A stretch of DNA of 64,000 nucleotides from NCBI GenBank assembly GCA_947500415.1, contig CANMRT010000001.1, forward strand, positions 770,982 to 834,981, written 5' to 3'. Source of the stretch: an uncultured Roseicyclus sp. (GTDB lineage: Bacteria; Pseudomonadota; Alphaproteobacteria; Rhodobacterales; Rhodobacteraceae). Each line of letters starts with the position of its first letter. Position 1 is the stretch's first letter. The position numbers and the translations under genes were made by a program. Below are positions 1-64,000 of the stretch, one piece after another. The notes under the pieces were generated by a model that saw only the letters and a list, made by a program, of their open reading frames with translations, was not told the origin of the DNA and searched no databases.

Positions 1-68
1 CGACGGCTGGCGTTGGGCGTGATATCCGCCAGCACCTCATTCGGATCGTCCTTCGACTTACGCGCCAT
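1..68 (-). CDS. N-terminus of unidentified protein (cut by window edge)
   Basis: Only the first 22 codons lie in the window, read leftward from an ATG at 66-68. The visible start is MARKSKDDPNEVLADITPNA. An AAAGG ribosome-binding site stands about seven bases before the ATG, which supports a real start. It is divergent from the pirin gene. The fragment is too short to assign a family. Confidence 0.6.
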   Translation of the reverse strand, partial: MARKSKDDPNEVLADITPNASR

Positions 69-158
69 TGCACACCTTTCGTGCCCCCGCGCAGAATAGA
101 CGAGAGGCGTTGCAGGGCATACGTGGTTGCCCATCAGCCCGCAAGGAGGCGCAAGTTC

Positions 159-1070
159 ATGTCTATTCGTCCCATCCTCGAAACACGGCCCGCCCAACCC
201 ACGATGGAAGGCGCGGGCGTTCACCTGCATCGTGCATTCGGTTTTCAGGATCCGTCCGAGTTGGACCCGTTTCTGCTGTTCGACGATTTTCGTAACGATG
301 ATCCGGCGCACTACGCCAAGGGTTTCCCCTGGCACCCCCATCGCGGGATCGAGACGATCACCTATGTGCTGGAGGGCACGGTCGAGCACTCCGACAGCCT
401 CGGCAACACCGGCGCGCTTGGCGCGGGGTCGGTTCAATGGATGACCGCTGGGTCGGGCATTTTGCATCAGGAAATGCCATTCGGGAATGCGCGGGGCCAG
501 ATGCACGGCTTCCAGCTTTGGGGCAATCTCCCTTCGTCCCAGAAGATGACTGCACCGCGGTATCAGGACATTCAGGGCGCAGATATTCCCGAGGTGATCG
601 ACGATGATGGCACCCGAGTGCGGGTCATCACTGGCGAGTTCTGGGGCAAGCGCGGCCCGGTCGATGGTATCGCGGCAGACCCGCAATACCTGGATGTCAG
701 CGTGCCTGCGGGCGTGAAAAAGACATTCAAGATCGACACTTATCGCAGGGCGTTTGCCTATGTGTTCGAAGGGGCTGCGGCCTTCGCCGATGCCTCCGCG
801 CCCAATGGCGTGCTTCTGGAAAAGGAGGTGATGGGCCAAGAGGTCAACATCCGCGACCTGTCCGGTGATCGCACTTTGATCCGCTTTGGCGCAGGCGATG
901 AGGTGACCGTTCAGGCGGGTGAGGAGGGCGTTCGGTTCCTGCTGATCTCAGGCGCCCCCATCGAGGAACCAGTTGCCTGGCACGGCCCCATTGTGATGAA
1001 CACCCAGGAAGAATTACAGCAGGCCATGCGCGACCTGCGAAATGGGACGTTCATTCAGCCAGCGCATTGA
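159..1070 (+). CDS. Pirin family protein (cupin-type quercetinase-like)
   Basis: Pirins are bicupin iron proteins; some bacterial members have quercetin 2,3-dioxygenase activity and others act as redox-sensing regulators. The 303-residue product carries the N-terminal pirin metal site intact: HPHRG at residues 59-63 and GSGILHQEMP around 98-107, giving the expected ligands His59, His61, His103 and Glu105. It also has the family segment GFQLWGNLP. The ATG at 159 was chosen because AAGGAGG lies nine bases upstream; an upstream in-frame ATG at 81 would add a 26-residue arginine-rich extension with no ribosome-binding site. It stands alone, with no partner pointing to a substrate, so the physiological role is open. 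Confidence 0.9.
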   Translation: MSIRPILETRPAQPTMEGAGVHLHRAFGFQDPSELDPFLLFDDFRNDDPAHYAKGFPWHPHRGIETITYVLEGTVEHSDSLGNTGALGAGSVQWMTAGSGILHQEMPFGNARGQMHGFQLWGNLPSSQKMTAPRYQDIQGADIPEVIDDDGTRVRVITGEFWGKRGPVDGIAADPQYLDVSVPAGVKKTFKIDTYRRAFAYVFEGAAAFADASAPNGVLLEKEVMGQEVNIRDLSGDRTLIRFGAGDEVTVQAGEEGVRFLLISGAPIEEPVAWHGPIVMNTQEELQQAMRDLRNGTFIQPAH

Positions 1071-1093
1071 TTGAAAAGGGCTTTTCGGCTTCC

Positions 1094-1465
1094 TTAGACC
1101 GGCATTTGCCATTGCACAAAGGCGAGGCAAGCCACGATCACGATTAGCGCGCGGAACCCGATTTCAGCGGCCAAGAGGCTGCGGCGTTGCGCAGCGCGCG
1201 CGCCGGGCCGGTGGCGGGATAAGGCAGCTTCGATCGTCGCAGCCGCGCGGTCGATTTGCGCACCGTCCGTCCGGGCCGCAAGCTTCGGATGGCTCAAGCG
1301 TTGCTCGGCATCAATAAGCTCTTGCGCTGCAGTCCGGGCCTGTGCCGGAAGCAGCCGCCCGGCCTTACGTACCGCCCCGGGAAAGCTACGCGACTTGACC
1401 GACAAGCGCTCCGCCATCTGCTGACGTAGGCTTTCGGTGATCTCAAAATAGCGTTCTTGATCCAT
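1094..1465 (-). CDS. Hypothetical protein with C-terminal membrane segment
   Basis: A 123-residue protein with a charged, mostly helical N-terminal part (residues 1-95, rich in Arg, Glu and Ala) and one hydrophobic stretch near the C-terminus (about 100-120: IGFRALIVIVACLAFVQW). It therefore looks like a tail-anchored inner-membrane protein with the soluble part in the cytoplasm. It converges with the pirin gene. I do not recognise the family. Confidence 0.6.
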   Translation of the reverse strand: MDQERYFEITESLRQQMAERLSVKSRSFPGAVRKAGRLLPAQARTAAQELIDAEQRLSHPKLAARTDGAQIDRAAATIEAALSRHRPGARAAQRRSLLAAEIGFRALIVIVACLAFVQWQMPV

Positions 1466-1577
1466 CGAATCGGCCCCCTTTGCGCCGCAACTCGTTGAAT
1501 TTACGCGGGTCAGCCACTTCGCTCAAGGACACCGGCTTCATCTGGCGCACCCTGTGCTTTCGCCGTATGGAAGGGCG

Positions 1578-2336
1578 ATGCTTGCAACGTATTCAACTGG
1601 CGAGGCCAATGGCCGCCCTCCCATCCTGATCGCCCATGGGCTTTTCGGCTCGGCGCGGAACTGGGGCGTTATTGCAAAACGGCTGTCAGACACGCGGCAA
1701 GTTGTGACCGTCGACATGCGCAACCACGGCGCTTCGCGGCATCTCGGCCCCCATGACTACCCCGCGATGGCAGGTGATCTGGCCGAGGTGATCGATGCGT
1801 ATGGCGGTGTTGCAGATGTGGTGGGGCATTCGATGGGCGGAAAAGCGTCGATGGTTCTGGCGGTTTCACGGCCAGAGATGGTGCGGCGATTGGTTGTCGC
1901 GGACATTGCGCCGGTGGCCTACTCGCACACCCAGCAGGGGATGATCGACGCGATGCGGAAGGTCGACCTTTCCAGTGTGGAGACACGGGGAGATGCGGAT
2001 CAACAGCTGGCGAAATTCGTTGAAGATCAGGGGGTCCGGGCGTTTTTGCTGCAGTCTTTAGACGTGAAAGCGAAGGCGTGGCGGCTGAACTTGGATCAGC
2101 TAGAGGCCGATATGGACGCGATTATCGGGTTTCCTGAGGTTTCAGGCGTGTTTGAGGGGCCTGTCTTGATGCTGTCAGGTGCGGAGTCCGACTACGTCCA
2201 GCACGAGCACCGGCCTGAAATAAAACAACTTTTCCCTGCCGCCCGCTTCGCAAAAATACCGGGGGCGGGGCATTGGGTGCATGCGGAGAAGCCTCGGGAG
2301 TTTGAGGGGGCTTGTCGGGTGTTTTTGGATGGCTGA
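1578..2336 (+). CDS. Alpha/beta-fold hydrolase (YbfF-like esterase)
   Basis: A 252-residue alpha/beta hydrolase. Visible landmarks are the oxyanion-hole HGLFGSARNW near residues 19-28, VTVDMRNHGASRH at strand 4, the nucleophile elbow GHSMGGKAS, and a late GAGHWVHAEKP that supplies the catalytic His. This layout matches the YbfF/YfbB-type short-acyl esterases common in Rhodobacteraceae. The ATG at 1578 follows a GGAAGGG and gives the usual compact N-terminus; an in-frame GTG at 1554 would add eight residues. The substrate cannot be inferred from context. Confidence 0.85.
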   Translation: MLATYSTGEANGRPPILIAHGLFGSARNWGVIAKRLSDTRQVVTVDMRNHGASRHLGPHDYPAMAGDLAEVIDAYGGVADVVGHSMGGKASMVLAVSRPEMVRRLVVADIAPVAYSHTQQGMIDAMRKVDLSSVETRGDADQQLAKFVEDQGVRAFLLQSLDVKAKAWRLNLDQLEADMDAIIGFPEVSGVFEGPVLMLSGAESDYVQHEHRPEIKQLFPAARFAKIPGAGHWVHAEKPREFEGACRVFLDG

Positions 2337-2478
2337 CGCTAGCGGTTGTGTGCCACGGCGCGGTGTTGCGGAAATGTTGCGCAGTAGCCCAGATGTGGCG
2401 GGGCGGGTTGATCGGCTTGCGCGCGCGGGTTAGCCAGCACATACAGGTGCATGGACGCGGATTGCATTCCTGATGCGA

Positions 2479-2510
2479 GGGCTCGGGCCGTTAAGGTTCG
2501 GGCCCTTTTT
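2479..2510 (+). terminator. Strong intrinsic terminator
   Basis: An 11-bp stem (GGGCTCGGGCC paired with GGTTCGGGCCC, three G-U wobbles), a five-base GTTAA loop and an immediate T5 tract. It lies 143 bases after the hydrolase stop, so it either ends that transcript or terminates a short RNA encoded between 2337 and 2478. Confidence 0.8.
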
Positions 2511-2594
2511 CTGTTCTGGAATAGATGAAGGCGCCAGGTGCTCGGACGCGGTCCATGCATTGGGGTTGCCCCCACCCTGACGCCTTCGAATGGA

Positions 2595-2834
2595 TTAAGT
2601 CCGCTTGCGCTTTCCCTCTCCGGTTCGCAGTCCCCCTTGCGGGCTTCCACTTGACGCTTGGTCCCCTTGCGGTTTCCTATACGCCCCACCGCTGCCCGCT
2701 GCTTCAAAAATCTCTTTCACGTCAAAGACATGGCCGACATTTTCCAAGCCCTCAATCTTCCACGTGCTGGTTTGAACCGAAGCTCCACCTAGCGCGCTTT
2801 CAACCTTGGAGGCCGTGGCGCCCTCCGCTTTGGT
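2595..2834 (-). pseudogene. Decayed coding remnant, family unknown
   Basis: Reading leftward, the frame between a TAG at 2835-2837 and a TAA at 2595-2597 is open for 80 codons and looks protein-like (for example WKIEGLENVGHVFDVKEIF), but it has no usable start codon, and the last 30 codons turn into low-complexity Gly/Arg/Lys. A short direct repeat sits at its upstream end. I take it as the truncated 3' part of a former gene, without naming a family. Confidence 0.3.
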
Positions 2835-3188
2835 CTAGGACCTCCGCTTTGGCCCAATTACATTCCGACAAGCCGTCGATCCGAGCAACAAAATAGCACT
2901 GCAGCATTTTGATTTCTTGTGGATGAAAAGGTGGAGAACCCTGTGTGGGATCGGTTAACGCGCGCGCCAGAGGGTTGAGCCAAAACGCTTTTTTCGCGCT
3001 GTGGAGGAGTATGCTTGAGAGGGGTGATTTTCTGCACCTGCGAAGCCCGTTTTCGGGGTTTTGGCGTGAGAATCGGGATCACAAGATGTTGGGGCATTTT
3101 GCGGAAATGCGCCCTTCAGATCGGTGGATTCGGGTCAAATCCGCGAAAATCGGGGAATTTGGCGCCGAATGCGGGAGGTGAGTGATCC

Positions 3189-3228
3189 TGTAGTGAACCT
3201 GTAGTTTTTCTATAACTACACTTGTAGT
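3189..3228 (+). promoter_or_regulatory. TGTAGT operator cluster upstream of BrnA-like gene
   Basis: Four TGTAGT half-sites lie in 40 bases: direct copies at 3189, 3200 and 3223, and an inverted copy at 3215. Two form a palindrome, TGTAGTT-N7-AACTACA (3200-3220). A plausible -10, TATAAC (3211-3216), lies inside the palindrome, so a bound repressor would block the promoter. BrnA-type antitoxins are ribbon-helix-helix proteins that repress their own operon, which fits this position. Confidence 0.55.
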
Positions 3229-3291
3229 GCACCCTTCCTTAACCGTGCCACAGGACAGTCGGGACCCGTTTCACCAAATCGAGGTCCAGAC

Positions 3292-3759
3292 ATGACCCAG
3301 CAAAAGCCCCTGACCAAGACCGCCCGGGCGCATCACTTCTACATGGCGGAAGCGATGAAGCGCCTGGAATGGGATTTGCAGAACCACTTGATGGCCGAGC
3401 GGCGCATCCCGGAGGCGTGGCACGAGATCGCGACGCGTAAGACCAGTGAGAAGAAGCAGCTGACGGTGCGGTTCGATGAGGATGTGGTGAAGTTCTTCAA
3501 ATCCTGCGGGCCGGGCTATCAGGCGCGGATGAACGATGTGCTGCGGTCGTTCATGCACCTGAAGCTGGGCGGGTTCCTGCATGGGGAATAGACGATTGAT
3601 GCGTTCCGGGATGGGGACAGCGCGGGAGAGGAGCGCTGGGAATGGGGCCGGATCGAAGAGATGAGACGGCAGGTGCGGGAGAAAACTGCGGACCTGGAGT
3701 GGAAGGCGGCGCAGGCGGAGGAGGCACGGGCGGCGGCGGATAAGGCGCGGAAAGGGTAG
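3292..3759 (+). pseudogene. BrnA-type antitoxin gene interrupted by in-frame TAG
   Basis: The first 99 residues (3292-3591) match the BrnA antitoxin pattern: a helical N-terminal part, WHEIATRKTSEKKQ, then the ribbon-helix-helix LTVRFDEDVVKFFKSCGPGY and ARMNDVLRSFM. Translation meets TAG at 3589-3591. The same frame stays open for another 55 codons to a TAG at 3757, and the extension reads like genuine protein (TIDAFRDGDSAGEERWEWGR, then a charged coiled-coil). The TAG therefore looks like a nonsense mutation, probably from a GAG Glu codon. The shortened 99-residue form keeps the whole DNA-binding domain and may still work. No BrnT-like toxin lies next to it, so it is an orphan. Confidence 0.65.
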
Positions 3760-3790
3760 GGGCGGTGGGTTGCACCCACCCTACGGTCGC

Positions 3791-4138
3791 TCAGTTGGAA
3801 TGGACCATGGCGATGACTGTCGCGCGCTCGACCCAATCGGGGGGCGGGGCGGCGGAGATCTCGGCCAGGTCGCGGCGGACGGCGGGCTGGCTGGCGGGAT
3901 GGGTGCCGGCGGTCTGGTAGAGTGTGGCCAGCGCGGGGCCGGGTTGGCTGAGCGCCTCGGCCATGACGGCGGGCTGGTTGGCGGCGAGGAAGTTCGACAC
4001 GCGCGAGCGGCGGGAATTGTAGGAGGAGTTCTCCACGGCGGTGGCGAGGCCGGTCACGGGCAGGAGCAGTGGATTGCCGAGATGGCCCTCGTCGCAGGCG
4101 GGGAGGAGGAGGAGCGGGAGGGGGAGGAGGTGGCGCAT
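3791..4138 (-). CDS. Small putative lipoprotein
   Basis: A 115-residue product starting MRHLLPLPLLLLPACDEGH, a short basic n-region, a leucine-rich core and a lipobox-like LPAC ending at Cys15, so probably exported and lipidated. The mature part contains NSSYNSRRSRVSNFLAAN and ends WVERATVIAMVHSN. The ATG at 4136-4138 was chosen because it places the signal peptide at the N-terminus; the frame is open further upstream but that sequence is not protein-like. I do not recognise a named family. Confidence 0.6.
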   Translation of the reverse strand: MRHLLPLPLLLLPACDEGHLGNPLLLPVTGLATAVENSSYNSRRSRVSNFLAANQPAVMAEALSQPGPALATLYQTAGTHPASQPAVRRDLAEISAAPPPDWVERATVIAMVHSN

Positions 4139-4430
4139 GTGGTCACTGACGATTGGATTGGTATGGTGAACCTGACAATTCGACCACAGGAATTCACGGG
4201 GAATGTTTTGAACGCGTATCGGAACCTCTGAAGTTGCAACGAATGTAGTGCCGCTCCAGTGTGTTGGAAAAGAGTCACTTTTTCGCGTGCCGTGCGTAAC
4301 GAAAAATACAACTCTTGCGATGTAGTCGTTGCTTTGAGCACTATATAACGTATCACCTCGATCCTCGGGCCCACCTAAGCACAAGCAAGAAACATGGCTC
4401 GACGTACCTACTGCTAAGCGGGAGAGCATC
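4139..4430. other. AT-richer intergenic region upstream of Fic module
   Basis: No gene seen. Base composition drops compared with the neighbours, and a TATATAAC stretch at 4342-4349 is a candidate -10 for the rightward fic transcript. The lower GC runs on into the toxin-antitoxin pair, consistent with acquired DNA. Confidence 0.4.
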
Positions 4431-4610
4431 GTGACAAAAGAACAGTTGGAAGATCTCGACTACCTCATCGAAAAGTCGAAAACATTGACGATGAGCGAAG
4501 AGCAAACCAAAGAGCAGCGCCGCAGCTTCGCCTATGGCAACTCCGCTTTTGAGAACTCCAAGATTACTCGTGACATGGTCAACGAAGAGGCAGAGCGCCT
4601 CGGCCTCTGA
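4431..4610 (+). CDS. Class I Fic antitoxin (VbhA/FicA-like)
   Basis: A 59-residue protein starting at a GTG with GGAGAG four bases upstream. It shows the small-antitoxin layout found just before Fic toxins: RRSFAYGNSAFEN followed by SKITRDMVNEEAERLGL. In class I Fic systems a separate antitoxin places an inhibitory helix with the motif (S/T)xxxE(G/N) into the toxin active site, and its Glu blocks ATP gamma-phosphate positioning. Here GNSAFEN supplies the E-N pair but the residue four before Glu is Asn, not Ser/Thr. Its stop overlaps the fic start (TGATG), implying translational coupling. It is too short for most gene-finding length cut-offs. Confidence 0.75.
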   Translation: MTKEQLEDLDYLIEKSKTLTMSEEQTKEQRRSFAYGNSAFENSKITRDMVNEEAERLGL

Positions 4611-5290
4611 TGCGCCCAGTGGATGAAGGAAGAGTCCGACACAGCAAGGCGGACGGGGCAACAGTCGTAAATGACGATATCGCCAAGGCAAAGCTCGAAG
4701 CTGCAAATGCGGTACAGCAGACAGAGAGAGTAAGGCAGTTAGTCCTCAACGTAGTTGATGGGCGACGTTTCCGACTACGCCCGTCGACACTGCTCGATCT
4801 TAACCGTTGTGCAATTGAGGGTTTGGATGCGTATGCTGGCGTGTGGCGTCCCGCAGGCATCGAAATCGGCGAGAGCAAACACACGCCGCCCGGTGGCCAT
4901 CTCGTGCCAGAGCTTGTTGAGGAACTCTGCGACTACATCAACGACAACTGGGATAGTTGTAGCGCAGTTCATTTGTGCGCGATGGTTATGTGGCGGCTGA
5001 ATTGGATACACCCGTTCACAGAAGGCAACGGACGAACATCACGCGCAGCGTCTTATCTAGTTCTTTGCGCAAAATCTGAAGCTTTGTTGCCTGGAGCCGA
5101 AACGATACCAGTTCAGATTGTGGCAAACCGCGATCCTTATTATGCCGCTTTGGAAGCTGCCGACGAGCTTTACAAGTCATCTGAGGAACTAAGAGAAGAC
5201 CTTGTTCAGGACATGGAAGCATTGCTGGGAGCGATGCTTGCGAAGCAATTGCGTGGTGCGTTTGACGAGGCAACAACTTCGCAGGATTAA
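4610..5290 (+). CDS. Fic-domain toxin (AMP-transferase)
   Basis: Fic enzymes transfer AMP (rarely other groups) from a nucleotide to hydroxyl side chains of targets such as topoisomerases. The 226-residue protein has the complete active-site motif [12 protein letters not shown] at residues 134-145, with catalytic His134 and the acidic and Arg residues expected for ATP binding, so it should be active when released from the antitoxin. The preceding helices ([15 protein letters not shown], then [15 protein letters not shown]) match the Fic core. The stop overlaps the convergent lepA stop by four bases. Codon use is more AT-rich than the flanking housekeeping genes, suggesting acquisition. Confidence 0.9.
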
Positions 5291-7086
5291 CTGTCCATCT
5301 TCAGCGCTGAGATGAATGCGGATTGCGGAATTTCGACCTTCCCAAACTGCCGCATCTTCTTTTTCCCCGCCTTCTGCTTGTCGAGCAGCTTGCGTTTCCG
5401 CGTGGCGTCGCCTCCGTAGCATTTCGCGGTGACGTCCTTGCGCATCGCGCTCAACGTTTCGCGGGCAATCACACGACCGCCAATCGCCGCCTGGATCGGG
5501 ATCTTGAACATGTGGCGGGGGATGAGCTCTTTGAGTTTCTCGCACATGGCGCGGCCGCGGCCTTCGGCGCGGTCTCGGTGGACCATCATGGAGAGGGCGT
5601 CGACGGGCTCGTCATTCACGAGTATCGACATTTTCACAAGGAAGTCCTCGCGGTAGCCGATCATCTGGTAGTCGAAACTCGCGTAGCCTTTGGTGACGGA
5701 TTTCAGGCGGTCGTAGAAGTCGAAGACGACTTCGTTGAGGGGCAGGTCGTAGACGACCATGGCGCGGGAGCCGGCGTAGGTGAGGTCCATCTGGATGCCG
5801 CGGCGGTCCTGGCAGAGTTTGAGGACGTCGCCGAGGTATTCGTCGGGGACGAGGATTGTGGCCTTGATGCGCGGCTCTTCGATATGGTCGACGTGGGTCA
5901 TGTCGGGCATGTCGGCGGGGTTGTGAAGCTCCATCATGGTGCCGTCGCGCATGTGGACGTGGTAGATCACGGAGGGCGCGGTGGTGATGAGGTCGATGTC
6001 GTATTCGCGTTCGAGCCGGTCGCGGATCACTTCGAGGTGCAGGAGGCCGAGGAAGCCGCAACGGAAGCCGAAGCCGAGGGCGGCGGAGGTCTCCATTTCC
6101 GAGGTGAAGGAGGCGTCGTTGAGGGCGAGTTTCTCGATCGCGTCGCGCATGTCCTCGAAGTCGTTGGCATCGACGGGGAAGAGGCCGCAGAAGACGACGG
6201 GCTGGGAGGGTTTGAAGCCCGGCAGCGGGGTCTCGGTAGGGCGCTTTTCGTGGGTGATCGTGTCGCCGACGCGGGTGTCGCGGACCTGTTTGATGGAGGC
6301 GGTGAGGAAGCCCATTTCGCCGGGGCCGAGTTCCGCGATGTCCTGCATCTGGGGGCGGAAGACGCCGAGCCTGTCGATGCCGTAGCGGCCGCCGGTGGCC
6401 ATCATGGCGATCTTGTCGCCCTTGCGGATCTTGCCGTCGATGACGCGGATCAGGACGACGACGCCGAGATAGGGATCGTAGTAGCTGTCGACGAGCATGG
6501 CCTTGAGCGGCGCGTCGGGGTCGCCCTTGGGGGCGGGGAGGCGGGTGACGATGGCCTCGAGCACGTCCGGAATGCCCACGCCGGTTTTGGCAGAGATTTC
6601 GACGGCGTCGTGGGCTTCGATGCCGATGACATCCTCGATCTGTTCGCGGACGCGGTCGGGCTCAGCGGCGGGGAGGTCGACCTTGTTGAGGACGGGCACG
6701 ATGTCGTGGTCGGCGTCGATGGCCTGATAGACATTGGCCAGCGTCTGGGCCTCGACCCCCTGGGAGGCATCCACCACCAGCAGCGAGCCTTCGACGGCCT
6801 GCATGGAGCGGGAGACTTCATAGGCGAAATCGACGTGGCCGGGGGTGTCGATGAGGTTCAGGATGTAGGTGTGGCCGTCCTTGGCGGGGTATTCGATGCG
6901 GACTGTGTTGGCCTTGATAGTGATTCCGCGCTCGCGCTCGATATCCATAGAGTCGAGCAGCTGTTCTTGCATATCGCGCTCGGCCACAGTGCCGGTGAGC
7001 TGGATCAGCCGGTCGGCCAGCGTGGATTTCCCGTGGTCGATGTGCGCGACGATGGAGAAATTGCGGATGCGGTTGAGATCGGTCAT
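5287..7086 (-). CDS. lepA: Elongation factor 4 (LepA)
   Basis: Ribosome-associated GTPase that back-translocates or remodels stalled ribosomes and helps 30S biogenesis. The 599-residue length is typical. The G1 motif AHIDHGKS is at residues 14-21, the switch region carries [14 protein letters not shown]3 is DTPGH, and G4 is NKVDLP. The C-terminus has the LepA-specific domain ending in [19 protein letters not shown]-type sequence ([17 protein letters not shown]). It stands alone and converges with the Fic gene by a four-base overlap. Confidence 0.98.
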
Positions 7087-7273
7087 GCGGGCTGCCTGAA
7101 GCGTGTGGTTTCAGGGGGATGTAGCGTGTGGAGGGGGTGGGGGGAAGGGGGCAAGGTCCCACCCAGACGCTTTGGTGTCGCGGCAAGTTTCAACGGAGCC
7201 TTAGCGCGGCAGGCGAACTGAAGCCTGCCGATAGGTCTGACCTTCGCGCATGACCGCGCGGGTGCTGCATTTA

Positions 7274-7316
7274 CGCGGCGCGTCAGCCCGCCTGTTGGTG
7301 GCCGTGACGCGCCGCG
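7274..7316 (-). terminator. Long GC-rich hairpin after DUF2892 gene
   Basis: A 12-bp perfect inverted repeat (CGCGGCGCGTCA / TGACGCGCCGCG) with a 19-base loop, eight bases after the stop of the leftward membrane-protein gene. No T tract follows, so it may act as a stabilising 3' end or Rho-dependent stop and not a classical intrinsic terminator. Confidence 0.45.
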
Positions 7317-7323
7317 AATGGCT

Positions 7324-7551
7324 TTATTGCTGATGTGGGCAAGTGCTCATTCCCAGCATTGCGTAGATTGAGCACATGCCGGTGATTGAGGTGACGAGCA
7401 ACATTGTCGAGATGACGCCCAAGGCGATCAGCGGTAGGCCGACAAGGGTGCCGTTGAATAAGACAAAGAGAAAGACGGCAAACGGGATGGCCCGCAGGAC
7501 GCGGTCGAATTTCCCGACATTGCGGGTGGTCAGTTTTGTCCAGAGTGACAT
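7324..7551 (-). CDS. DUF2892-type small inner-membrane protein
   Basis: A 75-residue protein resembling the membrane module at the end of YgaP-type rhodaneses. After NVGKFDRVLRAIPFAVFLFV there is one hydrophobic hairpin, then LGVISTMLLVTSITGMCSIY AML and a C-terminal CP dipeptide. The pattern N-x-G-x-x-D-R-x-x-R at the start of the first membrane helix is characteristic. It is 12 bases downstream of the SRPBCC gene and probably co-transcribed. Function is unknown for the family. Confidence 0.8.
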   Translation of the reverse strand: MSLWTKLTTRNVGKFDRVLRAIPFAVFLFVLFNGTLVGLPLIALGVISTMLLVTSITGMCSIYAMLGMSTCPHQQ

Positions 7552-7563
7552 GAGAAAACTCCT

Positions 7564-7989
7564 TTATTTGGTGTGATGGTTCGCAAGGCTGTCGAGACCG
7601 GCGCGATACATCGCGCTGATCGTCTGCGTGAGTGCATCCGCCATCGTATCTTCGACATTGAACTGCGCATCCCAGGTCACGCGGGACCCAGTGTCGGCGG
7701 CGTCGATGCGAATGGTGCCCACGACAGATTGGGCGGGCATGGGGTGATGGTCGATGGCATAGACGAAGGTGCGTGTGTCGGCATCGCGCAGCAGGATGCG
7801 TTCGTGCAATTCGCCGCCGTCCCGCATGACGCAGAACCGCGTTGGCGGTGTGGTCGCCGCGTCGACCTTGGACCGGGCGATGAGGTCTGGATACCAGTCT
7901 TCCATACCGGTCATTGCAGCAATGGTTGACCACAACACATCGGGAGGCGCGTCGATCATGCGGTGAGCGTGGGCGCGGCAGGTAAGCAT
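7564..7989 (-). CDS. SRPBCC / polyketide cyclase-like protein
   Basis: A 141-residue START-like hot-dog-cavity protein: it opens with HRMIDAPPDVLWSTIAAMTGMEDWYP, the usual first strand and two small helices, and closes with a long C-terminal helix (DALTQTISAMYRAGLDSL). Members bind hydrophobic ligands, and their substrates are rarely known. It is the first gene of a two-gene leftward unit with the DUF2892 protein and is divergent from a LysR regulator, which is the obvious candidate to control it. Confidence 0.8.
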   Translation of the reverse strand: MLTCRAHAHRMIDAPPDVLWSTIAAMTGMEDWYPDLIARSKVDAATTPPTRFCVMRDGGELHERILLRDADTRTFVYAIDHHPMPAQSVVGTIRIDAADTGSRVTWDAQFNVEDTMADALTQTISAMYRAGLDSLANHHTK

Positions 7990-8050
7990 TGGTCATTCCT
8001 TTTTCGGGTTGGCGTAAGACGGAAATACATCTTGCGTGTGTCTGCATAAA

Positions 8051-8088
8051 TGGTCCTAACTTACACTCTGTGGTGCAATTTTGGACCA
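8051..8088. promoter_or_regulatory. Inverted repeat in SRPBCC/LysR divergent region
   Basis: TGGTCC (8051-8056) and GGACCA (8083-8088) form a spaced palindrome with 26 bases between the arms, a centre distance of 32 bp or about three helical turns. It lies in the divergent promoter region where LysR-type tetramers normally bind. Assignment as the operator is inference. Confidence 0.4.
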
Positions 8089-8102
8089 AAGGAGTGATGT
8101 TG

Positions 8103-8969
8103 GTGAACTGGGATGATCTGGGCCTCTTCCAGGCATTTGCCGGGGCGAGCACTTTGCGCGCAGCCGCAGCGAAGGCGGGCATTTCACATTCCACCTTGTC
8201 GCGGCGCATGGACGTGTTGGAAGCACGGGTCGGCACACGGCTATTCGTGCGTGGGCCGAGGGGCGTTGCGCTGACGGAGGAAGGCACGGCGCTGCTGGAG
8301 ACGGTCGGTCGCGCCTCGGACGTGTTGGATGAGGGGCTGCGCACGATCGCCGGGGCGCAAACGGGAATGCGCGGTTTGATCCGTTTGACGGTTCCCGATT
8401 TCGTCGCGTTTTATGGACTCCTGCACCGCTTGCCTGAATTCGAAGCTGCCTATCCCGAGATCACTTTCGAGGTGTCCGTTTCTTACGGGACGGCGGATCT
8501 ATCCCGACGCGAGGCAGATATCGCCATCAGATTTGTCGGCATCGGGCAATCACCGGATGATGTGCTGGTCGGCCGCAAGATCGCCCAAAGCCATGCCTGT
8601 GGATATGCAAGCCGCGACTACCTTTCGGCCCATGACCTTAGCGATCCCGACTGTGGGGCTGTTTGGCTCGGCTGGGCACCGGACGAGGCGCAGGACTGGA
8701 TCGCCGACACCCCCTATCCGCATTTGCCAGCGCGAGGCGCGTTCAATCATGCGGAATTGCAACATCACGCGGCCCGGGCTGGTTTAGGGCTGTCCTACTT
8801 GCCGATCATCATCGGGGACGCGGACCCAGCCCTTGTGCGTCTACCTGCGATGGAGCCCAAGCCAGCTCGTGATATTTGGGTGTTGAGCCATGCAGACCTG
8901 CGCCACACAGAGCGGCTTCGCGCCTTTCGCCTGTGGCTGGGTGATGTCATTCGAAGCGAAAACTTCTAA
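8103..8969 (+). CDS. LysR family transcriptional regulator
   Basis: A 288-residue LysR-type regulator. The winged helix-turn-helix is at residues 1-60 (NWDDLGLFQAFAGASTLRAA, then AGISHSTLSRRMDVLEARVG TRLF), followed by the two-lobed effector domain. The GTG at 8103 is preferred because AAGGAG ends eight bases upstream and members of this subgroup start with xNWDDL; an ATG at 8097 would be only two bases from that site. LysR proteins usually act on the divergent neighbour, here the SRPBCC/DUF2892 unit. The effector is unknown. Confidence 0.92.
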   Translation: MNWDDLGLFQAFAGASTLRAAAAKAGISHSTLSRRMDVLEARVGTRLFVRGPRGVALTEEGTALLETVGRASDVLDEGLRTIAGAQTGMRGLIRLTVPDFVAFYGLLHRLPEFEAAYPEITFEVSVSYGTADLSRREADIAIRFVGIGQSPDDVLVGRKIAQSHACGYASRDYLSAHDLSDPDCGAVWLGWAPDEAQDWIADTPYPHLPARGAFNHAELQHHAARAGLGLSYLPIIIGDADPALVRLPAMEPKPARDIWVLSHADLRHTERLRAFRLWLGDVIRSENF

Positions 8970-9090
8970 CCGAAGTGAAGGCGCGAGCCCTTGCGGCAGG
9001 CCAGGTCGTGGGTCCTGCCGGTCGCGCAAGTTTATCGAACCATCGTGTGAGACCCGTGCTACGCTCCGTCCCACAGCCAAGGAGCGCCTT

Positions 9091-9339
9091 ATGCCCAACG
9101 CCATCCCTCTGCGCATCGACGACATCTACGTGCCAGCCAAGCGGAAGAAAACGCTGGAGGCTGATAAGGTCGATGCACTGGCCAACGACATTCTCGAGAA
9201 TGGGCAGACGACGCCCATTCGAGTGCGAGAGGGGAAGGGGCGGTATGTGTTGTTGGAGGGGTATCACCGGCTGGAGGCTCTGCGTGCGCTGGGCGAGGAG
9301 CGGGTGACGGTGTTCGTGACGCAGGCTCGGTTGCACTGA
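9091..9339 (+). CDS. Small ParB/sulfiredoxin-fold protein
   Basis: An 82-residue stand-alone ParB N-terminal (ParBc) domain. It starts IPLRIDDIYVPAKRKKTLE and has DALANDILENGQTTPIRVRE and the core motif YVLLEGYHRLEALRALGEE, equivalent to the GxxR/GHRRxxA nucleotide-binding segment of ParB (a CTPase) and sulfiredoxin. It lacks any DNA-binding or dimerisation domain, so it is not a chromosome-partition ParB. AAGGAG lies before the ATG. It is followed closely by the convergent cdsA-like gene. Single-domain ParBc proteins are of unknown function. Confidence 0.8.
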   Translation: MPNAIPLRIDDIYVPAKRKKTLEADKVDALANDILENGQTTPIRVREGKGRYVLLEGYHRLEALRALGEERVTVFVTQARLH

Positions 9340-9345
9340 GGCGGC

Positions 9346-10290
9346 TCAAGCCCAAACCAATTGGGTGACGTGGTAGAAGATCGGGGCCGCGAAGATCACG
9401 CTGTCGAGTTGGTCCAGCAGGCCGCCCTGGCCGGGGATCAGGTGGGACCAGTCCTTGACGCCCTTGTCGCGTTTGATCGCGGCGAAGACGAGGCTTCCGA
9501 ACATGCCTGTGAGCGAGGCGAGTGCTGCCATGGCGGCGGCGCCAATGAGGCCGAAGGGCGTGACCCAGCTGAGCACGGCGCCGATCAGCGCGGCGGCGAG
9601 GACGCCTGCGATCATGCCTTCGACGGTTTTGGGGGAGAGCTTGGGGGCGATCTTGCGGCGGCCGAAGCGGCGGCCGGCGTAGTACTCGAACACGTCGCCC
9701 AGTTGCACGACCATGGCGAAGAAGACGATCAGCAGGATCGAACGGTCGGAGCCGTCGGGCATGTCGTAGGTCAGCAGCGCGGGCACGTGGGAGATGCAGA
9801 AGACGCAGATCATCAGGCCCCATTGCGTCTCGGCCACGCGGCCCATGAAGTTGGTCGCGTCACCGCGCAAGGCGGAGACGATGGGCAGGAGCAGGAAGGC
9901 GTAGACGGGGATGAAGACGGTGAAAAGCGCAGTCCAGTCGAGCCAGACGAAGAGGTATTGGAGGGGCAGGATGACGAAGCAGGCGAGGGCTAGGCTGAGG
10001 TGATCGGCGCGGCGTTTGCGGGCGAAGGTGAGGAATTCGCGCAAGGCGGCGAAGGAGGAGAAGGCGAAGAGGAGGATGACGCCGATTTTGCCGAGAAGGA
10101 CGGCGAGGGTGAGCAAGATGGCGAGGCCCCACCAGGTGTGGACGCGCATGTTGAACGCCTCGACCACCGGGTCGGTTTGGCCGTGGGGCAGGCGCATGCG
10201 AAGGGTTTCGCCGATGATGGTGAAGGCGATGAGGATGCCGATGACGGCGAGGCCGAGGATGGCGACGTCGGTTGTGGTCTCGGGCGTCAT
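9346..10290 (-). CDS. Phosphatidate cytidylyltransferase (CdsA/YnbB-like)
   Basis: Integral membrane enzyme that makes CDP-diacylglycerol from phosphatidate and CTP. The 314-residue protein has about eight hydrophobic segments and the family signature near the C-terminus, IKRDKGVKDW followed by LIPGQGGLLDQLDS. The classical CdsA signature reads PGHGG-x-x-DR-x-D; here His and Arg are both Gln (GQGG, DQLD), a variant seen in YnbB-like members. It overlaps the upstream acyltransferase gene by four bases (TCAT), so the two products probably work consecutively: acylation to phosphatidate, then activation. Confidence 0.88.
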   Translation of the reverse strand: MTPETTTDVAILGLAVIGILIAFTIIGETLRMRLPHGQTDPVVEAFNMRVHTWWGLAILLTLAVLLGKIGVILLFAFSSFAALREFLTFARKRRADHLSLALACFVILPLQYLFVWLDWTALFTVFIPVYAFLLLPIVSALRGDATNFMGRVAETQWGLMICVFCISHVPALLTYDMPDGSDRSILLIVFFAMVVQLGDVFEYYAGRRFGRRKIAPKLSPKTVEGMIAGVLAAALIGAVLSWVTPFGLIGAAAMAALASLTGMFGSLVFAAIKRDKGVKDWSHLIPGQGGLLDQLDSVIFAAPIFYHVTQLVWA

Positions 10291-10979
10291 GGGGCGGGCT
10301 CCGTGGCCCGTTCGGGGGTGACGATTTCGTCTCTGCTTTCTGGGGCGAGGGCCACGAGGGCGTCGGCGGCGCGTTTGAGGAAGGCGTCTTTGCTTTCGCC
10401 TTCTTCTACATGAATGGGAGCGCCGAAGGTGACAGTGCAGATGAGCGGCAGGGGGATGATCTCACCCTTGGGCATGATCTCATTGAGGTTGGCGACCCAG
10501 GTGGGGACGAGGTCTACGTGGGGCCGCGCCTTGCCCATATTGTAGAGGCCGGAGCGGAAGGGCAGAAGGGGATCATCGGTCATGTTCCGGTTGCCCTCGG
10601 GGAAAATGATGAGGGACGAACCTTCGTCGAGCGCTTCGATGATCTTGTCGAGAGGTTTGTCATCGACCTCGGGCCGCCGGTCGATGAGGACGCAGTTGAA
10701 GACCTCTGGCCCCACGAAGGCGCGGATCTTGTTTTTGAGCCAGTAATCCGCCGCCGCAACGGGACGGGTCTGGCGGCGCATATGGCCGGGCAGGACCGTC
10801 CAGATCATCGGCATGTCGCCGTTGGAGACGTGATTGGCGTAGTAGACGCGCTGCTTGGCCACAGGCTCAATCCCGCGCCAATCCGCGCGCACGGCGGTGA
10901 TGAAGCGGGCCACAAACGCCAGCGCATGGCCCGTGGCGCGGGCCGCGATACGGCGGGGAAGTGACGCAAGGTCAGTCAT
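10287..10979 (-). CDS. Lysophospholipid acyltransferase (PlsC-like)
   Basis: A 230-residue 1-acyl-glycerol-3-phosphate acyltransferase family member. The catalytic HX4D motif is present as HVSNGD within YANHVSNGDMPM, and the second substrate motif as FPEGNR. An N-terminal hydrophobic helix would dock it to the inner face of the cytoplasmic membrane. It is coupled by a four-base overlap to the CDP-diacylglycerol synthase-like gene, an arrangement that argues for a dedicated phospholipid branch; other plsC and cdsA copies are likely elsewhere. Confidence 0.9.
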   Translation of the reverse strand: MTDLASLPRRIAARATGHALAFVARFITAVRADWRGIEPVAKQRVYYANHVSNGDMPMIWTVLPGHMRRQTRPVAAADYWLKNKIRAFVGPEVFNCVLIDRRPEVDDKPLDKIIEALDEGSSLIIFPEGNRNMTDDPLLPFRSGLYNMGKARPHVDLVPTWVANLNEIMPKGEIIPLPLICTVTFGAPIHVEEGESKDAFLKRAADALVALAPESRDEIVTPERATEPAP

Positions 10980-11176
10980 TTAGCTGTTGTGGCAGAGGTT
11001 TCGAATGAAAGGAAGAGTGCTGTGTATCGGTGCAGCGCGCTGGAAATTGTGCGCGGTGGCGCAGGTGCCGCGCCCCGCAAATCCGTGATTTGATCGCGAG
11101 GCCGGTTTCTGGCATAGAACGGGCAGAGCAGTACCGGGCATAAAGACCCGCAATTTTTTCGTGACGAGGCAATGAA

Positions 11177-11488
11177 ATGACATTTTCCAAGACGTGGGCC
11201 GCAGGCGTGGCCCTGGCCGTATTCCTGGCCGTCCCCTCCAGTGCTTTCGCCAATGCCATTGAGCGGGCGTGCAATGCGTCCGACCGTGATGCATCGCGGT
11301 CGTTGTGCTCGTGCATCGGCGACGTGGCTGGTGATCTTTTGACCCGCGCGCAGATCCGTGAAGGTGCGCGGTGGTTCGATGATCCGCAGCGCGCGCAGGA
11401 CACGCGCCAGTCAGACCGCGCCCGCGATGAAGAGATGTGGCAGGCCTGGCGGACATTCTCGACCGCAGCCGAGCAGCGCTGCGGCTAG
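11177..11488 (+). CDS. Small secreted Cys-containing protein
   Basis: A 103-residue protein with a clear Sec signal peptide (MTFSKTWAAGVALAVFLAVP, cleavage after SAFA around residue 25). The mature part begins NAIERACNASDRDASRSLCSC and has four cysteines in total, CN, CSC and the C-terminal RCG, so it probably folds with disulfides in the periplasm. Similar roseobacter proteins are often labelled arginine transporter, but nothing here supports transport. Its end overlaps the convergent phosphatase gene by four bases. Confidence 0.7.
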   Translation: MTFSKTWAAGVALAVFLAVPSSAFANAIERACNASDRDASRSLCSCIGDVAGDLLTRAQIREGARWFDDPQRAQDTRQSDRARDEEMWQAWRTFSTAAEQRCG

Positions 11489-11925
11489 GTCAGGCGTTTG
11501 GCCCAGGCCTCCGCCGCCTCTTCAATCAGATCAAGCGCGCCGTCGAAATCGCCGGTGTAGTACGGGTCGGGCACAGCGCCCGCGCCGACAGGGTCGCGGA
11601 ATAGCGCGACGTTGTCGGCCTGTGGCGCAATCTCACGCAAGTCACTGAGGTTTTGGGCATCCATCGCGAGGATCAGGTCAAAGGCGTCGAAATCAGCCCG
11701 CGTGACTTGTCGGGCGCGCAATGGCGTCAGGTCGTATCCGCGCGCTTCTGCGGCCTCGATCGCGGGCGGGTAGGGCGGTTTGCCGACGTGCCAGTTGCCG
11801 GTGCCCGCGCTGTCGATCCGCGCATCGGGAAGATGCGCGCGCAACACGGCTTCGGCGGTTGGGGAGCGGCAGATGTTGCCGAGGCAGACAACGAGGATAG
11901 AGTGGGGGAGGATAGAGTGGGCCAT
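11485..11925 (-). CDS. Low-molecular-weight protein-tyrosine phosphatase
   Basis: A 146-residue cytoplasmic phosphatase. The P-loop CLGNICRSP near residues 14-22 provides the nucleophilic Cys and the phosphate-binding Arg of CX5RS, and the general-acid loop is VPDPYYTGD. Bacterial members often act on tyrosine-phosphorylated exopolysaccharide regulators or arginine-phosphorylated proteins. The ATG at 11925 is used; an upstream in-frame ATG would add an unrelated 34-residue extension. The N-terminus contains a short internal duplication. Confidence 0.92.
   Translation of the reverse strand: MAHSILPHSILVVCLGNICRSPTAEAVLRAHLPDARIDSAGTGNWHVGKPPYPPAIEAAEARGYDLTPLRARQVTRADFDAFDLILAMDAQNLSDLREIAPQADNVALFRDPVGAGAVPDPYYTGDFDGALDLIEEAAEAWAKRLT
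11893..11922. repeat. 15-bp tandem duplication inside phosphatase N-terminus
   Basis: GAGGATAGAGTGGGG is followed directly by a near-identical copy (14 of 15 bases). On the coding strand this is an in-frame five-codon duplication giving HSILPHSIL just before the phosphatase P-loop strand. Confidence 0.75.
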
Positions 11926-11963
11926 GACAGGAACGTCTGACGATTGCGGGGAAAGGGCAAGGG

Positions 11964-12548
11964 ATGATGCTATTCTGGAGGGTGGCTTTGCTGGCTGTGG
12001 CGTCAGCTGTCGTGGTGACGCCTGCAAGTGGGCAGGAAGCGCCCTGGTATGCCGTGGGGGAGCATTTGCTTGTCGATATCCCGGAGGGGGCCATTTTCCT
12101 CAGCGGTCAGGATTACGACGGCAGCTACATTGAGGATTACGTTTTGGAGGAGAACGCCCAGGGGGTCGCCTTAACGGGGCTTCGGATCTTTCGAACGCGT
12201 GAGGATCACCCGTTCAGTGCTTTGAGCGCATTGGAGGCCGCGCAGACGGTGCTTGGCGGGATCGAGACGGCCTGTCCCACGCTTGTGACCAATGACCGGG
12301 CGCTGCTTCGCGTCGATGACCGGCCGGGCCTGTCCTATGACGTTACTTGCCCTGCCGATCCTGCACGGGGGCGTGGGGCGGAGCACACGGTTCTGACAGC
12401 CGTAGCGGGGCCGGAACGGATGCATGTGTTCCTGCTGCAAGCGGGCGACGAAAGCAGCGCAGATGCTCTGGCCGCCCATGCAGCCCGGATCGAGGGGGCA
12501 CAGTTTTGCCGTGTCCAAACGGCGAACGGGCTATGCAATGTCGATTAG
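11964..12548 (+). CDS. Secreted/periplasmic protein of unknown function
   Basis: A 194-residue protein with an N-terminal signal peptide (MMLFWRVALLAVASAVVVTP, predicted cleavage after ASG). The mature part has a beta-rich look, with three cysteines around residues 110, 132 and 186, consistent with an envelope location. It overlaps the sirtuin gene downstream by 11 bases, suggesting co-expression, though no functional link is obvious. I do not recognise a family. Confidence 0.65.
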   Translation: MMLFWRVALLAVASAVVVTPASGQEAPWYAVGEHLLVDIPEGAIFLSGQDYDGSYIEDYVLEENAQGVALTGLRIFRTREDHPFSALSALEAAQTVLGGIETACPTLVTNDRALLRVDDRPGLSYDVTCPADPARGRGAEHTVLTAVAGPERMHVFLLQAGDESSADALAAHAARIEGAQFCRVQTANGLCNVD

Positions 12549-13227
12549 GGCGGATCGCATCGTCGTGCTGACTGGTGCGGGGGTTTCGGCAGAGTCGGGG
12601 CTGGGCACGTTTCGCGACAAGGATGGGTTGTGGACGAAGTACGATCTGGCGGAGGTTGCTACGCCCGAGGGCTTTGCCGCTGATCCCGAAAAGGTCCATG
12701 CGTTCTACAACGCGCGGAGGGCCAATGCGCTGGAGGCAGAGGTCAACGCGGCCCATGACGCACTGGCGCGGTTGGAGGCGGCAGGAGCCCTCATTGTAAC
12801 GCAAAACGTGGACAACTTGCATGAACGGGCTGGTGCCGAGGGTGTGATCCACATGCATGGCGAGTTGATGCGCGCCTTGTGTGCGGGTTGCGGTGCGACG
12901 TGGGAGGCCCCCCGCGTGATGGCGGTGGGCGATGCCTGCCCGGAGTGCGGCGGTGGGCCCACGCGGCCCGACATCGTCTGGTTCGGCGAAATCCCCTATC
13001 ACATGGAGCGGATCGGCGATGCGCTGGCCCGGTGCGATCTGTTTGCGGCCATTGGCACCTCGGGCGAGGTCTATCCGGCGGCGGGGTTCGTGGAAGAGGC
13101 GCGCAGGGTTGGGGCCGAGACGCTGGAGATCAACCTTGAGGCCACGGGCGGGCGGTTTGACCGACGCATCCTTGGCCCCGCGTCAGAGGTCGTGCCGGCC
13201 TGGGTGGACGCGGTTTTGGGCCGGTGA
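12538..13227 (+). CDS. cobB: NAD-dependent protein deacylase (sirtuin, class III type)
   Basis: Removes acetyl or succinyl groups from lysines using NAD+. In 229 residues it shows GAGVSAESGLGTFRD for NAD binding (13-27), QNVDNLHERAG, the MHGEL strand with the catalytic His, and a Zn ribbon CAGC ... CPECGG. The segment AFYNARR has the Tyr-x-x-Arg pair that marks class III (SIRT5/CobB) desuccinylases. The ATG at 12538 gives the expected compact N-terminus and overlaps the preceding gene. Confidence 0.93.
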   Translation: MSIRADRIVVLTGAGVSAESGLGTFRDKDGLWTKYDLAEVATPEGFAADPEKVHAFYNARRANALEAEVNAAHDALARLEAAGALIVTQNVDNLHERAGAEGVIHMHGELMRALCAGCGATWEAPRVMAVGDACPECGGGPTRPDIVWFGEIPYHMERIGDALARCDLFAAIGTSGEVYPAAGFVEEARRVGAETLEINLEATGGRFDRRILGPASEVVPAWVDAVLGR

Positions 13228-13290
13228 CGCACCTGTGATCCCGTGCGTCGGCCCGGCGCGGTATAGGGGCAAAAAGCGCGGGGGAGTGGC

Positions 13291-13863
13291 ATGAAGTTCT
13301 GGATCGGTTTGGGGTTGTCGCTGGCCATGGCATTGCCCGCGCAGGCGTGGGTGATGGACGGCGCGATCTTGCAGCAAAGCGGGAGCGGGCAGTTCACGAT
13401 CCTCGACCCGTCCGAGCCCTTTGCGGTGGGGGCGGATACGTTCAACACCGATCACCTTTATGCTTTCAACGAAGACCAGAACATCACTTTGATCGAACCG
13501 ATCCGCGTGGACATTGGCGGCTGCATGCAAGGCCCGCAGGGCGGTGTGATCGCGGCCGGAACGGTGGTGGCGAGCCATTATGTGTTCTTCGATTCCATCA
13601 ACGGCGTGCAGTATGGCTACGTCGACTTTGACGCGCCGGTTCTTGGGATTGCCGCCTTTCAGGACACGATGGCGGCGACGGATTTCCTAGCCAACACGGA
13701 TGTCACCTACCTGAGCCTTGAGTTGCGCGGGTTGGAGCGTGGGGATGAGGTTTGGGTCGATGAAGATGATCCGCATCGGCTGTGGGTTTATTGGGCGGGA
13801 TCCTCGCCCGGCGACTATATCCGGGTGTTCACGGCACAAAGTTCCGCCGCGCCGATGATGTGA
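13291..13863 (+). CDS. Secreted protein of unknown function
   Basis: A 190-residue protein with a signal peptide (MKFWIGLGLSLAMALPAQAW, cleavage after AQA). The mature part is acidic and beta-rich with a single Cys near residue 72 and segments such as SHYVFFDSINGVQYGYVDFD, suggesting a beta-sandwich in the envelope or outside. It follows the sirtuin by 63 bases and converges with a NUDIX gene. I recognise no named family. Confidence 0.65.
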   Translation: MKFWIGLGLSLAMALPAQAWVMDGAILQQSGSGQFTILDPSEPFAVGADTFNTDHLYAFNEDQNITLIEPIRVDIGGCMQGPQGGVIAAGTVVASHYVFFDSINGVQYGYVDFDAPVLGIAAFQDTMAATDFLANTDVTYLSLELRGLERGDEVWVDEDDPHRLWVYWAGSSPGDYIRVFTAQSSAAPMM

Positions 13864-13888
13864 CGGCGAGAGGTCTGGCAGGGTGAGG

Positions 13889-14374
13889 TCAGAACATCTG
13901 GAATTCGTGGGTCTCACGATATGTGCAATAGGCCTCAATGCTGGCCTTCATGTTCGGAAGCATCTGGGGAAGTTGGTTGGGATCGAACCAATCAAGCGCG
14001 ACGCTTTCGCCATCCAGCATCGCCAATTCCCCCGAGAATGACTGGGTGAAAAAGTTCAGGACGAAGAACTGGCAGGTATCTCCGTTCGGGAATTCCACGG
14101 TCTCGCGTGCGGGATTGCAGCCGAAGCCAAACGGTTGCGGGTCAGTGATCGATAGGCCTGTTTCCTCAAGGACTTCCCGTTTGACGACCGAAACGAGGTC
14201 TTCCCCGGGTTCGGCATTTCCACCGGGTATCCCCCATAGCCCAAAGTCGGTTCGTTTTTGCAGGAGAATTTTGCCATCGGACCGCTCAATGACGCAGCGG
14301 GCCCCGGGAACCAGAAGGAGTTGTGAGCCAACCAGCTTTCGGATTTGGCCGAGGTGACTTTTGTCGAAGCTCAT
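13889..14374 (-). CDS. NUDIX hydrolase
   Basis: A 161-residue pyrophosphohydrolase with a perfect Nudix box at residues 52-74, G-x5-E-x7-REVLEETGL, which binds the catalytic Mg2+. An N-terminal helix precedes the first strand (LLLVPGARCVIERSDGKILL). Nudix enzymes split nucleoside diphosphates linked to other groups; the specific substrate cannot be told. It stands alone between convergent and same-strand genes. Confidence 0.9.
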   Translation of the reverse strand: MSFDKSHLGQIRKLVGSQLLLVPGARCVIERSDGKILLQKRTDFGLWGIPGGNAEPGEDLVSVVKREVLEETGLSITDPQPFGFGCNPARETVEFPNGDTCQFFVLNFFTQSFSGELAMLDGESVALDWFDPNQLPQMLPNMKASIEAYCTYRETHEFQMF

Positions 14375-14442
14375 GGCGGTTCTCTTCAGGATTGGGAACT
14401 GACCCGGCCCCTCAATTGTAGGGGCGGGGCCGTGCCTGGTGG

Positions 14443-14943
14443 TCAGCCGTCGGAGTGGCCTGAGTGATCGCCGTGGCCTGAGTTGTCGTCGCCGTGCCCG
14501 TCGAGCGCGTCCACGGCTGCATTGTCGACGGTCACGGTGATCGTTTCGGGAAGCCAGACGTCGAAGAAGAGTAACAGCTCAAAGGTGTCGCCCTGCTCCA
14601 GCGGCTCGGTCAGGCCCAGAAGCATGATGTGGTCGGCGCCGGGCATAAGTTGGTGCGTTTCGCCGGAGGGGATGGCGATGCCGTCCTCAAGCTCCACCAT
14701 GCGCATGACGCCCGCGTCGTCCTGGGTGTGGGTGTGGATCTCTATCCTTTCGGCCACATCACCTTCGATACGGAACAGGCGGTCGTCATCGTCGGAGTGG
14801 TTGCGGAGCGAGACATAGACGGCGGCGGTTTGGGCGCCTGTATGGCTGACGCGGGCATAGGCGTCTTCGATGACCATATGGGCGGAGGCGAGGGCGGGCA
14901 GCACGGCGAAGGCTGTGCCGAGGATAGCTGTTTTGAGGGTCAT
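14443..14943 (-). CDS. Copper chaperone PCu(A)C
   Basis: Periplasmic Cu(I) carrier that delivers copper for cytochrome oxidase assembly. The 166-residue protein has a signal peptide (MTLKTAILGTAFAVLPALAS-AHM) and the PCu(A)C core, with metal ligands in EIHTHTQDDAGVMRM and GADHIMLLGL, matching the spaced H..M...HxM pattern. It ends with a His-rich tail GHGDDNSGHGDHSGHSDG that could bind extra metal. It is the downstream partner of the DUF2946 gene, 38 bases away. Confidence 0.9.
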   Translation of the reverse strand: MTLKTAILGTAFAVLPALASAHMVIEDAYARVSHTGAQTAAVYVSLRNHSDDDDRLFRIEGDVAERIEIHTHTQDDAGVMRMVELEDGIAIPSGETHQLMPGADHIMLLGLTEPLEQGDTFELLLFFDVWLPETITVTVDNAAVDALDGHGDDNSGHGDHSGHSDG

Positions 14944-14981
14944 TTGGGTCTCTCTTTGGTCTGAAATCTAGAAATTCGGGA

Positions 14982-15335
14982 TCAGGCCGGGCGCGGGGGC
15001 GCGCGGGCGTGGGTATCCAGACGCAGAGAGAAGGGGGCCGATGGCGCGGGCATCACAAGGGGCGATGCGGAGAGGGTTGTCGATGTTGGGGCCGTTTGTG
15101 AAATCGTGTCCGCAAGGGCGAGGGACAGGTGGCAGATTGGGCAATCTGGTGCCGTGACGGCTTCACCATCGGCATCGAGGATCGGCAGGCCTGCGGAGTC
15201 GAGCAACAGTTGTGGTGCGGCTGCACCGCAGTAGCCGCCTGCCGCCGCCATGCGGGTTTCGGCCATGACGGCTGCGAGGCTGGTGAGCACCAGACAGAGG
15301 GAAAGCAGGGGGCCTATAGTGAAGCGTTTGAGCAT
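14982..15335 (-). CDS. DUF2946-like protein, probable copper-linked
   Basis: A 117-residue protein with an N-terminal signal/anchor (MLKRFTIGPLLSLCLVLTSL). After YCG there is the conserved CPICHLSLAL motif, whose two Cys and His resemble a metal or haem-like ligand set. DUF2946 genes commonly neighbour copper-handling genes, and here one sits just upstream of PCu(A)C in the same orientation. Alternative upstream starts at 15371 and 15422 would prepend sequence lacking signal-peptide character. Biochemical role unknown. Confidence 0.7.
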   Translation of the reverse strand: MLKRFTIGPLLSLCLVLTSLAAVMAETRMAAAGGYCGAAAPQLLLDSAGLPILDADGEAVTAPDCPICHLSLALADTISQTAPTSTTLSASPLVMPAPSAPFSLRLDTHARAPPRPA

Positions 15336-15393
15336 TGCCGTGACAGTAGCGGAGCCAATGCGGTCCGTCATGCGGCATATTGGAAAGGTGGCG

Positions 15394-15834
15394 TCACATC
15401 TGCGTGGCGTCAGGGACTTCAAAGCTGATTGCCAGCCGGTTCCACGCGTTCATTTGCGAGACGATGAGGGTCAGATCGACGATCTCGGTGTCAGAGAAAT
15501 GCTCGCGGAGGTCGTCGTAGAGCGGGGTTGGCGCACGCTCGGATTCGATACGGGTGATTGTCTCTGCCCAAGCGAGTGCCGCCTTCTCACGAGCAGTGAA
15601 GTGGGCGCTCCCGCGCCAATCAGGCAGGGATGCGATGCGGACCTCAGGCTCACCTGCTGCAGTGGCTTCCTTGGTGTGGAGTGCGATGCAGTAGGTGCAG
15701 CCGTTTATCTGGGAGACGCGCAGCTCAACCAGCGCGCGGAAGCCTGCGGGGATGGTCGCCATATGATGTTTGGCGGCGATCATGCCGGAAATCGCGGGAG
15801 TGTTGAGGGCGACGTAGTCGAGGCGTTGGGTCAT
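15394..15834 (-). CDS. Carboxymuconolactone decarboxylase/AhpD-family protein
   Basis: A 146-residue AhpD-like protein. The redox motif CTYCIALH (Cys46, Cys49, His53) is the CxxCx3H site of alkylhydroperoxidase AhpD proteins. Surrounding sequence (LVELRVSQINGC, REKAALAWAE, LTLIVSQMNAWNRLAISFEV) fits the all-helical CMD fold. It probably reduces peroxides or acts as a thiol carrier; the electron donor is not evident. The ATG at 15834 is followed by the normal family start; a rpmB terminator lies between it and the upstream gene. Confidence 0.88.
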   Translation of the reverse strand: MTQRLDYVALNTPAISGMIAAKHHMATIPAGFRALVELRVSQINGCTYCIALHTKEATAAGEPEVRIASLPDWRGSAHFTAREKAALAWAETITRIESERAPTPLYDDLREHFSDTEIVDLTLIVSQMNAWNRLAISFEVPDATQM

Positions 15835-15880
15835 GGCGCGACTGTGCCAGCCAATCGGCATCGCCGAAAGGTCAGATACG

Positions 15881-15918
15881 AAAACGCCCCGCGCAGAGGT
15901 GTCTGCGGCGGGGCGTTT
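15881..15918 (-). terminator. Intrinsic terminator of rpmB
   Basis: A long hairpin, AACGCCCCG-type stem of about 15 bp with a single bulged C and a four-base CACC loop, followed on the minus strand by TTTTC. It lies 35 bases after the rpmB stop. The stem is flanked by A runs on the other side, so it may also work on the plus strand. Confidence 0.8.
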
Positions 15919-15952
15919 GATTTGGAATGCGGCGGACTTGCGCTCTACGGGC

Positions 15953-16243
15953 TTAGGCCTGTGCGGCCTGGGCCTTCGCAATCTCTTTCTTGATCTTCAG
16001 AGCCTTCGTCGACAGCTCGGCATCCTTGGCTTTTGCCATGAACGCGTCGAGGCCACCGCGGTGGTCAACGGTGCGCAGCGCGGCGTTGGAGATGCGCAGC
16101 TTGAAGCGGCGGTCCAGAATGTCGGAGCCGAGGGTCACTTCGGTCAGGTTCGGCAGAAAGCGACGCTTGGTTTTGTTGTTGGCGTGGCTCACGTTATTGC
16201 CCGTCATCGGGCCTTTGCCGGTCAGTTCGCAAACGCGCGACAT
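15953..16243 (-). CDS. rpmB: 50S ribosomal protein L28
   Basis: A 96-residue L28, starting [20 protein letters not shown] and [11 protein letters not shown], both diagnostic for the family. The ATG at 16243 follows GAGGA at normal distance. Single gene with its own terminator. Confidence 0.97.
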
Positions 16244-16439
16244 GGGTTCATCCTCTCGTTCATCAACGGCGGTGGCGGCGCGGGGCCTGCCGGGGCCGAA
16301 ACCAAAAGGGCGCGGAGGAGGCTCCACGCCCGGAAATCTGTGCGCGTCGCATACGAAGGCGTGGGGAAGGTGTCAACCCGGGAATCGGGTCGCGGAGGGG
16401 GATTCACGGCGACGTTTTTGGCGGGTAGGCTGCACCGCG

Positions 16440-17084
16440 ATGAAAGAGAGCGATTTATATCCGCCGGTCAAGGCGTTCCTTGAGGCGCAGAGCTATGACG
16501 TTAAGGGCGAGATTGGCCCGGCTGACGTTATGGGCGTGCGTGGCGACGATATGGTCGTGGTGGAGTTGAAGACCCGGTTTTCGCTGGCGTTATTCCATCA
16601 GGGCATCGCGCGGCTGGCGGTGTGCGATTGCGTCTATGTCTGCGTTGCACGGGGCAAAGGGCGCCCGTGGATAAAGGCATTGCGTGAGAACGTGAGACTG
16701 GCGCGGCGGCTGGGGCTGGGCCTAATGAGCGTTCGGATGGAGACGGGCGTGGTTGATGTCCATTGCGACCCCGGTCCTTACGCCCCGCGCAAGGTCGCGC
16801 GCAAGAAACGCGCGATGTTGAGTGAGTTTGAGCGGCGAGAGGGCGATCCGAACCTTGGCGGGCTGGCTGGTGCGCGGGTGACGGCCTACCGGCAGGAGGC
16901 GACGTTGTGCGCCGAGTTTCTGGCGCTGGCGGGGGAGGCCAAGGGGGCCGAGGTTGCGAAGTCGACCGGCGTGAAGCGGGCCACGGCGATCATGCGCAAC
17001 AATCATTACGGCTGGTTCGAGAAGGTTGAAAAGGGCGTCTATCGGTTGAGTGACGCGGGCCGTGGTGTTGCGCCCCCTGATTGA
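16440..17084 (+). CDS. DUF2161 family protein (nuclease-like fold)
   Basis: A 214-residue protein. The N-terminal half looks like a PD-(D/E)XK core: LYPPVKAFLEAQSYDVKGEI, then ADVMGVRGDDMVVVELKTRF, where the Asp and the ELK triad could form the metal site. The C-terminal part (after residue 140) resembles a winged helix (RQEATLCAEFLALAG ... VAKSTGVKRATAIMRNNHYG). DUF2161 proteins are described as putative PD-(D/E)XK phosphodiesterases of unknown role. It stands alone between rpmB and yjbQ. Catalytic activity is inference. Confidence 0.8.
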   Translation: MKESDLYPPVKAFLEAQSYDVKGEIGPADVMGVRGDDMVVVELKTRFSLALFHQGIARLAVCDCVYVCVARGKGRPWIKALRENVRLARRLGLGLMSVRMETGVVDVHCDPGPYAPRKVARKKRAMLSEFERREGDPNLGGLAGARVTAYRQEATLCAEFLALAGEAKGAEVAKSTGVKRATAIMRNNHYGWFEKVEKGVYRLSDAGRGVAPPD

Positions 17085-17226
17085 AGGCGCGCGTTCCGCG
17101 CATTCCACATCCTCGCGGCCCCCGGGCCGCTCAGGCGGGCGCTTGGAGCTGCTGATGCGTGGCAAGTTTGGCGTTGGTGTCGGTTGAGCCGGTGCGTTTT
17201 GAGTATTTTTGAAACAAGGAAGCGGG

Positions 17227-17643
17227 ATGCAGACCGAGTTTGAGATCACCACGCGCGGCGCTGGATTGTATGAGTTCACCCGCGACGTGGCACGGTGGGT
17301 GGCGGGATCAGGCGAAGGGGTATTGACGCTGATGGTGCGGCATACCTCGGCCTCGCTGTTGATCCAGGAGAACGCGGATCCTGATGTGCAGGTGGATTTG
17401 AAGCGGTTCTTTGAGCGGTTCGTGCCGCGCGGGGATGATCCGAGTATGTCCTGGCTGACCCATGTGGCGGAAGGGCCCGATGACATGCCCGCGCATATCA
17501 AGGCCTCGGTCCTGCCGGTGTCTGTGCAGATCCCGGTGGCGGGTGGGCGGATGCGGTTGGGCACCTGGCAGGGGATTTACTTGTTTGAGCACCGCGATGC
17601 GCCCCATCTGAGGCACGTTGCGGCTGCGTTTATGGGGCATTGA
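17227..17643 (+). CDS. YjbQ/UPF0047 family protein
   Basis: A 138-residue single-domain protein of the YjbQ family: RHTSASLLIQENADPDVQVD, then the metal-site segment HVAEGPDDMPAHIKASVLP and GTWQGIYLFEHRD. The family is labelled secondary thiamine-phosphate synthase because some members complement thiE weakly; its main role is unclear. The ATG at 17227 follows AAGGAAGCGGG. Confidence 0.92.
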   Translation: MQTEFEITTRGAGLYEFTRDVARWVAGSGEGVLTLMVRHTSASLLIQENADPDVQVDLKRFFERFVPRGDDPSMSWLTHVAEGPDDMPAHIKASVLPVSVQIPVAGGRMRLGTWQGIYLFEHRDAPHLRHVAAAFMGH

Positions 17644-17811
17644 GGGCGGCCGGGGCGTCTGTGCAACACCTAGATGCTGTGGCGCGCGAATGCCTCTACC
17701 CAAGGCGCTGGGGTCTCCGTATAGTGCCTGTGGATAAGCGGGCTTAAGCCCCAAGGATCGAGGCAGGCGCAAAGGCTCCCCTTCGCGCGACAAGGACAGG
17801 AGGGCGCGGCC

Positions 17812-18282
17812 ATGCGCTGCCCATTTTGCGGTAATGTAGACACTCAGGTGAAGGATTCGCGGCCTGCGGAGGATCATGTTGCGATCCGGCGTCGGCGGTT
17901 TTGTCCGGCCTGTGCGGGGCGTTTCACGACCTATGAGCGCGTGCAGTTGCGCGATCTGGTGGTGATCAAGTCCAACGGCAAGCGCGAGGATTTCGATCGC
18001 GACAAGCTGGAACGGTCGATCCGGATTGCGCTACAGAAGCGGCCCGTGGAGCCCGAGCGCGTGGATCAGATGATCTCGGGCATCGTGCGGCGGCTGGAAA
18101 GCATGGGCGAGACCGACATTCAGTCGAAGGTCATTGGTGAGATTGTGATGGAGCGCCTGGCGGCCATCGACACCGTCGCCTACGTCCGTTTTGCGAGCGT
18201 TTACAAGAACTTCCAGGCGACTGGCGATTTCGAGGACTTCCTTTCGGAACTGCGTCCGCCATCGTCGATCACCGACAGCTGA
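17812..18282 (+). CDS. nrdR: Transcriptional repressor NrdR
   Basis: Zinc-ribbon/ATP-cone repressor of ribonucleotide reductase genes that senses ATP/dATP. The 156-residue protein has Cys3, Cys6, Cys31 and Cys34 in the zinc ribbon and the ATP-cone [20 protein letters not shown]. It is upstream of ribD by one base after its stop, the usual alphaproteobacterial order. Confidence 0.97.
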
Positions 18283-18283
18283 C

Positions 18284-19387
18284 ATGGACGACCGGCGCTG
18301 GATGCATCTGGCGCTGTCGTTGGGCGCGAGGGGATTGGGCCGGACCTGGCCCAATCCAGCGGTGGGCTGTGTTTTGGTGCGGGATGGACGGATCGTCGGG
18401 CGCGGCTGGACTGCGCCGGGCGGGCGGCCCCATGCGGAAGTTGTCGCGTTGGCGCAAGCCGGGGAGGCGGCGCGGGGGGCATGTGTCTATGTGACGTTGG
18501 AGCCCTGCAATCATCATGGAAAATCTGGGCCCTGTGTCGACGCATTGATCGCAGCGGGCGTTGAGCGCGTGGTCATGGCGGCGCGTGATCCGAATGATGT
18601 GGCCTCAGGTGGGGCGGCGCGGTTGCGCGCGGCTGGTGTTGAGGTTGTTGAAGGGGTGTTGGAAGCACAGGCGCAAGAGGCCCATCGCGGGTTCTTCAAG
18701 GCCGTGCGGTCGGGGCGCCCGATGCTGACGCTGAAGCTGGCGACGTCGCTGGATGGGCGGATTGCGACGGCGAGCGGGGAGAGCCAGTGGATCACGGGGC
18801 CTGAGGCGCGGCGACGGGTCCATGGGATGCGGATGCGGCAAGATGCGGTGATGGTTGGCGCGGGGACGGCGCGGGCGGATGATCCGGGGCTGACGGTGCG
18901 GGGGCTTGGCGCAGCGCATCAGCCGGTGAGGGTGGTGCTCTCGCGTCGGTTGGATGTGCCTGTGGAGGGGCAATTGGGACGCTCGGCGCGCGACGTTCCG
19001 GTCTGGATGGTGCATGGGCCGGATGCGCCGGAAGTTGGGCGGGTTGCGTGGTCTGAGGCGGGGGCGCGGTTGATTGAGGTGGCCACAGGCGCGGGCGGGC
19101 AGATTGATGTTTCGGCTGCGATGGGCGCGCTGGGGCAGGCCGGCTTGACGCGGGTTTTCTGCGAGGGCGGCGGCACGTTGGCAGCAGCACTTTTGGGTGC
19201 GGATGTGGTCGACGATCTGGTGGTGTTCAACGGCGGGATGATGCTGGGTGCTGAAGGGATTCCGGCGGTTGGCGCGATGGGGATTGCTGCGCTGGATGAG
19301 GCTCCGAGATTTGCGTTGAAGCGGGTAGAGCAAGTCGGCGCAGATAGTATGGCTGTGTGGCGGCGGCAGTCCGGGGACGTGGGATAA
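18284..19387 (+). CDS. ribD: Bifunctional riboflavin deaminase/reductase RibD
   Basis: Catalyses the deamination and side-chain reduction of the pyrimidine intermediate in riboflavin synthesis. The 367-residue product has the zinc deaminase site HAE at 50-52 and PCNHHGKSGPC (Cys75, Cys84). The reductase half starts near residue 145 (LTLKLATSLDGRIATASGES) and has the FCEGGGTLAAALL nucleotide segment. ATG at 18284 sits one base after the nrdR stop. The rest of the riboflavin genes resume 4.8 kb on, beyond the capsule genes. Confidence 0.95.
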   Translation: MDDRRWMHLALSLGARGLGRTWPNPAVGCVLVRDGRIVGRGWTAPGGRPHAEVVALAQAGEAARGACVYVTLEPCNHHGKSGPCVDALIAAGVERVVMAARDPNDVASGGAARLRAAGVEVVEGVLEAQAQEAHRGFFKAVRSGRPMLTLKLATSLDGRIATASGESQWITGPEARRRVHGMRMRQDAVMVGAGTARADDPGLTVRGLGAAHQPVRVVLSRRLDVPVEGQLGRSARDVPVWMVHGPDAPEVGRVAWSEAGARLIEVATGAGGQIDVSAAMGALGQAGLTRVFCEGGGTLAAALLGADVVDDLVVFNGGMMLGAEGIPAVGAMGIAALDEAPRFALKRVEQVGADSMAVWRRQSGDVG

Positions 19388-19447
19388 ACGTCGGCTTTCT
19401 GTGGATAAACTTGTGGGAAACCGAGTTTCACATCGCGTTTGTGATAT

Positions 19448-21487
19448 TCACTTTCGCCAGATCCAGCTTTGCCCGGCCATCCAGCCTTGTAGTTTTGCCA
19501 GAGCGCGGAGGCTTGGTTTTTGTGGCACGCCTTCACCAGTGGCCAGGCGATGTAGGGCGACCTCTACGGGGCAAGGTAGGCCCGTCACTGGGTCTGTATA
19601 GCGCGGGTAAGTGATGAGCGCTGCGTGGACCAAAGCGGCCAGCGAAGGGCGGGCCTTGCGCCTGTCCGGTACCGATCCAAGGTCGCTTGTCAGGCCCCAA
19701 CCGGCGTAGAACGGCGCGCCGAGTGTGGTGACGGGAATGCCGCGGATCAGGGCCTCGAACCCCATAGCAGAGGTCATCGTGACGACGCGGTCGGCGATGG
19801 CGAGGAGCGCCTCAGCCCCGGTTTGATCGGCGATGTGATCGGCGAGGCTTCGGGCCTCTTCAGGAAGAAGCCCGGGACGCAAACCAGCTTCCACATCGGG
19901 GTGCGGTTTGTAGATCACGAAGGCCTGCGGATTGAGGCGACGCGCGGTGCGCAAAAGCTCTTCATTGGTGTTCACGTCACCGGCGCCGAGGCGGATGGAG
20001 GCGTCGTCTTCGACCTGCCCCGGCACTAGGATGACCTGCGCGCCGTCGGGCACGTCGGGGGCGGCGGCACCTTCGAGATTGTATTTCGTGACGCCTGCGC
20101 GACGGAGCGCGCCGATAAGCTTTTCGGCCCGATCAAGTCGCGGGGTCGGCAGGGCCGTGGCCTCGGCAATCAGATGCTCCAGACGGCTTTCGCGGGTTGG
20201 ATCGTAGTAGATGCCCAGATCGTCGAGCACGAGCGACAGGGGGGGCACAAGCTCTGCGCCGAGCCCGCGGGAGCGCAGGAAGCCATCCTCCATGCGCAGA
20301 AGCACGCGGTCAGCGGCGCGGCATTGGTCTCGCATATCTTCGGTTTCGCGGCCTGCCCACACAACTACGCGACGCCCGTCCCGCGCGGCTTTGAACGGGT
20401 TTTCTTCGAAATCAAAGCGGTCATGCTGCCCGAAGCTTTGCCGCAGGTGCCCCTTCTTCCAGCTGCGCATTCCCAAGGCGACATAGCCGCCGCGATCTTG
20501 GCGCCAGGCGTTCACCTGCGCCTCAAGCGCGCCGAGCACCTCTTCCACTTCGCAGAGTTGGTCGCGGTAGGGGTCGTACCATGTTGGGTAAAGGATCAAG
20601 GCGGCCGCGACGAGTTGCGCGCGGGTTAGCGTGCGTTGGCGGCGGGCGGGCACCGGGCGGCGATCGTCGGTCAGGCCCCATCCGGCATAGAAGGGCACAC
20701 CGAAGACCACGGGCTTATGACCTGCAAGAATGGCCTCGAACCCTGCGCCGGAGGTCACGCAATAGACGGCGCGCGCGCCTTCGAACATGCGCCAGAGTGA
20801 GACCGGGCGGTCATCGAGCACCACGTTTGGCGGCAAATCCCCGTCGAAATGTCCCGGGCGGTGGCCGTCGCGGGTTTCGGGATGCGTCTTGATGATGATC
20901 TGCGCGTCAGGGTGGTCTTCACGCGCCCATGTCAGGGCTTCGGCGAAGCTGTCAGGTGTGGCCTGGCCCAATTCGATGGAGGCATCGCCACAGGTCTGGT
21001 CGATCAATAGCACGTAGCCAGCTCGTTCCGGGGCGGGTAGCGACGGATCGGTGGCGGCGTATTTCGACAGATGCCCGGCCACCATGCGCGCTGAGACATC
21101 GCGGGCGCGGTTGAGCAGCGCGGTGTCATCAAGCGGGTGGGTGGCGAGCAGCGTCTCGATGTCAGAGGGGCCGGAGGCGTCGAAATACATGCCCTGGCGG
21201 TCGATGACCAAGCCCATCGGTGGCTCGCCCGAGCGACCGGGAAAGAGCGATCGCAGGAATGCGTCTTCGACCCGCACAAGCGATGCCCCGGTCGCCTCGG
21301 CCACGGCCTCGCCGCGCGGGGCGTAGGGGGAGTGGCCCCAAACGATCACATCGTCCTCGGCCGTGGGTTTGCCCAGTTTGAGGTCGTAGCCCGCAAGCGT
21401 CAGGATGCGACGCACGCGCTTGTTGGTCAGGAATCCTGCATTGTAGTGGAACGCCCGGCGCGAAAGGGGTCGCTCAGGCGTGCCCAT
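19448..21487 (-). CDS. kpsC: Capsule Kdo transferase KpsC (two-domain)
   Basis: KpsC extends the poly-Kdo linker on the lipid terminus of group-2-type capsules. The 679-residue protein has two homologous Capsule_synth modules, about residues 1-330 and 340-679, each with a copy of GxPFYAGWGLT (GVPFYAGWGLTDD and GAPFYAGWGLTSD) and YPTWYDP / YPRYTDP segments. This is the normal KpsC layout of two alternating beta-Kdo transferases. It acts at the cytoplasmic side of the inner membrane. It is last in a leftward run of three capsule genes, five bases after the export gene. Confidence 0.93.
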   Translation of the reverse strand: MGTPERPLSRRAFHYNAGFLTNKRVRRILTLAGYDLKLGKPTAEDDVIVWGHSPYAPRGEAVAEATGASLVRVEDAFLRSLFPGRSGEPPMGLVIDRQGMYFDASGPSDIETLLATHPLDDTALLNRARDVSARMVAGHLSKYAATDPSLPAPERAGYVLLIDQTCGDASIELGQATPDSFAEALTWAREDHPDAQIIIKTHPETRDGHRPGHFDGDLPPNVVLDDRPVSLWRMFEGARAVYCVTSGAGFEAILAGHKPVVFGVPFYAGWGLTDDRRPVPARRQRTLTRAQLVAAALILYPTWYDPYRDQLCEVEEVLGALEAQVNAWRQDRGGYVALGMRSWKKGHLRQSFGQHDRFDFEENPFKAARDGRRVVVWAGRETEDMRDQCRAADRVLLRMEDGFLRSRGLGAELVPPLSLVLDDLGIYYDPTRESRLEHLIAEATALPTPRLDRAEKLIGALRRAGVTKYNLEGAAAPDVPDGAQVILVPGQVEDDASIRLGAGDVNTNEELLRTARRLNPQAFVIYKPHPDVEAGLRPGLLPEEARSLADHIADQTGAEALLAIADRVVTMTSAMGFEALIRGIPVTTLGAPFYAGWGLTSDLGSVPDRRKARPSLAALVHAALITYPRYTDPVTGLPCPVEVALHRLATGEGVPQKPSLRALAKLQGWMAGQSWIWRK

Positions 21488-21492
21488 GTACG

Positions 21493-22650
21493 TCAGTTCG
21501 TGGTGCCGTTCACGGCATCCGTCACACCGCCGACCGAGGTCAGCGTGCCTGTCAGCGCCGAGATGGCGTTGTTGAACTGCGTGATCGGGGCAGAGGTCAC
21601 GTAGACCGTGTCGCCATCGCGGATCACGAAATCACGCGCTTCAAACATGCCGGTGGGCGCTGTCAGGTCGAGCACGTAGATCATGCGTTGGGTGCCTGTC
21701 AGATCATCGCGTCCCAATACCAGCTCAGCCAGTTCCTCAGGCTCGTTTCGCAGAACGAAAACGCCTGTGGGATCGGCGAGGGATGGGTTGAGGCCGCCGA
21801 CTGTCGCGATGGCCTCAATGGCGGAGATTACCTGCGATTCAAAGGGCACAACGGTCTGTGCGCCAGTTGCGCCCAGGGCGGTAAACTGTCGGCTGTCTTC
21901 CTCAACCAAAATGCGATCGTCGGCGCGGAGTGCGATGTCGACGGAGGGATCTCGGAAGATATCCTCATACCAGACGGTGCCCGTATGTCCGCCACGCACA
22001 AGGGTGACGCGCGAAATTTCGGTCTCGACTGTCGTGCCACCAGCGGCGGCCAACATGCCCGACAGAGTGCGGGTCGGCTGTTCGATGGGGAAGATGCCTG
22101 TGCTGGCCACGTCACCCGTGACGACGACGGTGGCACCGTTGCCCGGTTCGCGCGTCACGATGACTTGCGGGTCGGGGGTTTGTTCATCGAGGTTGCGGGT
22201 GATGACCTCACGCAATTGCTCAGGCGTGTTGCCCGACGCGCGGATGCGGCCCGCATAGGGGATGAAGATGAAGCCGGAGTTGTCGACCTGAAGCGTCGTC
22301 AACTGACTTGCGTTTTGGCCTTCGCCAGCGAGCAAGCCGTCGGTCACATTCTCGAAAATCGTCAACGAGATTAGATCGCCGGGCCGGATCACGTCGGTGT
22401 TTGAGACACCGGCATTTGTCAGCGATGACGGGAAGCCGAGGGCGGGCACAAGCGAGGTTGCGGCGGTCACACGTTGGTTGACCTCAACCACAAAGGCGTC
22501 GCCTTCGCGTTGAACGGAGCCTGCGAAAAGTTGGTTGCGGGTGGGTCCTGCGGAGGGAAGCACGCGGGACAGCACGTCACACGCGCCGAGTGCTGCCACA
22601 CAGGTGACAAGCACGCCGATGCGCGCGATCCGGGAAGCCGAAAACGTCAC
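21493..22650 (-). CDS. Capsule export lipoprotein (Wza/KpsD-type, SLBB)
   Basis: Outer-membrane/periplasmic polysaccharide export protein, 385 residues. The GTG start at 22650 is preceded by AAAGGAG at nine bases and places a signal peptide with lipobox LGAC (Cys23) at the N-terminus. The Poly_export domain follows (IRPGDLISLTIFENV, then VDNSGFIFIPYAGRI), then SLBB repeats (VVVTGDVASTGIFPI, and a second near 245-300). A C-terminal segment ends before a Thr/Val-rich tail. Upstream in-frame starts would bury the signal peptide. Confidence 0.9.
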   Translation of the reverse strand: MTFSASRIARIGVLVTCVAALGACDVLSRVLPSAGPTRNQLFAGSVQREGDAFVVEVNQRVTAATSLVPALGFPSSLTNAGVSNTDVIRPGDLISLTIFENVTDGLLAGEGQNASQLTTLQVDNSGFIFIPYAGRIRASGNTPEQLREVITRNLDEQTPDPQVIVTREPGNGATVVVTGDVASTGIFPIEQPTRTLSGMLAAAGGTTVETEISRVTLVRGGHTGTVWYEDIFRDPSVDIALRADDRILVEEDSRQFTALGATGAQTVVPFESQVISAIEAIATVGGLNPSLADPTGVFVLRNEPEELAELVLGRDDLTGTQRMIYVLDLTAPTGMFEARDFVIRDGDTVYVTSAPITQFNNAISALTGTLTSVGGVTDAVNGTTN

Positions 22651-22765
22651 GGGGTTGGCTCCTTTAGCCTGAAACTGCCTCAGTATCATTCTGCTCGCGG
22701 ATGCTCTGACGGCTCCGCTTTGGAGGGACACTAGCGAAAACAAAGGGTTCGGAAAAGCCCCTTGG

Positions 22766-24055
22766 TCACTTCACCAGTGACAAGTGTTGCCTTGGTGCCG
22801 GTCTGCCCGCATCGAGTGCATCATAGGGGTCTTCCGGCGACAACATCATATCCACGACCTGGCGCAATAGCTGACGGCGGCCCTTGGTGGAATAGAAGCT
22901 GCCGGAGATCTGCGAGGTTTCCAGCAGATAATGGCGATAATCGCGGTAAGCGCGGCTGTCGGGGCGGGTCGGGTTTTGGAAAAACGCGCCCATCGGCTGG
23001 TCCGAGACAAATTCGGGCTTGAGGTAGACGGCCTGCCCAAAGGCTTTGAGCGGAAGTCCGCGCCAGAGCGCTTGCTGGGCGGCGGTGGAATTAACGGTCA
23101 CGGCGGAGCGCGCGTCGTTGAGAAGGCGGGCCAATTTGCCGCCGCGCACGTAGTGGACGCGGTCCAACACGCCGTGCTGTTTGGCGATACGGCGAATGTC
23201 GGCGCGGATGGGTGTGCGGCCATCTTCCAGCGGGTGGGCCTTGAAGACGAGGTGGTGATGCGACGGAGCGCCATCGGCGAAGCCGGCGATCAGCACCTCA
23301 AGGAATTCGGCCATGCTGTCGAAGGGGCCATGGTCGCGGAAGCTGGCGTCATGGGCCAGTTGCAGAAGCGCCAGGTGATAGGGGAAGCCGCCGGTCTTGA
23401 TGCGGTAGGTGGCCTGCACCCGGTCCATCCAGAGGAAGGGCATGAGGGCCAGGCGGCGCAAGTAGAGGCGGAATTCGTCGCGCACGGTCAGCGCCCGGTG
23501 GGGGCGGAAATTGGCGTAGGCGCGGTTCGCGAGAAGGACAAAGCCGTGGTAGGCCGCGCCGTAGAAGACGTGCTGGCGCATGTCGCCCCATTTCGAGGGC
23601 GTGTCCGGCAGGTCGAGGTCTAGGTTCTTGAGCGCGTTGCGCATCTGTTCGACGGTAGTTTCCATCAGGCGCGAATGTCCATTGGCCCCGCCGCGTTCGT
23701 AAGTGACCCAATAGGGGCGTAGATACCCTTCCTCAAACACGTGCACGGTGATGCCGCGCACCTTGGCGTGGGCGATGGCTTGGGCGTGGATCGGCCGCGT
23801 GTCGCCGTAGAGGACGAGATCTGTGATGCCCTTTTCGTCGAGCAACTCAGCCGCGCGCGTATCCCACCCTTCGGCGTCACCCTTGTACGCAAGGTAAGTG
23901 TCGTCGTCGGACCAGAAGGCCTGATCACCCCGGTTGAACCCCACCCGCCACACGGATGCGCCTGCCGAGGCCAGCATCTGCGATAGACGATGGAAGAAGG
24001 GCCCGTGGGGGCCCTGAAGGAACAGGAACGTGCGGTGGCTGTGGCTTGGCGCCAT
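22766..24055 (-). CDS. kpsS: Capsule Kdo transferase KpsS
   Basis: KpsS adds the first Kdo to the (lyso)phosphatidylglycerol anchor of the capsule; KpsC continues. The 429-residue protein starts with TFLFLQGPHGPFFHRLSQML and has the family segments VHVFEEGYLRPYWVTYERGG, HLVFKAHPLEDGRTP and VTVNSTAAQQALWRGLPLKA. It is first of the capsule trio, 115 bases upstream of the export gene. Transporter genes kpsM/T/E are not in the window. Confidence 0.92.
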   Translation of the reverse strand: MAPSHSHRTFLFLQGPHGPFFHRLSQMLASAGASVWRVGFNRGDQAFWSDDDTYLAYKGDAEGWDTRAAELLDEKGITDLVLYGDTRPIHAQAIAHAKVRGITVHVFEEGYLRPYWVTYERGGANGHSRLMETTVEQMRNALKNLDLDLPDTPSKWGDMRQHVFYGAAYHGFVLLANRAYANFRPHRALTVRDEFRLYLRRLALMPFLWMDRVQATYRIKTGGFPYHLALLQLAHDASFRDHGPFDSMAEFLEVLIAGFADGAPSHHHLVFKAHPLEDGRTPIRADIRRIAKQHGVLDRVHYVRGGKLARLLNDARSAVTVNSTAAQQALWRGLPLKAFGQAVYLKPEFVSDQPMGAFFQNPTRPDSRAYRDYRHYLLETSQISGSFYSTKGRRQLLRQVVDMMLSPEDPYDALDAGRPAPRQHLSLVK

Positions 24056-24225
24056 GGAATGGATCGACCCTATGGTTGGCAGGCTTCTAGCCGTATTTTC
24101 TTGAGAAAATCAAAACCATTGGGCGGGTCCGCGGCAGAAACGTGGCGTCGCTGTGGCAGATGGTGTTCTGGACCTTGCCGTCGCGCCGCGCGATAGAGGG
24201 GCACGTTTGACGAAAGGGCCTTCCA

Positions 24226-24813
24226 ATGTTCACCGGCATTATCACCGATCTTGGCACCGTACGCGCGCTGGAACATCGTGGCGATCTGCGGGCGCGGATC
24301 GGAACGTCCTATGACATGAGCACGGTCGATCTTGGAGCCTCCATTGCGTGCAATGGAGTGTGTCTGACGGTTGTGTCGATGGGGGAAGATTGGTTCGACG
24401 TGGACATCTCGGCGGAGAGTGTATCGAAGACCAACATCGGTGACTGGGTCGAGGGCACCCGCCTGAACCTTGAACGGGCCCTGAAAGTGGGTGACGAATT
24501 GGGCGGGCACCTGGTGTCGGGCCATGTCGATGGCGTGGCCGAGATCGTGGCGACGGCCGAGGAGGGGGACTCGACCCGTTTCACCTTCCGCGCGCCTGAG
24601 GCCTTGGCGCGCTTCGTGGCCCCCAAGGGCTCGGTCGCGCTTGATGGCACATCCCTGACGGTGAATGAGGTCGATGGCGTGGACTTCGGCGTGAACATCA
24701 TCCCGCACACGAAGGCCGTGACGTCTTGGGGCGCGGCGAAGGTCGGGGACTTTGTGAACCTGGAGATTGATACGTTGGCCCGTTACGTGGCGCGGTTGCA
24801 GGAGTGGCAGTAG
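24226..24813 (+). CDS. ribE: Riboflavin synthase
   Basis: Dismutates two 6,7-dimethyl-8-ribityllumazines to riboflavin. The 195-residue product has the duplicated lumazine-binding barrel: MFTGIITDLGTVRALE at the start and GHLVSGHVDGVAEI at the start of the second barrel, with ASIACNGVCLTVVSM and GSVALDGTSLTVNEV as paired strands. I saw no FMN riboswitch in the 170 bases upstream. It is separated from ribD by the capsule genes on the other strand. Confidence 0.96.
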   Translation: MFTGIITDLGTVRALEHRGDLRARIGTSYDMSTVDLGASIACNGVCLTVVSMGEDWFDVDISAESVSKTNIGDWVEGTRLNLERALKVGDELGGHLVSGHVDGVAEIVATAEEGDSTRFTFRAPEALARFVAPKGSVALDGTSLTVNEVDGVDFGVNIIPHTKAVTSWGAAKVGDFVNLEIDTLARYVARLQEWQ

Positions 24814-24875
24814 GGCCGGAGGGAGACGCTCGCTTGGCAGCATCGCCCCTCCCACCGTCCCGTGGAGGGCACGCG

Positions 24876-25100
24876 ATGAAACCTGTTGTGATGAAATCTA
24901 TCGAGGATTGGTCCGGCCAACGTTGCGTGGATGTGCGCAAACATGTCGATGGGCTGTATTCTTGGGCAGAATGCAGGCGTGATCCTGAGGATGGCCATGG
25001 CTGGCGGTATCTGGGCCTTGGCGCGAAGGGATTTGCGAGCGAAGATGCGGCGGTGTGCGATGCGCAGGCGAAGGTTGAGTGGATGGAGGACGCGGGATGA
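24876..25100 (+). CDS. Small hypothetical protein in riboflavin block
   Basis: A 74-residue protein (MKPVVMKSIEDWSGQRCVDV, then a basic/acidic mixture with Trp-rich GHGWRYLGLGAKGF). GGAGGG lies six bases before the ATG at 24876, and its TGA overlaps the next start (ATGA). It has no membrane segment or recognised domain. Its place inside the ribE-ribBA run suggests co-transcription with them. Confidence 0.6.
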   Translation: MKPVVMKSIEDWSGQRCVDVRKHVDGLYSWAECRRDPEDGHGWRYLGLGAKGFASEDAAVCDAQAKVEWMEDAG

Positions 25101-25654
25101 TCGGACATAATGGGGGTCCGTCGATGGACGCGGGCGCGGGCTTTCGCCGGGTTGCGTGGAGCAAGGCGCGCTATGCGTTGATGCCGACCTTGCCCTTGGA
25201 AGTGGTCCGGCTGCGTGTGAAACGGGCGGAGCGTCTGGGGCTGCCTTACAAGACCTATGCCACGATCCGAGCTGTGTCTGGGCGCGATATCGTAGGTTTC
25301 CTGTTCTCCGATAATGCCCTTGGGATGGGGCGAAGCCACGCGGTGCCTGAGGCGGCGCGGGACAGGCTTGCGGCATTGGAGGGGGAGGCCAAGCGTTTGG
25401 CGGCTGTCCATCTGCCGAAGGACCCGGCAGAGGTTTTGGCCTTTGGTGGGTTCGAGGCCGTGGGTCAGGCTCCGGGCCTTGCAACACCCTGGCGGGCTGC
25501 AAGAGACGCGTTGCGCGATTTGGCGCGGTCAGCGGAGGTGCCGTTTGATGGCTTGGTTGTGGTTGCAGCCACGGCCCTGGAGCGGGATTGGTCGGTTACG
25601 GCGGGCCTTGGCGGCACGATCCCACGAGAGGTTATGTTCCCGAGCGCCGCGTAA
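25097..25654 (+). CDS. Conserved hypothetical protein (IGHNGGP start)
   Basis: A 185-residue protein starting MIGHNGGPSMDAGAGFRRVA, a leader common to a roseobacter family of unknown function. It continues WSKARYALMPTLPLEVVRLR and GLPYKTYATIRAVSGRDIVG FLF, suggesting helices around a small DNA- or RNA-binding-like core, but no named domain is seen. It is translationally coupled to the preceding small gene by ATGA and lies 100 bases before ribBA. Confidence 0.65.
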   Translation: MIGHNGGPSMDAGAGFRRVAWSKARYALMPTLPLEVVRLRVKRAERLGLPYKTYATIRAVSGRDIVGFLFSDNALGMGRSHAVPEAARDRLAALEGEAKRLAAVHLPKDPAEVLAFGGFEAVGQAPGLATPWRAARDALRDLARSAEVPFDGLVVVAATALERDWSVTAGLGGTIPREVMFPSAA

Positions 25655-25754
25655 CGCGCGCCCCTCTCTGGTCAAAGCCGAGGCGTTGGATTATCTGCGC
25701 GGGAGATGATGGCCTGTGTCGCACTGCGGGGCGGGCGCTGGAGGGAAATGGCAG

Positions 25755-26885
25755 ATGACCCAAGCCTTTGAATCACCCGGTCCTGTGGAACAGGATTGGT
25801 CCGATGCGATCTCATCCGTTGATGAGATCCTTGAGGATGCGGCCAACGGCAAGATGTTCATTCTTGTGGACCATGAGGACCGCGAGAATGAAGGCGATCT
25901 GGTGATCCCTGCGCAATGGGCAACGCCCGATGTGATCAACTTTATGGCGACCCATGGGCGCGGTCTGATCTGCCTGTCCATGACGAGCGACCGGATCGAC
26001 CAGTTGGGCCTTGGGTTGATGAGTACCAACAATTCCTCGCGCCACGAGACGGCGTTCACGACGTCCATCGAGGCGCGGGAAGGGGTGACGACTGGCATTT
26101 CCGCCGCAGACCGCGCGCGCACCGTGCAGGTGGCGATTGATGCCTCCAAAGGGGCGGCAGATATCGCGACGCCGGGTCATGTCTTTCCGCTGCGTGCCAA
26201 GGATGGCGGCGTTTTGGTGCGGGCCGGGCATACCGAGGCGGCTGTTGATATTTCGCGGTTGGCCGGGCTGACCCCCGCTGGTGTGATTTGCGAGATCATG
26301 AACGAAGATGGCTCCATGGCGCGGCTGCCGGATCTGGTGGCTTTCGCGCAGCGCCATGGCTTGAAGATTGGCACCATCAGCGACCTGATCGCCTATCGCC
26401 GCCGCCACGACAACCTGGTGAAAGTGCGTCAGGAAGAGGTCATCCAATCCGAATTCGGCGGCGAATGGACCATGCGGATCTATACGGATGAGACACAGGG
26501 CGCAGAGCATATCGTTCTGATCAAGGGCGACATTTCCGGTGACGATGCGGTTCTGGTGCGGATGCACGCGATGGACCCGCTGCTGGATGTGGTGGGCGTG
26601 GGCCCCCGTGGGCGGGCCGATGAATTTGCCGATGCGATGAAAATGATCGCCGAGGAAGGGCGCGGTGTGCTGGTCTTGCTGCGCGACTTGACGATGAAGC
26701 TGGTGCTGGATGATGAGGTCTCGCCCCAGACGCTGCGCCAATATGGCTTGGGTGCGCAGATCCTGTCGTCGCTGGGGCTGAGCGACATGATCCTGTTGAC
26801 GAATTCACCGCAACCGAAGGTGGTGGGGCTGGACGCCTATGGGCTTCAGATCACCGGCACTCGCAAAATCTCGGAGCTTGGATAA
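25755..26885 (+). CDS. ribB: 3,4-dihydroxy-2-butanone-4-phosphate synthase with degenerate GTP cyclohydrolase II half
   Basis: The N-terminal half (residues about 20-215) is a full RibB: DHEDRENEGDLVIPA, then FMATHGRGLICLSM and RAGHTEAAVDISRLAG, with all active-site acids. The C-terminal RibA-like half keeps length and some secondary structure but the zinc site normally reading C-x10-CDC is gone: the strand VRMHAMDPLLDVVGVGPRGR has no Cys. It should not work as GTP cyclohydrolase II. The 376-residue form with GGAGGGAA upstream is preferred over an upstream start at 25716. It lies directly before ribH. Confidence 0.93.
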   Translation: MTQAFESPGPVEQDWSDAISSVDEILEDAANGKMFILVDHEDRENEGDLVIPAQWATPDVINFMATHGRGLICLSMTSDRIDQLGLGLMSTNNSSRHETAFTTSIEAREGVTTGISAADRARTVQVAIDASKGAADIATPGHVFPLRAKDGGVLVRAGHTEAAVDISRLAGLTPAGVICEIMNEDGSMARLPDLVAFAQRHGLKIGTISDLIAYRRRHDNLVKVRQEEVIQSEFGGEWTMRIYTDETQGAEHIVLIKGDISGDDAVLVRMHAMDPLLDVVGVGPRGRADEFADAMKMIAEEGRGVLVLLRDLTMKLVLDDEVSPQTLRQYGLGAQILSSLGLSDMILLTNSPQPKVVGLDAYGLQITGTRKISELG

Positions 26886-27424
26886 TGGCGGGACATTCCG
26901 ACAACGATTTGGGGCTGCCGGAGTTCGATCGGCCCGTGAAGGTGGGCATTGTGATCGCGCCCTACTACACGGCGATTTCGGAGGCTCAGATTGCGGCGGC
27001 AACAGCAGTGCTGGACCGCGCAGGCGTGGCCCATGAGGTGATCGAGGTGCCGGGTTCGCTGGAAGTTCCCACAGCGATTGCGATTGCGCATCGGATGAGC
27101 AATTTCGATGGGTTCGTGGCGCTTGGCTGTGTCATCCGGGGGGCGACGTCGCACTATGATGTGGTGGTGAACGAAAGCTCCCGCGCTTTGACGATGTTGG
27201 GGCTGCAAGGCGTGTGCATCGGCAACGGGATCATCACCGTGGAAAATCGCGAGCAGGCCGAGGAACGCGCGGATGGCGCGCGGTTGAACACGGCAGGAGG
27301 GGCGGCCGAGGCAGCACTTCACCTGATCGCTCTGACACGCAAATACGGGCAGCCAAAGGGCAACCTCGGGTTCAAGCCGCGTGGCACAATCGAGATTGCA
27401 GATGATGGATCGGCCCAAGCATGA
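26885..27424 (+). CDS. ribH: 6,7-dimethyl-8-ribityllumazine synthase
   Basis: Condenses dihydroxybutanone phosphate with the pyrimidine to lumazine. The 179-residue protein has VKVGIVIAPYYTAISEAQIA, EVIEVPGSLEVPTAI and ALGCVIRGATSHYDVVVNES, matching the lumazine-synthase core with the catalytic His in SHYD. The start overlaps the ribBA stop by one base (TAATG). Confidence 0.96.
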   Translation: MAGHSDNDLGLPEFDRPVKVGIVIAPYYTAISEAQIAAATAVLDRAGVAHEVIEVPGSLEVPTAIAIAHRMSNFDGFVALGCVIRGATSHYDVVVNESSRALTMLGLQGVCIGNGIITVENREQAEERADGARLNTAGGAAEAALHLIALTRKYGQPKGNLGFKPRGTIEIADDGSAQA

Positions 27425-27906
27425 GTGACGCGAAACCCAAGGGGCCAAGCCGCGAAGAAAAGAAGCAAATGCGGTCAGCCGCGCGGCTTTATGCTGTGCA
27501 GGCGCTGTTCCAGATGGAGCATTCGGACCAGACTCTCGATGCCGTGCGCGGTGAATTCGAGACGCACCGGTTTGGCGCGACTTATGACGGCGAGGAAATG
27601 GCCGAGGGCGATGTGAACCTGTTCCGCAAGACGCTGGAAGATGCGGTGGAGTGGCAGGCGAAGATCGACCAGATGACAGATCGGGCACTGGTGGCGAAAT
27701 GGCCCATCGACCGGATCGACCCGACGTTGCGCGCGCTATTTCGCGCGGCAGGTGCCGAGCTGACGCAAGGCAAGGCACCGCCCAAGGTTGTGATTACGGA
27801 ATTTGTAGACGTTGCCCGTGCCTTTTTCGAGGAAGGGAAAGAGACGAAATTCGTCAATGCCGTGCTCGACCATATGGCGCGTGAGGCGCAGCCTGACGCG
27901 TTCTGA
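27421..27906 (+). CDS. nusB: Transcription antitermination factor NusB
   Basis: All-helical factor that with NusE binds boxA of rRNA transcripts. The 161-residue product shows SAARLYAVQALFQMEHS, ALVAKWPIDRIDPTLRALFRAA and PPKVVITEFVDVARAFFEEG. It overlaps ribH by four bases (ATGA), the common alphaproteobacterial ribH-nusB coupling. Confidence 0.95.
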   Translation: MSDAKPKGPSREEKKQMRSAARLYAVQALFQMEHSDQTLDAVRGEFETHRFGATYDGEEMAEGDVNLFRKTLEDAVEWQAKIDQMTDRALVAKWPIDRIDPTLRALFRAAGAELTQGKAPPKVVITEFVDVARAFFEEGKETKFVNAVLDHMAREAQPDAF

Positions 27907-27984
27907 TCGAGTGACGCGTCTAATCTACCTCTAGAAAATCGCTGCTAGGCCCGTCGGCAACCTTCGGAACGAGGTGCCGCTGAG

Positions 27985-29146
27985 ATGAAATTTCGTCTCG
28001 CCGTGACCGGCATCATCGTGCCGCTTCTGGTGCTTGCGGTGGTTCTTGCGGCCATTGAGGTTTGCTATCTTGCGCGTGTGATCGATCGGGCGGAAATCAC
28101 CCAAAACGCTTTGATCGAAGTGGATCTCATCGCCAATGCGATCCACACATTGCAGCACGAAGCGGCCGCGCAAAAGGCTGATGATGAGGCTGTGATCCTT
28201 GGTAAGGCGCAACGTGGTGTTGATCTGTTGACCGATGGCCTTGCAGCGCTCGCTCGCGCGGATCTGAGCAAGAGTTTCGGCAAGGCGCTCGACCCCGAAT
28301 ACGATACCATCCGCCGAGACTTCAATTCTGCGACCGACCGATTGCGTGCGCTGATGCTTGAGATCGCGCGCACAACGACCGAGCTGGGCACGTGGCACAG
28401 GCCATGATGGGGGCTGCGACGAAGCTCGATGAACGAATGGAGAAGCAGCTCGGAAAGATAAAGTCGGCGAATGCGCGTGTGGCCGGTTTGACGGGGGATG
28501 TTGCCGAATTCGCAAACCACGTCAGCTCCGCTTCCGATATGGCGACCTCCGCGCGCACTTCGGCTGAGCAATCTGGTGCCATTGTTCGCCAAGCGACTGA
28601 CGCGATGGACCGGATCATAAAGTCGTCGCAAGAAATCTCGCGCACATGGTGCTGATTGGGGATATTTCGCGCCGAACCAATCTTCTCGCCTTGAACGCAG
28701 GGGTTGAGGCCGCACGGGCCGGCGACGCTGGTTGCGGCTTTGCGGTTGTGGCCACGGAACTTCACGCTATGGCGCAACGCTCAGGCAATGCAGCCAAGGA
28801 CATCGAGGACCTTATCAATCAAAGCAGTGAGCACGTCTCTGAAGGTGTGACACTTGTAAGGCAGGCCGATACCACGCTTCAGCAGATTGCGGGCGAGATC
28901 AGCAATGTGGATGACGTCCTGCGGAGCCTCGCCAATGGCTCTCGCGCACAATCTGAGGCACTGCAGACTTTTGCCTCAGAAATCGCTCAGTTGGAGGTCT
29001 TGGCCGATCGCAACGGTCAGGTCGCGGAAGAGACCAGCAACTCGGCCAGGGAAACAACCGCGATATCGGCCCGCCTCACGCAGTGGGTCGAGGATTTCGA
29101 TGTCGGTGCAGACGCGTCGGCGGCACCCCAAAGCAAGGTCGCCTGA
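27985..29146 (+). pseudogene. Methyl-accepting chemotaxis protein, two frameshifts
   Basis: Three consecutive frames together form one short chemoreceptor. Frame A (27985-28407) has an N-terminal membrane helix (VTGIIVPLLVLAVVLAAIEV) and a helical sensor part. Frame B (28392-28655) continues with a coiled-coil (AEFANHVSSASDMATSARTS ... [11 protein letters not shown]). Frame C (28646-29146) holds the signalling hairpin [24 protein letters not shown] and [20 protein letters not shown]. The frame changes fall near 28390 and 28640, in normally continuous helix, so the gene is broken. The hairpin is also diverged (RRTN for FQTN), consistent with a relaxed, dead gene. No che genes lie nearby. Confidence 0.85.
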
Positions 29147-29156
29147 TGTGTTGGTT

Positions 29157-29957
29157 TCAACCGTTTGCCGCTTCTTCGTTGTCACCATCTGGGGTGACAA
29201 ACCCGTACTGCTCCAGTTCTTCGGGCAGCAGCACATAGATGGCCTCAGGTGGGGTGCTCAGCGCGTGCTGCATGACTCGCACGTCGATACCCATTGTATC
29301 AAGGTATGCCATCACATCCGCCTGCCCGCGTTGAATGTCTTCGACGGCCAGAAAGGCGGGCAGAGCTGTGCTTTCGCCGAAGTAATGCTGGTGCACGCCG
29401 ACCATGGCGCCGTCGGGGATCTGGCGGTCAACGCCGCTGGCTAGGACGTAAGGACAGGCGGACAGGCAAATGTCGCCGTCTTCCATTAGCGTATCTAGTT
29501 CAGCCGCCCGAATGGCTTCCCCGATTGTTAGGGCATCGCCGACGGAACCGCCCGGCGAATGCAGGCGGATTGTTGTGATGTCCGTGGCTGTCGGCAACCA
29601 TTCCGCGAACCGCTGCGCGTCGCCAGGTGAGATGTCGCCTGTCACCAGTGCCAGGTCGCCTTCAATTGTGAAGCGCAGACGGGAGGGCATGTTGCCCGGG
29701 TCGGGAATGGGCGTCTGGCGGTCGGGGGTGAACCGTTCGCGGCCTGGCAAATCGCCAGGCCTGAACCGGCGTACTTGGTCGCCCGGCGCGACTGGCGCGT
29801 CCAGCGCGGGTGCACGTGGGCCGGTTAGAAGCTGTGGGATGGCGCCGATCAGGTCAGAGCCTGCCAGCACGACTGCCATGCCGACCTGAAAGCCGAGGAT
29901 TGCGAGAATGGCTCGGCGGACCGTGAAGCCGCGCGGGGCCTCCGTTGCCTCAGTCAT
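29157..29957 (-). CDS. Membrane-anchored ClpP/crotonase-fold protease-like protein
   Basis: A 266-residue protein with one N-terminal membrane helix (AILAILGFQVGMAVVLAGSD) and a periplasmic ClpP/SppA-like domain. The fold markers are TIRLHSPGGSVGDALTIGEA (oxyanion strand-loop) and GDICLSACPYVLASG, where Ser would be the nucleophile, and VGVHQHYFG with candidate catalytic His. Two Cys flank the Ser (CLSAC), as in some periplasmic alphaproteobacterial relatives. A membrane-anchored serine peptidase is the best guess. The gene overlaps its upstream neighbour by eight bases, so the two are translated together. Confidence 0.75.
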   Translation of the reverse strand: MTEATEAPRGFTVRRAILAILGFQVGMAVVLAGSDLIGAIPQLLTGPRAPALDAPVAPGDQVRRFRPGDLPGRERFTPDRQTPIPDPGNMPSRLRFTIEGDLALVTGDISPGDAQRFAEWLPTATDITTIRLHSPGGSVGDALTIGEAIRAAELDTLMEDGDICLSACPYVLASGVDRQIPDGAMVGVHQHYFGESTALPAFLAVEDIQRGQADVMAYLDTMGIDVRVMQHALSTPPEAIYVLLPEELEQYGFVTPDGDNEEAANG

Positions 29958-31266
29958 TGTTGCGCGCAGGTGTGTTGGGTAGGGGGCTTACGTTTTCGGC
30001 GACAGGCGCTGTACGGCGTGGCGGTGCGGCTTCAACCTCTACAGGCCGGTCCAACGCCTCCATCTCGCGCATGGCGTGCAGGGCGGAGCGGAGTTCAGCC
30101 AACGTCAGCGTGTCTTCTGCCGGTAGGTCGCCCCAGCCCGCGCGGATCGCGCCTTGCGTGACCATGAGGATGAGCACCAGCACTGCGGGCAGCAGGTCGA
30201 TTGCAATGGCACCGGCCCAGGAGGGCACGAAGTTGCGGGCGTAGAGGATCACGGCGTCAGCGCTGGAAATCGGCGTATAAGTCACCTCCGGCGGGGCGGG
30301 GCGGGCGAGTACCTGCTCTGCCGCATCTTCCAGCGATTCCGCGCGCAGGGCGAGCACCTGCAACACGCTGTTGATGGTCGAGGCTTGTGCATCCTGACCA
30401 GCCGCGCCGGAAGCATCCAATTCCGGCAAAACGACCGAGGCGGACAGATCCTCTGCCGCACGATCCACGAGCGGAGCCACGGAAAGCTGGCGCAAGGTCG
30501 AAACCAGGCCCGCCAAACGTACGGCATCCTCGGAAAATGCAACCGAACGAGCCTCTACCGCGCCGGGCTCCACGATCAACGCGCGCATCCGCGACAGGAT
30601 CGCGTTGCCTTCATCAAAGGCACCTTCGATCAATTCCGACTGCGCGCCGATCTGTGCTTCGAGAGCGGCCAATTCCTCGGCCTTCTGGCGCAAAACACGG
30701 AACACCGCGCCACGGCCAGCGAGGCCGGATAGGTCCCCCGAGGCTTCCTGCTCGGACAAGTCCTCAAACGACTGCCGCACGCGCGCGACGTCGCGCTCCA
30801 AAGCTTGCGCGCTGACCGCCGTTTCATGGGCCTGCTCCAGCGATTCCTGATATTCCTGCACGGTCTGGGCCAAATGCTGTTCAACCGCTGCTGAGCCTGC
30901 CAAGGCCGCCGCGTTCAACCAAGACGACATGGCGATGATCGCAATAGACCCCAGCACCATCGCGCCCATCAGCTTCAGCTTCGCCGCCCCCGTGCGCATC
31001 GCGGGCAAAAGACGCATCAAGTAGGACCAGAACACGAAAATGCCGACCGACACGGCAATCGAATAGGCCGAGGCCGCAAAGAACGACATTGCGCCGGTGT
31101 CATCCAGCAGCGACGACACGCCAAGGTAGGTGTAGATGCCGGAGGCCGTGGCGAGCACCGCCAAGGCCGCGCCCGAGAAACTGTCGAGCCAGCTTAGGTG
31201 CCCCTGCAGTTCGCGGGCATGGGCCAAGCCTTGCGGGTTCGTGTTCGTGCGATGGGAATCGGGCAT
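29950..31266 (-). CDS. Four-helix membrane protein with long coiled coil
   Basis: A 438-residue protein with about four membrane helices: three near the N-terminus (around residues 30-50, 58-80 and 100-118) and one near residue 345-370 (AGAIAIDLLPAVLVLILMVT). Between the third and fourth helices, about 220 residues of heptad-like Ala/Glu/Leu sequence (QEYQESLEQAHETAVSAQAL ...) form a large periplasmic or cytoplasmic coiled coil. The cytoplasmic tail is Pro-rich. The partner downstream is the ClpP-fold protein. I do not recognise a family. Confidence 0.7.
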   Translation of the reverse strand: MPDSHRTNTNPQGLAHARELQGHLSWLDSFSGAALAVLATASGIYTYLGVSSLLDDTGAMSFFAASAYSIAVSVGIFVFWSYLMRLLPAMRTGAAKLKLMGAMVLGSIAIIAMSSWLNAAALAGSAAVEQHLAQTVQEYQESLEQAHETAVSAQALERDVARVRQSFEDLSEQEASGDLSGLAGRGAVFRVLRQKAEELAALEAQIGAQSELIEGAFDEGNAILSRMRALIVEPGAVEARSVAFSEDAVRLAGLVSTLRQLSVAPLVDRAAEDLSASVVLPELDASGAAGQDAQASTINSVLQVLALRAESLEDAAEQVLARPAPPEVTYTPISSADAVILYARNFVPSWAGAIAIDLLPAVLVLILMVTQGAIRAGWGDLPAEDTLTLAELRSALHAMREMEALDRPVEVEAAPPRRTAPVAENVSPLPNTPARNND

Positions 31267-31448
31267 GGAACCGCCTTATGAAGCTGCAATTCGCCCAATA
31301 TAGACGGTTGCGCGAAACTCCCAAGGCGTCTGCACAAAACGATCAAGTCATCTGCACAAGTTTGCGCAAACCGGTGGAGAGTTTTGCGAAAGCTCGACGC
31401 GACAGGCCCGCAGCTCTACCTTCCAAGCATCAAGCCCCAAGGTAAGCC

Positions 31449-31682
31449 ATGCCGAACCACATCTCTTTTCTGCTGCGTCACGCCGCGATCGGCACGGGAC
31501 TTGCTGCTGTGTTTGTGGCGATGTTGCTGTGGGCGAATGTGGCCAACCTCTGGCATTTGGTCACCCACACGACTGAAGGCGCCTTGGCAGTCTTCCTGCT
31601 GTGGGCGTTTTGCGCGATCACGTTCGGATCGATTCAGATGGGCATCCGCATCATGATGCTGGCCGAGCGCGGCGAGGATTAG
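31449..31682 (+). CDS. Small two-helix membrane protein
   Basis: A 77-residue protein, nearly all hydrophobic: helices around residues 10-30 (AAIGTGLAAVFVAMLLWAN) and 40-65 (GALAVFLLWAFCAITFGSIQ), with a charged C-terminus (LAERGED). It is divergent from the coiled-coil membrane gene with a 182-base gap. No family recognised; it looks like a conserved roseobacter hypothetical. Confidence 0.65.
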   Translation: MPNHISFLLRHAAIGTGLAAVFVAMLLWANVANLWHLVTHTTEGALAVFLLWAFCAITFGSIQMGIRIMMLAERGED

Positions 31683-31857
31683 GTGACGGGGACCACCACA
31701 ACCGTAGAGGCGTTCATTCCCGAGGACCTGTATGTACAGGTGGGCGCCAGGTAACCGGACCACGGCCCGGCCAGAGCCAGCTCCCTCGGAATTGCTTAAG
31801 GCCACCGGAATATTGCCACAGGTACGAAGAAGGGCAGACCCGTCACTTGGCCAGATA

Positions 31858-31885
31858 GGCCCTGCCGGGTGGTCCGGCAAGGGCC
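31858..31885. terminator. Hairpin between convergent genes
   Basis: GGCCCTGCCGG and CCGGCAAGGGCC pair over 11 bp with one bulged base and a five-base loop, in the gap between the convergent 31449 gene and the SRPBCC gene. No T tract follows on either strand, so use as a terminator is only suggested by position. Confidence 0.35.
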
Positions 31886-31890
31886 GTGTG

Positions 31891-32304
31891 TCATTCGGCG
31901 GCGAGTGCTTCGCGCATTCGCACAAGATGATTGTCCCAACCGCCATCGAATGCGGTCAGCAAACCAAAGGCCTCTGCCCCTTGCGGGATGCCATCATGGT
32001 GCAAGTGCAGACGGGTGCCGGCCTCAACAGGTGTGAGCGTCCAGGTCACATCGGTCATCAAGCCGCCCATCGGGCGGGCGGTGAAACTGTAGGACAGCAC
32101 CTCAGGCGCACGCGCTTCACGCACCTCGCCCCAAACCAGCGGTTCTCCATCCTCGCCGGGCATGGAAAAGGCGCCCGTTGCGGTCAAGGCTGCACCGGGC
32201 CTGTGAAACCAGATCGCCAGCTTGTCGGGATCCGTCAAGAAATCCCACACGGTCGCGGGCGGGGCGGCGAGGATAAGGGTCTTTTCGATCGCATGGGTGG
32301 TCAT
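31891..32304 (-). CDS. SRPBCC/AHSA1-like domain protein
   Basis: A 137-residue protein of the AHSA1 (activator of Hsp90 C-terminal-like) branch of the SRPBCC superfamily: EKTLILAAPPATVWDFLTDP DKLAIWF at the start and HHDGIPQGAEAFGLLTAFDG GWDNHL at the end. Such genes are very often paired with an ArsR regulator, as here (four-base overlap with the upstream ArsR gene). The bound ligand is unknown. Confidence 0.9.
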   Translation of the reverse strand: MTTHAIEKTLILAAPPATVWDFLTDPDKLAIWFHRPGAALTATGAFSMPGEDGEPLVWGEVREARAPEVLSYSFTARPMGGLMTDVTWTLTPVEAGTRLHLHHDGIPQGAEAFGLLTAFDGGWDNHLVRMREALAAE

Positions 32305-32621
32305 TTGGATTGATCCTTTTCAATGGCAGATTGCAGCGCGGACAGTTTGTCGTCCCAGAATTCGTCGAAGAAACTCAGCCAGTCGCGGACCGGTCCCATG
32401 GCTTGCGGGTTCAGGCTGTTGACCCGCTCGCGGCCGCGGGCCTCAACAGTGATCAGTCCGCCGTCACTCAAGACCGTTAGGTGCTTTTTCACCGCGGCGC
32501 GGGTCATGTCGAAGTTCTCGGCAACTTCGGCGATTGTCATTTGCGACCCGCGTAGCATTAGCAGGATGTCGCGCCGGGTCGGGTCCGCCAGGGCGCGGAA
32601 GACGGGCTGCGCGCTGTTCAT
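32301..32621 (-). CDS. ArsR family transcriptional regulator
   Basis: A 106-residue winged-helix repressor: FRALADPTRRDILLMLRGSQ, then the recognition helix region TRAAVKKHLTVLSDGGLITV EARGRERVNSLN. It lacks the metal-binding Cys-x-Cys of metal-sensing ArsR, so it probably senses something else or is controlled by its partner. It sits between the cupin and SRPBCC genes with four-base overlaps on both sides. The twin palindromes upstream of the cupin are its likely operator. Confidence 0.9.
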   Translation of the reverse strand: MNSAQPVFRALADPTRRDILLMLRGSQMTIAEVAENFDMTRAAVKKHLTVLSDGGLITVEARGRERVNSLNPQAMGPVRDWLSFFDEFWDDKLSALQSAIEKDQSK

Positions 32622-33034
32622 TCTGGCACCGGAAGAAAATCAAACGCCCCGTCCTGATAGAGGAAAGCGATACAGGGCTCAGCGGAGACACAGCTTGAGA
32701 TATGCGGCACGTTGGCGGGGATGTGGTAGAAGGCACCGACGCCGAGAGGGGTGCCAAGGGCCGGATCTTCGCCCATTGCAACATGGGTCATCGTGCCCGC
32801 GACCATGACGCCGAACATGTCAGATGACTTGGTATGTGGCGGGCTGACCAGACCGCCAGGAAGCTCAACCATTGCCATATAGGCCTCGTTGAAGCGGTCC
32901 CCGACCAGAGGGGCGAAGCGGACACCTTCTGGCGTTGCCGCCCAATCCATATCGGTCGGGGGTTGCGTTGTGATTGTGTCGGCCGTTGCCTCAAGGGGCA
33001 GAAGCAAAAGGGAGAGTGCAAGAAGCGTGCGCAT
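32618..33034 (-). CDS. Secreted cupin-domain protein
   Basis: A 138-residue protein with a signal peptide (MRTLLALSLLLLPLEATA, cleavage after ATA) and a single cupin barrel: ELPGGLVSPPHTKSSDMFGV MVAG and GAFYHIPANVPHISSCVS. The metal-ligand set is weak (His66 or so, and His in NVPHIS), so it may bind without catalysis. It is first in the cupin-arsR-SRPBCC unit and carries the operators in its leader. Confidence 0.75.
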   Translation of the reverse strand: MRTLLALSLLLLPLEATADTITTQPPTDMDWAATPEGVRFAPLVGDRFNEAYMAMVELPGGLVSPPHTKSSDMFGVMVAGTMTHVAMGEDPALGTPLGVGAFYHIPANVPHISSCVSAEPCIAFLYQDGAFDFLPVPE

Positions 33035-33049
33035 GGGAACCTCACTATA

Positions 33050-33091
33050 AAACCAAATGGTATCATTACTTAATATGAAACCTTATGGTTT
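33050..33091 (-). promoter_or_regulatory. Twin palindromes upstream of cupin-arsR operon
   Basis: Two copies of AAACC-N4-GGTTT: an exact one at 33078-33091 and a near-copy (AAACC-AAAT-GGTAT) at 33050-33063, centres 28 bp apart. They lie 16 to 57 bases before the cupin start and overlap the candidate -10 (TATAGT on the minus strand). This is a typical setting for ArsR autoregulation; the protein-site link is inferred. Confidence 0.6.
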
Positions 33092-33146
33092 CACGTCAAG
33101 AGAAAAATAGCTTGTCACATGTTCACGTATTGTTCATGTTTAGCCC

Positions 33147-33605
33147 ATGCGAGACGACGCCACAGAAGTCACTTTGATGCCCGGCCAAGTGCTGGCCCGT
33201 GGCGTATGCCGTCATCTGCGGGCCCATGATTTCGTGACGATTGAGGAGTTTACACCGGAACGCGGCAAGCGCCTTGATGTCATGGCACTGGGTCCGAAGG
33301 GCGAGTTCTGGGTGATCGAATGCAAATCCTCGCGCGTGGACTTCACGTCAGACACGAAGTGGGAAGGCTACCTCGAATGGGGGGATCGCTATTTCTGGGC
33401 GGTCGATGAAGATTTCCCGACCGAGCTTTTGCCCGATGAGACGGGCCTGATCATCGGCGACGGCTATGACGCTGAGATCCTTCGCTTCGGGCCGGAGACC
33501 AAGCTAGCAGGGGCGCGGCGCAAGGCCGTGATGCAAAAGTTTGCGCGCCACGCGGCGATGCGACTGCACGGGTTCCGAGACCCTGCGGCTGTGTTCAACT
33601 ACTGA
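33147..33605 (+). CDS. mmcB: MmcB family DNA-repair nuclease-like protein
   Basis: In Caulobacter MmcB is an SOS-linked PD-(D/E)XK-type protein acting with the ImuA/ImuB-like machinery in DNA damage tolerance. The 152-residue product has the expected core RGKRLDVMALGPKGEFWVIE CKSS (Asp in LDV, Glu and Lys in ECK) and the conserved WEGYLEWGDRYFWAVD. No LexA box was confirmed upstream. Confidence 0.88.
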   Translation: MRDDATEVTLMPGQVLARGVCRHLRAHDFVTIEEFTPERGKRLDVMALGPKGEFWVIECKSSRVDFTSDTKWEGYLEWGDRYFWAVDEDFPTELLPDETGLIIGDGYDAEILRFGPETKLAGARRKAVMQKFARHAAMRLHGFRDPAAVFNY

Positions 33606-33619
33606 GCCAGTCGCGGCTT

Positions 33620-33814
33620 TCAGCCCTTTTTGTTGGCTTTGCGTGCCGCCGCAGCCGCTGCGCGCAGCTCTTCCGCGATTTCCTCGGCCTCTTCCGGCTC
33701 AAAGTCCATCGGCAGATCGATCCCGTTCCCTGCAATGTAGATGCGCACCATGCCAAGCGTCGTCGGCCCGATTTGCAGGTCTGCGGCCATGTCGTTTTCG
33801 CTGTTGATGCTCAT
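33620..33814 (-). CDS. DUF6324-like small protein
   Basis: A 64-residue acidic/helical protein of a short Rhodobacteraceae family: AADLQIGPTTLGMVRIYIAG, then DLPMDFEPEEAEEIAEELRA and an Ala/Lys tail. The ATG at 33814 follows AGAGAGAT; an upstream in-frame start at 33841 has no ribosome-binding site. It is convergent with mmcB. Role unknown. Confidence 0.75.
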   Translation of the reverse strand: MSINSENDMAADLQIGPTTLGMVRIYIAGNGIDLPMDFEPEEAEEIAEELRAAAAAARKANKKG

Positions 33815-33884
33815 CGGATCTCTCTCCACTCTTGCGGTCATCGGCCTAGCCGATACTGACCCGAAGACGCAAGGGATTGACGCT

Positions 33885-34376
33885 ATGGCCTCTGTCGAGT
33901 TTCGCGATCTGGCCCCCGGTGATGCAGGCTGGCTGATTGAGCAACATGCTCTGCTTTACACCCGCGACGAGGGCTTTGATCCTAGCTTTGAAGCATTGGT
34001 GGCGCGCATCCTTGCGGACTTCATCGACAACGCCCACGCGCCGGTGGAACGCGCCTGGATCGCCTGGGACGGGGACATGCGCCTTGGATCAATCTTTTGC
34101 GTCCATGGGCCGGACGCCGAAACGGCAAAGCTGCGCCTGTTTCTGCTGGTGCCCGAAGCGCGGGGTAGAGGCCTTGGGCGGCAACTGCTTGATCTGTGCC
34201 TCGATCACGCACGCGCCCATGGGTTCAAACGGATGACGCTTTGGACCCATGAAAGCCATCGCGCGGCTTGCGCGCTGTACCTAAAGGCCGGTTTCACATG
34301 CGCGGCGTCCAAGCCGGTTCATTCCTTTGGAGTTGACCTTGTGGAACAGGAATGGACCATCGACCTGACGGCCTGA
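33885..34376 (+). CDS. GNAT family N-acetyltransferase
   Basis: A 163-residue acetyltransferase. Acetyl-CoA binding motif A reads LRLFLLVPEARGRGLGRQLL (R-x-x-G-x-G/A), followed by the usual C-terminal Tyr helix (AACALYLKAGFT). The N-terminus (FRDLAPGDAGWLIEQHALLY) belongs to a MarR-associated GNAT subgroup, but no MarR is here. ATG at 33885 chosen because it lies just after the preceding gene's start region; the frame is open further upstream. Substrate unknown. Confidence 0.88.
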   Translation: MASVEFRDLAPGDAGWLIEQHALLYTRDEGFDPSFEALVARILADFIDNAHAPVERAWIAWDGDMRLGSIFCVHGPDAETAKLRLFLLVPEARGRGLGRQLLDLCLDHARAHGFKRMTLWTHESHRAACALYLKAGFTCAASKPVHSFGVDLVEQEWTIDLTA

Positions 34377-34443
34377 GACCCCTTGCAATCGTCGCGACCC
34401 AGCGCTATTCCGCGCCCGGTGTATAGGACGAATGCACTAGGTT

Positions 34444-34520
34444 GCCGGCGTAGCTCAGTTGGTTAGAGCGCCTGATTGTGGATCAGGAGGTCCCCCGTTC
34501 GAGCCGGGGCGCTGGTACCA
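34444..34520 (+). tRNA. tRNA-His (GTG anticodon), A73 type
   Basis: A complete cloverleaf: acceptor GCCGGCG pairs with CGCTGGT, anticodon stem CCTGA/TCAGG with loop TTGTGGA (anticodon GTG), T stem CCCCG/CGGGG with loop TTCGAGC, and encoded CCA (34518-34520). The discriminator base is A and there is no -1 G, unlike the near-universal G-1:C73 of tRNA-His. This is the known alphaproteobacterial exception, matched by an altered HisRS. Confidence 0.95.
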
Positions 34521-34538
34521 TCCCCACCATGACCATGT

Positions 34539-35828
34539 TTAGTCGTAAATCGGGAAGCGTGCGCACATCTCGCAGACCTGTGCTTTCACGGCTGACTCCA
34601 CGTCCGGGTTCGCGTCACCGCCCATCGCTGCAACCCCGTCCACAACCTCAACGATCCAATCGCCGATCTGGCGAAATTCGGTTTCGGTGAAGCCTCGCGT
34701 GGTGCCAGCGGGTGAGCCCAGGCGCAGCCCAGACGTGATCATGGGCTTTTCGGTGTCGAACGGAATGCCATTCTTGTTGCAGGTGATGTGGGCGCGGCCC
34801 AAGGCGGTTTCCGCCACGTTGCCCCTCACGCCCTTGGGGCGCAAGTCGACCAGCATGACATGGGTGTCGGTGCCGCCGGTCACGACGTTCAATCCACCTT
34901 TCTGCAGTTGATCGGCCAGTGCCTGCGCGTTGCTGATCACCTGCGCCTGATAGTCCTTGAACGACGGTTGCAATGCTTCACCAAAGGCCACGGCTTTGGC
35001 CGCAATCACATGCATCAGTGGGCCACCCTGAATGCCCGGGAAGATTGCGGAGTTGAATTTCTTCGCCAACGCCTCGTCATTCGTCAGGATCATCCCACCG
35101 CGGGGTCCGCGCAGGGTTTTGTGCGTGGTTGTCGTGGCCGCGTGAACATGTGGAAACGGCGATGGATAAAGACCAGCTGCGATCAAGCCTGCGAAATGGG
35201 CCACGTCCGCCAGTAGATATGCGCCCACCTTGTCGGCGATCTCGCGGAACCGGGCGAAATCCAACTGGCGCGGAATGGCCGAGCCTCCGGCGATGATCAT
35301 CTTCGGTTGATGCTCCAAAGCGAGCGCTTCTATCTGGTCATAGTCCACATCCAGCGTGTCTTCGCGCACCCCATAGTGCACGGCGTTGAACCACTTGCCC
35401 GATTGGTTTGGCTTCGCCCCGTGGGTCAGGTGGCCGCCTGCATCCAGCGACATTCCCAGGATTGTATCGCCGGGCTGCAATAACGCCTGAAACACACCCT
35501 GATTGGCTTGGCTGCCGGAATTGGGCTGCACATTGGCGAATTCGCATCCAAACAACGCGCAAGCCCGCTCAATCGCCAGCGTCTCTGCCTCGTCAACGTA
35601 TTGGCACCCACCGTAGTAGCGACGCCCAGGATACCCCTCGGCGTATTTGTTGGTCATGACCGAGCCCTGGGCTTGCATCACGGCCTTGGAGACGATGTTT
35701 TCCGAGGCAATCAGCTCAATCTCGTCGCGCTGGCGACCATGTTCGCGGGTAATCGTGCCAAAGATCGCGGGGTCGGTTTCTGCCAGGTCAGCCGAAAAGA
35801 AACCGGTGTCGCGGTGGGGTGCAGTCAT
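34539..35828 (-). CDS. glyA: Serine hydroxymethyltransferase
   Basis: PLP enzyme that joins glycine and methylene-THF to serine, the carbon-entry step of the serine cycle. The 429-residue protein has [20 protein letters not shown], the [16 protein letters not shown] loop, and the PLP-lysine motif [14 protein letters not shown]. It is last in the leftward serine-cycle operon, 15 bases after the dehydrogenase-like gene. A general glyA may also exist elsewhere. Confidence 0.96.
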
Positions 35829-35843
35829 GGGAATGGCTCCGTA

Positions 35844-36434
35844 TCAGGCGACGCGGATGCGTCGAACATTGTCTTGGGAAGGAAGGTTTGGCGCAGCGAT
35901 TTGGGCTTCGCCGGGATGCGGTTCTGTCACCAGATTTTCGCAGTGTGCCAACATGGGGTTCAGGGAAGGGCGGTGGGCAGAGATCGCCAACGCCGCCCCT
36001 CCGATGGTCTCAAATATCAGGGCCTGAGCAAGGGCAGCCTCATCAACCGCGCCGCACTCAGTGGCGTCGATCAGCAAAGCGCCCGGTTTCATCAGGTCGA
36101 GCTGCGGGCCGGACATTATCTTCGTCTCGGCGTGGGTTATGGCAACGACATCACAAAGCGGTAGTAGTGTGGTCGGGTCGGCCGCGATGACAACGCGCAT
36201 CCCGAGCTCAGCCCGTGCCCTGCGCGCCAAATCTTGCACATCGCGCCCGAAGCCCACGATACCAAGCGTTTTGCCGCACAGGTCCATGCCGTCGCCGCGC
36301 CGCGCAACGGAAAGCATGAGCGAAAGGGCTAAGTCCGCCACGCCGTCGCACCGCAAGCTCGGGGCCACATCGCAATTCGCGACGCGGACCCGATCAATTG
36401 AAACGGAGCAATGGTCCACCGCAAAGACCATCAC
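35844..36434 (-). CDS. Truncated D-2-hydroxyacid dehydrogenase-like protein
   Basis: A 196-residue protein that matches only the NAD-binding part of the D-isomer 2-hydroxyacid dehydrogenases: GVADLALSLMLSVARR, then the Rossmann segment GKTLGIVGFGRDVQDLARRA. The roughly 90-residue substrate-binding domain that normally precedes it is absent. Catalytic residues also fail: the strand usually reading N-x-x-RG-x-(I/L)VDE is DATECGAVDE, and neither the active-site Glu nor the Asp/His pair is recognisable near ISAHRPSLNPM / TEPHPG. Serine-cycle operons usually carry a full hydroxypyruvate reductase here, so this looks like a decayed or repurposed remnant. It overlaps mtkB by four bases and is still an open, coupled gene. 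Confidence 0.75.
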   Translation of the reverse strand: MMVFAVDHCSVSIDRVRVANCDVAPSLRCDGVADLALSLMLSVARRGDGMDLCGKTLGIVGFGRDVQDLARRARAELGMRVVIAADPTTLLPLCDVVAITHAETKIMSGPQLDLMKPGALLIDATECGAVDEAALAQALIFETIGGAALAISAHRPSLNPMLAHCENLVTEPHPGEAQIAAPNLPSQDNVRRIRVA

Positions 36435-37318
36435 GCGGCCTCCATTACGCGGGCGATAGTCTCACCGATCACCGCCGGGTTCTCGGCAACGGTCACGCCA
36501 GCGGCTGACAGGATTTCCACCTTTTCCGACGCGCTTTCGCCGAACGCCGAGATGATCGCGCCGGCATGGCCCATCGTGCGCCCCTTGGGTGCGGTTAGAC
36601 CTGCCACATAGGCCACCACAGGTTTCGTGATGTGATCGCGGATGTATTCGGCGGCCTCGGCTTCCTGCGGCCCCCCAATCTCACCGATCAGGGCGATGAC
36701 ATGGGTGTCTTCATCCTCTTCGAAGCGCTGCAGTATATCCTTGAACGAAGACCCGTTGATTGGATCGCCGCCAATACCCACCGACGTCGACACACCGATG
36801 CCGCGCTCTTTCAGCTGGCTTGCGGCCTCATAGCCAAGCGTTCCCGAACGACCGACAATGCCGACGTTGCCTTGCAGATAGATATGCCCGGGCATGATGC
36901 CCAACAGCGCCTTGCCCGGGCTGATCGTGCCCGCACAGTTCGGCCCGGTAAGGATCATCCGACGCTCTTTCGGGTAGCGATACATATATCGCTTCACGCG
37001 GATCATGTCCTGCGCAGGGATGCCGTCGGTGATGCACACGCAATAGCGGACGCCCGCGTCGGCCGCTTCCATGATGCTGTCGGCCGCAAAGGGTGGTGGC
37101 ACAAAGACGAGGGAGGCTTCCGCGCCGGTGGCCGCCACGGCCTCTTCCACCGTGTCGAAAACTGGCAGGCCTTCAACCGTATCGCCACACTTGCCGGGTA
37201 CCACGCCGCCGACGACGTTGGTGCCGTAGTCCAGCATGTCCTTGGTGTGGAAGCGCGCCATTTTTCCGGTGATGCCCTGGATGATGACGCGGGTGTTCTT
37301 ATCGAGAAGGATGCTCAT
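36431..37318 (-). CDS. mtkB: Malate thiokinase (malate-CoA ligase) small subunit
   Basis: Alpha-type (SucD-like) subunit that carries the phosphohistidine in malate + CoA + ATP to malyl-CoA. The 295-residue protein shows [20 protein letters not shown], the CoA-site [20 protein letters not shown] and the phospho-His loop [18 protein letters not shown] SucD of the TCA cycle would look alike; its place between sgaA/mtkA and glyA, opposite mcl1, makes malate thiokinase the better call. The ATG at 37318 overlaps mtkA by ATGA. Confidence 0.9.
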
Positions 37319-38544
37319 GATACCGCCCTCAATGCTTTTTCCTGTGCGCCCGGTTCGCGGACGACAACCCCTTGAGAGAGGTCGTTCCTCCAAGCCCCCA
37401 CTGCACGCTCGGCGGCTTCATTCAGCGTTTTTGCGCGGATAATCGGCAGGCCGGATTTCGCGAGGATCTTCTGGCCTTCCTCTACGTTCGTGCCCGCAAG
37501 CCGCACGATCACAGGCACGTCGACTTCGACTTCCTTCAGCGCCTGAACCACACCTTCTGCGACCCAGTCGCAGCGGTTGATGCCCGCGAAAATGTTTACA
37601 AGGATCGCCTGCACGGATTTGTCCGACAGAACCAGACGGAAGGCCTTGGCCACCCGCTCAGGCGTGGCACCGCCGCCGATGTCGAGGAAATTTGCAGGCT
37701 CCCCGCCCGCCAGCTTGATCGTGTCCATCGTGGCCATGGCGAGGCCAGCCCCGTTCACAATGCAGCCGATGTTCCCGTCGAGGCCCACGTAGTTCAGCCC
37801 CCGATCCGCCGCGCGGCTTTCGCGGGGGTCTTCCTGGCTTTTGTCACGCAGTTCCGCGATTTGCGGATGCCGGAAAAGGGCGTTGTCATCGAAGGTCATC
37901 TTCGCGTCGAGCGCGATAACGCGGTGATCTTCGGTAATGACGAGCGGGTTCACCTCAACCATGGTGGCGTCCAACTCAGTGAACGCGCGGTAGCAGCCTT
38001 GGAGCGTACGCACCATTTGCTGCACCAGCCCGGCCTCAACGCCCAGTTTGAAAGCGATCTGACGGCATTGGAATTCGCGCAGGCCCACGGCGGGTTCCAC
38101 CACCGCGCGCACGATGCTGTCGGGCTTATCGGCGGAGATATCTTCGATCTCCATCCCGCCTTCGGCAGAGGCCACGATCATCACCCGTTGCGTGGTGCGA
38201 TCCAGAACGAAGCCCAGGTAAATCTCGCGCTCGATCGGCACGGCGGCCTCAACATAGACGCGGTAGACGCCCTTGCCCTCAGGGCCGGTCTGGTGCGTGA
38301 CCAGCTTCATGCCGAACATCGCTTCGCTGGCGTCGTGAATTTCGGTGTCGCTGCTACAAACCTTCACGCCGCCCGCTTTGCCGCGCCCGCCTGCATGGAC
38401 CTGCGCCTTCACAACCCAACGCTCACCGCCCAACTCGCGGGCGCGATAGGCGGCCTGCTCAGGGCTATAGGCCAGTGCGCCGTCGGGTACGGTCACGCCG
38501 AAACCGTCGAGTATTTCCTTGGCTTGATACTCATGGATATCCAT
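37315..38544 (-). CDS. mtkA: Malate thiokinase (malate-CoA ligase) large subunit
   Basis: Beta-type (SucC-like) ATP-grasp subunit. In 409 residues: [17 protein letters not shown] at the start, [18 protein letters not shown] in the ATP-grasp, [23 protein letters not shown] at the metal site, and [25 protein letters not shown] and [20 protein letters not shown] in the CoA-ligase lobe. It lies 12 bases after sgaA and overlaps mtkB. Context separates it from TCA-cycle sucC. Confidence 0.9.
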
Positions 38545-38556
38545 GTCCCGTCTCCC

Positions 38557-39804
38557 TTATTCGGCAGCAATCGCGGCGTCGTAGTGACCCTTGAGGACCG
38601 CATCGACGCTGTCTTGATCGACCTCTGCCCCGAGATCGCGGAGCGCGCTGGCGAAGCGGTTCACGATGTCGGTGATGGCTGCCTCGTTCAACAGGTTCAG
38701 GATGCCGATGCGCACCTGAACGGGCTCCGACAGCGTTGGCCAGATGCCGAAATTCTGCGCCCGGCAGTGTTGCACCAGCTCCATCTCACGGCCTGCAAGG
38801 GCCTCGGGCAGGTTCAGCACCACCAGCGAGGGCATGTTGGATGTCACATCGCAGCCCATCACTTCAACCGCGCGTTTCAGGGCGGCTTCGTGGAAGGTGT
38901 AGTCGGCTGCCCGCTGCGCGATGGTTTGCTGCAAGCAAATCCGCAGCGCCTCGTGGAAAGCCGAAACGGCATAGGCCGAATGCGTGCGGTGGTAGGTGCC
39001 TTTCTCGACATCCTTGCCGTCGATGATACCCCAATGCCGCGCCTCAAGGATCGGATGGTGGCAGAACGTCCGCGTACCAGAGGCTCGAAGCGTTTCGATG
39101 TACTGATCGCTGAATGACACCGGCGCGTATGTCAGTGGCAGGCAGCAAATACCCTTCTGCGGACAGGACGCCCACCCGTGAACGCCGGGGTAGTCATCGA
39201 TGCGGAAGTCGCCCACACCAAGCGAGGATACCGCGTCCACCAGACCCATCACGCCGTACTTTTCGCAGGCATCGCTGAAGCCCTGGATGTCGTTGACGCG
39301 ACCAGAGCCGGTTTCCCAATGCGCCATCGCGGCCCATTTGGGTTTGTGCTGCGCTAGGGCGGTTTCAACGATCTCGCCCGTCACGCTTTGGCCGTGGGGC
39401 ACGTCGATGATGATGACGTTCTTGGCCTGCGGGTCGAGGGAGTTTGCCGCCAGCTCCTCTGCCGAAGCTGCTTTCATCCGAACCGTAAGCCCGTCGATCC
39501 CCGAAAACGTTCCGTTCACGAACATCACAACCTTGTCGCCCGGCATCACGGCAGAGAACATTGTGTCCAGCCCGCTCCACCCGGTTCCGGCCACGCCGAA
39601 GGTGTGAACGTTGTTGGTGCCCATGACCTCCCGCAGCATCTGCTTGCATTCCACCATGCCGCGCAGGACGTCGCCGTGCATGTGATCGGCCAGACCAGCC
39701 CCCGCATAACGCGCCAGAACCCGTTCATCGGTATTGCCGGGGCCGGGGCCTGCCGCAATGGTGTTGGGAATTTCCAATTGGGGGAATGCGAGTACGTCAG
39801 TCAT
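38557..39804 (-). CDS. sgaA: Serine-glyoxylate aminotransferase
   Basis: PLP aminotransferase converting serine + glyoxylate to hydroxypyruvate + glycine. The 415-residue product has AGPGPGNTDERVLARYAGAG at the start, the AMAHWETGSGRVNDIQGFSD and LVDAVSSLGVGDFRIDDYPG region, and the Schiff-base Lys in SCPQKGICCLPL. First gene of the operon. A related aspartate-glyoxylate enzyme (BhcA) looks alike, but no beta-hydroxyaspartate genes are here, while mtkAB, glyA and mcl1 are. Confidence 0.92.
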   Translation of the reverse strand: MTDVLAFPQLEIPNTIAAGPGPGNTDERVLARYAGAGLADHMHGDVLRGMVECKQMLREVMGTNNVHTFGVAGTGWSGLDTMFSAVMPGDKVVMFVNGTFSGIDGLTVRMKAASAEELAANSLDPQAKNVIIIDVPHGQSVTGEIVETALAQHKPKWAAMAHWETGSGRVNDIQGFSDACEKYGVMGLVDAVSSLGVGDFRIDDYPGVHGWASCPQKGICCLPLTYAPVSFSDQYIETLRASGTRTFCHHPILEARHWGIIDGKDVEKGTYHRTHSAYAVSAFHEALRICLQQTIAQRAADYTFHEAALKRAVEVMGCDVTSNMPSLVVLNLPEALAGREMELVQHCRAQNFGIWPTLSEPVQVRIGILNLLNEAAITDIVNRFASALRDLGAEVDQDSVDAVLKGHYDAAIAAE

Positions 39805-39911
39805 TGTCTCTCCTCAGGCGATCTCGGGCGCGCCGCTTTGGCGCTGAAAGGTCGTTGAGGAAATGAATAATTCAGTAGCGCAGAATGAAAACGCCCCTTG
39901 GTCCTACTTTT

Positions 39912-39996
39912 GGGTATCTAAATGGGTGGGAAATATACTACCCATAGGTATAAATATACCAATGTATGCTGAAGTAGTGCCTACCTAAATGGGTAG
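39912..39996. promoter_or_regulatory. Operator array in the sgaA / regulator divergent region
   Basis: An AT-rich stretch with several related palindromes built on TACC/GGTA: TACC-CATA-GGTA (39939-39950), GGTATA-AA-TATACC (39947-39960, sharing an arm with the first), and CTACC-TAAATG-GGTAG (39981-39996). CTAAATGGGT also occurs as a direct repeat at 39918 and 39985. The array lies between sgaA (leftward) and the regulator gene (rightward), so it could serve both promoters. The likely binder is the adjacent NarL/FixJ-type protein; that is inference. Confidence 0.6.
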
Positions 39997-40024
39997 TTTA
40001 TTCGAATTAAGGTAAACAGATCAT

Positions 40025-40678
40025 ATGCCTAGCCAAATCGACGCGCCCATCGACATCATGCTGGCAGACGGCAATCCGCTGGTCTTGTCCGCCATGTCCG
40101 AGATAATCGACCGCGATCCGCGATTCTCTTTGGTGGCCACCGCCGCCACGGCGGAGGGGTTTTTAGGCACTGTCATGCGCATCCCCGTGCAGGTCGGCGT
40201 GATCGATTGGAACCTGCCCGCCCTTGGCGGCGCGAAACTTATAGAAGTTCTGCGCGACCAGGCGAATGCCCCACGCATCGTCGTCTACGCCGAGGATACC
40301 GGTGACCTCCCGCGCCTTGCCATGACGGCAGGGGCTGCCGCCTTTGCCCCCCGCTCAAGTGACGCGGAAACTCTTATGGAAACCTGTTTCGAGGTCGCCT
40401 CCGGCAAAATGGTCTTCCCGTTCCTCGACGTGCGCGACCTGCAAAGCGACCCGATCCACCAGCTGTCCCGCAAGGAACGCGCGATGTTGGAGGCTCTTTC
40501 GAAAGGCCTGACAAATCGTGAGCTTTCGAAGGAGCTTGGGATCACCATCAACACGGTGAAATTCCACCTCTCGAACCTTTACGAAAAGCTCAGCGTCAAG
40601 AACCGGGCGCAGGCGATTGCCTTCTACTATTCCTCCCGCCTCGCGCTGGAGAATGACAGCGACGGTATACATAAATAG
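40025..40678 (+). CDS. NarL/FixJ-type response regulator with atypical receiver
   Basis: A 217-residue regulator with an N-terminal receiver (1-120) and a C-terminal LuxR helix-turn-helix (about 145-205: LSRKERAMLEALSKGLTNRE LSKELGITINTVKFHLSNLY). The phospho-acceptor Asp is present in VGVIDWNLPALGG, but the usual acidic pair is reduced to AD, the conserved Thr/Ser is absent (VVYAED), and the conserved Lys is replaced (FAPRSS). Signalling may not depend on normal phosphotransfer. No histidine kinase is nearby. Its position makes it the likely regulator of the serine-cycle genes. Confidence 0.88.
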   Translation: MPSQIDAPIDIMLADGNPLVLSAMSEIIDRDPRFSLVATAATAEGFLGTVMRIPVQVGVIDWNLPALGGAKLIEVLRDQANAPRIVVYAEDTGDLPRLAMTAGAAAFAPRSSDAETLMETCFEVASGKMVFPFLDVRDLQSDPIHQLSRKERAMLEALSKGLTNRELSKELGITINTVKFHLSNLYEKLSVKNRAQAIAFYYSSRLALENDSDGIHK

Positions 40679-40757
40679 ACCGAGATCGGGGCTTGACAGA
40701 TTGTGTCGCGGCTGGCCCATGTCGCGCAACTTTGTGTCCGCCTGAAAGGTCAAGCCC

Positions 40758-41735
40758 ATGTCATTCCATCCTATCACCCAGGCCCCCGGCCGCCTCAATC
40801 GCTCAGAACTCGCCGTGCCCGGCAGTCAGCCGCAAATGTTCGAAAAGGCAGCGCAATCCGACGTTGATGTCATTTTCTTGGACCTCGAAGATGCCGTCGC
40901 CCCCGATGAAAAAGAGCAGGCACGCAAGAACATCATCAAGGGCCTGAACGACATCGACTGGGGCAACAAATCCATGTCCGTTCGGATCAACGGTTTGGAC
41001 ACGCACTACATGTATCGCGACGTGGTGGATGTTGTTGAACAGGCCGGTGAACGGCTCAACCTCATCATGATCCCGAAGGTCGGAACCGCCGCAGATGTCT
41101 ATGCCGTCGACATGATGGTTACGCAGATCGAAGACGCGAAAGGCCTGAAGAAACGCATCGGGTTCGAGCATATCATCGAGACCGCTTTGGGGATGCAGAA
41201 CATCACCGAGATTGCGGGTGCCTCCCCGCGCAACGAAAGCCTTCACTTCGGCGTGGCCGATTACGCCGCCTCCACCCGTGCGCGGACGACTGTGATCGGT
41301 GGTGTGAATGAGAATTACGCGGTCCTGACCGATGCGGACGATGTGGGTAACCGCGAGACCCATTGGGGCGACATGTGGCACTACGCGCTTGCCCGCATGG
41401 TCGTCGCCGCCCGCGCCAACGGGTTGCGGCCCATCGACGGCCCTTTCGGTGATTTTCAGGACCCGGAAGGTTACAAGGCCGCCGCCTACCGCGCTGCTGT
41501 TCTGGGGTGCGAGGGAAAATGGGCCATCCACCCCAGCCAGATTGCGCTCGCCAACGAAGTGATGAGCCCGTCAGATGCCGAGATCGACAAGGCCCAACGC
41601 ATTCTCGCCGCCATGGCCGAAGCGGAAGCTGCGGGCAAAGGCGCCGTCAGCCTCGATGGACGCCTGATCGACTATGCCTCCATCCGGCAGGCCGAAGTTC
41701 TTGTGGAAAAGGCCAAGCAAATTTCGGCTGGTTGA
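40758..41735 (+). CDS. mcl1: L-malyl-CoA / beta-methylmalyl-CoA lyase
   Basis: Splits malyl-CoA to acetyl-CoA and glyoxylate, closing the serine cycle; in Rhodobacter the enzyme also serves the ethylmalonyl-CoA pathway. The 325-residue protein has VIFLDLEDAVAPDEKEQARK, IGFEHIIETALGMQNITEIA, HFGVADYAASTRAR and the C-terminal GKWAIHPSQIALANEVMSPS. It lies 79 bases after the response regulator in the same direction and opposite to the mtkAB operon. Confidence 0.95.
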   Translation: MSFHPITQAPGRLNRSELAVPGSQPQMFEKAAQSDVDVIFLDLEDAVAPDEKEQARKNIIKGLNDIDWGNKSMSVRINGLDTHYMYRDVVDVVEQAGERLNLIMIPKVGTAADVYAVDMMVTQIEDAKGLKKRIGFEHIIETALGMQNITEIAGASPRNESLHFGVADYAASTRARTTVIGGVNENYAVLTDADDVGNRETHWGDMWHYALARMVVAARANGLRPIDGPFGDFQDPEGYKAAAYRAAVLGCEGKWAIHPSQIALANEVMSPSDAEIDKAQRILAAMAEAEAAGKGAVSLDGRLIDYASIRQAEVLVEKAKQISAG

Positions 41736-41753
41736 ACCCGCCTATCAACAATC

Positions 41754-41782
41754 GCCGGGCCCTCAAGCGCCGTGGGTCCGGC
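41754..41782 (+). terminator. Hairpin after mcl1
   Basis: GCCGGGCCC and GGGTCCGGC form a nine-base-pair stem with one G-U pair and an 11-base loop, 18 bases after the mcl1 stop, in the gap to the convergent DUF6476-like gene. It lacks a T tract. Confidence 0.4.
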
Positions 41783-41791
41783 AAAAGCGCC

Positions 41792-42103
41792 TTAGTCGTT
41801 CAGGTCCAATTCCTCGACCAATTCGCGCGTGTCCGACGCATAGACGCGGATCACCCCGTCATCACCCACCAGCACCGTGTAGCCGTTGATGACGCTGTAA
41901 CCGACCGTCTCTACGCCCAGTGGAAACTCGAACACATCCGGGTGCACCAACACCGGGCCGCGATTGTCCGACAGCCGGATGACAAGCAGCAGGATCACGG
42001 TTACTACGCCCAGGATCATCACGCCGGTCAGGATCGTCACCAACACGCGCAAGAAGCGCAGTTGCGGCGGCAGCGGCTCATTTTCGGGACTGTCGTCGGC
42101 CAT
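41792..42103 (-). CDS. DUF6476-like single-pass membrane protein
   Basis: A 103-residue protein of a short Rhodobacteraceae family. After a polar start (MADDSPENEPLPPQLRFLRV) there is one strong membrane helix (LVTILTGVMILGVVTVILLL VIRL) and a periplasmic beta-rich tail. Its ATG overlaps the rluD ATG on the opposite strand (shared CATG at 42101-42104). An alternative ATG at 42121 would extend the overlap further. Role unknown. Confidence 0.8.
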   Translation of the reverse strand: MADDSPENEPLPPQLRFLRVLVTILTGVMILGVVTVILLLVIRLSDNRGPVLVHPDVFEFPLGVETVGYSVINGYTVLVGDDGVIRVYASDTRELVEELDLND

Positions 42104-43121
42104 GTCTGCTTCCACACGCATCGTTTCGGTCACAATCGGCCCCAAACCGGAGCCGCGCCTTGATAAGGCAGTCGCGCGCGCGGTGCCAGAGGGCGAAGCG
42201 CTTAGCCGTTCGCGGCTGGCCAAACTGATCCCGGCGGGCGCTGTAGCTGTGAACGGCGCGGTCGTCACCGATCCGAAGGTCAAGGTCTCGGAGGGCGATG
42301 TGGTCGAGATCACCGTCGAAGACGCGGTCGAGGTCGACACACAGCCGGAAAACATCCCCCTCGATATCCTGTTCGAGGATGAGGACCTGATCGTGGTCAA
42401 CAAGCCCGCAGGCATGGTTGTTCATCCTGCCCCGGGCAGCCCGTCTGGCACGTTGGTCAACGCGCTGCTGCACCATTTTGGCGGCAACCTATCTGGCGTT
42501 GGCGGCGAAAAGCGCCCCGGCATTGTCCACCGCATCGATAAGGACACCTCCGGAATTCTGGTCGTGGCAAAGTCCGACCGCGCGCACCACGGCCTTGCCG
42601 CGCAGTTCGCCGATCACTCGATGGAGCGGGAGTATTTCGCGGTCTGCCACGGCGTTCCCGACGGCTCCGACCCCCGCCTGCGCGGCCTCAAGGGTATCAG
42701 CTTTGAAGGCGCAACGCTCAAGATCACCACGCAGCTTGCCCGCCACAAGACGGATCGGCAACGCCAGGCGGTCCTGTTTTCCGGCGGACGACATGCGGTC
42801 ACCCGTGTGCGTGTGATCAGGGCCCACGGACCCGTTGCATTGGTGGCGTGTCGTCTGGAAACCGGGCGCACGCATCAAATCCGGGTGCATATGTCCCACG
42901 CAGGGCACGCGCTTGTGGGCGACCAAACCTATGGCGGGCGGCGCCGGGTGTCCGACAAAACGCCCGGATCAACTGCGATCAACGGCTTTCCCCGGCAAGC
43001 GCTTCACGCGGCCTCCCTCGGGTTCACACACCCCGTGACCAAGGAAACACTGCGTTTTGAAGCTCCATTGCCCGATGATTTTCAGGCACTTCTAGGCGAA
43101 ATTGCCCAAGAAACCCGGTAA
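42102..43121 (+). CDS. rluD: RluA-family rRNA pseudouridine synthase (RluD-like)
   Basis: Makes pseudouridines in 23S rRNA. The 339-residue protein has an N-terminal S4 RNA-binding domain (SRSRLAKLIPAGAVAVNGAV) and the catalytic motif HRIDKDTSG at residues 143-151 with nucleophile Asp146, then RLETGRTHQIRVHM near residue 250. The ATG at 42102 gives the normal N-terminus. RluD is favoured because rpoH follows immediately, a widespread alphaproteobacterial order. Confidence 0.93.
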   Translation: MSASTRIVSVTIGPKPEPRLDKAVARAVPEGEALSRSRLAKLIPAGAVAVNGAVVTDPKVKVSEGDVVEITVEDAVEVDTQPENIPLDILFEDEDLIVVNKPAGMVVHPAPGSPSGTLVNALLHHFGGNLSGVGGEKRPGIVHRIDKDTSGILVVAKSDRAHHGLAAQFADHSMEREYFAVCHGVPDGSDPRLRGLKGISFEGATLKITTQLARHKTDRQRQAVLFSGGRHAVTRVRVIRAHGPVALVACRLETGRTHQIRVHMSHAGHALVGDQTYGGRRRVSDKTPGSTAINGFPRQALHAASLGFTHPVTKETLRFEAPLPDDFQALLGEIAQETR

Positions 43122-43217
43122 ATTCGTGCACAAATGCACGTGATCGTGCACGCATTGCGCTTGCTGTTCGCTGTCGCGCAGAGCTATAACGCTCTTCCGA
43201 AATTTGAATCCAAGCTC

Positions 43218-43247
43218 TTGAACTGAAGTTAATCGTATTTACATAAG
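43218..43247 (+). promoter_or_regulatory. Candidate rpoH promoter
   Basis: TTGAAC (43218-43223) and TACATA/ACATAA (from 43240) are spaced by 16-17 bases, within range for a vegetative promoter. The CTTGAA part also resembles heat-shock -35 elements, so autoregulation by RpoH is possible. It lies about 50 bases before the rpoH start. Confidence 0.45.
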
Positions 43248-43294
43248 ATCCAACCGGGCCGAAGCGCCCGCTCGTCAATAGGGGGACCTTGTCC

Positions 43295-44191
43295 ATGGCC
43301 AACTATGCAAATCTACCCGCTCCGACGCCGGAAGGTGGTCTGAACCGCTACCTGCAGGAAATCCGCAAATTTCCGATGCTGGAGCCCGAAGAAGAATTCA
43401 TGCTCGCCAAACGCTGGGTTGAGCAGGAAGACACTGAATCTGCCCACAAGATGGTTACATCCCACCTACGCCTCGCCGCGAAAATCGCGATGGGCTACCG
43501 GGGTTATGGCCTGCCGCAAGCAGAAGTGATTGCCGAGGCCAACGTGGGCCTCATGCAGGCGGTCAAGAAATTCGACCCTGATAAGGGCTTCCGTCTGGCC
43601 ACCTACGCCATGTGGTGGATTCGCGCCGCGATACAGGAATACGTCCTGCGCTCGTGGTCGTTGGTGAAACTCGGCACGACGTCTGCGCAGAAGAAGTTGT
43701 TCTTCAACCTGCGCAAGGCCAAAGCGCGCATCGGTGCGCTTGAAGAAGGCGACCTGCGCCCTGAGAACGTCGAACGCATCGCCAATGATCTTGGCGTGAC
43801 CGAGACCGAAGTCATCTCCATGAACCGGCGTCTGTCCGGTGGGGACGCCTCGCTTAATGCAACGGTCGGCTCCGATGACGAAGGTTCTGCTCAATGGCAG
43901 GACTGGTTGGAAGATGAAGATGCCGACCAGGCCAGCGACTATGCAGAACGGGACGAATTCCAAAGCCGCATGGCCATGATGGCCGAGGCGATGGAAGTTC
44001 TGAACGAACGTGAGAAGGACATTCTGACTCAGCGCCGCCTGCAGGAAAATCCGGTGACGCTTGAAGATTTGTCCGGCGTCTATGACGTCAGCCGCGAGCG
44101 TATTCGTCAGATCGAAGTGCGCGCCTTTGAAAAGCTGCAAAAGCGCATGCGTGAACTTGCCCGCGAACAGGGCATGCTCGCCACCGCATAA
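43295..44191 (+). CDS. rpoH: RNA polymerase heat-shock sigma factor RpoH
   Basis: Alternative sigma factor for heat-shock promoters. The 298-residue protein has the RpoH box QKKLFFNLRKAKARI, region 2 MWWIRAAIQEYVLRSWSLVK, and region 4 RERIRQIEVRAFEKLQKRMR. ATG at 43295 is preceded by AGGGGGA. It follows rluD in the same direction and has its own promoter and terminator. Confidence 0.96.
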   Translation: MANYANLPAPTPEGGLNRYLQEIRKFPMLEPEEEFMLAKRWVEQEDTESAHKMVTSHLRLAAKIAMGYRGYGLPQAEVIAEANVGLMQAVKKFDPDKGFRLATYAMWWIRAAIQEYVLRSWSLVKLGTTSAQKKLFFNLRKAKARIGALEEGDLRPENVERIANDLGVTETEVISMNRRLSGGDASLNATVGSDDEGSAQWQDWLEDEDADQASDYAERDEFQSRMAMMAEAMEVLNEREKDILTQRRLQENPVTLEDLSGVYDVSRERIRQIEVRAFEKLQKRMRELAREQGMLATA

Positions 44192-44216
44192 ACTCTCGTC
44201 CTCCAAGACGAACCTG

Positions 44217-44253
44217 AACGGCCCGTGTGTCCTCCCCGCGCGGGCCGTTTTTT
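44217..44253 (+). terminator. Intrinsic terminator of rpoH
   Basis: A nine-base-pair stem AACGGCCCG / CGGGCCGTT, a 15-base loop and a T6 tract, 25 bases after the rpoH stop. Confidence 0.85.
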
Positions 44254-44350
44254 CGTGCCGATGAGGGGGTAGGGAAACCCTACCTTTCGGCCACGGCCCC
44301 CTCGGGCGATAGTCACGGCACCCCTTCAAAAGCCGAAAGGCGTGCCTGCC

Positions 44351-44791
44351 ATGACGATCCAGACCCTTCGCCCCCTGTCCCCTACGGCCCTTGTTCGCGC
44401 TACAGCGCCCCGTTTGGACGCGATGGTAGAACACGCCGAATTGGTCTTCGCATCCAGCCTGAATACATACGCACCCGCTCTCGTCGCGGGAGACGCAAAG
44501 ACGCTGGTGCGTATGGTCCTCGATACGCTGCTGGCGGCTGCACCCGCAGCTGGCAGGCCTGACCTGACCCGTGAGGTTCTGGTCGGCCTGGCCTTGCATC
44601 TGCGGGGCGTCGGTATGGCGCCGCGCGGCTACATCGCCATCCATGCGGCGTTTCTTGACATGGTCGCGGACCGTCTCGGGTCCGACGCGGCCCTCATCAA
44701 AGCATGGGAGCAGGCTGTCGGCACAATGCTCGCCACCATGATGGCCGCCGCCCACGGACCGCGCAGCCACACCATGCCACTGGCAGCCTGA
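44351..44791 (+). CDS. Globin-like domain protein
   Basis: A 146-residue all-helical protein whose second half matches the end of the globin fold: LHLRGVGMAPRGYIAIHAAF LDMV, then DAALIKAWEQAVGTMLATMM. The order resembles the F-H helices of bacterial haemoglobins, but the usual distal and proximal haem residues are not clearly in place, so haem binding is uncertain. Start at ATG 44351; a GTG at 44342 is possible. It stands alone after the rpoH terminator. Confidence 0.55.
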   Translation: MTIQTLRPLSPTALVRATAPRLDAMVEHAELVFASSLNTYAPALVAGDAKTLVRMVLDTLLAAAPAAGRPDLTREVLVGLALHLRGVGMAPRGYIAIHAAFLDMVADRLGSDAALIKAWEQAVGTMLATMMAAAHGPRSHTMPLAA

Positions 44792-44816
44792 CACCACCCG
44801 CGTTAACCTCTGTCCC

Positions 44817-45791
44817 ATGACAGATCACCTGACCTGGGGCATTCTCGGCACAGCGCGTTTCGCGCTGGGCACCATGGCCCCTGCCATTCACGCCGCCCGC
44901 CGGTCACACCTGAAATCCATCGCCACACGTAGCCCTGGTCGCGCATCCCCGTTCACCGAGCTCTTCCCGCGCATCACAGTGGAAGCCAGCTATGAGGCGA
45001 TCCTTAATGATCTGGAGATAGATGCGGTCTACATCCCGCTGCCCAACGCGCTCCACACAGAATGGAGCATCAAGGCTGCTGAAGCCGGCAAACACGTTCT
45101 TTGCGAAAAGCCTATCGGCCTGTCGACGGGCGACATCGACCGCCTCATCGCCACGCGCGACGCCACTGGCAAGCTGATTGCCGAGGCCTGGATGCCCGCC
45201 CACCACCCGCAATGGGCACGTGCGCGCGACCTGCTGCAATCGGGCGCCATCGGTACGCTCAAGACAGTCACTGGCAGTTTCAGTTTCGGCGGTCTGGACC
45301 CGTCTAACATTCGTCTCAGTCAGGAGATGGGCGGTGGCGCCTTGTACGACATCGGCGTTTACCCCATCGGTGGCTTCCGCTTCGCCACAGGGCTGGAACC
45401 CGCGCCTGCCCACATCGATTGGATTCTGGAAAATGGCGTAGATACAAGCGCTTGGATCGTAATGCGTGCAGACGACGTGCGGTTCAACTTCCATCTGTCT
45501 ATGCGCATGACCAAACATCAGCACATGAGCTTTCACGGCACTGACGGCACGATGACGCTCACCACTCCGTTCAACGCCCATTACTGGGGGGAGGGGCAAA
45601 TTCACCTGACGAAACCGGAAACCGAAGTGCAGGTCATTCGTTTCCCGCAGGTCGATCAATATGTGATGCAGGTGGAAAACGTCGCCGCCCACGCCCTTGA
45701 CGGCGCGCCCTTCGCCAACCCGTTGGAATTCACGCGCGGTACGCAGTCCGCGCTGGATGCGATCTTTGCCATGGGGCGGGCGTCGGGGTAG
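44817..45791 (+). CDS. Gfo/Idh/MocA family oxidoreductase
   Basis: A 324-residue NAD(P)-dependent sugar or polyol dehydrogenase. The Rossmann start is weak in the usual Gly pattern (TWGILGTARFALGTMAPAI), but the family marker EKPIGLS is clear (HVLCEKPIGLSTGDIDRLIA), followed by EAWMPAHHPQWARARDLLQS. The C-terminal alpha/beta domain includes GGALYDIGVYPIGGFRF. No pathway genes lie next to it, so the substrate is open. Confidence 0.92.
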   Translation: MTDHLTWGILGTARFALGTMAPAIHAARRSHLKSIATRSPGRASPFTELFPRITVEASYEAILNDLEIDAVYIPLPNALHTEWSIKAAEAGKHVLCEKPIGLSTGDIDRLIATRDATGKLIAEAWMPAHHPQWARARDLLQSGAIGTLKTVTGSFSFGGLDPSNIRLSQEMGGGALYDIGVYPIGGFRFATGLEPAPAHIDWILENGVDTSAWIVMRADDVRFNFHLSMRMTKHQHMSFHGTDGTMTLTTPFNAHYWGEGQIHLTKPETEVQVIRFPQVDQYVMQVENVAAHALDGAPFANPLEFTRGTQSALDAIFAMGRASG

Positions 45792-45823
45792 ACTACGCGC
45801 AGCACGCTTCAAGGAATGGCCCA

Positions 45824-46129
45824 ATGTCCCGAAACGACGACGCAAATCTTGATGGCCGGATGTCCGGCGAACAGCCTCTGGCCGAGAAGGACAGCCTGAT
45901 CCAGCGGCTGCTCTACATGATCATCATCGCTTTCATGCTCAGTTTTGCCAGCACGATCCTGACGGCAGTGACGATCATTCAGTTCATCGTGATGCTGGCC
46001 TCCAAGGGCGAGCCGAACGAAAGGCTCGCGGATTTCGGCACCGATCTGGGCATCTGGATCGCCAAGGCCGCCCGCTACCAGGTGGCTGCGTCTGAGGTGA
46101 AACCCTGGCCGTGGACCGATCTGGATTGA
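45824..46129 (+). CDS. DUF4389 membrane protein
   Basis: A 101-residue protein with one or two membrane helices (LLYMIIIAFMLSFASTILTA VTIIQF) and the DUF4389 tail (NERLADFGTDLGIWIAKAAR YQ). The short family is of unknown role. It is followed by a hairpin and the CDGSH gene in the same direction. Confidence 0.8.
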   Translation: MSRNDDANLDGRMSGEQPLAEKDSLIQRLLYMIIIAFMLSFASTILTAVTIIQFIVMLASKGEPNERLADFGTDLGIWIAKAARYQVAASEVKPWPWTDLD

Positions 46130-46168
46130 GCGCTGGCGCACAGGACCTGCGCGCGCAAATCGGTTGAC

Positions 46169-46188
46169 GGAGGCCGCCCCAGGCCTCC
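46169..46188 (+). terminator. Short hairpin after DUF4389 gene
   Basis: GGAGGCC and GGCCTCC form a seven-base-pair stem with a six-base loop, 39 bases after the DUF4389 stop, followed by only a weak pyrimidine run. May slow or end transcription before the CDGSH gene. Confidence 0.35.
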
Positions 46189-46224
46189 CTCTAGCAGGCC
46201 AACGCCAGCCACAGGAGCCAGCCC

Positions 46225-46467
46225 ATGTCGGACGCCCCAAAGATCGCTCAAACCGCCCCATATGCCGTCGATGTCGAAGCCGGAAAAAGCTACTTCTGGT
46301 GCTCCTGCGGGGAATCCGCGAACCAGCCATTCTGCAATGGTTCCCACAAGGGGTCCGACTTCACTCCAATGAAATACACGGCTGAGAAAGACGGCAAAGC
46401 CTTCTTCTGTGGTTGCAAGGCGACCGCGAATGCGCCGCTTTGTGACGGGTCGCATAGCAAGCTCTGA
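46225..46467 (+). CDS. Double CDGSH iron-sulfur protein
   Basis: An 80-residue protein with two CDGSH-type 2Fe-2S sites: CSCGESANQPFCNGSH and CGCKATANAPLCDGSH, each with three Cys and the ligand His of the NEET fold. Tandem-CDGSH proteins of this size are typically soluble redox or cluster-transfer proteins. GGAG is upstream of the ATG. It is convergent with the dipeptidase gene. Confidence 0.92.
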   Translation: MSDAPKIAQTAPYAVDVEAGKSYFWCSCGESANQPFCNGSHKGSDFTPMKYTAEKDGKAFFCGCKATANAPLCDGSHSKL

Positions 46468-46494
46468 GAGCCACAAGGCTCAGGCATCCACGGC

Positions 46495-47682
46495 TTAGTT
46501 CAGCCGCGCCCGCAACACCCGCATCATATTGCCGCCCATGACAGCGCGGACCTCGTCGGGCGTGGCACCCGCACGCAGCAATGCATCGGTCAACGCCGCC
46601 AATTCACTGGTGTCGAATCCAACGGTCACTGAACCGTCGTAATCCGACCCGAGTGAGACGTGGTCGACCCCCAGCACATCAATCGCCGCCATAATGACTC
46701 GCGCAACCCCATCCGGGCTTTCGTCACAGGTCACATCCGCCCAATAGCCGATCCCGATGACACCACCACCCTGATCCATGCCGTTTTGCACGATCCGGCG
46801 CATCAGGTTGTCGGGAAAGTTCCGGTGCGCGTCGCAGGCTGAGCGCAGGCCTGTATGGCTCACGATCAGCGGAATATCCGTCAAGTCCACCACCTCTTGC
46901 GCCACAGCTTCCGAAGAATGCGCGAGGTCCAGCACCATGCCGCGCGTCACAACCTCAGCCACAACCTCACGCCCGAAATCGGTCAGCCCACCGTCACCAA
47001 CACCATGCAAAGACGTACCAAGCTCGTTGTCGAAGAAGTGGTGCAACCCAACCAACCGAAACCCCGCATCCTCCAGCCGATCAAGGTTCGCCAAATCGCC
47101 CTCCAGCGCATGCGCCCCTTCGATCCCGAGTATGCCGCCGACAACCTCAGCACCGCCTTCGCGATCCGCCAGAAGGGCGTCCAGCCCCGCCTCATCTGTA
47201 ATCACCCGCAACGCCCCATCCGAGGCCTCGGCAAAACCATGCAACCGTTCCGCCTGATAGAGCGCGCGCTCCACAAGGCTCGTCCAAGTTCGTAGTGGCC
47301 AAAGCTGGCCCATCGCCAGAAGCGTGATGTTGTCGGTCCCGTCGCCGGTATTCTCGTGGTAATTCTGCCCTGCCGGGCTCTTCGTGACGGCTGTAAAAAC
47401 CTGCACCGCCACGTTGCCTTCCAGCAGGCGCGGCACATCGACGTGGCCGCGATCTGCACGTTCCGTCAGATCCCGATCCCACAGAAGGCTATCGGCATGC
47501 CAATCGCCCACAACGAGCGAGGCGTGCAAGGCGGCGGCATCATCGGAGACAGGGTAGGGGCCTTGCCAGTTGATCCCGTTGCGTTCGGCCTCCACATAGC
47601 CAGGCCCGAGGGTCAGGAACGCGACAAGCCCCAGAACCAGCACCATCAGTGCCCGCCCCAGCCATTTTCCGAACGTCCGCAT
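46495..47682 (-). CDS. Membrane dipeptidase (renal dipeptidase family, M19)
   Basis: A 395-residue zinc peptidase with an N-terminal signal anchor (LGRALMVLVLGLVAFLTLGP). The M19 metal site is present as GDWHADSLLW (HxD), the bridging Glu in GIEGAHALEGD, and HHFFDNELGTSLHG and VSHTGLRSACDAHRNFPD supply further His. Ends with SLGSDYDGSVTVGFDTS and a C-terminal helix. ATG at 47682 follows GGAGGGATCAAGA. Probably acts in the periplasm on dipeptides or cyclic imides. Confidence 0.93.
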   Translation of the reverse strand: MRTFGKWLGRALMVLVLGLVAFLTLGPGYVEAERNGINWQGPYPVSDDAAALHASLVVGDWHADSLLWDRDLTERADRGHVDVPRLLEGNVAVQVFTAVTKSPAGQNYHENTGDGTDNITLLAMGQLWPLRTWTSLVERALYQAERLHGFAEASDGALRVITDEAGLDALLADREGGAEVVGGILGIEGAHALEGDLANLDRLEDAGFRLVGLHHFFDNELGTSLHGVGDGGLTDFGREVVAEVVTRGMVLDLAHSSEAVAQEVVDLTDIPLIVSHTGLRSACDAHRNFPDNLMRRIVQNGMDQGGGVIGIGYWADVTCDESPDGVARVIMAAIDVLGVDHVSLGSDYDGSVTVGFDTSELAALTDALLRAGATPDEVRAVMGGNMMRVLRARLN

Positions 47683-47761
47683 TCTTGATCCCTCCCGCGT
47701 TTCACCCCACGTTAAGTCTGCGCGCCAGACGCGCAAGAGGCGACGTAGCGGGAGAGGGGCC

Positions 47762-48031
47762 ATGGCAGGCGGATGGGCGAAAGACGGCGCGGTCAGCGAA
47801 CAGATCGAAGCCTCGATCAGCGATGAGCTTGCCCGGATGCGCGCCCGCAAAGGTCCGCAAGGCGAGAGTCGGACCCATTGCGCCGATTGCGAAGAACCTA
47901 TCCCAGAGGCGCGCCGCGCAGCCATTCCTGGCGTGAAGCTTTGCATCGACTGCGCGACGGACCGGGACACCGCCCCGCAAACGCGCGGCGGCATCAATCG
48001 CCGCGGGTCAAAGGACTCTCAGCTGAAATAG
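47762..48031 (+). CDS. Small DksA/TraR-type zinc finger protein
   Basis: An 89-residue protein with a C4 zinc finger CADC-x17-CIDC of the DksA/TraR family near residues 40-64. It is far shorter than DksA and lacks the coiled-coil tip acids, so it is like the small YbiI-type members. The ATG at 47762 is preceded by GAGAGGGGCC. Role probably in polymerase modulation, but unproven. Confidence 0.85.
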   Translation: MAGGWAKDGAVSEQIEASISDELARMRARKGPQGESRTHCADCEEPIPEARRAAIPGVKLCIDCATDRDTAPQTRGGINRRGSKDSQLK

Positions 48032-48034
48032 CGC

Positions 48035-48934
48035 TCACAACCCCGCGTAGCGCGCTACACCCGCAATCACCATGCGGGTGGCCTGCTCCAACCGTTCAAA
48101 GTCGATCGCGTCCGGAACATCCCGGCTCGTGCCATATCGCGGGCTTTCAACACCGCCGTCGTAAAGCCCCATCGCCGGAAACCCTGCCGCTTCAAGCGGC
48201 ATGTAGTCGCTGGCCCAAATGTCCGTGTGGGATGTGTTGAGCGTCGTATACTCCGCCGCCACTTGCGCCATCATTTGACCAAAAGCGCGCGCGGCGGCAT
48301 CGTTTTCGGCCACCGCATTGCCCATGTCATATTCAATGATCATCGGCATGTTTGGATCGGGTGGCCGCCAACCAAGCATATCCAGGTTTACCATCATCTC
48401 GATGGGCCAACCCTCCGCCCGCGCAAATTCCGCCAACGCGGCCGAGCCAAAAAACCCCTGCTCCTCACCCGCGAAAGCCACCGCGACGATGCTCTTGTCG
48501 AGGCCCGCGCCGGACAGGATGCGATACGCCTCCAACATCGCCGCAACGCCAGTTGCGTTGTCGTTTGCACCGGGCGCATTGTTCATCGGGTCTTCCGAAG
48601 CGCTGTCATAATGCGCACCGATCAAGACCACACCGCGCGTGTCGCTCGCATCCCCCAGGATGAAGTTATGCCGCGTTTTGCCTGACGGCATCTGGAACGC
48701 GAAGCGGGTCACATCGCCTTGCATTTCCATCAGATCCTCGACCCAGGCCTCCACGGCTGGAAAGCTGGGATGCTCGGTGAAACGCGTCGGAAATCCGGAA
48801 AGGCCGAAGACAATGTTCAGCAAAATCTCCGGCGACACTTGATCGACCAGAGCCTCAATCGCATCCGTCTGCGCCCATGCGGGTCTGGCTGCGAACGCTG
48901 CCGCTCCCGCCAACAAAGCCCGTCGATCCATCAT
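48035..48934 (-). CDS. M28 family aminopeptidase-like metallopeptidase
   Basis: A 299-residue peptidase. It starts with a Tat-like signal (MMDRRALLAGAAAFAARPAW, cleavage after AWA). Co-catalytic zinc ligands lie in LIGAHYDSASE, APGANDNATGVAAMLEAYR, AVAFAGEEQGFFGSAALAEF and MVNLDMLGW. The start overlaps the upstream GNAT gene by ATGA. Translation from 48985 would add 17 residues in front of the twin-Arg leader, so the shorter start is preferred. Confidence 0.88.
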   Translation of the reverse strand: MMDRRALLAGAAAFAARPAWAQTDAIEALVDQVSPEILLNIVFGLSGFPTRFTEHPSFPAVEAWVEDLMEMQGDVTRFAFQMPSGKTRHNFILGDASDTRGVVLIGAHYDSASEDPMNNAPGANDNATGVAAMLEAYRILSGAGLDKSIVAVAFAGEEQGFFGSAALAEFARAEGWPIEMMVNLDMLGWRPPDPNMPMIIEYDMGNAVAENDAAARAFGQMMAQVAAEYTTLNTSHTDIWASDYMPLEAAGFPAMGLYDGGVESPRYGTSRDVPDAIDFERLEQATRMVIAGVARYAGL

Positions 48935-49410
48935 CGCAAATCCATCCGCAACAGGTCTTGCGGCCCCGCGCGACCTTCGAGCCAATCTTCACCGGTGTCC
49001 ATGAACCCGCCCTTCAGGTAACAGGCTAAAGCCGCCACGTTCACATGGTTCACGGTCAGGTCAACGCATGGCCGATCAGGATATTCAGTTGACAGATGGG
49101 CCTTCATCGCGCGCACAGCAGCGGTCGCGATCCCACGCCCTTGAGAGGCTTGGTCTACCATAAACGCCCGCAATCCCAGCGCACCTTCGGCACAGATCGG
49201 AATATTGTAGCGATAGCCCAGGTCGATCTTGAACAGCCCCACTGGTTGGCCTGCTTCAAAAATCCCGTGCAGATCAAACCGCGCCGGATTTTCGGCAAAT
49301 GCTTCAGCCACTGTGCCGGAGAAGATCTCCTGCTCGGGCAACACGTGTACCCCTGCAAATCGCTCCTGATCCCCTGGCCCAAGCCGGGCCAGAGAGCCAC
49401 TTGGCCTCAC
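48931..49410 (-). CDS. GNAT family N-acetyltransferase
   Basis: A 159-residue acetyltransferase. Motif A is LRAFMVDQASQGRGIATAAV (Q-x-x-G-x-A), followed by VNVAALACYLKGGFMDTGED. It starts at GTG 49410, overlapping the pepF stop (GTGA), and its own stop overlaps the M28 gene start. The pepF-GNAT-M28 run therefore forms one coupled leftward operon of peptide-handling enzymes. Confidence 0.88.
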   Translation of the reverse strand: MRPSGSLARLGPGDQERFAGVHVLPEQEIFSGTVAEAFAENPARFDLHGIFEAGQPVGLFKIDLGYRYNIPICAEGALGLRAFMVDQASQGRGIATAAVRAMKAHLSTEYPDRPCVDLTVNHVNVAALACYLKGGFMDTGEDWLEGRAGPQDLLRMDLR

Positions 49411-51230
49411 TCCATCGCCTCAAGCTCGTCGATGAAGCCTTCGATCATGCTCAGGCCTTTGTCCCAAAACGCGGGGTCGCTGGCATCCAAACCGAACGGT
49501 GCCAGAAGCTCATTGTGGTGCTTCGATCCACCGGCCTTCAGCATGTCGAAATACTTCTCTTCAAAGCCTTCGGCGCCCTCGGCGTATACGGCATAGAGCG
49601 CGTTCACGAGGCCGTCGCCGAACGCATAGGCGTAGACGTAGAAGGGCGAGTGTACGAAGTGCGGGATATAGGCCCAGAAGGTCTCATACCCCTCCATGAA
49701 GGTGAACACGGGGCCCAGGCTTTCACCCTGCACCGACATCCACAGCGCGTTGATGTCATCCACCGTCAACTCGCCGTTCCCGCGCGCCTCATGCAGCTTG
49801 CATTCAAAGTCATAGAAGGCAATCTGGCGCACGACCGTGTTGATCATGTCCTCGACTTTGCCCGCCAACATCACCTTGCGCTGCGCGTCGTCCTTGGCCT
49901 CGGCCAGCATCTTTCGGAAGGTCAACATCTCGCCGAAGACGGAAGCCGTCTCGGCCAGTGTCAAAGGCGTTGATGACAACATCTCCCCCTGACCCGCCGC
50001 AAGCCGTTGGTGCACGCCGTGCCCCAATTCATGGGCCAGGGTCATCACATCGCGTGGCTTACCGAGATAGTTCAGCATCACGTAGGGGTGCACGTCGCTG
50101 ACCGTGGGATGCGCGAAAGCACCGGGCGCCTTGCCCTCTTTCACGCCTGCATCGATCCAACCATCGGTGAAGAAAGGCCGCGCCAGCTCTTCCATACGAG
50201 GATCGAAAGCGGCGTAGGCTTCAGACACGACCCTGCGCGCCTCGTCCCAACCCACCAGCCGGTCCTCGTTCATCGGCAAAGGTGCGTTGCGGTCCCAGAC
50301 CTCCATGGTCTCGAGACCCATCCATTTCGCCTTCAGCTTATAGTACCGGTGTGACAGGCGCGGATACGCGGCAACCACTGCATTGCGCAGCGCCTCCACC
50401 ACTTCCGGCTCAACATGGTTCGCCAAGTGCCGTCCCATCTGAGGTGACGGCAGCCCGCGCCAGCGATCATGGATTTCCTTTTCCTTGGCGAGCGTGTTGT
50501 GCACCCGCGCAAACAACGGCGCGGTCTCGCCGAACTTATCCGCCAAGGCCCGTGCGCCCGCCTCGCGGGTATCGCGATCCGAATCCGTCAACAGGTTCAG
50601 CGTGGCCTCGATCCCCATCGCCTCGCCATCCACTTCAAATGATAGCCCCGCGATCTGCTCATCGAACAGCTTGTTCCAAGCACTCGATCCTACAACCGAT
50701 TTGTCGTGCAGAAACTTTTCCAGCTCATCCGACAGCTGATAAGGCTTCATCGCCCGCATCCGGTCAAACACCGGCTTGTAGCGCGCCAGATCGGCATTCT
50801 CACCCATCATCGAGTCGTAGTGGGCATCCTCGATCCGGTTGAATTCCAGCGAGAAAAACACCAGCGGCGTGGTGAAATTGGTGATCTTGTCCTGCATGTC
50901 CGACATGAACTTCGCGCGCTCACCATCGGTGGTCTTCTGGTAATACCGCAGACCCGCGAACGACATAATGCGCCCGGCGATGATGTCGATCTTCTCATAC
51001 CGCAGCGTGCATTCCAGCAGGCCGGATGCATTCAGATCGGCCAGCTTGCCCTCGTAGTCATCCGCAAACGACCGGCAGGCCCCCTCCAGCCAATCCAGAT
51101 CGCGCTTCAGCTCTGCCGCATTTTCGCTTTCATAAAGATCGCTCAGGTCCCATTCAGGCAAATCCCCCAACGGTGCCCCCCCGGCCTCAGCAACAGCATC
51201 ACGAACAGGGGCAGGGAAAGTCAGGCGCAT
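49407..51230 (-). CDS. pepF: Oligoendopeptidase F family (M3) metallopeptidase
   Basis: Cytosolic zinc endopeptidase for oligopeptides of about 7-17 residues. The 607-residue protein has the HEXXH motif in MTLAHELGHGVHQRLAAGQG, and the M3-typical GDLPEWDLSDLYESENAAEL at the start. ATG at 51230 follows GAGGA; the alternative upstream start at 51248 lacks a site. It is first in the coupled pepF-GNAT-M28 unit. Confidence 0.95.
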   Translation of the reverse strand: MRLTFPAPVRDAVAEAGGAPLGDLPEWDLSDLYESENAAELKRDLDWLEGACRSFADDYEGKLADLNASGLLECTLRYEKIDIIAGRIMSFAGLRYYQKTTDGERAKFMSDMQDKITNFTTPLVFFSLEFNRIEDAHYDSMMGENADLARYKPVFDRMRAMKPYQLSDELEKFLHDKSVVGSSAWNKLFDEQIAGLSFEVDGEAMGIEATLNLLTDSDRDTREAGARALADKFGETAPLFARVHNTLAKEKEIHDRWRGLPSPQMGRHLANHVEPEVVEALRNAVVAAYPRLSHRYYKLKAKWMGLETMEVWDRNAPLPMNEDRLVGWDEARRVVSEAYAAFDPRMEELARPFFTDGWIDAGVKEGKAPGAFAHPTVSDVHPYVMLNYLGKPRDVMTLAHELGHGVHQRLAAGQGEMLSSTPLTLAETASVFGEMLTFRKMLAEAKDDAQRKVMLAGKVEDMINTVVRQIAFYDFECKLHEARGNGELTVDDINALWMSVQGESLGPVFTFMEGYETFWAYIPHFVHSPFYVYAYAFGDGLVNALYAVYAEGAEGFEEKYFDMLKAGGSKHHNELLAPFGLDASDPAFWDKGLSMIEGFIDELEAME

Positions 51231-51447
51231 GGGAAATCCTCGTGTCATATGGCGTTGGGTCAGATATGCGCCTCAATCAGCCAGGTCTCAACCCGTCGCT
51301 CCTTCATCTTAGCAAATACACCTTCGGGGTGAGGCGTTTGGCCCGGGGGGCTGCCCCCCTCCACCATCTCAAAAGACGCGCGACGCCTGCGAGGACGCGG
51401 CAATGTCCCCGACGACGTGCAACGCGCGGCGCAATCGCTACCGCAGT
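51231..51447. other. Intergenic region with G6/C6 hairpin and roseobacter-type repeat
   Basis: The gap holds a GGGGGG-CTG-CCCCCC hairpin (51345-51359) and, on the minus strand, GTGTATTTGCTAAGATGAAG (around 51303-51322). A related element, GAGTATTTTTGAAACAAGGA, lies upstream of yjbQ (17201-17220). Such elements recur at gene boundaries in many Rhodobacteraceae. No gene seen. Confidence 0.5.
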
Positions 51448-51798
51448 TTACAGCTCCACATCCCCGTTCTCCCCAACCTCCGGATCAAACTCCGGCGCGT
51501 CGGGAGATCTGCGGATGATGATGTCACCGTTCGGCAAGCGCTCTGGCAGTTCATAAGACGTCACATCGTCCATCAACTCCCCCATGCGGTTGAGGAACGG
51601 CAGAACTTCTTCCTCGAAGTAGGGCCGTGCCTCTTCCAGCATCGGGCGCATTTCTTCCATCAACCCTTCCAGGATCATTTGCGCACCCTCACCAAGAAGC
51701 CCAAGCCCCTCGCTCAGGTCGCTATCGTCCTGTGCCGCGACAGGCGTCGCAATCGCCAACGTCCCCGCCGTCAAACTCGTCAAAATGAAATGTCTCAT
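51448..51798 (-). CDS. Secreted acidic protein of unknown function
   Basis: A 116-residue protein with a signal peptide (MRHFILTSLTAGTLAIATPV, cleavage after VAA). The mature part is strongly acidic and helical (LMEEMRPMLEEARPYFEEEV LPFLNRM), then PERLPNGDIIIRRSPD. ATG at 51798 chosen because it puts the signal peptide first; an upstream ATG at 51834 would prepend a non-signal stretch. Same strand as the EEP gene, 17 bases downstream of it. Family unknown. Confidence 0.7.
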   Translation of the reverse strand: MRHFILTSLTAGTLAIATPVAAQDDSDLSEGLGLLGEGAQMILEGLMEEMRPMLEEARPYFEEEVLPFLNRMGELMDDVTSYELPERLPNGDIIIRRSPDAPEFDPEVGENGDVEL

Positions 51799-51814
51799 GT
51801 GGTAAAGATGGGGG

Positions 51815-52822
51815 TCAGGACCCCTCAAGATCAAGACTCACTGGGAAATGGTCCGATGCGGTCAGCAATGCTTCGCGAAGCTCTGTGTTGCCCCAACAGT
51901 CCGGATCATCAAAGGGATGCCAGATGTGCCAGCCCTTCGCCCTCGCCCTCAGATTGGGCGATACCATTATGTAATCCAGCAGCGCCTGCAAATATCGGCC
52001 CTCATGTCTGAGGAAGAACCGCGCTGTGGTCGGCGCCGCCGAAATCCTCGACTGCAAGGCGCGCGCCGCATGGGGGTCGAACATCTGCCGGCTGGCCTCT
52101 GCCTCACGCCCCAAAACGATTTCAAGGCCCGAGCGGCCAAAGAGCGCCTCGTATTCATCAAGACCAGGCCCGTCGTTCAGATCACCGGCCACGATCAGCG
52201 CTTCATCTCGTTCCAGATGCGCCTCAACGCGGCGACGCAGCCAGATGCACTGCGCCAACTGCTTGCGCCTGTTGGCGATGGCAATCCGCATGACCTCAGC
52301 ATCGTTGCGCGCACCGTGCGGGGCTTTTGATTTCACATGGGCCCCGATCAGGCGCATGGCCCCCACGGGCGTTTCCAGCGCAACTTCTAACGGCGGCTTT
52401 GAGAAGCGCACCACATCCTCAGAGGCGTCAATATCCAGATCGATCCGAAACTCGCTGTCAAAACCGGGCGCGCCAAGATCAACTGGATCATGGCGCGCGG
52501 TGATGACGTCTGGATCGTAAAGCAGCATCAGCTCCTGCTGCGTATCATTGGCAAACCCCATGCAGACCGATCTCGCACGGATCCCGGCCTCTGCCGCAAA
52601 GTTGCGCAGCGCCGCAACGCCATCCCGTCCACGCCCGCAATCGGGGGCTTCGACCACCAGCACGGCATCGGCATCCAAAGCGCGAAAAACCTTCACCAAC
52701 GCTGCAGATTGCTGCGCTTTCGTGACATCGCGCCGCCCGGACCACGTGTCATCGGCCACGATCCCGCCCGCTTCATCAAACAGCGTGTGGAACCATTCCA
52801 CATTGTAGGTCGCGATCCGCAT
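51815..52822 (-). CDS. Endonuclease/exonuclease/phosphatase family protein
   Basis: A 335-residue EEP-fold metal-dependent phosphodiesterase. Landmarks: MRIATYNVEWFHTLFDE (metal Asn), VVEAPDCGRG (metal Glu), the central VAGDLNDGPGLDEYE (Asp/Asn), and SDHFPVSLDLEG (Asp-His) at the C-terminus. It may act on DNA, phospholipid or inositol phosphate; the sequence does not say which. It lies 18 bases downstream of the DjlA-like gene. Confidence 0.9.
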   Translation of the reverse strand: MRIATYNVEWFHTLFDEAGGIVADDTWSGRRDVTKAQQSAALVKVFRALDADAVLVVEAPDCGRGRDGVAALRNFAAEAGIRARSVCMGFANDTQQELMLLYDPDVITARHDPVDLGAPGFDSEFRIDLDIDASEDVVRFSKPPLEVALETPVGAMRLIGAHVKSKAPHGARNDAEVMRIAIANRRKQLAQCIWLRRRVEAHLERDEALIVAGDLNDGPGLDEYEALFGRSGLEIVLGREAEASRQMFDPHAARALQSRISAAPTTARFFLRHEGRYLQALLDYIMVSPNLRARAKGWHIWHPFDDPDCWGNTELREALLTASDHFPVSLDLEGS

Positions 52823-52840
52823 GGTCTTGAAAGAGTGCCC

Positions 52841-53542
52841 CTATGCGGCCCGTCCGGCCTGGATTTCTTCCCATGCCCGGTTGATTGCCACCATGCGCCG
52901 TTCCGCCAAACGCACAGCCTCTTCCGGCACACCCCGCGCAATCATCCGGTCGGGGTGTGTTTCGCGCACTTCCGACCGCCATGCAGCGCGGATTTCGTCC
53001 AGGTCCGCCTCGGGCGAGACGCCCAGAACCGTATAGGGATCAGGCCCGAATTCAGGTGCATGGCGCGCGCGCAACCGCTCAAAAGCCGGGCGCTCCATCC
53101 CGAAAATGTCGGCCACACGCGCCAGAAACGCATCCTCGCCCGGGTGATATTCGCCATCCGCCGTGGCGATGTGGAACAACCCTTCCAGCAAGTCGCACAA
53201 CACACTGTCGGCGCCACAGGGCTGGCCATCGACCTTGAACATGCTCGCGATCCGGGCGGCATATAGCTCAAACCCCGCGACGTCCTCGCGTGCCATGTTG
53301 AACACGCGCGCGGCTGCGGGCTCATCGGCGGGCGGGATGTGGAACACCTCGCGGAAGGCCATAACCTCGTCTTTCGTCACCAACCCATCCGCCTTGGCCA
53401 TCTTGGCCGACAGCGCGATGACCGCGATGGTAAAGGCCACGGTCCGTTCCGGCGGCGTGCGGAGGCGCGAGAAAACCTCCGACAGGCCCTCGCCTTGGCG
53501 CAACGCGGCGATCGCGTCTGATATGCGAGTCCAAAGTGACAT
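52841..53542 (-). CDS. DjlA-like co-chaperone (TerB + J domain)
   Basis: A 233-residue protein with a TerB-like helical domain at the N-terminus (about 25-150: AKMAKADGLVTKDEVMAFRE, GLFHIATADGEYHPGEDAF) and a C-terminal J domain with HPD intact (ETHPDRMIARGVPEEAVRLA). It would stimulate DnaK ATPase on specific clients. Unlike E. coli DjlA it has no N-terminal membrane anchor. Confidence 0.9.
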   Translation of the reverse strand: MSLWTRISDAIAALRQGEGLSEVFSRLRTPPERTVAFTIAVIALSAKMAKADGLVTKDEVMAFREVFHIPPADEPAAARVFNMAREDVAGFELYAARIASMFKVDGQPCGADSVLCDLLEGLFHIATADGEYHPGEDAFLARVADIFGMERPAFERLRARHAPEFGPDPYTVLGVSPEADLDEIRAAWRSEVRETHPDRMIARGVPEEAVRLAERRMVAINRAWEEIQAGRAA

Positions 53543-53589
53543 GGGCCGACCTTATCGCGCGTACCCCGCGCGCGTCATGTCGAAAACGC

Positions 53590-54060
53590 TCACAGGTGCT
53601 TTTGCATCAGCACGAGATCGAGGTAGCGGTCAAACTTGTGACCGACTTCCGGGATGCGACCAACTTCGACAAAGCCCATCGCCGCGTGAAACGCCAAGCC
53701 GCCCTCGTTTTCGGCAGAGATGCCGCCGATCAGGGAATGCGTGCCCGCAGCCCGGGCGTCGTCTTCGATGGCCGCCATCAACGCGCGTCCGATCCCACGC
53801 CCACGTGCGGCCCCGCTCAGGTAGATCGCGTGTTCCATCGTCCGGGCATATCCATCACCGCCCCGAAACTGGGAATAGGTGCCGAAGCCACAGCACGCGT
53901 CACCGTCCACCGGCACGAAAACCGGTTGGCTGTTTACCACGTGGTGTATCTGGTCCTCGGTTTTCGGAGACGATGTGAAGGTGATCGTGGTGTCCCGGAT
54001 CACCTCGTTCCACAGCGTCAGAATTGCCGGAACATCCGAAGAAGTCGCCTGGCGTATCAT
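53590..54060 (-). CDS. GNAT acetyltransferase (phosphinothricin acetyltransferase-like)
   Basis: A 156-residue acetyltransferase of the Bar/Pat/MddA group: MIRQATSSDVPAILTLWNEV IRDTTITF at the start and YLSGAARGRGIGRALMAAIE for acetyl-CoA. The homologous E. coli/Salmonella enzymes acetylate methionine sulfoximine/sulfone and related amino acids. Overlaps the upstream VOC gene by four bases. Confidence 0.88.
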   Translation of the reverse strand: MIRQATSSDVPAILTLWNEVIRDTTITFTSSPKTEDQIHHVVNSQPVFVPVDGDACCGFGTYSQFRGGDGYARTMEHAIYLSGAARGRGIGRALMAAIEDDARAAGTHSLIGGISAENEGGLAFHAAMGFVEVGRIPEVGHKFDRYLDLVLMQKHL

Positions 54061-54683
54061 AGGACCAACGGGAAATTGGGTGTTGCGATTAGGGCCTCAA
54101 TTCGCCGGAATTCGGATTCAATGATCTTTACGAATGGGTGATGTGACCTCCGATCCTGCGTCGAAAGCAGAGGTTCAAGTGCCGTTTGCAACGCAACTGC
54201 ATCTGGTGAGAAAAGCCGCAACCCCTTTAGTCGTACAAAGGTGTCCTCCAGCACCGGCGGAGGCGTCTCCCACTCGATCAGGGCCGGGAATAACCCGCCA
54301 AACGGTGTCTGCCCACTCTCCGGCACCGCCATGCGCCACCGTAAATCGCCCCGCTCGAACGACCACGGCACGCCACACCCCTCAGGCGCAAGCGCCAGAG
54401 CCGCCTCCAGATCATCACACCGCGCCGCCCAATGGGTCAGTTCCGTGCCCGGCCGCCGCGCATCAAGGTTGTACCAACGCGGCTGGCCCGGTGCTTTCCC
54501 GTCCGGGTCCACCGCAATCACTTCAAAATAAGCGTCCGGCCCTAGCGACAGCAGCCGATTATGCGTGCCCATCGCAGCATGTTGTCCGCCAGGCAAAAGC
54601 GCCTGCCCGATGCGCGCCTCAACATCCGCCACGCCTTCCGAAAGATCGCTGGTGGTGACGACGATATGATCCAATGTCAGCAT
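54057..54683 (-). CDS. VOC/glyoxalase-like domain protein
   Basis: A 208-residue protein of the Glyoxalase-like (VOC) group: MLTLDHIVVTTSDLSEGVAD at the start and GGQHAAMGTHNRLLSLGPDA YFEVIAV. A paired betaalphabeta module follows. The metal site is partly visible (His6, Glu around 60). ATG at 54683 is used; MGYDRG at 54701 is also possible. It overlaps the GNAT gene and is divergent from the 5-formyl-THF cyclo-ligase gene. Confidence 0.8.
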   Translation of the reverse strand: MLTLDHIVVTTSDLSEGVADVEARIGQALLPGGQHAAMGTHNRLLSLGPDAYFEVIAVDPDGKAPGQPRWYNLDARRPGTELTHWAARCDDLEAALALAPEGCGVPWSFERGDLRWRMAVPESGQTPFGGLFPALIEWETPPPVLEDTFVRLKGLRLFSPDAVALQTALEPLLSTQDRRSHHPFVKIIESEFRRIEALIATPNFPLVL

Positions 54684-54759
54684 GCCCCTGTCGTAACCCA
54701 TGCCCCACAGGTCGGAAAGCCCATTGCGCCGCGCGCCAATGCCATGGCCAATGCCACCC

Positions 54760-55338
54760 ATGACGCAAGACGCCAAAGCCATCGCCCGCAAGGCCGCCTT
54801 CGCCGCCCGCAAGTCGGCCCATGCCGAGGCCGCGACCACAACCCCGCCCGCAACCGCCTATCTGCTGGACGCCATTGGGCCGGGGCCGGGGCGCATCATC
54901 GCGGGCTACATGCCGATCCGGACGGAGCTTTCGCCACTGCCCGCGATGAAGGCGCTCCATGCCCAAGGCGCACGCCTTTGTGTTCCGGTGATCGCGGGGC
55001 AGGGCCTGCCTCTCGACTTCCGCGAATGGACGCCCTGCTGCGCGATGGAAAGCGGCCCCTTCGGCGCGCGGGTCCCGGCCTCGGGCGATTGGCTCACCCC
55101 TGATACCCTGATCGTGCCGCTGGTGGCCTTCGACGCGCATCTCAACCGTCTGGGCTACGGCGGCGGCTTCTATGACCGCACCCTCGAACGCCTCCGCGCA
55201 TCCGCGTCTACACGTGCCATCGGCCTTGCCTATGCCGCCCAAGAACTGCCCCACGTCCCGCAGGAGCCGACCGATCAACCCCTCGACGCGCTGGTCACCG
55301 AACATGGCCCACTTGCTCCGCCAGAGCCGCAAGTTTAA
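54760..55338 (+). CDS. 5-formyltetrahydrofolate cyclo-ligase
   Basis: ATP-dependent enzyme that recycles 5-formyl-THF to methenyl-THF. The 192-residue product has the N-terminal AFAARKSAHAEAATT, IAGYMPIRTELSPLPAM and the signature RLGYGGGFYDRTLERLRASA. ATG at 54760 chosen because it gives the usual start; several upstream in-frame ATGs make this uncertain. It is followed 9 bases later by the YmdB gene. It also supports the one-carbon supply used by glyA elsewhere in the window. Confidence 0.92.
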   Translation: MTQDAKAIARKAAFAARKSAHAEAATTTPPATAYLLDAIGPGPGRIIAGYMPIRTELSPLPAMKALHAQGARLCVPVIAGQGLPLDFREWTPCCAMESGPFGARVPASGDWLTPDTLIVPLVAFDAHLNRLGYGGGFYDRTLERLRASASTRAIGLAYAAQELPHVPQEPTDQPLDALVTEHGPLAPPEPQV

Positions 55339-55347
55339 GCCCGTCTA

Positions 55348-56151
55348 ATGCGTATTCTTTTCCTAGGTGATGTGATGGGTCGCGCGGGCCGCTCCGCCAT
55401 CACGACCCGCCTCGCACAACTCAAGGCCGACTGGCGCGTCGATTTCGCCGTGGTGAACAGTGAAAACGCCACCTCCGGCGTGGGGCTTTCTGGCGCCCAT
55501 GCCAAAGCCCTTCTTGATGCGGGCGCCGATTGCCTGACCCTTGGCGACCATGCCTTCGACCAGAAGGACATGCTTCAGTTCATCGAGACCGAGCCGCGCG
55601 TGATCCGCCCGCTCAACTTCTCGACCTCCGCCCCCGGCAAAGGCGCGCGTCTGTTCGACGTGAAAGGCCGCAAGATCCTTGTGGCGCAAGCCCTAGGCCA
55701 GGTCTTCATGAAACGCCCGTTCTCTGATCCGTTCTCAGCCTTAGAGGCCGCGCTCAAGCAACTGGGTGGCCAAGCCGCTGCCCGCATCGTCGATTTCCAT
55801 GCGGAGGCGACGTCTGAGAAAATGGCCATGGGCCACTTCCTCGATGGCCGCGCCAGCCTTGTCGTCGGCACCCACACCCACGTCCCGACAAGTGACGCGA
55901 TGATCCTGTCTGGCGGCACGGGCTACCTGACCGACGCAGGCATGTGCGGCGACTACAACTCCGTCATCGGGATGGAAAAGAAGGAGCCGCTCCGCCGCTT
56001 CCTGACCGGTATGCCAAAGGAACGTTTCACCCCCGCCACGGGCGACGCCACACTTTCGGGCGTGATGATCGAAACCGATGACGCCACCGGCCATGCCAAG
56101 ACAATCACACCGATCCGCGAAGGCGGGCGGCTTCAGCCTTCCACACCATGA
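55348..56151 (+). CDS. YmdB-type metallophosphoesterase
   Basis: A 267-residue TIGR00282/YmdB phosphodiesterase; characterised members hydrolyse 2',3'-cAMP/cGMP and influence biofilm gene expression. Metal motifs: LFLGDVMGRAGRSAI, FAVVNSENATSGVGLS, LGDHAFDQKDM and LVVGTHTHVPTSDA. Coupled to the folate gene upstream and to the DMT transporter downstream (four-base overlap). Confidence 0.92.
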   Translation: MRILFLGDVMGRAGRSAITTRLAQLKADWRVDFAVVNSENATSGVGLSGAHAKALLDAGADCLTLGDHAFDQKDMLQFIETEPRVIRPLNFSTSAPGKGARLFDVKGRKILVAQALGQVFMKRPFSDPFSALEAALKQLGGQAAARIVDFHAEATSEKMAMGHFLDGRASLVVGTHTHVPTSDAMILSGGTGYLTDAGMCGDYNSVIGMEKKEPLRRFLTGMPKERFTPATGDATLSGVMIETDDATGHAKTITPIREGGRLQPSTP

Positions 56152-57050
56152 GCCACTCGCGCGGCTCGCTTCTGGCAATTCTGATGGCCATGGGGGCGGC
56201 CTGGGGTATCACGCAGCCCCTGTCCAAGATCGCTGTGTCCGAAGGCTACCGCGACATCGGCATCATCTTCTGGCAATTCGCCATCGGCGTGGGACTGCTG
56301 GGAACGCTTCTGTTGATCCGGCGCAAACCCCTGCCGATGCGGCCTTTGCACCTGCGCTTCTACCTCCTGATTGCACTCATCGGGACCATCCTGCCCAATT
56401 GGGCGAGTTACACGGCCGCAGTTCATTTACCCTCCGGCATTCTCTCCATCGTCATCGCGACCGTCCCGATGATGTCGCTGCCAATCGCTGTAGGACTCGG
56501 CATGGACCGTTTCACCGCCGCCCGTATAGCCGGCCTTACCCTTGGCCTGATCGCTATTGTCCTGATCGCAGCGCCTGATAGTTCCCTGCCCGAGGCAGGA
56601 ATGGCCATCTGGCTCCCCATCGCCCTGATCGCCCCATTTCTCTACGCTTGCGAGGGCAACATCGTCGGCAAATGGGGCACCTATGGCCTCGACGCGATGC
56701 AGGTGTTGTGCGGAGCCTCGCTGATCGGCGTGGCAATCTCCCTGCCGCTGGCCTTGCTGACCGGCGAATGGATTAACCCGCTTGGTCCATGGGGCGCGCC
56801 AGATTGGGCGATCCTCGGCTCCTCCATCGCCCATGTCTCGGCCTATGTAGCCTACGTTTGGCTCGTTGGTGCCGCCGGCGCGGTCTTCACGGCGCAGGTC
56901 GGCTATCTGGTCACGGGCTTTGGCATCTTGTGGGCGAAACTGATCCTTGGCGAAAGCTACAGCCCCTGGGTCTGGGCGGCCCTGGCGCTGATGATGGTCG
57001 GCCTGTTTCTCGTCACCCCACGGCCAGGTGCTGCACAGCCTGAGCAGTAA
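56148..57050 (+). CDS. DMT-superfamily (EamA) transporter
   Basis: A 300-residue inner-membrane exporter with ten membrane helices as two EamA repeats of five, the second starting near residue 160. Typical segments: LLAILMAMGAAWGITQPLSK and LVTGFGILWAKLILGESYSP WVWAALALMMVGLFL. Often metabolite or amino-acid efflux; substrate unknown. Overlaps the YmdB gene by four bases. Confidence 0.92.
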   Translation: MSHSRGSLLAILMAMGAAWGITQPLSKIAVSEGYRDIGIIFWQFAIGVGLLGTLLLIRRKPLPMRPLHLRFYLLIALIGTILPNWASYTAAVHLPSGILSIVIATVPMMSLPIAVGLGMDRFTAARIAGLTLGLIAIVLIAAPDSSLPEAGMAIWLPIALIAPFLYACEGNIVGKWGTYGLDAMQVLCGASLIGVAISLPLALLTGEWINPLGPWGAPDWAILGSSIAHVSAYVAYVWLVGAAGAVFTAQVGYLVTGFGILWAKLILGESYSPWVWAALALMMVGLFLVTPRPGAAQPEQ

Positions 57051-57117
57051 CCCGCCCTTGCCGCCACCGCTGGCCTCCTTCACACTCCCCGTAACGCTTC
57101 CAATCTGACGGCTTCAA

Positions 57118-58899
57118 ATGCTTGACCTGCCCCTGTCCCAGACCGGCGAAGGCCTTCTCGCCCTGGCCGTCCTTCTTTCCATGTTCGCCCTCTTCATGTG
57201 GGAGAAATGGCCAACGGAGGTTGTGGCCATCGGCGGCACCGCCACGTTGCTCGTCTTGGGCCTGCTTCCCTACGAGGCCGCCATCGATGTCCTGTCGAAC
57301 CCCGCGCCTTGGACCATCGCCGCGATGTTCATCGTCATGGGCGCATTGGTGCGCACCGGCTCCCTCGACCGACTGACTAAGTTTGCTGAAGCCAATGCCA
57401 AAGCGAGACCCGCCGTGGCCGTGGTAAGCCTGCTGGCCTTTGTCGCCGTCGCCTCCGCCTTCATGAACAACACGCCCATCGTGGTCATCATGATCCCGGT
57501 CTTCGTGCAAATTGCTAAAATCCTCGGCCAATCGCCGTCGAAATTCTTGATCCCGCTCAGCTATGCGGCGATCATGGGCGGCACACTCACCCTGATCGGC
57601 ACCTCCACGAACCTACTCGTCGACGGCGTCGCCCGTGCCCAGGGCTTAGAGCCCTTCACCATCTTCGAAGTCACCCCCATCGGCCTCGTCGTCGTGGCTT
57701 GGGGCATGCTCTACCTGACCCTTATCGGCCGTCGCTTGCTGCCCGACCGGACTTCAATGGCCGCTCTCTTGGGCGGCAACCGATCCCGTCCCAAGTTCTT
57801 CACAGAGGTCGCTGTTCCGGAAGACTCCGCGCTGATTGGGCAAGCCGTGCAGGAAGTTGACCTGTTCAAACGCGACGGTGTCCGCCTGATCGACGTGCTG
57901 CGCGGGGATGCCTCTCTGCGTCGGGACATGAAGGCCGTTGCGCTGGAAGAGGGCGATCGCGTCGTCTTGCGCACCGAGATGTCCGAGGTTCTCAGCCTGC
58001 AGGAGTCGAAAGACCTCAAAACCGTGGACAAACTCAGCCAGGTCGCCACGGCCACCGTTGAGGTCCTGATCACTCCCGGCTGCCGCATGATCGGGCGTTC
58101 GCTTGGCAACCTGCGCTTGCGCCGCCGCTACGGCGTCTATCCCCTTGCTGTGCACCGCCGAAACCAGAATATCGGGAGCCAGCTGGATGATCTGGTCGTC
58201 CGTGTTGGTGACACTTTGCTTTTGGAAGGCGACCCCGCCGACATCCAACGCCTCGCCGCCGATATGGACCTTGTCGATGTCTCCCGCCCGTCCGAGCGCG
58301 CCTACCGCCGCGCCAAATCCCCCATCGCAATCGCCTGCATGGTCGGCATCGTGGTCCTCGCCGCCTTCAACGTCGCCCCGATCCTTGCTTTGGCCGTGGT
58401 GGCTGTGGCCCTCGTCCTGCTGACCGGCTGTATTGACGCCGAGGAGGCGTTCTCTTTCATCGAAGGCCGCCTCCTGGCCCTGATCTTCGCCATGCTCACC
58501 GTGGGTGCGGCGCTGGACCATACCGGCGCCGTGGACCTGATCGTGGGGCAAGTCGCGCCCTATCTGACCGAAGCCCCAACTTGGATGCTGCTGGTCGCCG
58601 TCTACTACTTGACGATGGTGCTGACGGAACTGGTCTCCAACAACGCGGTCGCCGTCATTATGGCCCCCATCGCCATTGCCCTGGCAGGGGCCGTCGGCGT
58701 TGATCCGCGCCCCCTTGTGATCGCGGTGATGATTGCGGCCTCGGCCAGTTTCGCAACACCCATCGGCTACCAAACCAATATGCTCGTCTACGGCCCCGGC
58801 GGCTACGCCTTCAGCGATTTCGTGCGCGTCGGCCTGCCTTTGAACCTAAGTCTTGGCATCGTCGTCTGCTTCGCGATACCGCTGATCTGGCCCCTTTGA
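57118..58899 (+). CDS. SLC13-family transporter with TrkA-C domains
   Basis: A 593-residue divalent-anion:Na+ symporter family (SLC13/DASS) protein. N- and C-terminal blocks of membrane helices flank a soluble part (about 205-400) with two RCK_C/TrkA-C modules (GDRVVLRTEMSEVLSLQE; VGDTLLLEGDPADIQRLA). Signature LTLIGTSTNLLVDGVA lies in the first membrane block. It may carry sulfate, phosphate or dicarboxylate. A paralogue of similar size lies convergently at 59285-61054. Confidence 0.92.
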   Translation: MLDLPLSQTGEGLLALAVLLSMFALFMWEKWPTEVVAIGGTATLLVLGLLPYEAAIDVLSNPAPWTIAAMFIVMGALVRTGSLDRLTKFAEANAKARPAVAVVSLLAFVAVASAFMNNTPIVVIMIPVFVQIAKILGQSPSKFLIPLSYAAIMGGTLTLIGTSTNLLVDGVARAQGLEPFTIFEVTPIGLVVVAWGMLYLTLIGRRLLPDRTSMAALLGGNRSRPKFFTEVAVPEDSALIGQAVQEVDLFKRDGVRLIDVLRGDASLRRDMKAVALEEGDRVVLRTEMSEVLSLQESKDLKTVDKLSQVATATVEVLITPGCRMIGRSLGNLRLRRRYGVYPLAVHRRNQNIGSQLDDLVVRVGDTLLLEGDPADIQRLAADMDLVDVSRPSERAYRRAKSPIAIACMVGIVVLAAFNVAPILALAVVAVALVLLTGCIDAEEAFSFIEGRLLALIFAMLTVGAALDHTGAVDLIVGQVAPYLTEAPTWMLLVAVYYLTMVLTELVSNNAVAVIMAPIAIALAGAVGVDPRPLVIAVMIAASASFATPIGYQTNMLVYGPGGYAFSDFVRVGLPLNLSLGIVVCFAIPLIWPL

Positions 58900-58912
58900 G
58901 GAAAGCGATTTC

Positions 58913-59278
58913 ATGACCCGAGCCCTTTTCATCTTACCCGCGATTGTTCTGGCCGGATGTTTGAACACGCCACCCCAACCGCAATCTGTCGATGTCTTTG
59001 CCACAGGCATCGAAGTCCAAATGTCGAACCGCCAAACCTGTACCGGCCCCGCGCCGCAACCCGGCGTAAGTTGGTCCGGCACGCTTCAGGGCTGCGATGC
59101 GCCTTATCCTTACCGAGTGACGTTGGACGACCGCGGCAATGCGCTGCGCGACGTAGTGGAAACGGGCTTTTCGGCCATCGGCGTACGAATTGCGCCGGTT
59201 GCGGAGGTTCAAATTGATGGACCCGCGGGCAACACCTGGCGGTTCGAAACGCCTCCGCCGTTGCCGTCCGATGATTGA
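58913..59278 (+). CDS. Small lipoprotein between two SLC13 transporters
   Basis: A 121-residue protein with a lipoprotein signal (MTRALFILPAIVLAGC, lipobox LAGC, Cys16). The mature part has two more Cys (TCTGP and GCDAP) likely in a disulfide and a beta-rich sequence (YPYRVTLDDRGNALRDVVET). It starts 13 bases after the first transporter's stop, so likely co-transcribed with it. Family not recognised. Confidence 0.75.
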   Translation: MTRALFILPAIVLAGCLNTPPQPQSVDVFATGIEVQMSNRQTCTGPAPQPGVSWSGTLQGCDAPYPYRVTLDDRGNALRDVVETGFSAIGVRIAPVAEVQIDGPAGNTWRFETPPPLPSDD

Positions 59279-59284
59279 GACCTC

Positions 59285-61054
59285 TCAAAGAGGCCAGACC
59301 AGCAGGATCGTCGGGATCGACACCGCAATAACCAACACTTCCAACGGAAGGCCCATGCGCCAGTAATCCCCGAACCTGTAGCCACCAGGTCCCAGGATCA
59401 GCGTGTTGTTCTTGTGCCCGATTGGGGTAAGGAACGCAGCCGACGCCGCCACCGCCACGGCCATCAAGAACGGGTCCGGAGATACGCCAAGCGACTGCGC
59501 CATCGTGATCCCCACCGGGGCTGCCACAATCGCCGTCGCCGTGTTGTTGAGCACATCGGACATCGTCATCGTCACGACCATCAGAACCGTCAGGATCGCC
59601 CAGGCCGGCAGCCCCTCGGTTAGTCCAACCAAAGCGCCCGCAATCAACTCTGTCCCGCCGCTTGTCTCCAGCGCGGCCCCCAACGGGATCATCGACCCCA
59701 GCAGCACAACCACCGGCCATTCGATGTGGTCGTAAATCTCGGTCAACGGCAGGATCTTCAGCAGCACATAGCCAATTGCCACGATGCCCAGGGCAATCGG
59801 CAGGTAGATGATTCCAAACGACGCCAGCGCCACCGCCGCCGCGAACAGCCCAATCGCGGCCCAGGTCTTACTGTCGTTCGTCACGGTCAAACCCCGGTCC
59901 GCCAGAGGCAGCCCCCCTAGCCAGCTCACGACATCCTCCGCCCGATCGGACGGTGCCAACAGCAGCAGGATATCCCCCGGCTCCACCACCGTTTTGCGCA
60001 AACGCTTCGTGATCCGCGTGCCCTTCCGCGCGATGCCCATTAGCGTCGTGGATTGTCGCCAGCTCAGCCCAACACTCTCGGCCGTCTTGCCTACTATGCG
60101 CGAGCCGTCTTGAACCACCATCTCGACGAAACTCACCCCGTCACCCGTCACACCATCGGCCCCACTGCCTGCTGCGGGCTCAAGGTTCTGGCCGACGCGG
60201 AACTCGTCTAACGCTTCGGGGGCGGCTTCCAGCACCAGCACATCGCCTTCCCGCAGGGTCAGGTTGCGCCCGGTTCCGAACCGCCGTTTCCCATCGCGCA
60301 GGATGCCCAATAGGGCGACGTCGGCCTCAGCCGCCGCCCCCTCTAGATCGCGCAATCTCGTGCCCGCAAGTTTCGCGCCCCCGGGCAGGCGTAACTCGGC
60401 GATGTAGGGCTCCAACTTCGCCAATTGATCGCCCACGCCCGAGTCCCGCTCGGGGATCAAGCGCCAGCCAACGAAAGCCACGAAGATCAAGCCGACGATG
60501 GCCGCGACCCCGCCCACGGGCGCGAAATCGAACATGCGGAAGGGCTCACCAAGTGAATCTTCCCGGATGGTCGCAATGATGATGTTGGGTGGTGTCCCGA
60601 TCAGCGTGACCATGCCGCCCAGGATCGTGCAGAAGCTCAACGGCATCAGCGACACCCCGGGCGACCGCCCCGCCTTGCGCGCCGTGGCAATGTCCACCGG
60701 CATCAACAGCGCCAGCGCGGCGACGTTGTTCATGAAAGCCGACAACACCCCGCCGATCCCGCCCATTATCGCGATATGGGCCCCAAGCGATCGGCCCGCA
60801 TCCACCAGCGTGCGGGTGATCAGGAAAACCGCACCGGATCGTACCAGCCCGGCCGAGACCACCAGCACCAAAGCCACCACCAGCGTCGCCGGATGCCCGA
60901 AACCCGCGAAAGCGTCCGAGGCCGGAATCACGCCCAGAACTGTGCCCACCATCAACGCGCCGAAGGCCACCATATCGTAGCGAAACCGACCCCACAAAAG
61001 CAGGCCAAAGACGATACCGAAGAGGGAGAAGAGGATAATCTGATCTTGCGTCAT
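59285..61054 (-). CDS. SLC13-family transporter with TrkA-C domains (paralogue)
   Basis: A 589-residue transporter with the same layout as the one at 57118: membrane blocks at both ends, and two TrkA-C modules between (residues about 205-385, LREGDVLVLEAAPEALDEFR and VVEPGDILLLLAPSDRAEDV). Signature GGMVTLIGTPPNIIIATIRE. It shares the closing pattern with the first copy (GHKNNTLILGPGGYRFGDYW versus GYQTNMLVYGPGGYAFSDFV). The two converge around the lipoprotein gene. Confidence 0.92.
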   Translation of the reverse strand: MTQDQIILFSLFGIVFGLLLWGRFRYDMVAFGALMVGTVLGVIPASDAFAGFGHPATLVVALVLVVSAGLVRSGAVFLITRTLVDAGRSLGAHIAIMGGIGGVLSAFMNNVAALALLMPVDIATARKAGRSPGVSLMPLSFCTILGGMVTLIGTPPNIIIATIREDSLGEPFRMFDFAPVGGVAAIVGLIFVAFVGWRLIPERDSGVGDQLAKLEPYIAELRLPGGAKLAGTRLRDLEGAAAEADVALLGILRDGKRRFGTGRNLTLREGDVLVLEAAPEALDEFRVGQNLEPAAGSGADGVTGDGVSFVEMVVQDGSRIVGKTAESVGLSWRQSTTLMGIARKGTRITKRLRKTVVEPGDILLLLAPSDRAEDVVSWLGGLPLADRGLTVTNDSKTWAAIGLFAAAVALASFGIIYLPIALGIVAIGYVLLKILPLTEIYDHIEWPVVVLLGSMIPLGAALETSGGTELIAGALVGLTEGLPAWAILTVLMVVTMTMSDVLNNTATAIVAAPVGITMAQSLGVSPDPFLMAVAVAASAAFLTPIGHKNNTLILGPGGYRFGDYWRMGLPLEVLVIAVSIPTILLVWPL

Positions 61055-61219
61055 GGGGCAGAGCCTATCGCGGGAGACCGCACTCGGAAAGGCGCGATGA
61101 ACCAGGCACTATCGCATCGCAAGCAAGGCTGCTGCATCATAATGTGCTGAACGATGGGTTGGTTGGTTCGGCACACAAACCCGATGTTCGCACCGAAGCC
61201 AACTCAACCAATTGCGGGA

Positions 61220-61250
61220 TTGACTTAGACCGGGTCTAACCCGCTAGCGA
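61220..61250 (+). promoter_or_regulatory. MerR-type operator/promoter
   Basis: TTGACT (61220-61225) as -35, then a perfect 15-bp palindrome TTAGACC-G-GGTCTAA (61225-61239), then a weak -10 TAGCGA (61245-61250) at 19 bases. The over-long 19-bp spacer filled by a dyad is the hallmark of MerR-activated promoters. It lies 24 bases before the merR start, so the pair is probably autoregulated. Confidence 0.75.
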
Positions 61251-61273
61251 GGTCTCGAAGGAGCACCCTGTCC

Positions 61274-61639
61274 ATGAAAATTGCAGAGGCAGCAACGGCC
61301 TGCGGACTATCCGCCCACACGATACGTTTCTATGAAAAATCGGGAATGCTTCCGGAAATTGAACGCGGCCAAGACGGTCATCGTCGATTTTCGCCTCGAT
61401 TGATCGAATGGCTGACGTTGCTTTATTGGCTGCGCGAGACGGGCATGCCTTTGGCAAAGATGCAGCGGTTCGCAGCACTCGCAAAAATGGGTGAGCAAGG
61501 TGTCGCCGAACGACGGCAAATCCTGGAGGACCACTCTGCCACCCTTAGGGCGCGCCGCCGCGCAATTGAGAAGTGTGAAAATGTCCTTGCCGTCAAGATT
61601 GCAAGCTACGGTCGGAAAACGGACGGGGTCGCTCAATGA
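61274..61639 (+). CDS. MerR family transcriptional regulator
   Basis: A 121-residue regulator. N-terminal winged helix MKIAEAATACGLSAHTIRFY EKSGMLPEIERGQDGHRRFS, then a coiled coil (EQGVAERRQILEDHSATLRA RRRAIEKC). It lacks the C-terminal metal-binding Cys cluster of CueR/MerR, so the signal is not a typical metal. GAAGGAG precedes the ATG. Coupled by ATGA to the solute-binding-like gene. Confidence 0.92.
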   Translation: MKIAEAATACGLSAHTIRFYEKSGMLPEIERGQDGHRRFSPRLIEWLTLLYWLRETGMPLAKMQRFAALAKMGEQGVAERRQILEDHSATLRARRRAIEKCENVLAVKIASYGRKTDGVAQ

Positions 61640-62367
61640 GGTTCGCCTATCTCATCGAGCCCCCGTTCAACTATGTCGATGCGTCAGGCCACGTGACAGG
61701 CTGCGATGTGGAGGTCGCACGTCATGTTTTCTCAGAACTGGGCATCCACAATTACCAGCTTGTTGAAACAGCGTTCGCTGATTTGCTGCCTGGCTTGTGC
61801 GATGGCCGATGGCGAATGACGACAGGTCTGTTTGGCACCGATGAACGTCGGGATATGGCGAAGTTCAGCCTTCCAATCTGGGCGCTGCCCGACGGATTAC
61901 TTGTGGCACAAGGCAACCCGCTTGGCCTCTCTGGGTATCGCTCCATCGCAGAAAGCAGTGGTCGCCTCGCCGTCATCCGCGATCAGTATCAGTACCGCAC
62001 CGCTATTGAGCAGGGTATCGCCGCCGACCAACTCTTGATGCTTGAGGACTACCCCGAAGCCGCAGCCGCCGTCCGCGAAGGACGTGTCGATGCCTATGCA
62101 AGCGTTGCCATGGCGCATTTTGGGTTTATTGCTCAAAACCCTGATTGGCCAGTCGAAGGGATTGCTGTCCCAAGCGAAGAAAAGCCCCCTTCATTCGGAG
62201 CCTTCGCGGTTGCGCGGCACGATGCGCTTTTCCTGAAAGACGTCGATACAGTCCTCCATGAATTTCTTGGAAGCAGGTCTCATCGCGAAATGGTTGGCAG
62301 CTTTGGTTTCGATGATAGCCAGATCGACCTAGTCATTCCTGCCACAACGCAGTGCGCGCGCCCATAG
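61636..62367 (+). CDS. Cytoplasmic solute-binding-protein homologue (PF00497-type)
   Basis: A 243-residue protein with the type II periplasmic binding-protein fold: MRFAYLIEPPFNYVDASGHV TGCDVEVARHVF at the start, and the usual VDAYASVAMAHFGFIAQNPD hinge region. It has no signal peptide, lipobox or membrane helix, and no permease or ATPase lies nearby, so it is unlikely to feed an ABC transporter. Translationally coupled to the MerR gene, it may be a cytoplasmic ligand sensor or an enzyme derived from the fold (as with cyclohexadienyl dehydratase). Binding specificity unknown; polar amino acid-like by family. Confidence 0.85.
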   Translation: MRFAYLIEPPFNYVDASGHVTGCDVEVARHVFSELGIHNYQLVETAFADLLPGLCDGRWRMTTGLFGTDERRDMAKFSLPIWALPDGLLVAQGNPLGLSGYRSIAESSGRLAVIRDQYQYRTAIEQGIAADQLLMLEDYPEAAAAVREGRVDAYASVAMAHFGFIAQNPDWPVEGIAVPSEEKPPSFGAFAVARHDALFLKDVDTVLHEFLGSRSHREMVGSFGFDDSQIDLVIPATTQCARP

Positions 62368-62637
62368 TCGACCCAGGGAAATTCAAATTTCCAAATGAAG
62401 ACCGGTGCAGTGCTAGAGATGCTTCATCGTTTTTCGAATTTTTATATTTAATATCAGATGTTTAAACCGGAACTGTCGATAGACTGGTCCATGACCTTCA
62501 CGCCCCCGTCAGCGATCCTCACGCGTCCGTGTCCGGAAGGTAAGGCTCGCCTCCATGCCCCTGTGCAACCGGTCCTGTCATAACCCTCTCATCGAAAAAA
62601 AACACACACACCGGACCCCCGTAGGAGACACCAGACA
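62368..62637. other. AT-rich intergenic region upstream of small peptide gene
   Basis: No conventional gene seen. The part from 62430 to 62465 is unusually AT-rich for this window (TTTTTATATTTAATATCAG) and is a possible promoter. A run of eight A then alternating CA at 62595-62610 precedes the ribosome-binding site of the small gene. Confidence 0.4.
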
Positions 62638-62745
62638 ATGACCCGCAAAACCACGCTCACCGCCCTCGCAACTCTCGCTCTCATCGCCATCAGCGCTGAC
62701 GCCGCGCTGGCCGATTGCTACTGGCCCGTCTACCGCAACTGGTAA
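62638..62745 (+). CDS. Very small secreted peptide (35 aa)
   Basis: A 35-codon gene too small for usual gene-length cut-offs. GTAGGAG lies about ten bases before the ATG. It has a textbook Sec signal peptide (MTRKTTLTALATLALIAISA, then DAALA) and would release the ten-residue mature peptide DCYWPVYRNW, which has three aromatic Trp/Tyr pairs, one Cys and a net charge near zero. A strong terminator follows 63 bases later, and 270 bases of leader precede it, so it seems to be a dedicated transcription unit. I recognise no known family. Confidence 0.65.
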   Translation: MTRKTTLTALATLALIAISADAALADCYWPVYRNW

Positions 62746-62807
62746 TCCGTTTCCCTCTCCCCCAAGCCGCGTTCCATCCGTCCCTCCCTGTCCCTAGAAC
62801 GCGCACA

Positions 62808-62842
62808 AAACGCGGGCCGTCCCCTCCGGCCCGCGTTTTTTT
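62808..62842 (+). terminator. Strong intrinsic terminator after small peptide gene
   Basis: AAACGCGGGCCG and CGGCCCGCGTTT form a 12-bp stem with a seven-base loop, followed by a T7 tract. It separates the small peptide gene from the TfoX-like gene. Confidence 0.88.
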
Positions 62843-62877
62843 GTCCAATGATCGCAGGATTGAAGTATCCTCTACCC

Positions 62878-63210
62878 ATGGCAGATGATCTCCTGACAAG
62901 GTTCCGCGCGATTGCCGAGGTCCACGACGGCGTGCAGGTGAAGGGTAAAAAGATGCCCTATACCGCCCTCAACGGGAACATGTTCGCTTTCATCGCCCCC
63001 GAAAATGCATTGTGCCTGCGTTTTGATGAGCCAACGCGCGCAGGGCTTGCCGAGCGTTTTGGCAGCGGGCCGGTGTTGCAATATGGATCGGTCATGCGAG
63101 GCTACGTGGCGATCCCGGAAAAGGTCCTGCACGACGAGGGGGAGGATCTTTTTGCGCAAAGCCTCGCCTTCGTGAAAAGCCTGCCCCCAAAGGCCACAAA
63201 AAAGCGCTGA
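62878..63210 (+). CDS. TfoX N-terminal domain protein
   Basis: A 110-residue protein of the TfoX_N family: [40 protein letters not shown] and [20 protein letters not shown]. Family members include a competence regulator domain, but single-domain forms like this are uncharacterised. ATG at 62878 begins right after a terminator; 62848 would add ten residues from the terminator region. Confidence 0.85.
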
Positions 63211-63290
63211 CGCGGGCCATTGCCCAATCCAGCCTCACGGCCTTATATGCGCGTCAAATCATTCAGATCACGAGACTGAGGACAAATCCC

Positions 63291-64000
63291 ATGGCCGGCC
63301 ATTCAAAATGGGCAAACATCCAGCACCGCAAAGGGCGTCAGGACAAGATCCGCGCCAAGCTGTTCTCGAAGATGGCGAAGGAAATCACCGTCGCCGCGAA
63401 AATGGGTGATCCCGACCCCGAAAAGAACCCGCGCCTGCGCCTTGCCGTGAAAGAGGCGAAGTCGAATTCCGTCCCCAAAGACGTGATCGAACGCGCCATT
63501 TCCAAGGCCACCGGTGGTGACGCTGAGAACTACGATGAAATCCGCTATGAAGGCTACGGCCCCAACGGGGTGGCGGTGATTGTCGAGGCGATGACCGACA
63601 ACAAGAACCGCACCGCATCTACCGTGCGCTCCACCTTCTCCAAGAACGGCGGCAACTTGGGTGAAACTGGCTCGGTCGGCTTCATGTTCGAACGCAAAGG
63701 TCAGGTGACCTACCCGCTCTCCGCTGGCGACGCAGACACCATCATGATGGCCGCAATCGAAGCGGGCGCCGAAGACGTGGAAACCAACGAAGGCGACGGC
63801 GACGAGGATCAGGGCCAACACCTGATCTGGTGCGCCGATACTGATCTGAACGAGGTCTCCAACGCGCTTGAGACGGACTTGGGAGAATCCGAGTCCACAA
63901 AACTCGTCTGGCGTCCTACGACGACCACCGAACTGGGCCTTGAAGATGCGCAAAAGCTGATGCGCCTGATCGAGGCGCTGGAAGATGACGACGACGTGCA
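63291..64000 (+). CDS. yebC: YebC/PmpR family protein (3' end cut by window edge)
   Basis: TACO1-type protein that in bacteria acts as a transcription or ribosome-associated regulator relieving polyproline stalls. 236 codons are visible with no stop: [40 protein letters not shown] and [20 protein letters not shown]. About ten more residues are expected. ATG at 63291 follows GAGGACAAATCCC. Confidence 0.95.

What the first reader, a model, noticed from the sequence alone, without database searches (positions are those of the whole stretch)
62638..62842. 35-residue secreted peptide gene with dedicated terminator
A signal peptide of 25 residues followed by only ten mature residues (DCYWPVYRNW), a good ribosome-binding site, a long leader and a strong T7 terminator. 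Such a tiny aromatic, Cys-containing product could be a signalling peptide, a bacteriocin-like fragment or a membrane-acting peptide. The gene is below usual length cut-offs and easily missed.
Basis: seen in the sequence. Interest (0 to 1): 0.65.

Follow-up and report, generated by a model that had tools for sequence, protein, structure and literature searches.

The report
Tiny exported-peptide gene in Roseicyclus
A 35-codon gene that annotation would easily miss is real and under selection in several species of one bacterial genus; it probably makes an exported ten-residue peptide whose job is not yet known.

Summary
Window 62638-62745 encodes MTRKTTLTALATLALIAISADAALADCYWPVYRNW, with AGGAG before it and a 13-bp terminator after it. 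The genome is a Roseicyclus. The gene was found in 5 of 13 genus genomes. Its end, ADCYWPVYR[N/S]W-stop, is otherwise invariant; the signal region has diverged by substitutions and five extra codons. Changes are mainly synonymous in this frame only (11:4, P 1.2e-4; 9:1, P 4.7e-5). In 864 kb of this genome it alone passed a post hoc signal + SD + terminator filter. No convincing copy appeared in 392 family genomes of other genera or, beyond Roseicyclus, in an 84,980-species pattern scan. A relative inside the carrying group lacks it, probably through loss. Export is inferred from sequence only. The decapeptide has no net side-chain charge, which argues against a cationic antimicrobial; its strict conservation suggests a specific partner outside the cytoplasm. 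A second lineage-specific micro-ORF, P1, lies upstream in 4 relatives. Attenuation, sRNA-only and toxin readings are less likely but not all excluded.

The parts
62498..62559 (+). Conserved upstream block, strongest from CTCACG (62518) to GCCTCCATGCC; probable promoter/regulatory region, sigma factor not identified
   Evidence: Conserved in all 5 genomes with the gene, and kept in G000 although the sequence further upstream differs. GTGTTCCGAAGGTAAGGC at <=3 mismatches is no commoner elsewhere in the genus than the pattern read backwards.
62555..62641 (+). Upstream ORF whose TGA overlaps the start codon of the peptide gene (ATGA); possible translational coupling, weak
   Evidence: Ends at the overlapping TGA in 4 of 5 genomes, in-frame fusion in G010; amino acids poorly conserved.
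62623..62627 (+). Shine-Dalgarno AGGAG
   Evidence: Read in the sequence; purine-rich stretch (AGGAG or GAAGGA) at the same place in all five.
62638..62745 (+). 35-aa peptide gene (called P2 here): predicted Sec signal peptide plus decapeptide
62638..62712 (+). Signal-peptide codons: R3 K4, hydrophobic core, ALA
   Evidence: Best 12-residue Kyte-Doolittle mean 2.5, and 2.18 in G010; A-x-A before D in both lineages. Inspection, no trained predictor
62713..62742 (+). Mature decapeptide DCYWPVYRNW
   Evidence: 9 of 10 residues invariant in 5 genomes; position 9 is N in G000 and S in the other four, the S written TCC in G001/G005 and AGC in G009/G010
62807..62839 (+). Intrinsic terminator hairpin (T run 62836-62842)
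   Evidence: 25-nt core identical in G000, G005, G009, G010, one extra C in the loop of G001

Best explanation
P2 is a genuine monocistronic micro-gene restricted to part of the genus Roseicyclus. Its 35-40-aa product is exported after translation through the Sec or YidC route. Signal peptidase I cuts after A-x-A and leaves the decapeptide DCYWPVYR[N/S]W in the periplasm or outside the cell, where it acts as a sequence-specific ligand or effector of a protein partner; the single Cys may pair through a disulfide. Supported by comparison: it is coding, it is under purifying selection, and it has its own terminator. Inferred: export, cleavage and a periplasmic or extracellular role. Guessed: a protein partner rather than a membrane target.
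For: In-frame synonymous excess: G000/G005 11 syn: 4 nonsyn, P 1.2e-4; G005/G001 9:1, P 4.7e-5; G000/G001 6:5, P 0.035; no such excess in the other two frames (the pairs are not independent). Mature part invariant but for N/S, with Ser kept through two codon families. The signal region keeps MTRKT, hydrophobicity and A-x-A while the rest diverges with five extra codons in G009/G010. Terminator core kept, with one A-U to G-C exchange in the lower stem. Only passing ORF in 864 kb (post hoc filter). One D and one R: no net side-chain charge.
Against: A ten-residue mature part is very short for a signal-peptidase substrate (general knowledge); no peptide or transcript data. No dedicated exporter or receptor seen beside it. 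The downstream gene and the upstream neighbourhood differ between carriers. Between the two lineages the signal part shows no clear purifying selection (16-17 of 25 codons differ by amino acid). Only five sequences, two of them near-identical; 8 of 13 genus genomes show no copy.
Confidence: 0.6

Rival explanations
1. An uncleaved single-span membrane micropeptide, perhaps a type I toxin-like or membrane-regulator peptide, with the aromatic tail on the periplasmic side.
For: Short, monocistronic, hydrophobic, lineage-restricted. Type I toxins are diverse in length and sequence, and some carry cysteines (PMC8309996, passages seen).
Against: A-x-A before the conserved part is kept in both lineages although the residues around it changed. 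Conservation sits in the tail, not in the hydrophobic segment. No antisense RNA recognised: Rfam lists only one tRNA in the window, though a new antisense RNA would not be in Rfam.
Confidence: 0.18
2. The RNA is the functional product: a terminator-ended sRNA with a short, secondarily useful ORF (dual-function RNA).
For: Terminator and upstream block are about as conserved as the core codons; pyrimidine-rich stretches in the 3' part.
Against: Coding signal in one frame only. The stretch between stop and terminator arm is 65-66 nt in three genomes but 29 nt in G009/G010. Rfam gathering search: no match here.
Confidence: 0.1
3. A leader peptide with an attenuator that controls the next gene by ribosome stalling.
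For: ORF followed by a terminator before a downstream gene; Trp, Tyr and Cys codons near the end; in three genomes TGGCCCGTC in the core is the best partner of the terminator arm.
Against: That pairing is matched by 36, 39 and 47 of 200 shuffles and is not the best partner in G009/G010. The downstream gene differs: yebC in G001/G005, a TfoX_N-like gene in G000/G009/G010. A 35-aa chain would hardly leave the ribosome tunnel (general knowledge).
Confidence: 0.06
4. A chance ORF.
For: Very short; no copy found in most relatives.
Against: Synonymous excess and invariant C-terminus across species.
Confidence: 0.03

Closest known systems
Bacterial small ORF-encoded proteins (SEPs), as mapped by Ribo-seq in the alphaproteobacterium Sinorhizobium meliloti (PMC10117765: start of abstract, passages)
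   Same: Short genes that are poorly annotated and hard to detect (abstract start)
   Different: No comparison with that study's set was made; P2 has no match in Pfam, NCBIfam or PADLOC at E<=1
Type I toxins such as IbsC, ShoB, HokB (PMC8309996, passages seen)
   Same: Short hydrophobic product; some have cysteines; sequences poorly conserved between families
   Different: Here conservation lies in a post-A-x-A aromatic tail; no antisense antitoxin recognised; toxicity untested
RRNPP communication propeptides of Firmicutes (start of abstract of PMC10075063 in a listing)
   Same: A short secreted precursor gives a short peptide (recalled)
   Different: Those sit beside a receptor gene (abstract); none was seen beside P2; Gram-negative host; no pro-region evident

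Membership tests
Sec-exported, signal peptidase I-processed small protein | Positive n-region, hydrophobic core, A-x-A cleavage motif | tested here: met
   R3 K4; Kyte-Doolittle 2.5 and 2.18 in the two lineages; ALA or AMA before D. Motif inspection, not a trained predictor
Sec-exported, signal peptidase I-processed small protein | Actual cleavage and release | not testable with these tools
   Needs mass spectrometry or a tag
Lipoprotein (entericidin-like) | Lipobox with a small residue directly before Cys (recalled) | tested here: not met
   D precedes C27 in all five
Any named protein family | Match to Pfam, NCBIfam, PADLOC or PHROGs | tested here: not met
   0 families at E<=1 in Pfam, NCBIfam and PADLOC; in PHROGs one unnamed family at E 0.28, on residues 1-26 only
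Type I toxin-antitoxin | Antisense RNA antitoxin paired with the toxin mRNA | tested here: inconclusive
   Rfam lists only one tRNA in the window; one minus-strand promoter-like site (62479 to 62450) where shuffles give a mean of 1.0
Type I toxin-antitoxin | Toxicity on overexpression | not testable with these tools
   Bench test
Attenuator leader peptide | Alternative antiterminator pairing, conserved | tested here: not met
   only pairing to the terminator's 5' arm was tested
Attenuator leader peptide | Constant downstream target gene | tested here: not met
Cationic antimicrobial peptide / bacteriocin | Net positive charge | tested here: not met
   One D and one R in the decapeptide
Cationic antimicrobial peptide / bacteriocin | Immunity or export genes nearby | tested here: not met
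   Neighbours scanned: CitMHS/TrkA_C permease, MerR, SBP_bac_3, weak TfoX_N, one without a Pfam match, YebC; genes further away not scanned

The most novel reading that the evidence does not exclude
P2 and the upstream micropeptide P1 are a pair: P2 releases a secreted decapeptide signal (a peptide pheromone in an alphaproteobacterium) and P1 is a small membrane partner, forming a minimal communication or self-recognition cassette that is gained and lost among Roseicyclus species.
Probability: 0.07. Interest if true: 0.75.

Novelty: new member of a known kind. Interest (0 to 1): 0.4.

Why it matters
It is a clear comparative case for a protein-coding gene of 35 codons whose strict constraint lies in a 10-residue, probably exported tail. 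If the peptide is released, it would be a Gram-negative secreted decapeptide of no family found here. It also shows that genus-level comparison can rescue genes below annotation cut-offs, and it brought out a second one (P1) beside it.

Tried and rejected
Distant homologues. The profile search of 394 family genomes gave 33 genomes (35 matches) at E<=0.05. Apart from the window's own (3.1e-23), the best is E 4.6e-4. Of the 34 other matches I translated 5 (L032, L035, L040, L041, L047), plus L016; none was a short secreted peptide with the core. The 29 unread ones end at profile position 29 or before, that is, mostly in the signal part. In one search, 21 of 61 genomes matched at E<=1; 5 were at E<=3.9e-6, the rest at E>=0.06 and treated as chance. 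The 84,980-species scan gave 37 records, 3 of them Roseicyclus copies; the other 34, and the 1 viral record, were translated and none joins a signal-like stretch to the core. The pattern demands CYWPxYRxW, so looser relatives would be missed. Plasmids (DNA of 62480-62850) and phages (protein): no match.

Upstream block as a regulon motif: rejected; 21 matches at <=3 mismatches in 13 genomes against 42 for the pattern read backwards. Terminator as a repeated genus element: rejected; one copy in each of 4 genomes, none in the other 9 (G001's copy is missed because of its inserted C). Attenuator: not supported. P1 elsewhere: in the genus 6 of 13 genomes matched at E<=1, 4 of them at E<=9.4e-13 and G004 and G008 only at 0.25 and 0.05; in the family 2 of 394 at E<=0.02, neither convincing when read.

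Trees. The first yebC tree had four rows on the wrong strand and was discarded. The corrected yebC tree is poorly resolved (one-clade AU p 0.046). The permease tree lacks G008, whose start motif my script missed, and holds two G007 copies; that script stopped with an error after the tree was printed. The group tested was named because it carries the gene. The filter was written after seeing the gene; the best A-x-A it scored ended at residue 22, not 25; one stretch overlaps the window by 981 bases; the reversed control gave more signal-like ORFs (81) than the real sequence (37).

Full report
What is there. Window 62638-62745 (+) is an ATG-to-TAA frame of 35 codons. AGGAG lies at 62623-62627. 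About 60 nt after the stop comes a 13-bp hairpin with a run of seven T: the fold of 62746-62850 is -32.4 kcal/mol against -16.1 +/- 2.4 for shuffles, z -6.9 (hairpin). The predicted anatomy is R3 K4, a hydrophobic core, ALA, then DCYWPVYRNW.

Is it a gene? The protein is found in 5 of 13 genus genomes: G000, G001, G005, G009, G010 (E from 8.9e-19 to 3.9e-6). The core DNA pattern finds the same 5 of 13. The five proteins share MTRKT at the start (G001 begins with TTG) and ADCYWPVYRxW at the end. The middle of the signal part differs between G000/G001/G005 and G009/G010, with five extra codons in the latter, aligned as 3 + 12 nt. In the close three, changes are mostly synonymous in this frame (11:4, 6:5 and 9:1; P 1.2e-4, 0.035 and 4.7e-5) and not in the other two frames. 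The 25 signal codons of G000 and G005 differ at 12 codons, none changing the amino acid. Against G009/G010 the signal part differs at 16-17 of 25 codons by amino acid, yet the decapeptide differs only at N/S. Ser at position 9 is TCC in G001/G005 and AGC in G009/G010, which points to selection on the amino acid.

Is it unusual in its own genome? A filter for 25-60-residue frames with a basic start, hydrophobic core and A-x-A gave 37 ORFs in 864 kb (of 4.01 Mb), 3 with a Shine-Dalgarno match, 1 with a terminator, and 1 with both: this gene. The reversed sequence gave 81, 6, 0 and 0. The filter was post hoc.

Surroundings. In G001 and G005 the order is CitMHS/SLC13-type permease (divergent), P1, conserved block, P2, terminator, yebC. 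In G009 and G010 a TfoX_N-like gene follows P2 and yebC lies about 3 kb on. In G000 a MerR-family gene and a family-3 solute-binding protein gene (61274-62367) lie between permease and block, P1 is not found, and a TfoX_N-like gene precedes yebC (YebC family; the TfoX_N match is below Pfam's cut-off; the name SLC13 is recalled). In 7 of the 8 genomes without P2 (G002, G003, G004, G006, G007, G011, G012) permease and yebC are divergent neighbours 120-350 nt apart; in G008 they are 1.5 kb apart with another reading frame between. The permease tree puts G003 in a group with G000, G001 and G005 (100/100) and rejects the five carriers as one clade (AU p 0.0002). G003 keeps a collinear 12-nt match to the P2 3' untranslated part of G005 (11 nt in G001), although the global alignments did not place it there. 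Loss in G003 is thus the simplest reading, on modest evidence. Whether the gene is older than the genus or moved between species is open.

P1. Upstream of the block in G001, G005, G009 and G010, starting 210-225 nt before P2, lies a 22-codon frame (MIKLTIILIAGALSLSTLPFFC in G001; positions). In-frame synonymous excess: G001/G010 12:7, P 5e-4; G010/G005 15:11, P 0.002; G001/G009 10:9, P 0.01; G009/G005 12:13, P 0.02; not G001/G005 (7:14, P 0.27) or G010/G009 (3:1, P 0.075). The pairs are not independent. G005 uses GTG and is the most diverged; it may be decaying. From memory, P1 recalls the Ibs toxins in length and composition; PMC8309996 gives IbsC as 19 residues with an alpha-helix (passages seen). 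No antitoxin was looked for near P1. P1 has no match in PHROGs or PADLOC at E<=1 or NCBIfam at E<=0.01.

How it most likely works. The constraint pattern between the two lineages (free signal, fixed tail, kept A-x-A) is what an exported peptide precursor shows. A tail with no net side-chain charge, fixed at 9 of 10 places, suggests a specific protein partner rather than membrane lysis. A 35-residue chain is barely longer than the ribosome tunnel (general knowledge), so export would be after translation. None of this was tested by experiment. The leader-attenuator reading fails two tests: the best pairing to the terminator arm in G000, G005 and G001 is matched by 36, 39 and 47 of 200 shuffles and is not the best in G009/G010, and the next gene is not constant. 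The overlapping upstream ORF ends on the P2 start in 4 of 5 genomes but is fused in frame in G010 and poorly conserved, so coupling is only a possibility.

How far it reaches. Pattern DCYWPxY: 1 of 394 family genomes, the window's own. That sample holds mostly one genome per genus (393 genera), so a patchy presence in a sister genus could be missed. The genome-collection scan found only Roseicyclus copies among 37 records. Families. A literature search for the string DCYWPVYR found 0 papers. Searches on Roseicyclus genomes, small proteins in Rhodobacter with ribosome profiling, and secreted short peptides showed nothing on this gene in the listed titles and abstract starts.

Verdict. A real, lineage-restricted micro-gene, probably for an exported decapeptide; function open. 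Moderately interesting.

Noticed in passing
L145 (G010), L146 (G009), L147 (G001), L148 (G005), about 1501-1569; not found in the window's genome: A second micro-ORF, P1, 22 aa and hydrophobic (MIKLTIILIAGALSLSTLPFFC-like), starting 210-225 nt before P2, with in-frame synonymous excess in 4 of 6 pairs.
   Followed up: partly
61274-62367: A MerR-family regulator (best NCBIfam match NmlR, below cut-off) and a family-3 solute-binding protein with no obvious signal peptide overlap by 4 bases and lie between permease and P2 only in the window's genome among the five carriers.
   Followed up: no
62878-63210: Small TfoX_N-like protein (Pfam E 4.6e-4, below cut-off) found in 3 of 13 genus genomes, each time directly after P2, although P2 also occurs without it.
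   Followed up: partly
62555-62641: Upstream ORF whose stop overlaps the P2 start (ATGA) in 4 of 5 genomes.
   Followed up: partly
L207 and L213 (G007): The 83%-complete G007 assembly holds two permease copies: one on C25 (89% identity, an in-frame TAA noted) and one on C8 beside yebC (72%); possibly a mixed bin.
   Followed up: no
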